Origin: a virus
DNA length: 34,175 bases
Reading direction: 5' to 3' (one strand)
Virus record (IMG/VR): IMGVR_UViG_3300021085_002202
Span: 1-34,175 of that record
The notes beneath the pieces were generated by a model. That model searched no databases, was not told the origin of the DNA, and was given only the letters and a program-made list of their open reading frames with translations. Position numbers and translations under genes: made by a program. Every line of letters begins with the position of its first letter. Position 1 is the stretch's first letter. Shown here piece by piece: positions 1 through 34,175 of the stretch.

Positions 1-50
1 TTGACGTCTTCTACTGTGCCGACCCACCATGTAAATTCACCGTAAATCAT
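1..50 (-). CDS. 5: Baseplate hub/tail lysozyme gp5, N-terminal fragment (runs off the window)
   Basis: Only the first 16 codons are present (MIYGEFTWWVGTVEDV). The start overlaps the stop of the upstream gene (TAATG). The FTWWVGxVED opening is what I recognise from the N-terminal OB-fold of gp5 in T4-like marine phages. In T4, gp5 is the cell-puncturing lysozyme of the hub and sits on a gp27 trimer, so its position directly after the gp27-like gene fits. Too little is visible to say whether the lysozyme domain is present. Confidence 0.6.
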   Translation of the reverse strand, partial: MIYGEFTWWVGTVEDV

Positions 51-1414
51 TAAAAGTCTCCCAAACTATCTTTCATAATAGAAAGAGTCATGCTATGTTG
101 TCCATTGGCAATATCGTGGCGAATACCCGTGATCAGAAAAATACCAGACATATACGGATCTTCAAGTTCTTCGCGATCAACTCGCTCGTTACCCTTTTCT
201 GTAGTTTTTGGGTATATCAATCTGAGCAACATACCAGTTTCGATATCAGTCTTTCCTGGAACTGTAATCTCCATCACTTGCTGATTAAACTCTGCATCAC
301 CGTATCTTCTAATCAGTGTGTTTCTTATCTGATCAACACCTCTGTGGAAGTTACTACCGAACGGAGAAGTTGCCATTGGTGAAAAAGTTCTGTTTGCTGC
401 TGGATTACCGAGCATATTCTCTGGAATTGGATTCACATTTGAAATTGTCTCGAAATCTTTGAAAGTCTCTTTAAGATATCTTCTATCTTCAGCAGCAAAC
501 TGCTCAGATTCTGGTCGAGCGTCGAACTTCATAATCGCCAAACGCTTGGTCGTGAAATCGTATGAGACTATAGAACTTGCAGTGTATCCATCGTTTTGTG
601 CTTTGATATTATCCTTGAATGTAGGAAAGTATATGCTCTCAACTTGATTGAACCGACTGCCTATGAATGGAGAAATGTAATTGTAATTTCCAGATCTAAT
701 GTCTTCGGTTATCTCAGCTGTTTGACTTTGTTGAACATTGTACTCATCATAAACAACCCGAGCCTCTTTTTGTTTCTTCACGAGGTGTTCAGGTGATGTA
801 AAATGAAACCCACCAACTGTTTCATAAAACTTAAAATTTGATTTGGAAGATTCTGCACCAACAGTTTTAGACGCCAAGTGATTCAGACACTTAAAAGGAG
901 ACCAGAAGTTTGCGATAAACTCATAGTTTTGTGATGTGTGTGGTCTATCCTGAATAGTAATCTTGGTTTTACCAACTGGTGTTTCTGCTGCAACCTGCTC
1001 AAAAATCTTTTCTGCTATATCGTCAGTAGATCCAACAAACTTTGAGGTCAATCTAACAAATGTGTCCGTGTATGCCTCAGCAGACATACATTTAAGGGTG
1101 TAGATCTGCTCTCGGTCATTATTTAATACTCTATTTTTTATACCATAAACAACGAATGCCATCTGTAAAGATGTATCAAATGTAGGCGTTCTGAATTTTA
1201 GTGTCACAGTTTCTTGACCGAGCAATGGAGCACCTGTAATCATTCCATTGGCATCAACGATGGTAATATCTGCAACCATTCCATTGAGATCCATGTTCTC
1301 ATAGATAATTGCTTCAACCATGAAGTTTTTAATACTGAATGTCTGTCCATCAGAAGTGACAAGGTCTGCCTCTTCAATCAGAACGGATCCAGGTTGCTTT
1401 AAAATCTCACTCAT
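50..1414 (-). CDS. 27: Baseplate hub protein, gp27-like
   Basis: This 454-aa protein probably forms the trimeric hub ring connecting the tail tube to the gp5 spike. It has the build of the gp27/phage late control D fold: N-terminal beta domains (about 1-130), a middle region with a FWSPFKCLNHLA segment (about 170) that parallels the T4 gp27 PWTSTFENYLSYV region, and a C-terminal beta domain ending in IFLITGIRHDIANGQHSMTL, which parallels the T4 VDEVIHELSNNNSVTHLYM region. It lies between gp53 and gp5. It overlaps gp53 by 8 nt (ATGAGTGA), which suggests translational coupling. It is longer than T4 gp27 (about 390 aa). The assignment rests on these remembered alignments and on position. Confidence 0.72.
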   Translation of the reverse strand: MSEILKQPGSVLIEEADLVTSDGQTFSIKNFMVEAIIYENMDLNGMVADITIVDANGMITGAPLLGQETVTLKFRTPTFDTSLQMAFVVYGIKNRVLNNDREQIYTLKCMSAEAYTDTFVRLTSKFVGSTDDIAEKIFEQVAAETPVGKTKITIQDRPHTSQNYEFIANFWSPFKCLNHLASKTVGAESSKSNFKFYETVGGFHFTSPEHLVKKQKEARVVYDEYNVQQSQTAEITEDIRSGNYNYISPFIGSRFNQVESIYFPTFKDNIKAQNDGYTASSIVSYDFTTKRLAIMKFDARPESEQFAAEDRRYLKETFKDFETISNVNPIPENMLGNPAANRTFSPMATSPFGSNFHRGVDQIRNTLIRRYGDAEFNQQVMEITVPGKTDIETGMLLRLIYPKTTEKGNERVDREELEDPYMSGIFLITGIRHDIANGQHSMTLSIMKDSLGDF

Positions 1415-1910
1415 TTACTAACCGCTTGAATTCTGAAATGAAGTCTTGAATAAATCTGGGATCTATCACTTTGATGTTTTGTCTCAAGTCGTTTTCAAAT
1501 TCTTCGTGTTGGAGGTGACTGACCTCGGAGATTTCCCCGCTTGCCAACTTTGCTGCATCATATTCTACACATACAAGGTTGTTGTCTTTAGTGATGAAAT
1601 GGTGTACATTACCGCTATTGTTTGCTCCATACTTATCATCGACAAGTTTAGCTAATTGATCTGGGCTGTAATACCAATCATTGTATGGATCGATTATATC
1701 ATTCACCAACAAGACAGTCCAATATAGTTTTGGGTCATCATATAATATGTCAGCAACATCTTCTGGTCTTTGTCCCGCTTCTATTGTGAATGCTGTCAAA
1801 AGCAATTCGTTTTTAGCGATCTCTTGTATTTTAATTTTTCTGAAAATGTCAGTTGCAACAACAATCTTATCATCGATGACATATCCAATTTTTGGGAAAT
1901 GTTTAAACAT
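1407..1910 (-). CDS. 53: Baseplate wedge protein gp53
   Basis: This 167-aa protein is the wedge subunit that locks wedges together around the hub during baseplate assembly. The diagnostic block is LYWTVLLVNDIIDPYNDWY (about residues 61-79), with the preceding ALTIEAGxRPEDVADILYDDP-type region. This is the gp53 signature, also found in a LysM-like wedge family. The start codon follows a clear GAGG ribosome-binding site and overlaps the gp48 stop by one base (TAATG). The gene belongs to a leftward late operon with gp48, gp27-like and gp5. Confidence 0.9.
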   Translation of the reverse strand: MFKHFPKIGYVIDDKIVVATDIFRKIKIQEIAKNELLLTAFTIEAGQRPEDVADILYDDPKLYWTVLLVNDIIDPYNDWYYSPDQLAKLVDDKYGANNSGNVHHFITKDNNLVCVEYDAAKLASGEISEVSHLQHEEFENDLRQNIKVIDPRFIQDFISEFKRLVNE

Positions 1911-3049
1911 TAATAACCTTCCTCAATTCTTGATCTCGTCAAGAGTTCAGTCTCTCTGAACGCCATACTCATAGTTATCTCCGACGGTGCGCCACGCGCA
2001 TCTTTGAATGTAGTAAATGTTCCACCGCTTCCGTAGTCGATGGAAAGATCTGTCAAGAAGCAAGGGGCGATCTTATTCAAGTATGAGTTTTCTCTGTTTT
2101 TGTAAACATACTCGATCTTAAACTCAGAGGGGAACGTGAAGAACAAACCGCCTAAATCTTTTTCGGGATGCATGTGTGCTTTGAATAGGTTGATGATATT
2201 CATAACATCAGAAAGTTCTTTCTCATTTCTCGGAGCGAACTTATACTGAAATGCAAAACTTCTGAATCCCATCGTTTGGAAGATTTGCTCTTTATATGGG
2301 TTTGTTATAGTTCTGGTAGAAGCCCGTATAGCACCACCAACATTCAATTCTCCAAGACCAATTGCCTTTGGAATGTCAGAGGTGTTTGCCATCTTCCTTG
2401 CGATCACACTACCTGCACCAGACTCAGCAGCTGCAGCTGCAGCACCAGCGAAATCACCCGCTGAGAGTTTTGACATCATACTGCCCCCAGTTTTGCCTAT
2501 TCCAAGTTCATCAGCCATGCCGCCACCCATAATAGTGCCAAGATCTTCTACGTTAAACTCGGCTCCATATTTCGCTTGGGGGGAGTTGGGAATATAAAGA
2601 GAAATGGCAGAATCAATTTTCTGGGTGGTTCTTGTTTGCATCGCACCTGCCTTGGAAAACAACGCAGAAGCTGCAAGAGCACCACCACCAGCACCTGCTG
2701 CAACAGCCGCTGCCCCGCCTTTAGCTGCAGCCACAGCAGTACCAACAGCAGTACCGAATCCAACAGCAGCGACCTTACCCAAGAAAGACTGTCTGTCATT
2801 CTCTAATTTTACCTTCTCGCCTGCAGACTTATCACCTTCGTTGGCAAGTTTCTCGGTCGCCTCTTGCCTAGATTTTACTTCTGCCGCGCTTTCTGTCTTA
2901 AAAATGAAGAAGTTAATCGCATGAGGTTGTTCATCCGAACCAATGTTGGATGGATAGCGATACAATTTGGTGCGTTGCTTTTTCTTCTTTTTCTCGGTAG
3001 CAGCATCAGTTGATTTAGGAGTTTCGCTTGTGTCGCCTTCTTTTGCCAT
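1910..3049 (-). CDS. 48: Baseplate tail-tube cap protein, gp48-like
   Basis: This 379-aa protein is probably the gp48 cap at the hub-tube junction, where tube polymerisation starts. It begins with a Lys-rich charged stretch (KKKKKQRTKLYRYPSNIG, about 20-37) followed by HAINFFIFK. The middle (about 95-220) is Ala/Gly-rich and low complexity. The C-terminal 110 residues hold the conserved part: FRSFAFQYKFAPRNEKELSDVMNII, then PSEFKIEYVY and ITMSMAFRETELLTRSRI. This parallels the T4 gp48 end (LTPRSTEDLMAIIN ... FTLEITMREIITLNRASLY). It is the first gene of the leftward operon, about 35 nt downstream of the late promoter at 3084-3091. Confidence 0.8.
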   Translation of the reverse strand: MAKEGDTSETPKSTDAATEKKKKKQRTKLYRYPSNIGSDEQPHAINFFIFKTESAAEVKSRQEATEKLANEGDKSAGEKVKLENDRQSFLGKVAAVGFGTAVGTAVAAAKGGAAAVAAGAGGGALAASALFSKAGAMQTRTTQKIDSAISLYIPNSPQAKYGAEFNVEDLGTIMGGGMADELGIGKTGGSMMSKLSAGDFAGAAAAAAESGAGSVIARKMANTSDIPKAIGLGELNVGGAIRASTRTITNPYKEQIFQTMGFRSFAFQYKFAPRNEKELSDVMNIINLFKAHMHPEKDLGGLFFTFPSEFKIEYVYKNRENSYLNKIAPCFLTDLSIDYGSGGTFTTFKDARGAPSEITMSMAFRETELLTRSRIEEGY

Positions 3050-3059
3050 TCTGCTTCTC

Positions 3060-3067
3060 TATAAATA
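3060..3067 (+). promoter_or_regulatory. T4-type late promoter TATAAATA driving the gp4 operon
   Basis: The site is an exact TATAAATA, the T4 late-promoter -10 element recognised by gp55-type sigma with gp33 as coactivator. It lies 24 nt before the gp4 ATG at 3092. gp33 is encoded in this window. Its predicted transcript would begin near 3073. Confidence 0.75.
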
Positions 3068-3083
3068 GTGTTATTATTTTTCT

Positions 3084-3091
3084 TATTTATA
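3084..3091 (-). promoter_or_regulatory. T4-type late promoter TATAAATA driving the gp48-gp53-gp27 operon
   Basis: The site is an exact TATAAATA on the minus strand, 34 nt before the gp48 start. It interlocks with the plus-strand late promoter at 3060-3067. Each predicted start site lies between the two boxes, so the divergent transcripts overlap by a few bases. Confidence 0.72.
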
Positions 3092-3535
3092 ATGCCATAT
3101 TCAAAGAACTTACATCAGGGTCGCTTTAAACCCACTAATCCTAAAAAATATTGCGGAGATGTGTCCAATATTATTTATAGGTCTTCATATGAGCTAAAAT
3201 TTATGAAATGGTGCGATATAAACTCTAATATCGTTGAGTGGGGTTCCGAAGAGATCGTCATACCATACAAGTCCCCGATTGACAACAGAGTGCATAGATA
3301 TTACCCCGATTTCTATATGAAACTCAACAACAAGAAATACCTCATAGAAATAAAGCCATCGCGGTATACCCAAGAGCCAAAAATTCCCAAGAGAAAAACA
3401 AAAAGGTTCATTGAGGAAGTCAAACAATACGGAACAAACCTCGCTAAGTGGCAAAGTGCTACTGAGTTCTGTATTGACAATGGATGGGAATTCAAGATTA
3501 TTACAGAAAAGGAATTGGGCATTTCGTATAAATAA
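3092..3535 (+). CDS. 4: Head completion protein gp4 (gp50/gp4 family)
   Basis: This 147-aa protein (from MPYSKNLHQGRF) belongs to the T4 gp4 head-completion family, needed to finish DNA-filled heads before tail joining. Diagnostic blocks are GRFKPTNPKKYCGDVSNIIYRSSYE near the N-terminus, ELKFMKWCD, and the central RYYPDFYMKLNNKKYLIEIKP, which resembles a PD-(D/E)XK nuclease core (PDF...EIK). The ATG at 3092 is chosen over an upstream in-frame GTG at 3068 because it begins the conserved region and the GTG overlaps the late promoter. The last codons (Tyr-Lys-stop) are part of another TATAAATA box. Confidence 0.88.
   Translation: MPYSKNLHQGRFKPTNPKKYCGDVSNIIYRSSYELKFMKWCDINSNIVEWGSEEIVIPYKSPIDNRVHRYYPDFYMKLNNKKYLIEIKPSRYTQEPKIPKRKTKRFIEEVKQYGTNLAKWQSATEFCIDNGWEFKIITEKELGISYK
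3527..3534 (+). promoter_or_regulatory. Possible late promoter TATAAATA embedded in the gp4 stop
   Basis: The site is an exact TATAAATA formed by the last codons of gp4 (Tyr-Lys-TAA). Only AGGGT separates it from the ATG at 3540. If used, the transcript would be leaderless or nearly so. The same arrangement occurs at 29481-29488. It may instead be a coincidence of codon usage. Confidence 0.45.
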
Positions 3536-3539
3536 GGGT

Positions 3540-4106
3540 ATGGCTAATCCTTTTGAACAAATCAGAGCAAACTCGAACGACCAGCGTAAATCTATGGACT
3601 GGTATCAGAGGCAAGTACGGCAGTTGGCATCAAATGTTAACTCACCTGCAGCAGCCATGCGCTCAAAAATGTTTGAAGTATCTGGCGATATAGAAATAGG
3701 GAGCATGTATCTCTATAGGTACGACCCAAAACACAAAAAGACACTTCCATATTATGACACCTTCCCATTGGTTCTTCCATTCGAACCTACAAAGGGAGGA
3801 TTCTACGGTTTAAATCTCCACTACCTGCCATTTATGCTGAGAGCAAAACTTCTTGGAGAATTGATTCAAACATCAAACGACAAGACAATTGGTCCAGATA
3901 CAAAAATGAGATACAATTGGCAGTTGCTCAAGAGTATTGGCAACGAGGTTAAACCTTGTGTGAAACGATATTTGTCAAATCACGTTGTAACCCAATATTA
4001 TAAAGTAAATCCACAAGATTGGCAGTCAACTATATTTCTTCCGATCGACAATTTTGTTGGTGCAACAAAGAATAAAGTATTCACAGATTCAAGGGCAATG
4101 CTATAA
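3540..4106 (+). CDS. Conserved T4-like phage protein of unknown function in the virion block
   Basis: This 188-aa protein begins MANPFEQIRANSNDQRKSMDW. The open frame extends upstream inside gp4, but the ATG at 3540 lies just after the gp4 stop and gives the conserved-looking start. It shows no membrane segment or signal peptide. Aromatic-rich motifs are visible: GSMYLYRYDPKHKKTLPYYDTFPL and GGFYGLNLHYLPFMLRAKLL. Its place between head completion gp4 and the tail-tube-like gene suggests a virion or assembly role. A gp2-type DNA-end protector is one possibility I cannot confirm. Its stop overlaps the next start by one base (TAATG). Confidence 0.6.
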   Translation: MANPFEQIRANSNDQRKSMDWYQRQVRQLASNVNSPAAAMRSKMFEVSGDIEIGSMYLYRYDPKHKKTLPYYDTFPLVLPFEPTKGGFYGLNLHYLPFMLRAKLLGELIQTSNDKTIGPDTKMRYNWQLLKSIGNEVKPCVKRYLSNHVVTQYYKVNPQDWQSTIFLPIDNFVGATKNKVFTDSRAML

Positions 4107-4735
4107 TGGCTAATTTCAGTTTAAATGATTTTCTAGGAAAAATACGGCAGGATGACCTTGCTCGTGCCGCCAGATTTGAAGTTGTGATCACAACTCCTGG
4201 AAAGTCAAAAAATGCAAGAAGCGTATCACTGCTTTGTGAAGAAGCAGCGATCCCTGGATTAATTTCGACATTCACGCCAACCAAGATTGGTAACTGGACT
4301 GAGTATCGCGTCCATGGTGTTGAGTTCTTTGGTGACAACGCGACATTTGGTTTTTATGTTGACACTCAATGGGGCGTGAGAGAGTTTTTTGAAGACTGGA
4401 TCGCAACTGCCCAAGTAGACCCTATATCAAAAGAGGTTGGGTTCTATGAAGATTACACTGCTGATGTCGAGATATATACGTTGGATCGTGGAGACAACAG
4501 GACAGGAAAGTGGTGTCTCAAAGACGCATTCCCGAGACTGATAAACTTAACACCGTTGGGGCAAGCAACTGATTCTCCTGCAAGAGTCTCGGTGACATTT
4601 GCGTATAAGTACTGGACTTCAGATACGATTGAAGAAGGATTCCGTGATGGCGGTGGTCGTCTCGGCAATGTTAAAAGATTTGTTAATATGTTTAAAAATG
4701 GCGGTAAAGGGTTTAAAGACCTGTTTGACTTTTAA
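4106..4735 (+). CDS. Tail-tube-fold protein (gp19/gp54 family)
   Basis: This 209-aa protein is either the tail tube monomer (gp19) or the related tube initiator (gp54). It begins with a short helix and LARAARFEVVITTP, then CEEAAIPGLISTFTPTKIG, a beta-rich middle (VEFFGDNATFGFYVD, EFFEDWIATAQVDP), and ends with LKDAFPRLINLTPLG ... VSVTFAYKYW. The last part matches the closing strand of T4 gp19 (IQTFEVTLALDYW) and gp54 (ITTFDVTFAYRV). The remaining 30 residues are Gly/Lys-rich. The length is between T4 gp19 (163 aa) and gp54 (about 320 aa). I cannot decide between the two from sequence alone. Confidence 0.75.
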   Translation: MANFSLNDFLGKIRQDDLARAARFEVVITTPGKSKNARSVSLLCEEAAIPGLISTFTPTKIGNWTEYRVHGVEFFGDNATFGFYVDTQWGVREFFEDWIATAQVDPISKEVGFYEDYTADVEIYTLDRGDNRTGKWCLKDAFPRLINLTPLGQATDSPARVSVTFAYKYWTSDTIEEGFRDGGGRLGNVKRFVNMFKNGGKGFKDLFDF

Positions 4736-4748
4736 GGAGTAATTAGTA

Positions 4749-5447
4749 ATGGCACTACCACAAATTGATGTGCAAACATTTGATGTGAATATATCATCGA
4801 TGGGAAAGAAAGTAAAATTTAGACCTTTCCTTGTTAAAGAAGAAAAACTATTGGTTATGGCAGGAGAGTCTACGGACAGTTCTGATATGATCCACACAGT
4901 ACAACAGATCATCACAAACTGTTCGCTGGGTAAAGTTGATGGATCTAAATTACCAATCTTTGATTTACAGAAAGTATTTTTGGAAATCAGAGGCATGTCT
5001 GTCTCCAATATCATCAACTTGATTGCAAAGTGTGGTGAATGTGGGATTGATAACGATGTTGAATTTGACCTTGAAAAAGTAAAGATTACAAAGAACAAAG
5101 GTCATAAGAAACAGATCAAGCTGACAGACTCAATGATAATTGAGATGGATTACCCAAAGGTTACAGATATTGAAAAACTGATGGGTGAGTCGATAGAAGA
5201 AATATATAAAGTCACGGCAAATTGTATCAAGACAATATATAATGATGAAGAAGTGATTGAGTTCCAAGAAAGTCCTCTCGAGGAAAGAATGGATTTCATC
5301 GAACAGTTCTCAGTGAAACAATTTGCACTGATCAGAGAATTTTACGAAAGTATGCCACAATTATTACATGCAATTGATTTTACTTGTAAGGCATGCAAAA
5401 AGGACAATACACTTGTTATTGACGGCTACGAAAATTTTTTCGTCTAA
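4749..5447 (+). CDS. 26: Baseplate hub assembly protein gp26 (T4_baseplate family)
   Basis: This 232-aa protein resembles the gp26/T4 base plate protein family (Pfam PF12322 by memory). It has two Cys pairs, CGEC (95-98) and CKAC (213-216), that could form one zinc ribbon. The N-terminal FRPFLVKEEKLLVMA block and the EERMDFIEQFSVKQF block are typical. The gene starts behind a GGAG site, 13 nt after the tail-tube-like gene. It ends in ENFFV-stop, and the codons for FF form a TTTTTTC heptamer that could allow a -1 frameshift into the next short open frame. Its place between a tube gene and a possible tape-measure gene parallels tail-assembly chaperones such as lambda G. Confidence 0.85.
   Translation: MALPQIDVQTFDVNISSMGKKVKFRPFLVKEEKLLVMAGESTDSSDMIHTVQQIITNCSLGKVDGSKLPIFDLQKVFLEIRGMSVSNIINLIAKCGECGIDNDVEFDLEKVKITKNKGHKKQIKLTDSMIIEMDYPKVTDIEKLMGESIEEIYKVTANCIKTIYNDEEVIEFQESPLEERMDFIEQFSVKQFALIREFYESMPQLLHAIDFTCKACKKDNTLVIDGYENFFV
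5435..5441 (+). other. Candidate -1 ribosomal frameshift (slippery) site TTTTTTC
   Basis: The heptamer is in the correct phase for X XXY YYZ slippage: zero-frame codons are TTT (5436-5438) and TTC (5439-5441), with X at 5435. The zero-frame stop TAA is only two codons downstream (5445-5447). The -1 frame is then open for 58 codons. Confidence 0.55.
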
Positions 5448-5617
5448 GCCTCTCTCATGAGACCTTGCAGAATTTGTTCAAGACGAACTTTTTATTAATG
5501 CAAGAACACCATTACTCTCTCACGGAAATAGAGGCAATGGTTCCTTGGGAGAGGGAAGTCTACGTTGCTATGCTTGTTGAACATCTAAAGAAGAAGGCTG
5601 AAGCCTCAAAGAGATAA
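5441..5617 (+). CDS. gp26 -1 frameshift extension (gp51/GT-like)
   Basis: Reading on in the -1 frame from the slip site gives 58 residues, beginning RLSLSHETLQNLFKTNFLL and containing HYSLTEIEAMVPWEREVYV and a Lys-rich end (KKKAEASKR). The peptide is amphipathic and coding-like, and the EAMVPWERExYVAML pattern resembles phage tail-chaperone C-terminal domains. Coding quality continues upstream of the only in-frame ATG (5498), back to the slip site. This favours production as a gp26 fusion of about 289 aa, because translation from that ATG would lack the LSHETLQNLF part and I see no ribosome-binding site before it. It ends 4 nt before the next gene. If separately translated it would be a 39-aa gp51-like peptide. 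Confidence 0.6.
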   Translation, partial: RLSLSHETLQNLFKTNFLLMQEHHYSLTEIEAMVPWEREVYVAMLVEHLKKKAEASKR

Positions 5618-5621
5618 AAAA

Positions 5622-7055
5622 ATGGCAGAAGAAATTAGACCTAATCTAAAACAATCTACTGGGGACAATGTGATTGGATTCCCAGATCTGTTCAAAGGCA
5701 GTTCTGGGACACCTCTAGAACAGACGCCTCTACAACTGTCAGCAAAAGGTTCTTCTGGTGGAGAGGGTGGTGGTTCTTCTCCAACAGATTCTAAAGTAGT
5801 TTCGATGTTTGGAGAATTACAAGCAGCATCAGAACTTTCTGTGGAGGAATTAGCCAAACAAACAGAACTTCTAGACCAGATTGAACAAAATACTAAATCA
5901 ATGCCAACAGCTGGTGGTCAACAAGCACCAAGCGAAGCTGATATCAAGAATCAATTAGATCCAGAAGAAGGCATCAGTGAAGAACAAGGCGACAAGATTG
6001 TCGAAAAATTAGACGAACTCTCTAATCCAAAAAGCAGCTTGATAGCATTCGCTGCAGCTGCAGCAGCAGCAAACTTACCAGACCTAATAGATAAAATTAA
6101 AGAAGGGTTTAACAGTCTTTCTACTGCACAACAGGTTGGGCTCGCTGCAGTAGGAACTACATTAGCAGTAGGAACTGCAGCTATTGCCAAAAGTGTTTTA
6201 GGTGCTCCTAAAAAGTTACTTGGTGGCAAAGACCCCAAGCCAACACCAAAAACAAAAGCAACTAAGACGACCGCATCAGCAAAGGCTGAACCAAAACCAA
6301 AGAAAACAACACCAAAAGCAAAAGCAAACCCGAAGAAATCTGTTGCAAAAACAGTAGCAAAGGGTGCTGCTAAACAACTTGGAAAAGGAGCTGCAAAGGT
6401 AGCAGCGGTCGCGGCTTCTGGTCCAGCAGCACCTATCGTCGCTGGTGTCTTAGCAGCTGCAACAGTATACGAATTGGGAACAGCAGCACTCAGTGCAGCA
6501 GGGTATGACGAAGAAGTTGAAGCATTTGAAACTGGCGCAATGAATATGGTCGGTATCGAAACTGATGAACAAGAACTCGAAAAAGATAATGCAAAGATGG
6601 CATTGAACAAAAAGAAGATGGACGCTCTGGTTCAGAAGATTGATGCTTCCGACTTATCAGAAGAAGAAAAAACCTCGCAAAAGGCACAGCTGTCTACAGC
6701 ATTGGAAAATAGCGGTGACGTAGATACGTTTGGTGACCGAGAAGCGAGAATGGCTGATAGAACATTTGCTAAATTCGAGAAGAAATATGGCGCGACAGAT
6801 CTGGAAGCACCAACGGCTTCTGCTCCAGAAAGTGCTGCAGCAATCGAAGCACAAACAACAGAAGCAAAGGCAGCAGAAGCAGCAGCAATGGCTCCACAAG
6901 TCAACGTAGCACCTGCCGCTGCTCCGAATGTGAATGTTCCACCATCACCAGCACCAAATGTAAGTGTCACTGCAGTCATGCCAAGAACAGCTATGCCGTC
7001 AGATCCATCGGCGATTGGTATTCAGGCAAGGTCTCCCAAACTTATTGTGACATAA
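5622..7055 (+). CDS. Ala/Lys-rich structural protein, possible tape measure/hub protein
   Basis: This 477-aa protein is not assigned by a strong motif. It has a Gly/Ser-rich N-terminal stretch, a coiled-coil-like segment (ELSVEELAKQTELLDQIEQN, about 75-95), two hydrophobic Ala/Gly/Val-rich stretches (about 140-200 and 245-290) split by a histone-like Lys/Pro/Thr/Ala stretch, charged helices (about 305-400), and an Ala/Pro/Val-rich tail. Hydrophobic patches with long helices suit a tape measure, and its place right after the gp26 frameshift pair matches that gene order in other tailed phages. T4 gp29 is longer (590 aa). It could equally be another virion protein. A terminator-like hairpin follows. 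Confidence 0.55.
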   Translation: MAEEIRPNLKQSTGDNVIGFPDLFKGSSGTPLEQTPLQLSAKGSSGGEGGGSSPTDSKVVSMFGELQAASELSVEELAKQTELLDQIEQNTKSMPTAGGQQAPSEADIKNQLDPEEGISEEQGDKIVEKLDELSNPKSSLIAFAAAAAAANLPDLIDKIKEGFNSLSTAQQVGLAAVGTTLAVGTAAIAKSVLGAPKKLLGGKDPKPTPKTKATKTTASAKAEPKPKKTTPKAKANPKKSVAKTVAKGAAKQLGKGAAKVAAVAASGPAAPIVAGVLAAATVYELGTAALSAAGYDEEVEAFETGAMNMVGIETDEQELEKDNAKMALNKKKMDALVQKIDASDLSEEEKTSQKAQLSTALENSGDVDTFGDREARMADRTFAKFEKKYGATDLEAPTASAPESAAAIEAQTTEAKAAEAAAMAPQVNVAPAAAPNVNVPPSPAPNVSVTAVMPRTAMPSDPSAIGIQARSPKLIVT

Positions 7056-7080
7056 AAAAAGGGACTCCGAAGAGTCCCTT
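7052..7080 (-). terminator. Rho-independent terminator with UUCG tetraloop
   Basis: On the minus strand, AAGGGACTC-TTCG-GAGTCCC is followed by TTTTTTT. The 7-9 bp stem closed by C(UUCG)G is the typical T4-phage terminator shape. It would end leftward transcription through gp32. On the plus strand the hairpin has the A-run upstream and no T-run, so it is weaker for the 477-aa gene. Confidence 0.85.
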
Positions 7081-7133
7081 ATAACCGCATTGCATTTAGG
7101 CACGAGCGGTTTGTCCCAAGGTAGTGGGATTCT

Positions 7134-8045
7134 TTAGTCGTCTTCAGCCAACTTAGCAAAGTAAGACAAAGTGTCATCCTCGCTTTCATCAACATTAGAC
7201 GCTACCGATACTGATGGTTTTGATTCCATGTAAAGTTGGTCTTCAACATCACCAGTTTGTTCAGCGACTTTCTCAGCAGTGGTAACTTTCGCTCCACCAG
7301 TAAGAACCATGTTCAGCTTCTGCTTCAACTCATCATAAGTCTTGAAGTTTTTAGGGTCAACAATCTCAGCTAGTGATTCTTGTTTCGCCCAGATACCTTC
7401 AATGTCTGCATCTTCAGGTGCGATAGGAGTTGGAGTAGATTCAAACTCAGACTTATCATAGTTACGATAGCCATCAACCTGTCGCGCCTTCAATTTAAAG
7501 TTTACACCTTCCCAGAAATCAAAAGGATTTACTGGAGTCTCATCTTCAAACTGAGGTTGCATAACGTCTTTGATTTTGTCAAAGATTTTCTTACCGAACT
7601 TGTAAAGCATAACCTGTCCCTCGTTTTGAGGATTAGCAGGATCCTTTACAACAAGAACATTAGCATAGTAAGAGAGGCGACGCTTCTGCTTACGAGCCAG
7701 ATCTTTGTTGGCATCCGTGCCGCTGTTCCACAACTCGCTGTTGAGTTCTGATACAGGGTCTTGTTGGTTCAGAGTAGTGAGTGAATTTTCGATGTACCAC
7801 TTACCAGTTGGACCTTGGAAGCCATGGTTGAACATACGAACCCATGGTAATTCCTCGCCCTGTGGCGCAGGCAAAAAACGAAGAACGGCATAACCATTAC
7901 CAGCGGAATCTACTTTCAGCTTCCACTCGTTTCCGTCATCTTTTTTGTAGTTGTTTTGGGGGGCATCAATTTTTTCGACTTCTTTCATTAGGTTATCGAA
8001 AGAGCCTCTTGCTTTACGCAAGTCAGATAGTGAATTAAACGACAT
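7134..8045 (-). CDS. 32: Single-stranded DNA-binding protein gp32
   Basis: This 303-aa protein is the gp32 SSB that coats ssDNA in replication and recombination and recruits gp59. It has the basic N-terminal cooperativity region (about 1-20), the OB-fold core with YAVLRFLPAPQGEELPWVRMFNHGFQG (about 53-79), ARKQKRRLSYYANVLVVKDP and VMLYKFGKKIFDKI, and an acidic C-terminal tail (DESEDDTLSYFAKLAEDD). There is no cysteine in the whole protein, so the zinc site of T4 gp32 is absent. The start has a strong AGGAGA site 6 nt upstream. A late-type TATAAATA lies about 64 nt before the start. Confidence 0.95.
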   Translation of the reverse strand: MSFNSLSDLRKARGSFDNLMKEVEKIDAPQNNYKKDDGNEWKLKVDSAGNGYAVLRFLPAPQGEELPWVRMFNHGFQGPTGKWYIENSLTTLNQQDPVSELNSELWNSGTDANKDLARKQKRRLSYYANVLVVKDPANPQNEGQVMLYKFGKKIFDKIKDVMQPQFEDETPVNPFDFWEGVNFKLKARQVDGYRNYDKSEFESTPTPIAPEDADIEGIWAKQESLAEIVDPKNFKTYDELKQKLNMVLTGGAKVTTAEKVAEQTGDVEDQLYMESKPSVSVASNVDESEDDTLSYFAKLAEDD

Positions 8046-8107
8046 ATGTATCTCCTGTGTATACGTTGTATTTGCGTTGTATGATTTGTCCTATATCAGC
8101 GGACGAG

Positions 8108-8680
8108 TTATTTATAAAGATTCTCACCTACATTCCTCATCTTGTCTGTTAATTTGACAAACGGTCGATATTTCTTAACGAGTAAATTGATACTCTCTAA
8201 GAAGATATCATCACTATTATCGCTCATTTTAAACAATTTGTCAAGCAAAACTAGCGTCTCAATTGATATTTTTTTACCAAGATATAGACGATAGACCAAT
8301 GCGTGATGACCTTGATCAGCGATAAATGGATCGGGGATGGATTCTTTTTCCATCTCCAGTTTTATCAATTCGATATCTTGTTCGAACTGATAATCTCTTC
8401 TTGCCTTGCGTGTCTTCCATTCTTTATATACTTCGGAAGCGTGTGAGTCAAACATCCCGCCCCACTTATCTCCAGAAACAAAGTTGGCGACCAACAAGTC
8501 AATGATTTCTTTTTTCTTATAGTCCCTTGCAAGTTTACGCATTGCAATAATATCTTTCCTTTTCAGGAATGCTTTCTGACTCGCCTTCACAGCACCACGT
8601 GTTTTTGTGATGTCATACTTCTCAGTCGTGAAGTGGAGTTTGAGAGCAAGATACAACTTGTAAACCTCAAATGGATCCAT
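8108..8680 (-). CDS. 59: gp59-like loader of the replicative helicase
   Basis: This 190-aa protein matches T4 gp59, which loads the gp41 helicase onto gp32-coated DNA at forks. The N-terminal MDPFEVYKLYLALKLHF parallels VYKLYLMIKQHM of T4, and FEQDIELIKLEM parallels FKFEEDIRNI. The C-terminal half keeps the ISIETLVLLDKLFKM motif (T4 ISFETFILLDSFLNI). The length is close to T4 (217 aa). It starts one base inside the gp33 stop and ends 62 nt before gp32, so gp33-gp59-gp32 form one leftward unit. Its final Tyr-Lys-stop codons contain a TATAAATA box. Confidence 0.88.
   Translation of the reverse strand: MDPFEVYKLYLALKLHFTTEKYDITKTRGAVKASQKAFLKRKDIIAMRKLARDYKKKEIIDLLVANFVSGDKWGGMFDSHASEVYKEWKTRKARRDYQFEQDIELIKLEMEKESIPDPFIADQGHHALVYRLYLGKKISIETLVLLDKLFKMSDNSDDIFLESINLLVKKYRPFVKLTDKMRNVGENLYK
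8109..8116 (-). promoter_or_regulatory. T4-type late promoter TATAAATA upstream of gp32
   Basis: The site is an exact TATAAATA formed by the gp59 stop region, 63 nt before the gp32 start. It could give gp32 its own late transcript. As at 3527 and 29481, it coincides with a Tyr-Lys-stop end. Confidence 0.5.
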
Positions 8681-8976
8681 TACAGAGGCAACTTCCCAGA
8701 CTTCTCAAACTTCAGAAGGTTGAGTTCTGATGCCTCCACTTTAATCTTATCTTTCAAAGATGTTGTAAGCAGTTTCTTTACGGATTCAATCTCCATCGTA
8801 TTCTTCTCACAGAAGGCAACAATAGTATCAATGTATCCAGAACCAGTCCGCACTGCTTCTTTCTCGATGTGTTGAGAGAAGTCCGAGGAACTTTTAAACT
8901 GCTTGGTGATTAAGTATTGATCTGTGACTTGGGATGCATCCGTCGTCATATCATTATCAACTACTACTTTCGGCAT
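8680..8976 (-). CDS. 33: Late-transcription coactivator gp33
   Basis: This 98-aa protein (from MPKVVVDNDM) resembles T4 gp33 (112 aa), which bridges RNA polymerase and the sliding clamp for late transcription. Similar parts are the helix YIDTIVAFCEKNTMEIESVKKLL (T4: YLEATTAFLEENSIPETQFAK) and EASELNLLKFEKSGKLPL at the C-terminus (T4: AIDENLLRPSVV...LDFLL). The ATG at 8976 follows a GGGAG site inside the end of the epimerase gene. A longer frame back to 9093 would overlap that gene by 137 nt and is rejected. Its presence fits the TATAAATA promoters found in the window. Confidence 0.82.
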   Translation of the reverse strand: MPKVVVDNDMTTDASQVTDQYLITKQFKSSSDFSQHIEKEAVRTGSGYIDTIVAFCEKNTMEIESVKKLLTTSLKDKIKVEASELNLLKFEKSGKLPL

Positions 8977-9802
8977 TGTGTAGTCTCCCTTTCCAATCTC
9001 TAATATATTCAATGACATCATGGCTCCGTTTAATATAGGGTTCATTACAAATAGTATGTTCAGCTTCACCTTTACGGTCAAACTCATAGACAACAGGGTG
9101 ATTAAATGCCTCTGCTATCTGATTAATTGTGTATGGATGGTTAGATCCGAAATGTGCTTCTCTCATTTTCTTTCCAGCAACAACAAGATTACACACTCCC
9201 ATCGCGACATCCTCTACATGAGTAAAATCTCTCGACTTCTTTCCTGTTCCAAAGACTCGCAGACTATCGCCTTTAAGGATTTGATTCTTAAATGCTCTGA
9301 TCACAGTACTGTGTTCTCCATAGTCTGCTTCCCTTGGACCATATACATTATAAAAGAACATGAGGTGAAAGTCAAGGGAATAATGCAAATTATAAAAATG
9401 TAATACTTCTTCGCACATCGCCTTACCAAACGTATAAGCATTTGCATATGCGTCGCTAAAATTGACGCTTGAAGACTGAGCAAAGTATAGAGGACATTGG
9501 AATCTGGTTGCCCATTCACACACAGCAACTGTCGGACTCACATTGTTCAGAATAGATTCTGCTGGGTGATCAAATGATGCTCTGACACGTGGCGTATTCG
9601 CAAGATGAATTATTGCATCACAGGGTGGTGGTGTCACGTCACACACGTTCTCGAAAATATAGCTGACATTAGAATGGTGAGATACATACCTACCATTTCT
9701 TCTATCATCGATTACTGTTATTCTGTAATCTCCTTCTGCCAGTAGATCGACTACATGACTTCCAATGAATCCACATCCACCTGTAACTACAATATGCATC
9801 AT
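8957..9802 (-). CDS. NAD-dependent epimerase/dehydratase (extended SDR)
   Basis: This 281-aa nucleotide-sugar SDR enzyme has the Rossmann glycine motif TGGCGFIG (7-14), the acidic residue ending beta2 (IDD, 31-33), the catalytic Ser region (SSS, 110-112) and Tyr123-x-x-x-Lys127. The NVYGPRE motif is typical of UDP-glucose 4-epimerase or dTDP-glucose dehydratase relatives. The substrate cannot be told. It is separated from the main glycan block by the tmRNA and sits between the SleB hydrolase and gp33, overlapping the first by 1 nt and the second by 20 nt. It probably supplies a modified sugar for host surface or virion glycosylation. Confidence 0.88.
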   Translation of the reverse strand: MMHIVVTGGCGFIGSHVVDLLAEGDYRITVIDDRRNGRYVSHHSNVSYIFENVCDVTPPPCDAIIHLANTPRVRASFDHPAESILNNVSPTVAVCEWATRFQCPLYFAQSSSVNFSDAYANAYTFGKAMCEEVLHFYNLHYSLDFHLMFFYNVYGPREADYGEHSTVIRAFKNQILKGDSLRVFGTGKKSRDFTHVEDVAMGVCNLVVAGKKMREAHFGSNHPYTINQIAEAFNHPVVYEFDRKGEAEHTICNEPYIKRSHDVIEYIRDWKGRLHNAESSS

Positions 9803-10314
9803 TAGTTCCTCGGCTTATAAAATATATGTGCGTCAATCTTGGCTGTAATTGTCATGCTCTTATTCCAGTCAGGATCGACATAATCAGCGTGATAAAATAA
9901 TGCACCGTCAGTCACATCAAACTTAGACTGCATTGCTTGCTCGGCTAGGATATAGATTTGAATATATCTACTCATATTCTTGATATCATCGCTCTTGCCG
10001 TCACAATACCAAGAGAATTGACAACGATGTCGATATGGGATATATCTACCAGTCGACTCAACATAATAGTGTGGTGATTCATACACAACCTCACATATAG
10101 TGCTCGGAAATGCGTTAGACCTTTCGCGATTAATTGTAACATTAGCGACCGCCAGCATACCAGCAGTTGATTCGTTTCTTGCTTCGTGGTAGATATTCTG
10201 TGCCAAACAGGTAGTTTGTATATCCATCTTTGATCCAAGAAGTTTTGTCGTTTCTTCCATTGGATTGGAAGAAATTGCTATCAGGATCGCAAGTAATGGG
10301 TCAAGAAATTTCAT
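9802..10314 (-). CDS. SleB-type cell wall hydrolase (probable endolysin)
   Basis: This 170-aa protein has the SleB/hydrolase_2 signature (PF07486 by memory): CLAQNIYHEARNEST with the presumed catalytic Glu44, then CQFSWYCDGK and GALFYHADYVDPDW near the C-terminus. The family cleaves peptidoglycan glycan strands. The first 17 residues (MKFLDPLLAILIAISSN) form a signal-like or signal-arrest hydrophobic segment, suggesting Sec export rather than holin-only release. It lies 15 nt after the beta-barrel gene and overlaps the epimerase start by one base. Holin candidates are the small membrane proteins at 23596 and 24359. Confidence 0.88.
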   Translation of the reverse strand: MKFLDPLLAILIAISSNPMEETTKLLGSKMDIQTTCLAQNIYHEARNESTAGMLAVANVTINRERSNAFPSTICEVVYESPHYYVESTGRYIPYRHRCQFSWYCDGKSDDIKNMSRYIQIYILAEQAMQSKFDVTDGALFYHADYVDPDWNKSMTITAKIDAHIFYKPRN

Positions 10315-10329
10315 AATATAACCTAAAAA

Positions 10330-10917
10330 TTAGAACTTAACGACTACGCTTGTTCCCAAGAAATCGTCAGTCTTGTTGCCATCGCCATCTGTGTTGTATT
10401 CGTAAAATACACCAACACTCAAAGCATCAGACAATGCATAATCTATTCCAAAATCATTTTGTGATTCATAGAACTCACCATCACTATACACGTCACTATC
10501 AATAGCAAACTTTGGTTTCAAGTCAATGTAAGCACTTAATTTGTCTGTGAGTTGATAATCTGCTGCAATAATTGGTTGCAGGTTTACAAAGTCATCCTTT
10601 GCATTTGACTCGTATGTTTTAATTTCAGTTCGAGGTTTCAGATAGAAATTACCAACTAGATCAATTTTCGGTGCAGTCAATCTATAACGATTCTCTACAG
10701 TTCCACCACTATCTGTCCAACGATACGTGTAACCCCAACCTGCAAGTTTAGTGTCAAGTTGAACCATGTTATAATCAACGCCAGCAGTATATTTACGGAA
10801 AGTGATAGATGAGTTTCCTGTTGTAAACTGAATATTGTTTTCGATGTAATCTTCAACGGCATGAGCAGGGGAAATAGAAAATGCGACTGCTGCAGCACCA
10901 AGAATCAATTTGTTCAT
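10330..10917 (-). CDS. Secreted outer-membrane beta-barrel-like protein
   Basis: This 195-aa protein has a clean Sec signal peptide (MNKLILGAAAVAFSISPAHA, cleavage after A20). The rest alternates polar and hydrophobic residues in short strands (SITFRKYTAGVDYN, LAGWGYTYRWTD, RYRLTAPKIDLVGNFYLKPR, LSAYIDLKPKFAID, LSVGVFYEYN) and ends in phenylalanine (SVVVKF), the C-terminal signature for Bam insertion. An eight-to-ten strand barrel is plausible. I do not know a named homologue. A phage-made outer-membrane protein could mask receptors or block superinfection. It is the first protein gene after the tmRNA terminator, with an AGGA site before the start. Confidence 0.75.
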   Translation of the reverse strand: MNKLILGAAAVAFSISPAHAVEDYIENNIQFTTGNSSITFRKYTAGVDYNMVQLDTKLAGWGYTYRWTDSGGTVENRYRLTAPKIDLVGNFYLKPRTEIKTYESNAKDDFVNLQPIIAADYQLTDKLSAYIDLKPKFAIDSDVYSDGEFYESQNDFGIDYALSDALSVGVFYEYNTDGDGNKTDDFLGTSVVVKF

Positions 10918-10954
10918 ATGGATTAGTTTCCTAAAAGAGATATATTAAAATAAT

Positions 10955-10980
10955 GGGGACTTCTGTTGCTAGGCGTCCCC
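10955..10980 (-). terminator. Terminal hairpin of the tmRNA gene
   Basis: On the minus strand GGGGAC and GTCCCC form a perfect 6-bp stem with a 14-nt loop, followed by the T-rich ATTATTTTAAT. It could be the 3' terminator of the pre-tmRNA, and the stem may also be part of the last helix or pseudoknot of the coding piece. Confidence 0.65.
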
Positions 10981-10993
10981 TGACCCCGAGAAA

Positions 10994-11038
10994 TTATGCT
11001 GCTAGAGCAAAACCCTCATACGCGAAATTATCGTTTGC
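10994..11038 (-). CDS. tmRNA proteolysis tag frame: ANDNFAYEGFALAA
   Basis: The resume codon is GCA at 11038-11036, followed by codons giving A-N-D-N-F-A-Y-E-G-F-A-L-A-A and a TAA stop (10996-10994). The ANDN start and the -ALAA end are the hallmarks of tmRNA tags, and the C-terminal LAA is what ClpXP-type proteases read. The tag would be added after the alanine carried by the tmRNA. The ANDNFA start resembles alphaproteobacterial tags more than those I recall from marine cyanobacteria. Confidence 0.93.
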   Translation of the reverse strand, partial: ANDNFAYEGFALAA

Positions 11039-11127
11039 GTTTACTTTAGTTTCTTACGATTAAGGTTGCTTGCACACCTGTTCTCCACTTACCGAATCAT
11101 CCCCTGTCGAACCTATTCACCCCCATC

Positions 11128-11179
11128 AAAAACACACTCTTCAACTTGTAACCAACCTGATCTTCCAGAATGTGTTTTT
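11128..11179 (-). repeat. Inverted repeat closing the tmRNA intervening segment
   Basis: AAAAACACA (11128-11136) and TGTGTTTTT (11171-11179) are perfect 9-bp complements flanking the segment between the encoded CCA and the GGGGGTG 5' end of the coding piece. They would extend the acceptor stem in the precursor and mark the segment removed during maturation. Confidence 0.8.
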
Positions 11180-11243
11180 GGTGGAGGTGGCGGGAATCGC
11201 ACCCGCGTCCAGAGCAACTTTAAGTTTGCTTCATCGAACCAGT

Positions 11244-11251
11244 TATTTATA
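11244..11251 (-). promoter_or_regulatory. T4-type late promoter TATAAATA for the tmRNA
   Basis: The site is an exact TATAAATA directly upstream of the acceptor piece. A start 6-7 nt downstream would fall near 11238, at the beginning of the GGTTCGATG segment. It overlaps the -10 of a host-type promoter. Confidence 0.75.
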
Positions 11252-11277
11252 ATACATCAAATGAGGTAAAATGTCAA
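11249..11277 (-). promoter_or_regulatory. Host sigma70-type promoter for the tmRNA
   Basis: The -35 box TTGACA (11277-11272, within GTGCTTGACA) is followed by a 17-nt spacer and -10 TATTAT (11254-11249). The -10 shares bases with the late TATAAATA. The -35 overlaps the stop codon of the radical SAM gene. Confidence 0.8.
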
Positions 11278-12308
11278 GCACATTTACCACAAGTTAGTTT
11301 ACAAATATCAAACTGCCAATCTTTTGAAATAGTATCTAACATACCAGTTTCATATATTTCTTTCGGGGTGTATTTTTCGAGACTATTGAAGTCTTCCGAA
11401 TAACCCTTATCCAAATAGAAAGTTTTCGTGAAGCTGTCGTGTTTGTTGAAACGCCTCGACAGTTCGACAGAATGTGACATATGACAGCACGACCATAGTC
11501 TTTTATCAGCCGATATGTAAATCTGATGAAAAAAGTTAGAGTTACCAATAGAAGCATAGCAATATACTCCTCGATCCGAAGTGATTATATTAGGAGATTC
11601 CCAAAACGACATTTCTTTAGGATTGCGTTCTAGATTATGGTATTCAAGTTTATCGGTAGTTGTAAGACCACTTGTTGTAGAAGCTGATGCTGGTTCTAAT
11701 TCGTAATCACCGTCCAAAATAAGCAGGTTTTTGTTACCAAACCTATCCGAAAATCTTGGTAAAAACCTCTTAAATCCATAATCTTTGGCAAGTTTAGATG
11801 CCTGTTCCTCTTCGTTCTCATTATGCTTGAACAGCGTCATAACCCAGTTAGCTGAACCGCCTGCATCTATATATGCTCTTGCGTTCCTTATCACAGTTTC
11901 GTATCTCGTGTTTCTTCGGTATTTACTGTGTGAATCATTATTTACGCCATCTATAGCAAAATCCACACGTACATTAGGACGAGTCCCCAACCATTTCCAG
12001 AAATCAACGCTGAGACCACCACCATTTGTATTAATGGTGATATGTCTTCCCCCCAAAGCAAATATAAACTCTTTTGGGTGTGTGTGCATTACAATATCAC
12101 CAAAGTTTCCGTTTACAAGAATACTCACTACTCTTGACATCCATTCATCTTCTAGCAATTTTTTAATATCTTTGGCTGACCATTCTGTAATTTCTAGCGT
12201 GGGGTCTGTGTTCATCGTTGTGTCATGCGTCCTTGTGCATTGAGGACACCTTGCATTGCAAGCTGTGGTAGGCTCTAGATGAATCGACATTGGAAGATGT
12301 GAACTCAT
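11274..12308 (-). CDS. Radical SAM protein with C-terminal cysteine cluster (SPASM-like)
   Basis: This 344-aa protein has the radical SAM [4Fe-4S] motif C17-x3-C21-x2-C24 (CNARCPQC). Downstream is a TIM-barrel pattern with ITINTNGGGLS, VDFAIDGVNNDSHSKYRR (a typical beta4 block) and later Cys residues (CYAS, SCCHM, CKLTCGKCA) that could bind an auxiliary cluster. Similar proteins carry out difficult radical modifications of peptides, sugars or tRNA. The substrate here is unknown. It is the last gene of the leftward accessory block, 6 nt after the next radical SAM gene, and its end overlaps the tmRNA promoter. Confidence 0.85.
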   Translation of the reverse strand: MSSHLPMSIHLEPTTACNARCPQCTRTHDTTMNTDPTLEITEWSAKDIKKLLEDEWMSRVVSILVNGNFGDIVMHTHPKEFIFALGGRHITINTNGGGLSVDFWKWLGTRPNVRVDFAIDGVNNDSHSKYRRNTRYETVIRNARAYIDAGGSANWVMTLFKHNENEEEQASKLAKDYGFKRFLPRFSDRFGNKNLLILDGDYELEPASASTTSGLTTTDKLEYHNLERNPKEMSFWESPNIITSDRGVYCYASIGNSNFFHQIYISADKRLWSCCHMSHSVELSRRFNKHDSFTKTFYLDKGYSEDFNSLEKYTPKEIYETGMLDTISKDWQFDICKLTCGKCA

Positions 12309-12314
12309 TTTTAT

Positions 12315-13316
12315 TTACCGCAAATCAAAATCAGTTCCAAGCATATGATCTACCTTTGCATCTGGATCATTGCTCCAAACAAGAACTTCTGGATTATCGT
12401 ATAAGAAGTCGCAAGACTTACAATAGTCTGGATAGTCTCCAGTTCTATGACCTTCGCGCAGTTTTTCATACTCCTCGCCAAACCAGATATCTTCTAGACT
12501 TAACTCGTCTGCATGCCCGAGAACAGACTTGGATTCATTGGGTTGCCCCATAGTCTGACAACAAGGTGTAACAGCACCACGATGACCATCATTACCACCA
12601 GACCGAATCGTAATCTCATTACTGAATGGTCGTCCACAGGTTCTAACATTCTCTGTTTCTCTACCATATTCAGGATCGTAATTGCCGCTCCAGTTGTGCA
12701 TCTTCCAGATATAACCAGTGATTCCCATCTTGTTGATAACATTATCCTGATAGAGTTTCACCTCTTCCGCCATCTTATCGTTATCTAAAATTAGATGATA
12801 TGTGGATAGTTCGCAGTCGCTTCCGACTTCTTCAATGTATTGTTTTGCCTCTTGAATACGACCCATCAGATCTTCAAATGTATGTCCTGATTTATTATAC
12901 ATCCACTTGTTGTATGTGTCGTGATTATAACCAATGCAGCTGAATCGGATAAACTTAATTCCTGCCATGACGCAGTTCTTTAACAGTTCTCCTGTAAGTT
13001 TACTACCATTGGTATAAATGAAGCTGTCAAACCCATAATCAGTACAAAGCTGAACATATTTGTATAGATCTTTTGCCATCGTTGGTTCGCCTGAACCCTC
13101 GAGGTTGATGATTGGTTTACCTTTGAGTTGCTTCAGGATATCTTCAAAAAGATCCAGAGACATCTTTCGAGTCCAGTCTTTGCCTCGACCAACGGTCTGG
13201 GGGCACATATCGCATTTGAAGTTACATCCACCGAATACCTCGATGACTGCTCGACCCATCTCAGGTAATGAATTGGATTTGGTATTTTGCAAGGATTGAC
13301 TCATCATATAACTCAA
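12315..13316 (-). CDS. Radical SAM/SPASM protein
   Basis: This 333-aa protein has C31-x3-C35-x2-C38 (CNFKCDMC) in the context AVIEVFGGCNFKCDMCPQ, then INLEGSGEPTMAKDLYKYV, FIYTNGS and a C-terminal SPASM-like region: TPCCQTM, the LSLEDIWFGEEYEKLR block and YCKSCDF. These features are close to SPASM enzymes such as anaerobic sulfatase-maturase relatives. Two starts are possible. The one given overlaps the upstream gene by 56 nt. The ATG at 13259 (MGRAVIE) lies just after that gene's stop and would give 314 aa. The LPEM residues before MGRA look coding, which favours the longer form slightly. Confidence 0.85.
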   Translation of the reverse strand: MSYMMSQSLQNTKSNSLPEMGRAVIEVFGGCNFKCDMCPQTVGRGKDWTRKMSLDLFEDILKQLKGKPIINLEGSGEPTMAKDLYKYVQLCTDYGFDSFIYTNGSKLTGELLKNCVMAGIKFIRFSCIGYNHDTYNKWMYNKSGHTFEDLMGRIQEAKQYIEEVGSDCELSTYHLILDNDKMAEEVKLYQDNVINKMGITGYIWKMHNWSGNYDPEYGRETENVRTCGRPFSNEITIRSGGNDGHRGAVTPCCQTMGQPNESKSVLGHADELSLEDIWFGEEYEKLREGHRTGDYPDYCKSCDFLYDNPEVLVWSNDPDAKVDHMLGTDFDLR

Positions 13317-14076
13317 AAAATGGCAGAAGCATATAGGCTCGAAGTTTAGATTCGATACTTCCGTCTGTTGTAATATTCATCGGTGCGTTGCCGAGGGGTG
13401 ATACTGTCTCGCCATTGACGCTTATGTGGTATTTATGTAGAATCTCGAGTAACCTTTCACAAGGTTCTTTACAATGCTCATTATTCTGACCAGATTCGAA
13501 CAAACAATGGGGTATCACTGTTCCTTTCTCAGCGACCCAGTTGATCATATAATCCGCTTGTAAGATATCCTTCGTCCATTTATCGAACTTATCTTTCTTC
13601 ACGAATAGTTCTTTAAATGAAATTCGTTTACCGCCAGTGTTGAATGTGAGAAACTCGACTCTATCGTCTTCAGAACAAAACATCTTCAAGACTTTTTGGC
13701 GACCGCCTCCTGGATGGATGACCCATCTGTCATTTTCTTCTAATGGAAACCAAAAAAGACCCATTGGGTATTTGTAACCCACAGTGAAATAAACTCGCGT
13801 CAACCAAGCAAGTTTTAATGGAATTTCAAAATGTTCTGGAAAGTTATGTGTATCACACCCAATAAGTTTATTAGAATAAAATGAGTTTGATTTACAGGCA
13901 TAATTAATAAACCAATGCTCAAATGAGGTGATTAATTCTGCAACATTGCAATCGAAAGAAACGTCTTTAACTGCAAAGTTTGAAAGACCCCATTTCTCAG
14001 ATGGATCTTTAAACTTTAGCCAGTCTTCCCATGTAAAATTTGGGAGTGTTCGTAAACTATTCTGAGACATTCTCAC
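13261..14076 (-). CDS. Protein of unknown function
   Basis: This 271-aa protein is not recognised. It has no signal peptide, membrane segment or clear catalytic motif. The sequence is rich in aromatics (WEDWLKFKDPSEKWG, SFEHWFINYACKSNSFYSN, YKYPMGLFWFPLEEND) and looks globular and cytosolic. A cysteine pair occurs in CKEPCERLLEIL. It overlaps the nuclease gene by 20 nt and the radical SAM gene by up to 56 nt, so it is translated within the accessory operon. A second ATG (MSQNSL, 14070) is equally possible. Given its position it might serve the radical SAM enzymes, but this is only context. Confidence 0.6.
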   Translation of the reverse strand: MRMSQNSLRTLPNFTWEDWLKFKDPSEKWGLSNFAVKDVSFDCNVAELITSFEHWFINYACKSNSFYSNKLIGCDTHNFPEHFEIPLKLAWLTRVYFTVGYKYPMGLFWFPLEENDRWVIHPGGGRQKVLKMFCSEDDRVEFLTFNTGGKRISFKELFVKKDKFDKWTKDILQADYMINWVAEKGTVIPHCLFESGQNNEHCKEPCERLLEILHKYHISVNGETVSPLGNAPMNITTDGSIESKLRAYMLLPFFELYDESILAKYQIQFIT

Positions 14077-14722
14077 CCTCCCAAGTATCTCTTGCAGACA
14101 ATAACAACTCTACATAGTTGTCTCGTTTCTCAATGAATACTTGGGGATCGTCGCCCTCAACAGCAACCATAATTACACTCTGATCAATAGGGATACCAGT
14201 TCTTTCTTCATACATAACTGCATATGCTGCAGCCTGTGCAAAGTAACTGCCAATCCAGTCTTTTCGTTTTGGTTTAGCGGAGGTCTTGAAATCAATGATA
14301 GACAGCTTACCTTCATACTCAGCAATGCAATCAACTCGCCCTGCTAGTCGTAAATGGTCGCTGTATAGCGCGATCTCTTGACCGTGGATATTATCTATAC
14401 GGTCTAACAGAGGTCTGAAATTCATGAACATCTCCTTATCGAGTAAGGACATATTCGCCATATCAATGTCTTTGTTGTTCAGTATATCCTCGCACAATAA
14501 GTGTATCTTTGTGCCTCGAGTAGACGCTTGACGACTTACACGGTTGGCGACTTCTTCACCAACGCGATCCTTCCATTTCTGGATAGAATCTCGGGATAGA
14601 ACATTAAGGACAGTTGTAACGGAAGGGTATGCCGCACCAGAGTCAGTGAAATAACGTCTACTGCCATCTGGCGCGGTCTTGTCTTGAGCGAAATCAGCGA
14701 TTTCTTTTACATGATTAAACAT
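14057..14722 (-). CDS. PD-(D/E)XK exonuclease (RecB/Cas4-like fold)
   Basis: This 221-aa protein (from MFNHVKEI) shows the RecB-type nuclease elements in order: TRGTKIH (68-74, the G-T-x-x-H helix), GRVDCIAEYEGKLSIIDFKTS with D131, D144 and K146 as the PD-(D/E)XK triad, and SYFAQAAAYAVMY as the QxxxY helix. Marine T4-like phages carry similar single-domain exonucleases thought to process DNA ends in recombination or to recycle host DNA. The ATG at 14722 overlaps the upstream stop by 8 nt. A longer in-frame start at 14749 would overlap further and is less likely. Confidence 0.82.
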   Translation of the reverse strand: MFNHVKEIADFAQDKTAPDGSRRYFTDSGAAYPSVTTVLNVLSRDSIQKWKDRVGEEVANRVSRQASTRGTKIHLLCEDILNNKDIDMANMSLLDKEMFMNFRPLLDRIDNIHGQEIALYSDHLRLAGRVDCIAEYEGKLSIIDFKTSAKPKRKDWIGSYFAQAAAYAVMYEERTGIPIDQSVIMVAVEGDDPQVFIEKRDNYVELLLSARDTWEGENVSE

Positions 14723-15017
14723 TACGTTTCTTTCTTGGTTTGAAACCAAGGGTTTCCATTGCTTCTAGTGGGCTAGTGTTATTGACCAACTCAACGTACT
14801 GTTCAACTGTACAGTTCTTAACTAGGTAATTCATCCACGACTTCCATGGCTTAGAACCATACTTGAAACGAGCGATGAAAGTGCGTTCTGGCATACCGTA
14901 CCAGCTTGGGTGACAGTTAGGAGATACTTGCTCCATAGTGCGTGAACCTTCAAACGCACCCTGATACATCAAGTACATACCGTCCCAGCTAAAAAGGTCT
15001 TTATCAAATCTAGTCAT
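14715..15017 (-). CDS. Small conserved-looking phage protein, unknown function
   Basis: This 100-aa protein begins MTRFDKDLFSWDGMYLMYQG. It is not assigned. It contains ARFKYGSKPWKSWMNYLVKNCTVEQYVELV, a possible helix-turn-helix-like basic segment, and ends with RKKRNV. The start is set at 15017 behind a GAGAGAG ribosome-binding site. A GTG two codons upstream is in frame but closer to that site. It is the first gene after a strong sigma70-type promoter (15049-15076) and overlaps the nuclease, so the two may be early genes. Confidence 0.6.
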   Translation of the reverse strand: MTRFDKDLFSWDGMYLMYQGAFEGSRTMEQVSPNCHPSWYGMPERTFIARFKYGSKPWKSWMNYLVKNCTVEQYVELVNNTSPLEAMETLGFKPRKKRNV

Positions 15018-15048
15018 AATCACTCTCTCTTCTCTATTTTGTACACCT

Positions 15049-15076
15049 ATTATACATCATCAGAGATAAAAGTCAA
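15049..15076 (-). promoter_or_regulatory. Host sigma70-type early promoter
   Basis: -35 TTGACT (15076-15071), a 16-nt spacer and -10 TATAAT (15054-15049) are read leftward into the 100-aa gene at 15017. It lies in a 102-nt gene-free gap, the longest between protein genes in the leftward block. Confidence 0.8.
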
Positions 15077-15119
15077 CAACTATTTTTGTCTAAGAGAGAG
15101 TTTTTTATAACCTTTTTGA

Positions 15120-15875
15120 CTAAGCGGAATACTGCTCCTCGTACTTCTCCCGAGCAATGATATACTCTTTGACGATCTCGCTTCTGACGATGTCGTCTGG
15201 TGTGAATTCAAAGGTCTTGAAGGAGGGCATAAGGTCGGCAATCACCATAAACTTCTTCAGTCCAGAGAGGTCTGACCTCTTTGCATAAAGGTCGGACTGC
15301 TTGAAGTCCCCTGCAAAGACTACTTTACTCCGCTGACCGATACGAGTCATGATTGAGTTGAGTTCCATATCGTTCATATTTTGGCACTCATCGACAATAA
15401 TGATGGCATCATCGAGTGTAATACCGCGAACAAATGACGTGATCATCCAGTCAATCTTACTTGATTCCTGTAGACGCTCAAATGCCTGTTGCTTGTCTGG
15501 GAAGAACTCTTGACACATGTCAATATATGGACGCATGTATACTTCTGTCTTCTCCATCTCATTTCCTGGAAGGTGACCGATATCTCGAGATGCAACTGCT
15601 GAACGACAAATGACAACCTTATTGAATGGGTTGCCTTTATCTAGAACTTCTTCTAGTGCTTTATATAATGCTATGAAGGTTTTACCTGTTCCAGCGGATC
15701 CGTGAAGGAGCATACAGGTGGAGGAGGAATATGCCTCGAAGAAAGATTTTTGTGTCGGTGTTAGTGGGTCGAATACATCTAAATCGCTTATTCTTGGTTG
15801 GAGTCTATTATTTCCTTTTTTGAAAGATTGCTTGTCATCCTGAATCAATTGTAGACTTGGTTGTTTTTTCGACAT
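15120..15875 (-). CDS. phoH: PhoH-like P-loop ATPase
   Basis: This 251-aa protein of the PhoH family has Walker A GSAGTGKT (59-66), Walker B IIIVDECQN (158-166) and the family blocks VICRSAVASRDIGHLPGNEMEK, VRGITLDDAIII and VFAGDFKQSD. PhoH is widespread in marine phages and is often used as a marker. Its function is unclear, with helicase/RNase activity reported for some relatives. It follows the 100-aa gene at 15908 by 32 nt, with an AAGG site before the ATG. It ends just before the 15049 promoter and I see no strong terminator there. Confidence 0.93.
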   Translation of the reverse strand: MSKKQPSLQLIQDDKQSFKKGNNRLQPRISDLDVFDPLTPTQKSFFEAYSSSTCMLLHGSAGTGKTFIALYKALEEVLDKGNPFNKVVICRSAVASRDIGHLPGNEMEKTEVYMRPYIDMCQEFFPDKQQAFERLQESSKIDWMITSFVRGITLDDAIIIVDECQNMNDMELNSIMTRIGQRSKVVFAGDFKQSDLYAKRSDLSGLKKFMVIADLMPSFKTFEFTPDDIVRSEIVKEYIIAREKYEEQYSA

Positions 15876-15907
15876 TTATAGACCTTGTGGTTAGAGTTGA
15901 AGTTTTA

Positions 15908-16210
15908 TTATGATGATGCTCCCTTAATCGAGGGAGTCACGTCTGTCACATTCCTCATTATATAGTTGATGATAGTCTTTGCATCGTTAGATAACAAAAA
16001 GCTGTTGTTTGCCGCCTTCATACAGTCTAATGTATAATGGGGATCAGCAGATCTTAATTCTTTTTGGGTAAAAGGTTTTTCGCGGTTTCCAAAGATATTG
16101 AGGCAGAACAGAACCATTTCTACTTCTTCTTCGGTGTACAGTTTGATGGCGACCCCCAGAGGTGTCGACCTCCGATACTGTTTAGGAAAGTTTATTATCT
16201 TAGCACTCAT
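15908..16210 (-). CDS. Small protein of unknown function
   Basis: This 100-aa protein is soluble, with a basic N-terminus (MSAKIINFPKQYRRSTPLG), a predicted helix TEEEVEMVLFCLNIFG, then RSADPHYTLDCMKAANNSFLLSNDAKTIINYIMRNV. I do not recognise it. It follows the carbamoyltransferase by 13 nt and has no clear ribosome-binding site, so it may depend on readthrough or coupling. Confidence 0.55.
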   Translation of the reverse strand: MSAKIINFPKQYRRSTPLGVAIKLYTEEEVEMVLFCLNIFGNREKPFTQKELRSADPHYTLDCMKAANNSFLLSNDAKTIINYIMRNVTDVTPSIKGASS

Positions 16211-16223
16211 CGTTTTTATTTAT

Positions 16224-17660
16224 TTAAGATACGACCTTCACACCGTATCTTTTTTGAAATAAATCAGCATCTTTTCGACTATTTACCATCGGCTCGCCCT
16301 TAATATTCAATGACGTATTCATCAACATAGGTGTTCCAGTATGTTTTTTGTATTGTGTAAGTAACCTATAAAGACCAGCATGCTGTTCTCTTGTGACAGT
16401 TTGTACGCGACTGGTTCCATCTTTATGGACGATGGCAGGATATTTCTCGGGATCCTTCGCCTTTACGATAAATTGCATGTAAGGACTTTCAAAGTCCTTT
16501 TCAACACAAAAATATTTATGAACATCCTCTTGACGAATGACTGGAGCGAATGGTCTGAACTCTTGGCGTTGTTTTATTTTATTGACAAGGTCTTGCATTT
16601 CCTTACCTGTTGGGTTAGCAAGAAGACTTCTATTACCAAGTGCCCTTGGACCAAACTCAGCGCGACCGTTTGCAACACCAACAATATTGTTCTCCAATAA
16701 TTCAGAGAGTGCTTCCTTGACTGGATATCTACCCTTTATTTCTTCCCCGAGGTATGGCGTTTTCCAATTCAACATCTGCCTCTCACCTGCAGCGATTGCT
16801 CCAATAGAACTTCCAGCATCTCCTGGATTTGGCATCACCCAAATATTCTTGAAGAACTTACTAATGTGTCTATTCGCAAGACAATTTAAAGCACAACCGC
16901 CCATAAGAACTAGATTATCTGATTTGGCGAGAGTTTCAGTGAGGCTTAGAAGTTTGATGAATTCTTGTTCGTAAACTCTTTGTGCAGATGCAGCTAAATC
17001 AAAATGATCAGCTTGGGGGAAAGAGTTTCTACATCCACGATGAAAGTTAAACCCCGAACTGAGCATTGCGCTCATCTCTTCAACATGCCTTGGCTCTCCA
17101 TACGCTGACATACCCATGAGGATATACTCGTCCTCGTTTGCTTTGAGTTGAACGCGATCCGTTATTGCTGAGTAGAAGAGTCCGAGGGATTGTGGGTAAA
17201 CCCGTTTGCAAAGTTTTTTCCTGCTAATCTTACCGCTTTCATCAGTTGAATATAATGATATAGAAGTAGTGGTGAACTCACCAATAGCATCAATAACAAG
17301 AACGGCAGCTGAATCGAATTTAGAAGTAGCGAACCCAGCCGCTGCATGACTTTCGTGATGGTTTCCATACTTAATTTCTCCTTGTATACCATACTCACTC
17401 AGATATTTACGAGGATTCATCCATTTGTTTGGTTGTCCTGCTTTATATTTTCTGAGTGCTTTTTTATATGGGTCTTCATACCAATGAATGATATCAGGTT
17501 TCCCATATGATAATGCTTGCTCTATCATTTCTTGATTGAGGTGTGCATCATTCTTCTTCCTGCTATATCTCTCGGTGTGACTAGCAAAAAGAATTTCATT
17601 ATCTTTAACTACAGCAAGAGACCCATCATGAGTCCCTGCTGCAACGCCCCACTTAATCAT
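16224..17660 (-). CDS. Carbamoyltransferase (NodU/CmcH/TobZ family)
   Basis: This 478-aa protein transfers a carbamoyl group from carbamoyl phosphate to an acceptor hydroxyl through a carbamoyl-adenylate. It has the N-terminal Kae1-like domain with the metal-binding HHESHAA motif (about 100-106), LGLFYSAIT, NEDEYILMGMSAYGEP and LMGGCALNCLANRHI. The C-terminal domain has GRAEFGPRALGNRSLLANP and QEFRPFAPVI. It is shorter than TobZ/NodU (about 560-570 aa), mostly at the end. The acceptor is probably a sugar, given the SGNH, epimerase and glycosyltransferase neighbours. The start overlaps the 34-aa gene by 8 nt. Confidence 0.92.
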   Translation of the reverse strand: MIKWGVAAGTHDGSLAVVKDNEILFASHTERYSRKKNDAHLNQEMIEQALSYGKPDIIHWYEDPYKKALRKYKAGQPNKWMNPRKYLSEYGIQGEIKYGNHHESHAAAGFATSKFDSAAVLVIDAIGEFTTTSISLYSTDESGKISRKKLCKRVYPQSLGLFYSAITDRVQLKANEDEYILMGMSAYGEPRHVEEMSAMLSSGFNFHRGCRNSFPQADHFDLAASAQRVYEQEFIKLLSLTETLAKSDNLVLMGGCALNCLANRHISKFFKNIWVMPNPGDAGSSIGAIAAGERQMLNWKTPYLGEEIKGRYPVKEALSELLENNIVGVANGRAEFGPRALGNRSLLANPTGKEMQDLVNKIKQRQEFRPFAPVIRQEDVHKYFCVEKDFESPYMQFIVKAKDPEKYPAIVHKDGTSRVQTVTREQHAGLYRLLTQYKKHTGTPMLMNTSLNIKGEPMVNSRKDADLFQKRYGVKVVS

Positions 17661-17757
17661 AGATGAATGGATCCTTCTCCCGAAGTTCCTTCAAGCGTTT
17701 TTTAAATGCGCGTTTTGCTCTCCATTCAGCATATTTTGTTTTAATCCATCCAACCAT
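17653..17757 (-). CDS. 34-aa basic peptide between SGNH hydrolase and carbamoyltransferase
   Basis: This short frame begins MVGWIKTKYAEWRAKRAFKK, continues with charged residues (RLKELREKDPF) and ends IYD. It overlaps the SGNH gene by 17 nt and the carbamoyltransferase by 8 nt, and has a GAG site before the ATG. The overlaps at both ends, its highly charged amphipathic-helix character and my recollection of near-identical small proteins in marine T4-like phages support it as real. Function unknown. Confidence 0.65.
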   Translation of the reverse strand: MVGWIKTKYAEWRAKRAFKKRLKELREKDPFIYD

Positions 17758-18475
17758 TTTTCTCAAAATCCTCCTTTATTGTGTTCGACCACAGTTTAAA
17801 AACATCCCCATTGGGATGCAATCTATCCCTCGCCCTGTCTTCGTCGTTGTTTATCCACGCAAGAGTTTTACCCGAATCATCTATTTGTCTGGGAACATAA
17901 TCCAGATATCTCTTTATATTTAGCTGACGCATGGTGTTCATAATCTGTTTGTTTTGAAACAAATAATTATCATCTTTGATCCAGAATCTAGTATATGCCT
18001 GATTCTGTGCCCATGCACCCTCGTGCTGCACCCCCGTGTTTCCAATTTCAGGGTTAGAAAATTTCACATATCTATCTGGAGTGCTCCATTGAACCACAAC
18101 CGCATACGGGGTTACATTTTTTATGAGGTTTGCTGCGTTATATAACATAAACATATTTGATGACCCAGCAACACCAAGATTAATTACTGGTCTGCCGAGT
18201 TGCTTCTGAAGATGAGAAGATACTGTCATTTCTTGAGTCACACCAACACCCATCGTGCAAGAATCTCCAATAATTACAACAGAGTTTTTCCAGTCTATTG
18301 TATCCCACTCATTTGTTCTGTAACCATCAGAATTAAGGTCATATGTTATTCTGACATCATGCCATTTCTCTCTCCAAGCACTGCATAATTTAGCATCTTC
18401 CCAATTCTCTGGGTTATCGGTCGCCATCCATTCAGGACTATTAAAATATGTTAAATTATTCCCCCTGATTAACAT
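17741..18475 (-). CDS. SGNH/GDSL-like hydrolase (first of two)
   Basis: This 244-aa protein starts at the ATG at 18475, which has a strong GGGAGGGG site inside the end of the upstream gene. A longer frame to 18508 lacks this. Block I is IIGDSCTMG with Ser72, block II the NLGVAGSSNMFM segment (100-110), and block V the Asp-His pair in DRLHPN (about 222-227). These are the catalytic elements of SGNH esterases that add or remove acyl groups on glycans or lipids. No signal peptide is visible. It is preceded by a second, divergent SGNH protein, so the two are probably non-redundant. Confidence 0.82.
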   Translation of the reverse strand: MLIRGNNLTYFNSPEWMATDNPENWEDAKLCSAWREKWHDVRITYDLNSDGYRTNEWDTIDWKNSVVIIGDSCTMGVGVTQEMTVSSHLQKQLGRPVINLGVAGSSNMFMLYNAANLIKNVTPYAVVVQWSTPDRYVKFSNPEIGNTGVQHEGAWAQNQAYTRFWIKDDNYLFQNKQIMNTMRQLNIKRYLDYVPRQIDDSGKTLAWINNDEDRARDRLHPNGDVFKLWSNTIKEDFEKNGWMD

Positions 18476-19298
18476 AACCCCTCCCACGTATTTCATCTGC
18501 CAACACATCAGAAAGAAACATGTGTCCTGTATTAGAAGGATGACCGCACGGTGTGATCAGACCTTCTGCAAAACCTTCTTTTTTATATCTATTGAAATAT
18601 TCAAACCCATAGATGGGTTGCAACTGATCTTCTTCTAAACCTGACTCTTGTTCTCTAACAAGAAGTTCCATTATTGTTCTGTTACCTCTAGGTCGGCAAA
18701 ACAGATCCCAATCGACAATATCTTTTAGATATTTTTTACTTTCTACAAAAATCCTGTCAGAAATAGACTGTTCATCGATCGCCAGATCAAATGCAGAGAC
18801 AAGCAAAAGTTTTGCATTATTCACTTTACACCAGTTCTGAACTTCAGCAATATTTAATAAGCAATCAATTGCCTCCTGTTGAACACTGTTTCCAAACTCA
18901 GCATATCCTTGCCAAAGTTTATTACCACTCATTTCTGGGAATATTGGTGTAAAATGATCTCGACTAATACCCGCATCTTTTACGACAAAATCAAATCTAG
19001 ACATGCCACTCAAACAAAACACAACAATCTTATCAGAATCTGCATCTATCTTATTCATATACAGTTCTTTTGCAGCAGACCTGTTTCCCTTGCCAGACGA
19101 ACCAAGGTTTATGGGAGTATACCCTATCTTTGTGGCAACGTGTGTGACCCAACTGTTAAGATTCTCTTCATCAATAATCCCAGGAATCTTGGTATCATGG
19201 TGATAAACTCTGTCTCCATATTTTGCATAGAACTTTCGAGAAACCGAACCCTGTCCCTGCGTGAAACTATCACCAATTCCAATTAAATATTTACTCAC
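18456..19298 (-). CDS. SGNH-like hydrolase (second of two), GTG start
   Basis: This 280-aa protein begins at a GTG at 19298 (sequence SKYLIGIGDSFTQG), chosen because AAGGAG lies 7 nt upstream. The longer frame would need a TTG. The nucleophile is Ser11 in GIGDSFTQG. INLGSSGKGNRS provides the oxyanion block and GHPSNTGH near the C-terminus the His. The GTG overlaps the stop of the glycosyltransferase-like gene (GTGAGTAA), and its own end overlaps the next SGNH gene by 20 nt. It probably acts on the same surface glycan as its neighbours. Confidence 0.82.
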   Translation of the reverse strand: MSKYLIGIGDSFTQGQGSVSRKFYAKYGDRVYHHDTKIPGIIDEENLNSWVTHVATKIGYTPINLGSSGKGNRSAAKELYMNKIDADSDKIVVFCLSGMSRFDFVVKDAGISRDHFTPIFPEMSGNKLWQGYAEFGNSVQQEAIDCLLNIAEVQNWCKVNNAKLLLVSAFDLAIDEQSISDRIFVESKKYLKDIVDWDLFCRPRGNRTIMELLVREQESGLEEDQLQPIYGFEYFNRYKKEGFAEGLITPCGHPSNTGHMFLSDVLADEIRGRGYVNQGE

Positions 19299-20469
19299 CG
19301 AAATACTCCTTATAATATTTCTCAAGTTCTACGTGTGCAACGTCAGGTTTTGATGAATTCTCTACGAGCGTATTGAAGTTGTGTTCTAGTACAGGGCGCA
19401 TAGATTCATACCAAGATACCTTATCCTCAATAGAATGAATATATTTTAGAGTTTCAATGATTGCATCCATCCGCTCTGTATCGTCAAGAGTATCATACGA
19501 TTCATCAAAGTAATCCGAGAATGTTTTATACCCTCGCCCCCTTAGTATTTCTAACTCACCCCTTCCTCCGAGAACAATGAATGGGTGATAACAAGCGATT
19601 GGTTTGAATACCTTTTCGCTCGTGAACGTAGATAATTCTCTTTCATAATACTGAGGTTCACTCACGACAGTAACAAATGATTTGAGAGCATAGTCATTGT
19701 GAATTCTACCCATGTAGAATTGCCAGTCTTTATCATGCTTTTCTCCAAGAATATAATGATCCCTCGAAGGGAAGCTGCACAAACCCTTGTCTAGAATATC
19801 AGCTTCTATCATCTTATCGAAAAACTTTTCGCGATGCAATCTTGGTCTTTTTTGTGGACAATTAAACGTCCAAACTTGATGCATATTCTTGACGCCAGTT
19901 CTTTTCTTGAGTGTCTTATATTCTATATTCTCATCTACTGTCGAAACTTGACTGTGTTGACGAATGGTGTTGACATATTCCTCAAACAAAGCATATGGCA
20001 AGCACTTAATTCTAGCAAAAACAGATCTATTGTTCGCCCATTCTTCGTATTGAGAATCTACCAACATATTACCCGTAATATAAACAATTGCTTGAGGAGG
20101 AATACTCAATCTACGACATTCATCGTGAAAAAACGAAAATAGCCATTCTTCATGATACCCCTCCAAAGAAAAGTCAATAAGAAACATGGCAGTTCCATCT
20201 CTGAGTTTTGCTAGATAATTTTCAGAAAGATAATCAAAGATAGATTTACCAGAAAGACCGAATCCTTTCGCCCAGTTATCAATCGCCCCATTAACACCAA
20301 CAGAAATCAAATAATTATAGTTGTCGTGCGTAATCAAATCAGATGGAAGCATCATCCGACACATAGTGTTTATCATTGGGCTTACTTGAAATCTTCCGCG
20401 ACCATCAAGAATGTCGTCACAATCTATGAAATTTTCTCGAGTGGAAAAATCTTCAAACATAAAATTCAT
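19291..20469 (-). CDS. Putative glycosyltransferase-like protein
   Basis: This 392-aa protein shows, near residues 285-330, the block FTSEKVFKPIACYHPFIVLGGRGELEILRGRGYKTFSDYFDESYD. That F-(T/S)-E-K-x-F-K-P-I-x-x-x-x-P-F pattern with a following Gly-rich turn is typical of GT-B glycosyltransferases of the exostosin/fucosyltransferase type. The N-terminal half contains NYNYLISVGVNGAIDNW and MFLIDFSLEGYH and is not diagnostic. There is no signal peptide. The gene is one base from the epimerase, so a sugar-nucleotide supply and transfer pair is plausible. The family assignment is tentative. Confidence 0.5.
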   Translation of the reverse strand: MNFMFEDFSTRENFIDCDDILDGRGRFQVSPMINTMCRMMLPSDLITHDNYNYLISVGVNGAIDNWAKGFGLSGKSIFDYLSENYLAKLRDGTAMFLIDFSLEGYHEEWLFSFFHDECRRLSIPPQAIVYITGNMLVDSQYEEWANNRSVFARIKCLPYALFEEYVNTIRQHSQVSTVDENIEYKTLKKRTGVKNMHQVWTFNCPQKRPRLHREKFFDKMIEADILDKGLCSFPSRDHYILGEKHDKDWQFYMGRIHNDYALKSFVTVVSEPQYYERELSTFTSEKVFKPIACYHPFIVLGGRGELEILRGRGYKTFSDYFDESYDTLDDTERMDAIIETLKYIHSIEDKVSWYESMRPVLEHNFNTLVENSSKPDVAHVELEKYYKEYFGE

Positions 20470-20470
20470 A

Positions 20471-21487
20471 CTACATCAACCTATCTTTCCACGTGGTGGG
20501 AGTCTTGTCGTTCACGATTTCTAATTTATAAGCATAATCAAATGCCTTTGGTCCAACCTCTACAATATAGTCGACAGTCTTCTTGACTGCTTCTGGTAAC
20601 GAGGTTGATGTTTTATAATCTAACAGCCTTCTTGCCTTTGTACTACTACAGAGAGCAAACTTAACTTCTTGAGGTCTTTTATCTTTGTATATGTATTCGC
20701 CTTCAAACTTGCATTTTTCAGCAACGAGATCTGCCAACTCATTAATTGTAACAGCCCCTTCATCTGGTCCAATATTTATTACTTCATTCACAACATCATC
20801 ATCGAGTGCCATCTTTGTCAGGCAAGAGACGCAATCAGCAACGTATGAGAAACATCGTTTCTGCTCACCGTCTCCATAAATGATCGCAGGTTTACCCTGT
20901 AGATTTCTATTTGCCATAATACTCACAACATTGCGGTATGGGTCATCAAACCTCTGACGCTCACCGATAATGTTATGGGGGACTGCTATGTTATATTCCA
21001 TTCCATGGACATCTGCAAGGCACTTCAACGTATCTTCTGCAGCAACCTTCGCGATACCATAAGGATCGACTGGCATCGGTTTCATATCTTCTTTAAACGG
21101 ATTTAATGTCCCAGATTGTTTACCATACCGAGCCATACTACTACAGAACACAAACCGCTTCACGTTGTTTGCAATACTTGCGCTGATCACTGAAACACTT
21201 GCTTCATAGATGTTACGAGTAATAAACGATGGGCTGAACACAGAGAATCCCTCGTGCGCAGTTGCAGCACAATGAACAACAATATCAATATCTTCGTGTG
21301 ACATCATGTCACTCATTAAGATCTGATCTCGGCAGTCAGCCTGATAAAATTTTACGTCGCGGTGTAGATTACAGCGGAATCCACCAATAAGATTATCCAC
21401 CCCGACCACATCGTGACCAAGATGAATAAATTTATCAGCTAGATGACTCCCCAGAAATCCTGCTACACCTGTTATAAAAATCTTCAT
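20471..21487 (-). CDS. NAD-dependent nucleotide-sugar epimerase
   Basis: This 338-aa extended SDR has TGVAGFLG (6-13) for NAD, VDNLIGG for the adenosine ribose, the catalytic Ser116/Ser117 (CSSMARYG) and Tyr143-x-x-x-Lys147 (YGIAK). HNIIGERQR and GDGEQKRCFSYVADC are typical of UDP-glucose 4-epimerase relatives. The length is as expected. It overlaps the twitch radical SAM gene by 53 nt. It differs from the other epimerase at 8957, so the phage likely makes or interconverts more than one sugar. Confidence 0.88.
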   Translation of the reverse strand: MKIFITGVAGFLGSHLADKFIHLGHDVVGVDNLIGGFRCNLHRDVKFYQADCRDQILMSDMMSHEDIDIVVHCAATAHEGFSVFSPSFITRNIYEASVSVISASIANNVKRFVFCSSMARYGKQSGTLNPFKEDMKPMPVDPYGIAKVAAEDTLKCLADVHGMEYNIAVPHNIIGERQRFDDPYRNVVSIMANRNLQGKPAIIYGDGEQKRCFSYVADCVSCLTKMALDDDVVNEVINIGPDEGAVTINELADLVAEKCKFEGEYIYKDKRPQEVKFALCSSTKARRLLDYKTSTSLPEAVKKTVDYIVEVGPKAFDYAYKLEIVNDKTPTTWKDRLM

Positions 21488-22832
21488 ATTCGGGGAATGT
21501 CTCCAAGAAATTTGTTTTACGTCTTCGATCGTGCTCGTTAAACCAATTGTAGAAATCTTTTCGTCCTTCGTTCAATTTTTCTTCACCATAATCACTGGTA
21601 GCCATATAATCGTGGACTCGTCTGAACTTCTCAAACTCAATCGTCTGGAACATAGTCGGGTCTGCATCATCAACATTTTCTTCAATGAAGTCAAGGCACT
21701 CTTTCATATAAGGCATGAATTCATCTTTCGGTAGAATGTTCATATCATAATGCAAAGGTTCTTTGAGGTATGGTGTGTCGAATCTGATTGTTCTCATTGA
21801 CGTGCTGTCTGGAACGATAATTCCTTCGTATTGTTTACGCCACTCTAGAATCTTAACCAATAAAGATTTGAACGTGGAAACAGTCAATGCATTAAATGTA
21901 ATCATAAGATTGATTGGCGTCTTCGCTGTGTTGGCATAATAATGGAAGTTCCTCTCCCATAAATCCAGCTTCAATCCTGTCCTTATATACTCCGCTCTTT
22001 CATTCCAACAGTCAATACTCGTGTACAACGCAAAACTCTTAACAGCATTTTTCTCTCTGATCAGGTTCACATTTGCAGCAAGATTATCAACAAACTTCTC
22101 TTTCACGCCCAGATTTGTATTTATGTTTAACTCGAGGTGTGGTTGTGGGTTTCGGTGCAATTCCTCGAACAACCTCCATGTAGACTTATGCATCAAAGGT
22201 TCGCCACCAGTCAACCGCAAGATACTCAGAGTCTTGACAACTTCTGGATACCACTTCCACCATGCTTCAACATATGGGTTTTCGTGTTCTTCATATGCTT
22301 TAAACCAATCAATATCCAATCGGTGATTCTTAACCATATCATATGGTCCAAACTTCTTAATCTCTGACATAAATCGAGAGGAAGAATTAGGATGACAATA
22401 TCCGCATTTAAAGTTACACTCATTGCTGAATGCTAATTCGATGTAATCTGGGTTAACATCAAACTTCCAGTCTGACGCGATGATGTCATTGAGTCTTTCT
22501 GGTCTATATAGAGATGCGGATCTGATCACGCGGTCAGAGATATAATCCTCACCCATATCCTCGACGTTCCAACAATAATTACACCCAACACACTTCTCTC
22601 CATCGAGCATCTGTTTACGTTCTTCTTTTTTGTGGGGTGTGTTGTGCAATTGACTTGGATTTTCCGCTAGACCTTCCAACGGGATCTTATGTGGTGCTGG
22701 GTGATAGCACGAGTGAGTCATACCAGTCTGCAGATAGATGGTTGTGTGATACCATTTAGCAAAACAAAATGTCGGGCTAACCATATCATCCATTGCATCG
22801 CGCAACAGCAACGCTTTATCTAAATCACTCAT
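21435..22832 (-). CDS. Twitch-domain radical SAM protein with N-terminal cysteine cluster
   Basis: This 465-aa protein has the radical SAM cluster C139-x3-C143-x2-C146 (CNFKCGYC). An extra cluster lies before it, not after: C81-x2-C84-x2-C87 (CVGCNYC), with C42 in SCYHPAPHKIP. Other typical parts are LRLTGGEPLMHKSTWRLF, LNINTNLG and LYTSIDCWNERAEYIR. I recall similar proteins annotated as twitch-domain radical SAM in marine phages. The substrate is unknown. It is the second gene of the leftward operon, 22 nt after the methyltransferase-like gene, and its end overlaps the epimerase start. Confidence 0.85.
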   Translation of the reverse strand: MSDLDKALLLRDAMDDMVSPTFCFAKWYHTTIYLQTGMTHSCYHPAPHKIPLEGLAENPSQLHNTPHKKEERKQMLDGEKCVGCNYCWNVEDMGEDYISDRVIRSASLYRPERLNDIIASDWKFDVNPDYIELAFSNECNFKCGYCHPNSSSRFMSEIKKFGPYDMVKNHRLDIDWFKAYEEHENPYVEAWWKWYPEVVKTLSILRLTGGEPLMHKSTWRLFEELHRNPQPHLELNINTNLGVKEKFVDNLAANVNLIREKNAVKSFALYTSIDCWNERAEYIRTGLKLDLWERNFHYYANTAKTPINLMITFNALTVSTFKSLLVKILEWRKQYEGIIVPDSTSMRTIRFDTPYLKEPLHYDMNILPKDEFMPYMKECLDFIEENVDDADPTMFQTIEFEKFRRVHDYMATSDYGEEKLNEGRKDFYNWFNEHDRRRKTNFLETFPEYEDFYNRCSRISGESSS

Positions 22833-22854
22833 GTAACCTGTTCCCTGTGTTTAA

Positions 22855-23490
22855 TCATTTTATACCAACGGTCATAAAGCGTGTGAACTGTTTACCTTCT
22901 GGTCCATCGCATTTGAATTCAAACTCATTCAGACTGCCTTCACAATGGTTCATTCTCTTGAAATCTTCCATGTCGACCGAACATCTAATATGCTCTGGGT
23001 CTTCAAAAAAGTTATTTCCTTGAAGCAGGTAGAATGTCCCTGATGGAATTTTATCCCACCAACCATCATATGTGTCTTGATTGACGTGTTCCGTGATGGT
23101 GTTTATAACCGTGTTGGGTGGAATATTCCAAGAATACTCCCAATCAGCCATGTCAGCAGTGTATGGTAAAATATGGTTTGAGTCTGGATACAAGTCGCTA
23201 ATCACCCAATCACAAATAGGGTCTATATCAATAGACAAGATAATATTTGCAATGAGGTTGTCCGAGTCTTCAATTAATTTTGCAAGGAGACCATACCATC
23301 CACCAAAAATGTAAACATTTCCTAACATCTCCCGATCTTCTAATAGAGATATAATGTTTTGTTTGCTTGTTAGCTGGCTCTCCCAGAAACAGTCCATAAA
23401 CCGTTCAGCGAGATCAGGGTGGAAGCGGATGAACTTCATCCAGCGGGAAAGGGTTTCAGGTTTTATTTCCAAAGTGGGTCTCATAATCAT
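22855..23490 (-). CDS. Probable SAM-dependent methyltransferase-like protein
   Basis: This 211-aa protein has a class I methyltransferase-like core: GNVYIFGGWYGLLAKLIE (about 57-74) for the glycine-rich SAM loop, then ILSIDIDPICDWVI with the acidic ribose-binding end of beta2, and NTVINTITEHVNQDTYDGWWDKIP in the position of motif IV. The glycine motif is not canonical (GGWYG), so SAM binding is inferred. It starts at 23490 or 23484 and has no ribosome-binding site. A CATAAATA box lies only 8 nt upstream, and a host-type promoter lies at 23537-23565. It is the first gene of the leftward accessory block. Confidence 0.62.
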   Translation of the reverse strand: MIMRPTLEIKPETLSRWMKFIRFHPDLAERFMDCFWESQLTSKQNIISLLEDREMLGNVYIFGGWYGLLAKLIEDSDNLIANIILSIDIDPICDWVISDLYPDSNHILPYTADMADWEYSWNIPPNTVINTITEHVNQDTYDGWWDKIPSGTFYLLQGNNFFEDPEHIRCSVDMEDFKRMNHCEGSLNEFEFKCDGPEGKQFTRFMTVGIK

Positions 23491-23498
23491 TTATACGT

Positions 23499-23506
23499 TA
23501 TTTATG
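23499..23506 (-). promoter_or_regulatory. Late-promoter variant CATAAATA before the methyltransferase-like gene
   Basis: There is one mismatch from TATAAATA. A start 6-7 nt downstream would fall at or just before the ATG at 23490, giving a leaderless message. Weak evidence on its own. Confidence 0.35.
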
Positions 23507-23526
23507 CTTGGAAAATAGCATTAAAT

Positions 23527-23534
23527 TATAAATA
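23527..23534 (+). promoter_or_regulatory. T4-type late promoter TATAAATA for the curli/cyclase operon
   Basis: The site is an exact TATAAATA, 61 nt before the first ATG (23596) of the rightward block that includes csgF, csgG, the curlin-like gene, fecR and the cyclase. It is the only promoter I see for that operon. Confidence 0.75.
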
Positions 23535-23536
23535 GG

Positions 23537-23565
23537 ATGATACTATATTGCGCGTCAAAAGTCAA
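23537..23565 (-). promoter_or_regulatory. Host sigma70-type promoter for the leftward accessory block
   Basis: -35 TTGACT (23565-23560, within AGTGCTTGACT), a 17-nt spacer and -10 TATCAT (23542-23537). It faces left toward the methyltransferase-like and glycan genes and lies back to back with the late promoter at 23527-23534. Confidence 0.7.
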
Positions 23566-23595
23566 GCACTATGGTGTCAAAAAGAGAGAGATAAA

Positions 23596-23877
23596 ATGAC
23601 TGAAGTATTTAACCTCATAAGTGAGTTGGGGTTCCCAATCGCGTCTGCGATTATTGGTGGCTTCTTCATGTTCCTTACGCTCAAATATATTATGTCTGGT
23701 GTCATTGACCAAGTGAAGAGTATGCACGGAATCGTGAGTGCCCTTGATAATCGCATCAAAACGATGAACCATGATATAATTCGTCTTGATACAACAATGT
23801 GTGTCGTACTGGGGATAAGACCCGACTTGAATCGTATATCGAGAGCAGACGGTAAGACGGATGCGCGGAGAGACTAA
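23596..23877 (+). CDS. Small single-span membrane protein, paralogue of 24359 gene (possible holin)
   Basis: This 93-aa protein begins MTEVFNLISELGFPIASAII with one hydrophobic span (about 12-33), then a coiled coil with MNHDIIRLDTTM. It ends in a charged tail (RADGKTDARRD). The N-out, one-span, charged-tail layout is like BhlA/UviB-type holins. It shares GFPI-x-hydrophobic and (N/H)xDIIRL with the 24359 gene, so the two are paralogues. A GAGAGAG ribosome-binding site decides the ATG at 23596 over upstream alternatives. It is the first gene of the late operon. Confidence 0.65.
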   Translation: MTEVFNLISELGFPIASAIIGGFFMFLTLKYIMSGVIDQVKSMHGIVSALDNRIKTMNHDIIRLDTTMCVVLGIRPDLNRISRADGKTDARRD

Positions 23878-23880
23878 ACT

Positions 23881-24357
23881 ATGATCGACCCAGTATCAGC
23901 AGTAATGACAGCAACAGCTGCATTCAATGGAATAAAGAGGATAGTAGAAGCGGGACAAAACGTAGAACAAACATTCGCACAGATCGGCAAGTGGTATGGT
24001 GCGGTGTCAGACTTCAACGAAGCAAAGAGACAAATGGAAAATCCCCCGCTGTTTAAAAAATTGGTTGCGACCATGTCTGTTGAAGAAGAGGCAATTAATG
24101 TCTATATTCAAGAGAAGAAAATAAAAGAGCAGGAATCTCAGTTGAGAGAATTATTGCTCTATGCATATGGTCCAGCTGCATATACAGAACTAACTCAATT
24201 GAGAAGAAAGATAAAAGAAGACCGAGAAAGAACAATCTACGCGCAAGAAAGAAAACGTAGAGCATTTGCATGGAACAGCATAGGTTGGTTGTCGGTTTCT
24301 CTTATGGGATATGGGTTATATTTGATGGTAGCAGCAATGATTTCGATGGCTCCCTAA
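23881..24357 (+). CDS. Coiled-coil protein with C-terminal membrane anchor
   Basis: This 158-aa protein begins MIDPVSAVMTATAAFNGIKR. Its middle (about 60-130) is charged and helical (VEEEAINVYIQEKKIKEQESQLRELLLYA, LTQLRRKIKEDRERTIYAQERKRR). It ends in one hydrophobic span, AWNSIGWLSVSLMGYGLYLMVAAMI. This tail-anchor arrangement places the coiled coil in the cytoplasm. I recall similar proteins only as hypothetical in marine phages. It starts 3 nt after the preceding stop with a GGAGAG site and ends 1 nt before the paralogous membrane gene, so the three may form one complex. Confidence 0.6.
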   Translation: MIDPVSAVMTATAAFNGIKRIVEAGQNVEQTFAQIGKWYGAVSDFNEAKRQMENPPLFKKLVATMSVEEEAINVYIQEKKIKEQESQLRELLLYAYGPAAYTELTQLRRKIKEDRERTIYAQERKRRAFAWNSIGWLSVSLMGYGLYLMVAAMISMAP

Positions 24358-24358
24358 T

Positions 24359-24616
24359 ATGGATATTGTTACAGCCATAAAGGATTTCGGATTCCCCATA
24401 GTTGCTGCTGTCGGCATGCTGTATATGATATACTATGTTTGGAGAACGATAACAGAACAGATTGAGTCAAATTTAAGCGATGCACAAACAACCCTGATTG
24501 GGCTGATTGATAGAGTTAGGATGTTGGATAATGACATCATAAGATTGCAACAGAAACTTGACACGGCAATCGAAGTGAAAGGATTGAAAGATGAAGACAA
24601 CAAGAAACGGAAGTGA
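24359..24616 (+). CDS. Small single-span membrane protein, paralogue of 23596 gene
   Basis: This 85-aa protein begins MDIVTAIKDFGFPIVAAVGM with a span at about 10-30 (FGFPIVAAVGMLYMIYYVW), then TLIGLIDRVRMLDNDIIRLQQKLD and a Lys-rich tail (DEDNKKRK). The shared GFPI and DIIRL blocks and the same length and layout show common origin with the gene at 23596. Holin or holin-like membrane scaffold are the main options. The last 26 nt overlap the CsgF-like gene. Confidence 0.65.
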   Translation: MDIVTAIKDFGFPIVAAVGMLYMIYYVWRTITEQIESNLSDAQTTLIGLIDRVRMLDNDIIRLQQKLDTAIEVKGLKDEDNKKRK

Positions 24617-25136
24617 ACAGCGAGCGTGGCGAATGATGCGAAAATCAGTAGGCGTCCGAGTTTGGGCATTGAGTGATTTGATTCAAGCATTCGTTCTTGG
24701 CGTTGGGTTTGCTTTGATGTTTTCATTAATATCTGACCTCGCATATGGTGCGCCAATAGAACATAAATTTAAGTCGCCATCATTTAGTGGCATCAATCAG
24801 AGTTCTCACTATTTGACAATTGAAAATCAAGAGACAAGTCGTAAAGATGCTCTGAAGCAAGAAATTGAAGACTTGCAAAAACAACTAGATCGGGATGCAG
24901 AGAATACAACGCTCGCAAAGTTTATAAGAAATGTAGAGAGTCGGATTTACTCTACACTTTCCAGACAACTGGTTGAAGGTATGTTTGGTGAGAATCCGAG
25001 TAATGAAGGATCCTTCGATATTGAAGGAACAGGGATAACATACGTCAAAGATGGCGATATTGTGGAGTTGACCATAACAGATGAGAACGGTAAAGTTACT
25101 GTCATCACTATTCCTATTGGGGATTTTGGGATCTAG
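24591..25136 (+). CDS. csgF: Curli assembly factor CsgF-like
   Basis: This 181-aa protein resembles CsgF, the periplasmic/extracellular factor that caps the CsgG pore and couples secretion to nucleation of curli. Conserved-looking parts are YGAPIEHKFKSPSFSGIN (mature N-terminus; the CsgF N-terminus that plugs into CsgG includes NPxFGG) and the C-terminal GSFDIEGTGITYVKDGDIVELTITDENGKVTVITIPIGDF, which parallels the CsgF [23 protein letters not shown] end. A hydrophobic export segment lies at about 28-50 after an unusually long charged N-terminus. The ATG at 24591 has an AAGGA site. A shorter start at 24633 is possible. It overlaps csgG by 56 nt. Confidence 0.8.
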   Translation: MKTTRNGSEQRAWRMMRKSVGVRVWALSDLIQAFVLGVGFALMFSLISDLAYGAPIEHKFKSPSFSGINQSSHYLTIENQETSRKDALKQEIEDLQKQLDRDAENTTLAKFIRNVESRIYSTLSRQLVEGMFGENPSNEGSFDIEGTGITYVKDGDIVELTITDENGKVTVITIPIGDFGI

Positions 25137-25902
25137 TATATCTGGATGTACCACGGTTGGCAGCAACTGGGAGATTCCTACAGAAAAAGAAGCAACTGTT
25201 CAGGTGACATTACTCGAACAGAAACTGATAGATGTACCACCTCCAATAAGAAGACCCTCTGTGGCTTTGTATAGATTCACAGATCAGACGGGACAGAAAA
25301 AACAAAACGCGAATGGTGGAACATCATTCAGCACTGCGGTTACTCAGGCTCCAGATGTATATCTGATCAGAGCACTGAAGAGAGCGGCTGGCGGTAAGTT
25401 CTTCCAAGTCATTGATCGTTCTATTTTAGATGACCTCACCAAAGAGAGGCAACTGATAAGACAGACAAGGCAGAGTTATAATGGAGAAGGTGCAAAGAAA
25501 TTACCCGCGCTTACATTTGCAGGAATGCTTGTAACAGGTGGTATAGTTGGTTATGACCATGCTATGGATTCTGGTGGTGCTGGTGCAAGATATCTCGGTA
25601 TCGGAACTAGCAGAGAATTTAGTCGAGACACAGTGACTATCAATATACGTTTGGTGAGTGTCGCGACAGGGGAGGTATTACTCGAGGTAATATCAAGCAA
25701 AACAATACTATCGACTGCTTATGGTGGAGATGTATTTAAATTTATAGAGAAAGGCACTGAACTTGTCGAAATAGAGTCTGGTGTCGCTTCAAATGAGAGC
25801 GTATCTATTGCCACGCAAAGAGCAATTGAAACAGGTGTTCTGGAAGTCATCGAAAGAGGAAACTCTCTCGGATTCTGGACATACAACGGGAGTAACAAAT
25901 GA
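25081..25902 (+). CDS. csgG: Curli secretion channel lipoprotein CsgG
   Basis: This 273-aa protein is CsgG, the outer-membrane lipoprotein that forms a nonameric export channel for curli subunits. It has a lipoprotein signal peptide MRTVKLLSSLFLLGILGSSISG followed by Cys23, then the CsgG blocks SVALYRFTDQTGQ, the AVTQAPDVYLIRALKRA region, FFQVIDRSILDDLTKERQLIR, MLVTGGIVGYD and FSRDTVTINIRLVSVATGEVLLEV (the transmembrane hairpin region). Length is normal (E. coli 277 aa). The signal peptide is coded out of frame inside the csgF end. The stop overlaps the curlin-like start by 4 nt (ATGA). Confidence 0.93.
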   Translation: MRTVKLLSSLFLLGILGSSISGCTTVGSNWEIPTEKEATVQVTLLEQKLIDVPPPIRRPSVALYRFTDQTGQKKQNANGGTSFSTAVTQAPDVYLIRALKRAAGGKFFQVIDRSILDDLTKERQLIRQTRQSYNGEGAKKLPALTFAGMLVTGGIVGYDHAMDSGGAGARYLGIGTSREFSRDTVTINIRLVSVATGEVLLEVISSKTILSTAYGGDVFKFIEKGTELVEIESGVASNESVSIATQRAIETGVLEVIERGNSLGFWTYNGSNK

Positions 25903-26633
25903 ACACGTTACAAAAAAGACTATTTGTGATGCTGTTCCTACTAAACGCAGGGACATCGCCTTTGTTGGCTGATAATGCGATCTACATTGATCAAATTGGA
26001 TCAGGTGTAGATATTGATATTACTCAAGACGGTAGTGGTAACAAAGTTGGCGGGAGTGCCGACGATGACACTAAAATGATAGTGAGTGGTGACAACATCA
26101 CCATGAGCATCGATGCGGTCGGGTCAAGTAATTCCATCATCGGTAACATAGTTGGAGAAGGTAGCACCATCGACTTTGATATAGTCGGTAGCACCAACTC
26201 AATTGACTTTAATATTGATCCAACAAATACATATGGAGCCACTGATGGCGATTACACGCTGAATATATCTGGCGGTGACAACGACCTTGAATTGAACATC
26301 GGCACAGAAGATGCTGCAAGCAACGGTACATTTGATTGGATTGTTGATGGCGACTTCAACACAGCAACAATTAATATAGATGTTGGCAGCTTTAATAACA
26401 CTGTTGACTGGGTTGGTGATAACAACACCATAACGTATGATGCAGATGGTTATGATGGACACACGTTAAATGTGTTGGGTGATGGTAACTACTGGAACCT
26501 GACAGTCGATCAACAATCAACTCTGCAAGTAGATGAATTGGAGATAGAACTTGATGGTGATGGAACGTCTCATACGCCTGCAACGATTTGCATTAGCCAG
26601 TCTGATTCTGGTACTGCCACAGGTTGCCAATAG
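25899..26633 (+). CDS. Curlin-like repeat protein (probable secreted amyloid subunit)
   Basis: This 244-aa protein has a signal peptide (about 1-25, cleaved near PLLA-D), then an Asp/Asn/Gly/Ile-rich body. The first mature segment IYIDQIGSGVDIDITQDGSGN looks like a CsgA/CsgB repeat (x-I-x-Q-x-G-x-x-N). It is followed by irregular units about 15-24 residues apart, built on a hydrophobic-x-hydrophobic strand and G-x-x-N-x-hydrophobic turns (GDNITMSI, GSSNSIIG, GSTNSIDF, GDNDLELNI, GSFNNTVDW, GDNNTITY). The C-terminus carries two Cys. It sits directly after csgG, as a substrate gene would. The repeats are too irregular to call csgA or csgB. Confidence 0.75.
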   Translation: MNTLQKRLFVMLFLLNAGTSPLLADNAIYIDQIGSGVDIDITQDGSGNKVGGSADDDTKMIVSGDNITMSIDAVGSSNSIIGNIVGEGSTIDFDIVGSTNSIDFNIDPTNTYGATDGDYTLNISGGDNDLELNIGTEDAASNGTFDWIVDGDFNTATINIDVGSFNNTVDWVGDNNTITYDADGYDGHTLNVLGDGNYWNLTVDQQSTLQVDELEIELDGDGTSHTPATICISQSDSGTATGCQ

Positions 26634-27669
26634 TAGTGATGTTGGGCTGGTCGACCGAGCAGTTGGTTGGCGTCAAATTGTCAGAGCAGAAAAAGAATTA
26701 GAACCAGCAAAAGGTTCTGATGTTATATCGAAAGACGATCTTCGCACAGGGGACGGTCGTATGCAAGTGAAGTTTGTAGATGAAAGCAAACTTCGCATGA
26801 CTGAACACACACGCATTGTGATAGATAATGTTGTATTCGATAAAGACCCTAGTAAGTCAGATCTGGCTATGACCTTTGCCCAAGGGACTGCTCGGTTTAT
26901 TACAGGTTCCTTGGGTACAATCGAAAAAGAAAATATCAGACTCAGAACACCAACTGCATCTATCGGTATTCGCGGAACAGACTTTACAGTGACTGTCGAT
27001 GAGTTCGGTCGGACTCTAGTCATCCTCCTTCCAGATATGAATGGAATATCATCGGGAGAGATTATTGTTGCAACGATGACAGGAGAAGTCAGACTCAATA
27101 AGCCATTTGAATCTACAACAACCTCTGTTGGAGAACTACCGCCAACAAACCCAGCAATTTTAGACCTCTCCCTTGACATGCTAAACAATATAATGATTAT
27201 CAATCCACCCAAAGAAAGAATGTCTGTTGATGAATTTTATAGTACAACAGAAGCAGGTAAAAACATAAACCCACTTGACATCGACTTCTTAGACGAAGCA
27301 CTCCTAGAAGACGAGGAACTCGAAAGGGATTACCTTGAATACACCGAACTCGACATAAATTTCCTTGACGTTGATCTCCTAGAGAATCTTCTGGACTCAT
27401 ACTCAGATTTAGATGCTGAACTACTCAGAGAAGAACAACAAACAGGAGAAGTTGACATAGAAGGTACATCCGAGGGTTTCGATACTGTCACACAGGTTGT
27501 AACAATAGTCGACGGTGAGAAGGTAAATGTAAGGAGAGAAGTTTCATCTACTGTAAACATATCTGTAGATTCTAGCGCGGAAACAGAAATAGTCATCGAG
27601 CAAGACGGTAAGATGTTAGATCCAATCGTCATAAACGGAACAACCAACACAATAAATATAACACAATGA
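26554..27669 (+). CDS. FecR-domain periplasmic protein
   Basis: This 371-aa protein has a signal peptide (about 1-23, MVMERLIRLQRFALASLILV then PQVANS) and a FecR domain at about 30-180: GWRQIVRAEKELEPAKGSDVISKDDLRTGDGRMQVKFVDESKLRMTEHTRIVI and IRLRTPTASIGIRGTDFTV, which is the family signature. A low-complexity Asp/Glu/Leu-rich stretch (about 215-290, repeated LDxxFLDE-like segments) follows, and a beta-rich C-terminus. In bacteria FecR-domain proteins often sit next to CHASE2 cyclases, as here. The first about 80 nt overlap the curlin-like gene out of frame, so the whole signal peptide is coded there. The stop overlaps the cyclase start (ATGA). Confidence 0.85.
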   Translation: MVMERLIRLQRFALASLILVLPQVANSSDVGLVDRAVGWRQIVRAEKELEPAKGSDVISKDDLRTGDGRMQVKFVDESKLRMTEHTRIVIDNVVFDKDPSKSDLAMTFAQGTARFITGSLGTIEKENIRLRTPTASIGIRGTDFTVTVDEFGRTLVILLPDMNGISSGEIIVATMTGEVRLNKPFESTTTSVGELPPTNPAILDLSLDMLNNIMIINPPKERMSVDEFYSTTEAGKNINPLDIDFLDEALLEDEELERDYLEYTELDINFLDVDLLENLLDSYSDLDAELLREEQQTGEVDIEGTSEGFDTVTQVVTIVDGEKVNVRREVSSTVNISVDSSAETEIVIEQDGKMLDPIVINGTTNTINITQ

Positions 27670-29489
27670 AGATGTGGCATGTCATAATAACTGTCGCGGT
27701 GTTAGTCGCGGTCAGACTCGTAGATCCTTTTCTGTTAGAAAGCTCTCGTTTGAGCTATTTCGATTTCTTGCAGCGAGGACAGGATGTCATCACATCAGAA
27801 CAAATTGTCCTAGTTGATATTGATGAGCAGACTCTCGAGAAGTTTGGACAATACCCGATCCCAAGAAGCACGATGGCTGATGAGGTTTATAAACTCGGCA
27901 ACTCTATCATCGCATTCAACATATTGTTCTCAGAACCAGACCGTTTGGGTGGAGACGATGACTTTGGTGATGTATTATTTGAGAAGAATGCTCTCGTAGC
28001 CATCGCTCCTTCACAAAAGACCAACACCGAGTATCGCCCGAAAGGAACTGGATACGCGACATTTGGCGACCGTGGGGCAGAGGAGATACGCCCAGAACTA
28101 TCGGGGATGCTATTTGCCCGACCAGAGATTATGGACGCTGTGGTGGGATATGGAACAATCTCATCAACGCCAGACGCTGATGGAATCACGCGAAGGATAC
28201 CTCTCCTCGAGAACTTTGAAGGTAAACTATACCCTGCACTCGCGCTCGATATCCTCAGAGTTGCAGCTGGAGACGTGTCATATCAAATCAAGACTGATGA
28301 TCTCGGAATAAGGTTTGTTCGCGTTCCAAAGTTTGATGTGATCAAAACAGATGACATGGGTAACGTGAATATTGCCTTCTGGAACGAGTTTCCAAGAACG
28401 TCATTCACAAACATATACAACATACCTGAAGGAAGTATCGCGATCGTCGGTGCAACCTTCGAAGGATCCAGTCTAATCTCCACCCCAGTCGGTGCAATGT
28501 ACCCACATGACGTGCAAGCCAACCTTTTGAAGACTATGATTGATGGGGTAACGATTTCTCGACTCCCAGAGTTTAAAATTTATGAAATCGCGCTGACTAT
28601 CATCGGGTCTTTGCTTGTAATCTTCATGCTGAGTAAGATTTCAATCCTGATCAGCGGTGTTGGCTTCGGAATTTTAGTATGTTTTGCAGTTTTTGGCGCA
28701 AATTATGCCTTTGAGACGCATTTTTTACTGTTCGACCCGATTTTTGGCGTGTTGACGCTGGTTTTAGTGTTTGCACACGGCAGTTTTGTTCAATTTTACA
28801 CAAACTTCAAGCAAAAACAGATGATCAAGGGTCAGTTCGGTACATATTTGTCGCCAGATATGGTTGAGATGCTTGCAAACGACCCATCTCTGATGAAACT
28901 GGGTGGCGAGCGCAAAGAAATGACCTTCTTGTTCATGGATATCTGTGGATTCACCCCGATATCTGAGCATTACAAGAACAATAACGATCCTGAAGGTTTG
29001 GTCGTATTAATTAATGACTATTTGAACCAAATGACCAATATAATTTTGGAAAATGGCGGCACGATCGATAAATACATGGGCGATTGTATCATGGCATTCT
29101 GGAATGCTCCACTACCTTGTGAGAACCATGCCGAGATGGCAGTCAAATCCGCTATCCAAATAGAGAAAAAAACAGATGAACTTAGAAGACGATATTGTGA
29201 ACAGGGTCTACCCCCCATCAATGTTGGTACTGGTATCAATACAGGTGATTGCATTGTTGGTAATATGGGCAGTGAGTCACGTTTCGACTATTCTGTCATT
29301 GGAGACGCAGTTAATCTCGCAGCCAGACTCGAAGCAACAGCTGCAAGAGGAGACTATCTTGATTACAAGACCATCTACTCAAGCAACACAATGGAGCAAC
29401 TTAAAACTACCGCATCGAGATCAATAGGTAAGATTAAGGTGAAAGGTAAAGAAGAAGAAATAGAAATCTACACACCTGAGTATAAATAG
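27666..29489 (+). CDS. CHASE2-domain adenylate cyclase (class III)
   Basis: This 607-aa membrane protein has an N-terminal anchor (about 4-22), a periplasmic CHASE2 sensor (about 25-290), three membrane spans (about 303-385) and a cytoplasmic class III cyclase domain (about 415-605). Metal-binding Asp residues lie in FMDICGFT (about 420) and YMGDCIMAFW (about 470). Lys in TIDKYMGD and Asp in FDYSVIGD mark ATP preference. NLAARLE (about 548) carries the transition-state Asn and Arg. All catalytic residues appear intact, so it should make cAMP in response to a periplasmic signal. Coupling to the FecR protein is implied by the overlap. Confidence 0.92.
   Translation: MKMWHVIITVAVLVAVRLVDPFLLESSRLSYFDFLQRGQDVITSEQIVLVDIDEQTLEKFGQYPIPRSTMADEVYKLGNSIIAFNILFSEPDRLGGDDDFGDVLFEKNALVAIAPSQKTNTEYRPKGTGYATFGDRGAEEIRPELSGMLFARPEIMDAVVGYGTISSTPDADGITRRIPLLENFEGKLYPALALDILRVAAGDVSYQIKTDDLGIRFVRVPKFDVIKTDDMGNVNIAFWNEFPRTSFTNIYNIPEGSIAIVGATFEGSSLISTPVGAMYPHDVQANLLKTMIDGVTISRLPEFKIYEIALTIIGSLLVIFMLSKISILISGVGFGILVCFAVFGANYAFETHFLLFDPIFGVLTLVLVFAHGSFVQFYTNFKQKQMIKGQFGTYLSPDMVEMLANDPSLMKLGGERKEMTFLFMDICGFTPISEHYKNNNDPEGLVVLINDYLNQMTNIILENGGTIDKYMGDCIMAFWNAPLPCENHAEMAVKSAIQIEKKTDELRRRYCEQGLPPINVGTGINTGDCIVGNMGSESRFDYSVIGDAVNLAARLEATAARGDYLDYKTIYSSNTMEQLKTTASRSIGKIKVKGKEEEIEIYTPEYK
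29481..29488 (+). promoter_or_regulatory. Possible late promoter TATAAATA at the cyclase stop
   Basis: The site is an exact TATAAATA made by the cyclase's last codons (Tyr-Lys-TAG), with only GAGGT before the ATG at 29494. It has the same layout as 3527-3534. A message from here would be leaderless. Confidence 0.45.
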
Positions 29490-29493
29490 AGGT

Positions 29494-30552
29494 ATGGCGA
29501 AGTTTAACCGAGGAGATGTCTCGGAAGGAATATTGGCTGCAGCAATCACTGCTAGATTCCTATCGAAGACAAAGAGAATCAATGACACCGATGTCACATC
29601 TGTGATACGGAAACTTGCGCGTCCAGCAAATATGGGTTCGAAGGGTCTGACCTCTACATCTTACTTCACCTCCGCGAACGAAAATCCAAAGATTAACGAT
29701 GAAGTCTGTTGTGTCATTAACTTGGCAGAGATCAATATGCAGGCTTTGACCGACCTCACGATCTACCAACAGAAAGAAATAAGAGATATTGTAACAGCCA
29801 GTGCTGCATTTGCAAACGGACTGTATGTAATGCAGTGGGCAGACTTAATGTATACCAACAACCAGAAAAACAAGATCGAAGTCTTATCTGAAGGGTTGAT
29901 GGATCAAACTGGAACAAAGGTAGATCTCAAGATACGAATAGACGACAAACCTTGTTCTATTGGTATCTCTCTGAAATATGGAGACGTGAAGCAATTCGGT
30001 CAGGTTGGTGGCTCTAGTTTTAAGAGTATGAAGAGTTTGTTCGAACCTCTTGGTGTAAAATTCAGCACAGATTTCGAGAACAAGTATACCGACAAAATAT
30101 CTAAAAGAGAGATAGCTGACGGTCTAACAATGGCGTATTCCGAAGCAGTGACACAAATGAACAAAAAGCAACAAAAGGTTCTGTTGAAATCTCTGGCTGA
30201 CTTTATGAAATATCATGCCACGCTGAATGAAGATGAGGTTGCCCTTGTCCAGCTGAATCGATCTGAAGCAGGTGTATACGATTTTGGTAAACTAGAACAA
30301 AAGCTGATGGGTCAAGAAGTCGAACTAGAACTGACTGACGGTATAACTGAGAAATTGGCTGGATATGCTGGGAGCAATAAGATCCCGAAGATAAATTTCC
30401 GAATCAAAAGAAACAATGAAATCCTGTTCACCATCAGATTGAAACTTGAAGGTAACAGGATAAATTCAAAGGGCAAGAGATTACCGCTTGTCGTCAGAAA
30501 CTACATTGAAAAAGGCAAGGCAACAACCCAGTTGTTGATGGAAACAAGTTAA
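29494..30552 (+). CDS. Conserved phage protein, unknown; weak PD-(D/E)XK-like motif
   Basis: This 352-aa soluble protein begins MAKFNRGDVSEGILAAAITA. About residues 142-170 contain TKVDLKIRIDDKPCSIGISLKYGDVKQFGQVGG, where Asp and the later Ser-x-Lys could form a nuclease-like D...SxK core. The helical middle (KQQKVLLKSLADFMKYH) and a beta C-terminal domain follow. I recall proteins like this in cyanophages and related phages without known function. The Tyr-Lys end of the upstream cyclase forms a TATAAATA box just before its ATG. The final TAA shares bases with the stop of the convergent gene. Confidence 0.45.
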   Translation: MAKFNRGDVSEGILAAAITARFLSKTKRINDTDVTSVIRKLARPANMGSKGLTSTSYFTSANENPKINDEVCCVINLAEINMQALTDLTIYQQKEIRDIVTASAAFANGLYVMQWADLMYTNNQKNKIEVLSEGLMDQTGTKVDLKIRIDDKPCSIGISLKYGDVKQFGQVGGSSFKSMKSLFEPLGVKFSTDFENKYTDKISKREIADGLTMAYSEAVTQMNKKQQKVLLKSLADFMKYHATLNEDEVALVQLNRSEAGVYDFGKLEQKLMGQEVELELTDGITEKLAGYAGSNKIPKINFRIKRNNEILFTIRLKLEGNRINSKGKRLPLVVRNYIEKGKATTQLLMETS

Positions 30553-30923
30553 TTTCGAGTAAACTTCTGTTTCTCTCGCTTCATCCTAGCAAGTAACATC
30601 TTTCGCTGAGAATACCATTGATTCTTAGAACCATACTCGCATCGTAACCACAAGATCTTTCGATTTACTAGGAATGTTGGTAGGTGAAATGCATTGCCCC
30701 AATGTAAAGCAATGTATGGGACTCGGTATGAACGATATCCACTAATGAGTCCAAATGAAATGAATGGCAACTTAATGCCTCTGAATCTTGAAACGCGATA
30801 GAAAGAGTTTACATACCATCCCTGCTCTATCCAATTCTTACGCACAATGTGACATGGGTGAAACTCGTTGAAGTCTCCTCCCTTGGGATAATGTGTGCTT
30901 TTGAAGTAGTAATGTTTCTCCAT
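30549..30923 (-). CDS. Basic aromatic-rich protein of unknown function
   Basis: This 124-aa protein starts at the ATG at 30923 (MEKHYYFKSTHYPKGGDFNE). The longer frame to 30956 runs through a hairpin and is not used. It is Arg/Lys/Tyr/Trp-rich (FRGIKLPFISFGLISGYRSYRVPYIALHWG, ILWLRCEYGSKNQWYSQRKMLLARMKREKQK). It has no membrane span longer than about 15 residues. It may bind nucleic acid through its basic C-terminus, but no family is recognised. It is convergent with the 352-aa gene, overlapping 4 nt. Confidence 0.5.
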   Translation of the reverse strand: MEKHYYFKSTHYPKGGDFNEFHPCHIVRKNWIEQGWYVNSFYRVSRFRGIKLPFISFGLISGYRSYRVPYIALHWGNAFHLPTFLVNRKILWLRCEYGSKNQWYSQRKMLLARMKREKQKFTRN

Positions 30924-30930
30924 AGAAGTT

Positions 30931-30948
30931 GGGGAGCCGAAGCCCCCC
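30931..30948 (-). terminator. UUCG-loop hairpin between two leftward genes
   Basis: On the minus strand GGGGGGC-TTCG-GCTCCCC forms a 7-bp stem (one G:U pair). There is no T-run after it, so it may be a processing or attenuation element rather than a full terminator. Confidence 0.5.
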
Positions 30949-30957
30949 TTCCCCAAA

Positions 30958-31215
30958 TTACTGCGCTAGAGCAGCATAACCAGCAGCGATAACTGCTTTG
31001 GTTGGTTGACCCAAACGATAGAAGTCAGACTTCGCTCGTCCACGCGAACCTTTGCGACCTTCGTTCAGATGGATCGCATATCCCTTACGACGAAGCGCAT
31101 ATACCACATTGTGTGGGTTAGCAACACCGAAACGTGAAGAGATTTGTGAAGCGGTAAGAGTATCACCGCTCATGAATGTCGCTAGAGCGCGATCTTGTGC
31201 AGTTGTAGTTTTCAT
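30958..31215 (-). CDS. Small winged-helix-like DNA-binding protein
   Basis: This 85-aa protein starts at ATG 31215 (MKTTTAQDRALATFMSGDTL) behind a GGAG site. It has a helix-turn-helix pattern LTASQISSRFGVANPHNVVYALRRKGYAIHLN, where helix 3 would read DNA and the beta hairpin (YAIHLNEGRKGSRGRAKSDFYRLG) forms the wing. The length is as in other small phage regulators. Members with almost the same sequence are common in marine T4-like phages. It is in a run of small leftward genes. Confidence 0.7.
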   Translation of the reverse strand: MKTTTAQDRALATFMSGDTLTASQISSRFGVANPHNVVYALRRKGYAIHLNEGRKGSRGRAKSDFYRLGQPTKAVIAAGYAALAQ

Positions 31216-31301
31216 AGTTTTCTCCATAATAAAAATTTAAACAACATTTAGGTTTTAACGTCTTCCGACGATCAGCCACCTCGGCTAATTCAGTATGGTT
31301 C

Positions 31302-31730
31302 TTATTCTGCTGCTTCCTCGATCTCTATCTCATTCCAGATAAAGACCTCAAGGTCATCAGGTTCGAACCCAAATTCTTCAAGGATGGAACTTGTGAAGTC
31401 ATCACCCTCTTCATATTTCTCTTGGATGGTTTCTTCGTTTTCATGGTCACCGTAGAACTCAATATCCTCAGAGACACCATCCCAACAATCACCCAATTCC
31501 CATACGTCATAACAAGGCTCGAATGCCTCACCATCTTTCTGTTCAAGAGCATCCTTTAAATCCTGAACCTCTTCTTCGTTTTGCGGTGTGACGAATATAG
31601 AACCACCGCGCCATAGAGTGCGGACTCCAATAAACTTATTGGTGTCATAGTTTCGAAATGATTCTAACTCCTCGAAAGACTTCTTCCACTTTGGTGATAC
31701 TTGATAGCGTGTTCCAATTTTAATGTCCAC
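31302..31730 (-). CDS. Acidic protein of unknown function, GTG start
   Basis: This 142-aa protein starts at a GTG (31730) preceded by GGAG with good spacing, overlapping the upstream stop by 11 nt. Residues about 50-142 are strongly acidic (NEEEVQDLKDALEQKDGE, DHENEETIQEKYEEGDDF, EFGFEPDDLEVFIWNEIEIEEAAE). The N-terminal 50 residues are balanced and contain KFIGVRTLWRGGSIFVT. High acidity is a feature of DNA-mimic inhibitors of restriction or RecBCD, but no family is recognised. The following 70 nt (31228-31300) contain two small hairpins and no gene. Confidence 0.5.
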   Translation of the reverse strand: MDIKIGTRYQVSPKWKKSFEELESFRNYDTNKFIGVRTLWRGGSIFVTPQNEEEVQDLKDALEQKDGEAFEPCYDVWELGDCWDGVSEDIEFYGDHENEETIQEKYEEGDDFTSSILEEFGFEPDDLEVFIWNEIEIEEAAE

Positions 31731-32025
31731 TTATATACTCCAATAGTCCAATAGCCAAAATTACGCTGATAACAGCATTCAAAATAATGAGAGCACGGTC
31801 GTGCCAAGCGATGGCAACATATGTCCACCCAGCAGTACCAACAATACTGAAAATTAAATCCATGAAGTGAAATCCTGCTGATCGACAAACGACCGCACTG
31901 ATGATCATCGTAGTAGCAAACCACTTAACATACCAATCTAATGTATGTTTAGGTGTAGCAGACTTGAATATTCTGTTAGAGTTTTCTAACTCTTCTTTGG
32001 TTACACTAGGGTCTACTTTAGACAT
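31720..32025 (-). CDS. Small three-span membrane protein
   Basis: This 101-aa protein has a charged N-terminal segment (about 1-28) and three hydrophobic spans: WYVKWFATTMIISAVVC, FHFMDLIFSIVGTAGWTYVAIAW and ALIILNAVISVILAIGLLEYI. The start has a GAGG site, lies inside the end of the metallopeptidase gene (8-nt overlap), and its end overlaps the acidic gene. Similar small proteins (DUF6552-like by memory) are frequent in marine phages and bacteria, with no known role. Confidence 0.55.
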   Translation of the reverse strand: MSKVDPSVTKEELENSNRIFKSATPKHTLDWYVKWFATTMIISAVVCRSAGFHFMDLIFSIVGTAGWTYVAIAWHDRALIILNAVISVILAIGLLEYISGH

Positions 32026-32458
32026 TTAACAGTGCCTCTTTCATAATCTCTTCTTCACGAGCGTATGCATCGATCTCCCAAGGTTGATCGTTATACGGTG
32101 TATTCGTGAAGGTCTCACCTTCCCAGATGACGACATTAACTAAGGTCTGAGCGTCACCAGTCTGCAGCAGTTGCAATCCGACATTTTCTAGGCGACCAGT
32201 AATAATCTGTTGAGCGTGAATAAGTTCGTGAGCAATGTTCCGCATAATATCTTCTTCTGGGAGTGCCTCTCCCTGAACGTGGGTCGCAATCTCAACATCG
32301 ATCTCATCAGTGTCGCCATAACAATACCCACCAGCGTCACCATCACACTTCTTCTTGAATTCAATAGTAACTTCGGTAAGGGAATCTTGTATGCCCAAAA
32401 CAGACCCACAAGCGTGGATATAATCGGAATAATTCGTTTCGTCAGTGGTATAAATCAT
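32018..32458 (-). CDS. Zinc metallopeptidase-like protein (HExxH)
   Basis: This 146-aa protein has H77-E-L-I-H81 in NIAHELIHAQQIITG and a later PWEIDAYAREEEIM, where Glu could be the third zinc ligand. This layout resembles SprT/ImmA-type small zinc peptidases. Three cysteines lie upstream (CGSV, KKKCDGDAGGYCYGD). The target is unknown. It follows a strong host-type promoter (32486-32513), so it is probably expressed early and may act on host proteins. Confidence 0.7.
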   Translation of the reverse strand: MIYTTDETNYSDYIHACGSVLGIQDSLTEVTIEFKKKCDGDAGGYCYGDTDEIDVEIATHVQGEALPEEDIMRNIAHELIHAQQIITGRLENVGLQLLQTGDAQTLVNVVIWEGETFTNTPYNDQPWEIDAYAREEEIMKEALLNV

Positions 32459-32485
32459 AACAATCTCTCTCTCAACTACATAACC

Positions 32486-32513
32486 ATTATACTACAACAG
32501 ATGGAGAAGTCAA
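32486..32513 (-). promoter_or_regulatory. Host sigma70-type early promoter
   Basis: -35 TTGACT (32513-32508, within AGTGCTTGACT), a 16-nt spacer and -10 TATAAT (32491-32486), reading left into the metallopeptidase gene, which starts 28 nt further on. Confidence 0.8.
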
Positions 32514-32520
32514 GCACTAA

Positions 32521-33105
32521 TTACAAATAAATCCAATTAATTTCTGGGTACATATCAATGACTTTCATGCGTTGTTCTTCCCACTCAGCTAATCTATACC
32601 CATCATCGTCCATAAGGTGCTGGTTGTGTAGGTGAACAAAGTCTCCCATGCCTGCGAGATATATCGTCTTGAATCCTTTCTCGGCAGCATCCCACATCGC
32701 CATAGTACCTGACGCCATGGGGAATGGAAGACTCTCGAACGACACATTAGATACCTCGTCTTTTGCATCGAGATAAGTATACACGCACTGTTCGCCTTCA
32801 CCGCTGATCACACAACCATTGTTCGTATACTCATTGACATCTGGATTTGCATAAGCATCCAATCCTAGCATGCTCACAGCTATCTCGCTGGGGATGTGTT
32901 TCCAATCGAGGAATAAACAGTTTCCCTTGTAGTTCCGATAGATGCCATGTTGTGCCAGAGGGTCAGTCGAGACAATCCACTCAAACGGGATACTCTCCTT
33001 ATATGCTAGATTACACCCATATATGGATGACTTTCCAATAAATACGGATAAATCTAGTTGTTCTCTAGATGCCCCATTTCCTAAAATTAAAGCCGAATCA
33101 AACAT
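32521..33105 (-). CDS. DUF115/sialyltransferase-like protein
   Basis: This 194-aa protein begins MFDSALILGNGASREQLDLS, a Rossmann-type start seen in DUF115/MAF and CstI-like sialyltransferases. A second typical part is FPMASGTMAMWDAAEKGFKTIYLAGMGDF near 130-158, followed by LHNQHLM. It is much shorter than Cst-type enzymes, so catalysis is not assured. It is monocistronic between two promoters. Possible roles are transfer of a sialic-acid-like sugar, or use as a sugar-nucleotide-binding protein. Confidence 0.5.
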   Translation of the reverse strand: MFDSALILGNGASREQLDLSVFIGKSSIYGCNLAYKESIPFEWIVSTDPLAQHGIYRNYKGNCLFLDWKHIPSEIAVSMLGLDAYANPDVNEYTNNGCVISGEGEQCVYTYLDAKDEVSNVSFESLPFPMASGTMAMWDAAEKGFKTIYLAGMGDFVHLHNQHLMDDDGYRLAEWEEQRMKVIDMYPEINWIYL

Positions 33106-33121
33106 ATAATATCCTAATCCT

Positions 33122-33129
33122 TATAAATA
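33122..33129 (+). promoter_or_regulatory. T4-type late promoter TATAAATA for the 154-aa gene
   Basis: The site is an exact TATAAATA, 25 nt before the ATG at 33155, which has a GGAG site. Predicted start near 33136. It lies back to back with a possible host-type promoter on the other strand. Confidence 0.7.
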
Positions 33130-33131
33130 TA

Positions 33132-33161
33132 ATTATACACTGGAGACCCCATCAATGCCAA
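33132..33161 (-). promoter_or_regulatory. Possible sigma70-type promoter for the DUF115-like gene
   Basis: -35 TTGGCA (33161-33156), an 18-nt spacer and -10 TATAAT (33137-33132). The -35 lies inside the start of the rightward gene. It is preceded by CTTGGC, close to the CTTGAC seen in other promoters here. Confidence 0.45.
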
Positions 33162-33619
33162 GTTACATACAAAAAAGAACACCGCTCACTGCAGTCACTG
33201 CAGACCATACTATGGTCATATCAGGTGAAGCTACCTCAGAAGAAGCATGGGAGGCGATCAAACTCAAGTTTCCAACATTCAGTGGTGCACGACACTCCGA
33301 AGAACATGTCAAGTATTCAAGACAATTCCTTGAAACAATCGCTATAAACAATCAACGCATAGACAACGACGAAGCAGAGATCTTTAACAAAGTTGCAGAG
33401 ATTGGTATCTGGTTATATATTGAAAACTGCATTCACGACGAAGTTACTCGGATAGTTTCTTGGGACATCGTTGAGTATTTCAGAGATCAAACTGCTTTAA
33501 CTACTGCTGAAACTTGGTTGAAATCATCAAACGTGTTCAACAATCACGCAGAAAGAGCAAACCCCTCGATATACACTGCTGTAGATTTCCACAGACCATA
33601 CAGAGAGCCAGAAGGCTAA
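33155..33619 (+). CDS. Protein of unknown function under a late promoter
   Basis: This 154-aa soluble protein begins MPSYIQKRTPLTAVTADHTM. It contains SEEAWEAIKLKFPTFSGARHSEEHVKYSRQF (helical) and AEIGIWLYIENCIHDEVTRIVSWDIVEYFRDQ. No motif is recognised. It is the only rightward gene in this end of the window and has its own TATAAATA promoter, which suggests a late or virion-linked role. Its stop overlaps the stop of the convergent 73-aa gene. Confidence 0.5.
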   Translation: MPSYIQKRTPLTAVTADHTMVISGEATSEEAWEAIKLKFPTFSGARHSEEHVKYSRQFLETIAINNQRIDNDEAEIFNKVAEIGIWLYIENCIHDEVTRIVSWDIVEYFRDQTALTTAETWLKSSNVFNNHAERANPSIYTAVDFHRPYREPEG

Positions 33620-33837
33620 CTTGATATCTGGCTCATACTCTTTGTAGTGTAACCCTGATCAGCACAGAAGTAATCCAACCACTGGACTGCAGCATCGAAG
33701 TCTGGGTCTTCTAATTCTTCACCAGTCTCTCTCTGTGCTGTGTTCAAGATACCATATATATCGACATCTTCTGCCATGTCCTGTTGCAGAACCACGGTCT
33801 CTGCAAATCCGCATACTCTATCAAATCGATTGTTCAT
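33616..33837 (-). CDS. Small acidic protein, unknown function
   Basis: This 73-aa protein starts at ATG 33837 (MNNRFDRVCGFAETVVLQQD) behind GAGG, which also contains the stop of the upstream gene. A longer frame back to 33939 overlaps that gene and is rejected. It is acidic (QQDMAEDVDIYG, EELEDPDFDAAVQWLDYFCADQ) and probably cytosolic. No family recognised. Confidence 0.5.
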   Translation of the reverse strand: MNNRFDRVCGFAETVVLQQDMAEDVDIYGILNTAQRETGEELEDPDFDAAVQWLDYFCADQGYTTKSMSQISS

Positions 33838-33844
33838 AAAAACC

Positions 33845-34030
33845 TCAACTATTGTAAATACCAAATGTAAGAATTGCATCTCCATACTTATGTAGGGAGG
33901 ATTGAAAGTCCTCATCGCGCATATAGTATGAAGTGACAACCTCTTCTGTTGACTTGCCAGTCTGGCTGTCTATCACATAATGCTCGATGAACCACTTAAA
34001 ATTGTTCTTGGGGTCAGGAAACGGTTTCAT
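33845..34030 (-). CDS. Small protein, unknown function
   Basis: This 61-aa protein begins MKPFPDPKNNFKWFIEHYVI and continues DSQTGKSTEEVVTSYYMRDEDF and HKYGDAILTFGIYNS. No family is recognised. Its ATG overlaps the stop of the upstream gene (ATGA), and its stop is inside the ribosome-binding site of the next, so the three small genes at this end are translationally linked. Confidence 0.5.
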   Translation of the reverse strand: MKPFPDPKNNFKWFIEHYVIDSQTGKSTEEVVTSYYMRDEDFQSSLHKYGDAILTFGIYNS

Positions 34031-34175
34031 ATCAGACGCTCACCGTGTGTCGTGATTTCGGTCATAGAAAGAGAAGCACCCAAACGAGGATCCTTATTCT
34101 TACTACCATTCAACATACGGTCATATGCTCGCTTCAGCTTCGGTGTCAGGAGTTTCAATACATCCTCACCAGACA
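34027..34175 (-). CDS. Partial gene, C-terminal end only (runs off the window)
   Basis: An open frame enters from the right edge and ends at TGA 34029-34027. The visible residues read SGEDVLKLLTPKLKRAYDRM, then KNKDPRLGAS and a final EITTHGERLI. It is coding-like and coupled by ATGA to the next gene. No product can be named from this fragment. Confidence 0.5.
   Translation of the reverse strand, partial: SGEDVLKLLTPKLKRAYDRMLNGSKNKDPRLGASLSMTEITTHGERLI

Follow-up and report, generated by a model that had tools for sequence, protein, structure and literature searches.

A predicted two-piece tmRNA gene in a T4-like phage, with joined early and late promoter elements and a spacer helix

The window, meaning the whole stretch of DNA analysed, is a marine virus record of 34,175 bases. 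It contains T4-like genes for a gp32-type single-stranded DNA-binding protein, a gp59-type helicase loader, a gp33-type late-transcription coactivator, a tail tube protein, a baseplate tube cap and a DNA end protector. A preliminary description, made from the letters alone, had assigned the record to a T4-like phage, and the gp32, gp33, gp59, tail-tube and baseplate genes bear this out. Between a radical SAM gene and a gene for a predicted outer-membrane protein, at about 10951-11277 on the minus strand, lies a permuted (two-piece) tmRNA, whose parts and neighbours are given in Table 1. Two adjoining radical SAM genes (11274-13316, minus strand) stand immediately upstream of it, one with a SPASM domain and the second common to several relatives. 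Elsewhere in the window, a carbamoyltransferase gene with both N- and C-terminal domains (16224-17660, minus strand) is surrounded by sugar-epimerase-like and radical SAM genes, and a protein with CHASE2 and adenylate/guanylate cyclase domains (PF05226, PF00211; 27666-29489, plus strand) is encoded near a CsgG gene (PF03783; 25081-25902). By eye, the neighbouring 25899-26633 resembles a protein with curlin-type repeats and 26551-27669 one of FecR type. A cyclase carried by a phage would be unusual.

Table 1. Features of the tmRNA locus and the genes that border it
Feature	Position	Strand	Remarks
-35 element TTGACA	11272..11277	-	overlaps the stop codon with which the radical SAM gene upstream ends; TTGAC[A/T] conserved here in related phages
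-10 element TATTAT	11249..11254	-	17 nt from TTGACA; 11/12 matches
T4-type late promoter box TATAAATA	11244..11251	-	overlaps the -10 element by 3 nt
Acceptor piece, about 63 nt: T-arm, CACCTCC, discriminator A, encoded CCA	11179..11241	-	5' end inferred
Intervening spacer, 54 nt	11125..11178	-	closed by helix AAAACACATTCT / AGAGTGTGTTTT, flush with CCA
Coding piece, about 174 nt, begins GGGGGTG	10951..11124	-	3' end inferred
Tag reading frame ANDNFAYEGFALAA + TAA	10994..11038	-
3' hairpin GGGGAC...GTCCCC, conserved loop GCAACAGAA, then T-rich stretch	10955..10980	-	corresponds to the 3' end of RF01849
Upstream gene, radical SAM protein	11274..12308	-	stop codon at 11274
Downstream gene, predicted outer-membrane beta-barrel protein	10330..10917	-	weak Pfam match; start at 10917
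gp33-type late-transcription coactivator	8680..9093	-	one border of the syntenic interval
PD-(D/E)XK nuclease	14057..14749	-	other border of the syntenic interval

The permuted tmRNA that had been read on the minus strand was recovered by Rfam as full-model matches to RF04321 tmRNA_permuted (10994-11240, minus strand, 113.7 bits, E 1.1e-21, model positions 1-213 of 213) and to RF01849 alpha_tmRNA (10952-11281, minus strand, 100.7 bits, E 1.4e-26, model positions 1-355 of 355), for which the cut-offs are 47 and 50 bits, respectively; comparison with Rfam tmRNA models, alpha_tmRNA among them, was the check that had been proposed. ARAGORN called one permuted tmRNA in the window, with the tag ANDNFAYEGFALAA, which is of the ClpXP type and has the LAA end that had been noticed. 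A second permuted tmRNA site, returned by a looser pattern script, was false and was removed by a stricter one.

The T-arm reads GCGGG-TGCGATT-CCCGC, and the acceptor stem GGGGGTG/CACCTCC-A-CCA forms seven of seven pairs across the permuted ends, G3:U70 being present and the CCA ending at 11179. The encoded CCA, the GGGGGTG start, the 7-bp stem and G3:U70 could thus all be read directly from the sequence, as first described. Folded without constraints, the tRNA-like part and the spacer gave a single long hairpin in which the acceptor stem and the spacer helix are paired together (-48.6 kcal/mol; z -5.8; none of 200 shuffles as low). The inverted repeat said to close the 54-nt spacer pairs in this fold, and extends to 12 bp within the spacer if G-U pairs are counted. 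Lengths of about 63 and 174 nt for the two pieces are consistent with putative ends near 11241 (5') and 10951 (3'). In two relatives (L215, 10320-10820, and L211) the T-loop of the permuted tmRNA has six bases (TTCGAA) and not seven, and these genes still score 98-103 bits.

Phage-borne tmRNAs were described in mycobacteriophage Bxz1 and Bacillus phage G (PMC4131195). A permuted form in a T4-like phage had been suggested to be a novelty, a claim that falls because such genes were already at hand: one was reported in 2022 in the Methylophilales phage Melnitz (PMC9004378), and it is also present in the SAR11 phages Mosig and HTVC008M. The tmRNA structures of 402 phages included 53 two-piece forms, 50 of which belonged to marine or aquatic phages (PMC9004378). 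The tmRNA of the window is a further member of this described group. The genes of Bxz1 and phage G we take to be one-piece, not permuted.

Likeness to Melnitz ssrA (MZ577097, PMC9004378) extends to the permuted order, the place between nuclease and gp33, TTGACA-17-TATAAATA upstream, a spacer helix (9 bp in Melnitz) and a 14-residue tag ending in ALAA, whereas the Melnitz spacer has 142 nt and its tag is ANDNYVPVDYALAA. Melnitz also differs in that a glutamine riboswitch is reported with its ssrA; none was found in the window. Since linkage of this riboswitch to ssrA is common but not defining (PMC9004378), its absence leaves membership of the Melnitz type intact. Two relatives that carry the tmRNA have a glutamine riboswitch (RF01739) downstream of gp32 (L138, 8978-9081; L212, 14698-14801). 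The Pelagibacter phages Mosig EXVC030M and HTVC008M share with the window the permuted tmRNA, its place and the spacer helix, but have shorter tags (GEDNFALAA and ANFNEYALAA), and a clear combined promoter was not seen in them; in the HTVC008M record the tmRNA is unannotated. Chromosomal ssrA of alphaproteobacteria (RF01849, for example Caulobacter) resembles the window gene in the order acceptor-spacer-coding, in the tRNA-like domain and in a tag that starts with ANDN and ends with LAA, and differs from it in that the window gene has a sigma-70/late-box promoter.

The tmRNA genes of Melnitz, Mosig and HTVC008M are situated between gp33 and a PD-(D/E)XK nuclease, which the HTVC008M record annotates as an exonuclease. 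The same two genes delimit the interval in the window, where further genes stand inside it, and the window so shows the syntenic position of the Melnitz/pelagimyophage type. Loci spanning nuclease to gp33 were fetched by protein searches and not by tmRNA; the 77 obtained are loci rather than independent phages, some contigs being overlapping or near-identical. About 60 of them carry a tmRNA, 58 detected by ARAGORN or the script and two more by Rfam, and all 28 tmRNAs placed by the script lie between nuclease and gp33 on the same strand. The stricter script itself overlooks a few members. No tmRNA was found in the other 17 loci, of which 16 were checked with Rfam and the seventeenth shares its contig with one of these, nor anywhere on the 138,660-bp contig L210, although its nuclease is 91% identical. 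These 17 of 77 loci, L210 included, mark the tmRNA as dispensable. Judged from the loci compared, the gene is old in the nuclease-gp33 interval, and its loss, or its return, has happened more than once. Apparent absence from the closest relatives (L136-L138 and L211-L216) was ruled out by Rfam and the script: their permuted tmRNAs have spacers near 20 nt and were missed by ARAGORN. This blindness to short spacers implies that published phage counts are likely too low.

Signs of constraint were sought by comparison with a relative (L129) whose neighbouring radical SAM protein is 97% identical over 220 residues and whose tmRNA has diverged. A C:G pair of the T-stem is replaced by T:A, a compensated change, and the spacer has grown from 54 to 68 nt with an unrelated interior, the helix adjoining the CCA being kept. 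The L129 tag, ANDNFAFEDYALAA, differs from that of the window in three residues; codon differences, counted in the alignment of the two tags, fall six times on third, three times on second and never on first positions, and the ANDN and ALAA ends are kept, with silent codon changes there. All four Watson-Crick types occur at T-stem pairs 1 and 2 among 74 distinct phage sequences; the search itself demanded T-stem pairing, so that only the variety of pair types counts as evidence. Each of the 94 distinct tag DNAs from phages codes for Ala-Ala at the end of the tag, the four GCN codons all occurring there, and Leu precedes Ala-Ala in 83 of the 94. The gene thus has what a permuted tmRNA should have, a tag frame with a stop under coding constraint, and these codon patterns indicate that it is the degradation signal of the phage tag that is so constrained.

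Among distinct phage tmRNAs, a spacer helix of at least 7 bp beginning no more than two bases from the CCA was present in 44 of the 46 whose spacers are at least 40 nt long, and in one of the 29 whose spacers are shorter; shuffled spacers reached 8 bp in 0-3% of cases. When the register was fixed (first base after the CCA against four bases before GGGG), the first ten positions were 92.6% paired, by many pair types. The helix is not phage-specific, a possibility discarded on finding it in some alphaproteobacteria. It is the exception in the bacterial sample, which was chosen by score and length and mostly lacks it, and the rule in long-spacer phage genes. One bacterial spacer (L398, from genome G174 of about 3.7 Mb) has arms AAACACACGG/CCGTGTGTTT followed by TTGAT, closely like the phage arms; this genome gave two permuted tmRNA matches. 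Where the spacer is long, the helix may serve as a clamp, drawing the two acceptor strands into contact so that processing can follow. The prediction that it aids processing is testable in cultured Melnitz, Mosig or HTVC008M.

The box TATAAATA is that of T4 late promoters, reported from cyanophages as NATAAATA (PMC2984593). Nine copies stand in the window, where 1.6 would be expected, each on the strand of the following gene or tmRNA. The other eight boxes stand upstream of gene starts on their strand, at 0-25 nt (five on the plus strand) and at 34, 63 and 122 nt (three on the minus strand), and have no -35 element; TTGACA is found only at the box of the tmRNA. Boxes upstream of genes thus coexist in this genome with a gp33 gene, as T4-type late promoters require. 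Among 74 distinct phage tmRNAs, 46 have TATAAATA upstream, against 1.8% of shuffles. A -35 element with at least five of six matches at 16-18 nt accompanies 73% of 48 boxes near tmRNAs and 6% of 355 elsewhere, the latter including several tmRNAs missed by the script or gp32 genes. TTGACA and TATAAATA stand 20 nt apart in the window, a three-base offset between the two elements that recurs in L007, L039, L042 and L129; both elements are kept in this arrangement. TTGACW-N17-TATAAATA upstream of phage tmRNAs is a conserved junction of sigma-70 early and T4 late elements. The 17 bases between the elements vary from phage to phage, and the promoter stretch was therefore not recently shared. TTGACT-17-TATAAATA also precedes a gp32-type gene in L037, L052, L069 and L101.

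A new class of promoter is ruled out, since overlapping early and late promoters have been described in RB49 and cyanophages, those of RB49 and S-PM2 being thought to give a middle mode of expression (PMC2984593); the Melnitz paper mentions an early promoter only (PMC9004378). New here are the joined promoter at the tmRNA, the spacer-helix rule, the coding-constraint test and the failure of ARAGORN at spacers near 20 nt; in the papers on phage tmRNAs examined, neither the joined promoter nor the CCA-flush helix is stated. Action late in infection, as first proposed, agrees with the late box, but the near-consensus host sigma-70 element predicts early expression too. The tmRNA promoter would then be used both early and late, and expression throughout infection is a prediction open to test in cultured Melnitz, Mosig or HTVC008M.

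A permuted tmRNA above the cut-off was found in 174 of 190 alphaproteobacterial genomes. Most bacterial tags in the sample begin with ANDN and end with ALAA or AVAA, and the window tag is like them. The best DNA matches in 385 alphaproteobacterial genomes cover about 110 or fewer of the 327 nt, and the gene was therefore not recently captured from any sampled host. Scanning bacterial genomes with the T-arm/acceptor pattern returned mostly unrelated one-piece or chance matches and indicated no host. No SmpB was found in 11 phage records including the window, several of them fragments, which implies that host SmpB is needed.

That the RNA has tmRNA function is likely on this evidence, and we think it quite probable that it is a functional phage two-piece tmRNA of alphaproteobacterial type, vertically inherited at a fixed place in marine T4-like phages, transcribed from the combined promoter, processed, charged and delivered by the host, and serving tagging and rescue throughout infection. 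A single precursor would be made from the combined promoter, at first by the sigma-70 RNA polymerase of the host and afterwards by the gp55/gp33 late polymerase, and its acceptor stem and spacer helix would form a single long hairpin, keeping the two halves in contact. The 54-nt spacer would be excised by tRNA-processing nucleases of the host, leaving two base-paired pieces; host AlaRS would charge the tmRNA through G3:U70, host SmpB and EF-Tu would bring it to stalled ribosomes, and proteins left unfinished would be directed by the tag ANDNFAYEGFALAA to proteases of the host. Most probably the tmRNA would serve to keep ribosome rescue going throughout infection, while the host genome is shut off and broken messages abound.

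Upkeep of the hijacked machinery and amino-acid recycling have both been proposed for phage tmRNAs (PMC9004378). Recycling of host proteins would also suit a retargeting tag, one unlike the host tag whose products go to another protease, or are degraded less or faster, so that host proteins are recycled or phage proteins spared. The middle of the tag does vary between close relatives (ANDNFAYEGFALAA and ANDNFAFEDYALAA); the ANDN and ALAA ends, however, match ordinary alphaproteobacterial tags and should be read by the same proteases, and retargeting appears unlikely. The RNA might instead be a decoy whose main effect is competition for SmpB, EF-Tu or AlaRS of the host, by which host trans-translation would be damped. 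In E. coli, tmRNA is inhibited by an RNA that has the tRNA domain only, of the kind found in phage DS6A (PMC4131195, PMC11915505), and the absence of SmpB from the records searched would fit; yet a decoy has no need of the tag frame, resume region and LAA end that are under coding constraint, and we hold this reading to be distinctly improbable. Phage integration at tmRNA genes is frequent (PMC9004378, PMC11590407) and presence of the gene among related loci is patchy, as might be expected of a captured host gene or attachment-site relic without function. Such a passenger should not, however, keep a fixed syntenic place across divergent T4-like phages, its own promoter, covariation and coding constraint, nor does any of the 385 bacterial genomes match beyond the extent given above; this origin is disfavoured and very improbable.

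With a functional tmRNA as the preferred reading, the advantage of a second one is puzzling, as alphaproteobacterial hosts nearly always own a permuted tmRNA. One tentative reading, which we rate as possible but rather doubtful, is that marine T4-like phages keep their own trans-translation on through all of infection by means of TTGACW-N17-TATAAATA, a promoter that few further genes have, gp32 being one of these; most unfinished proteins in the infected cell would then bear the phage tag and not the host tag. Viruses with their own ribosome rescue would imply that stalled ribosomes limit phage production.
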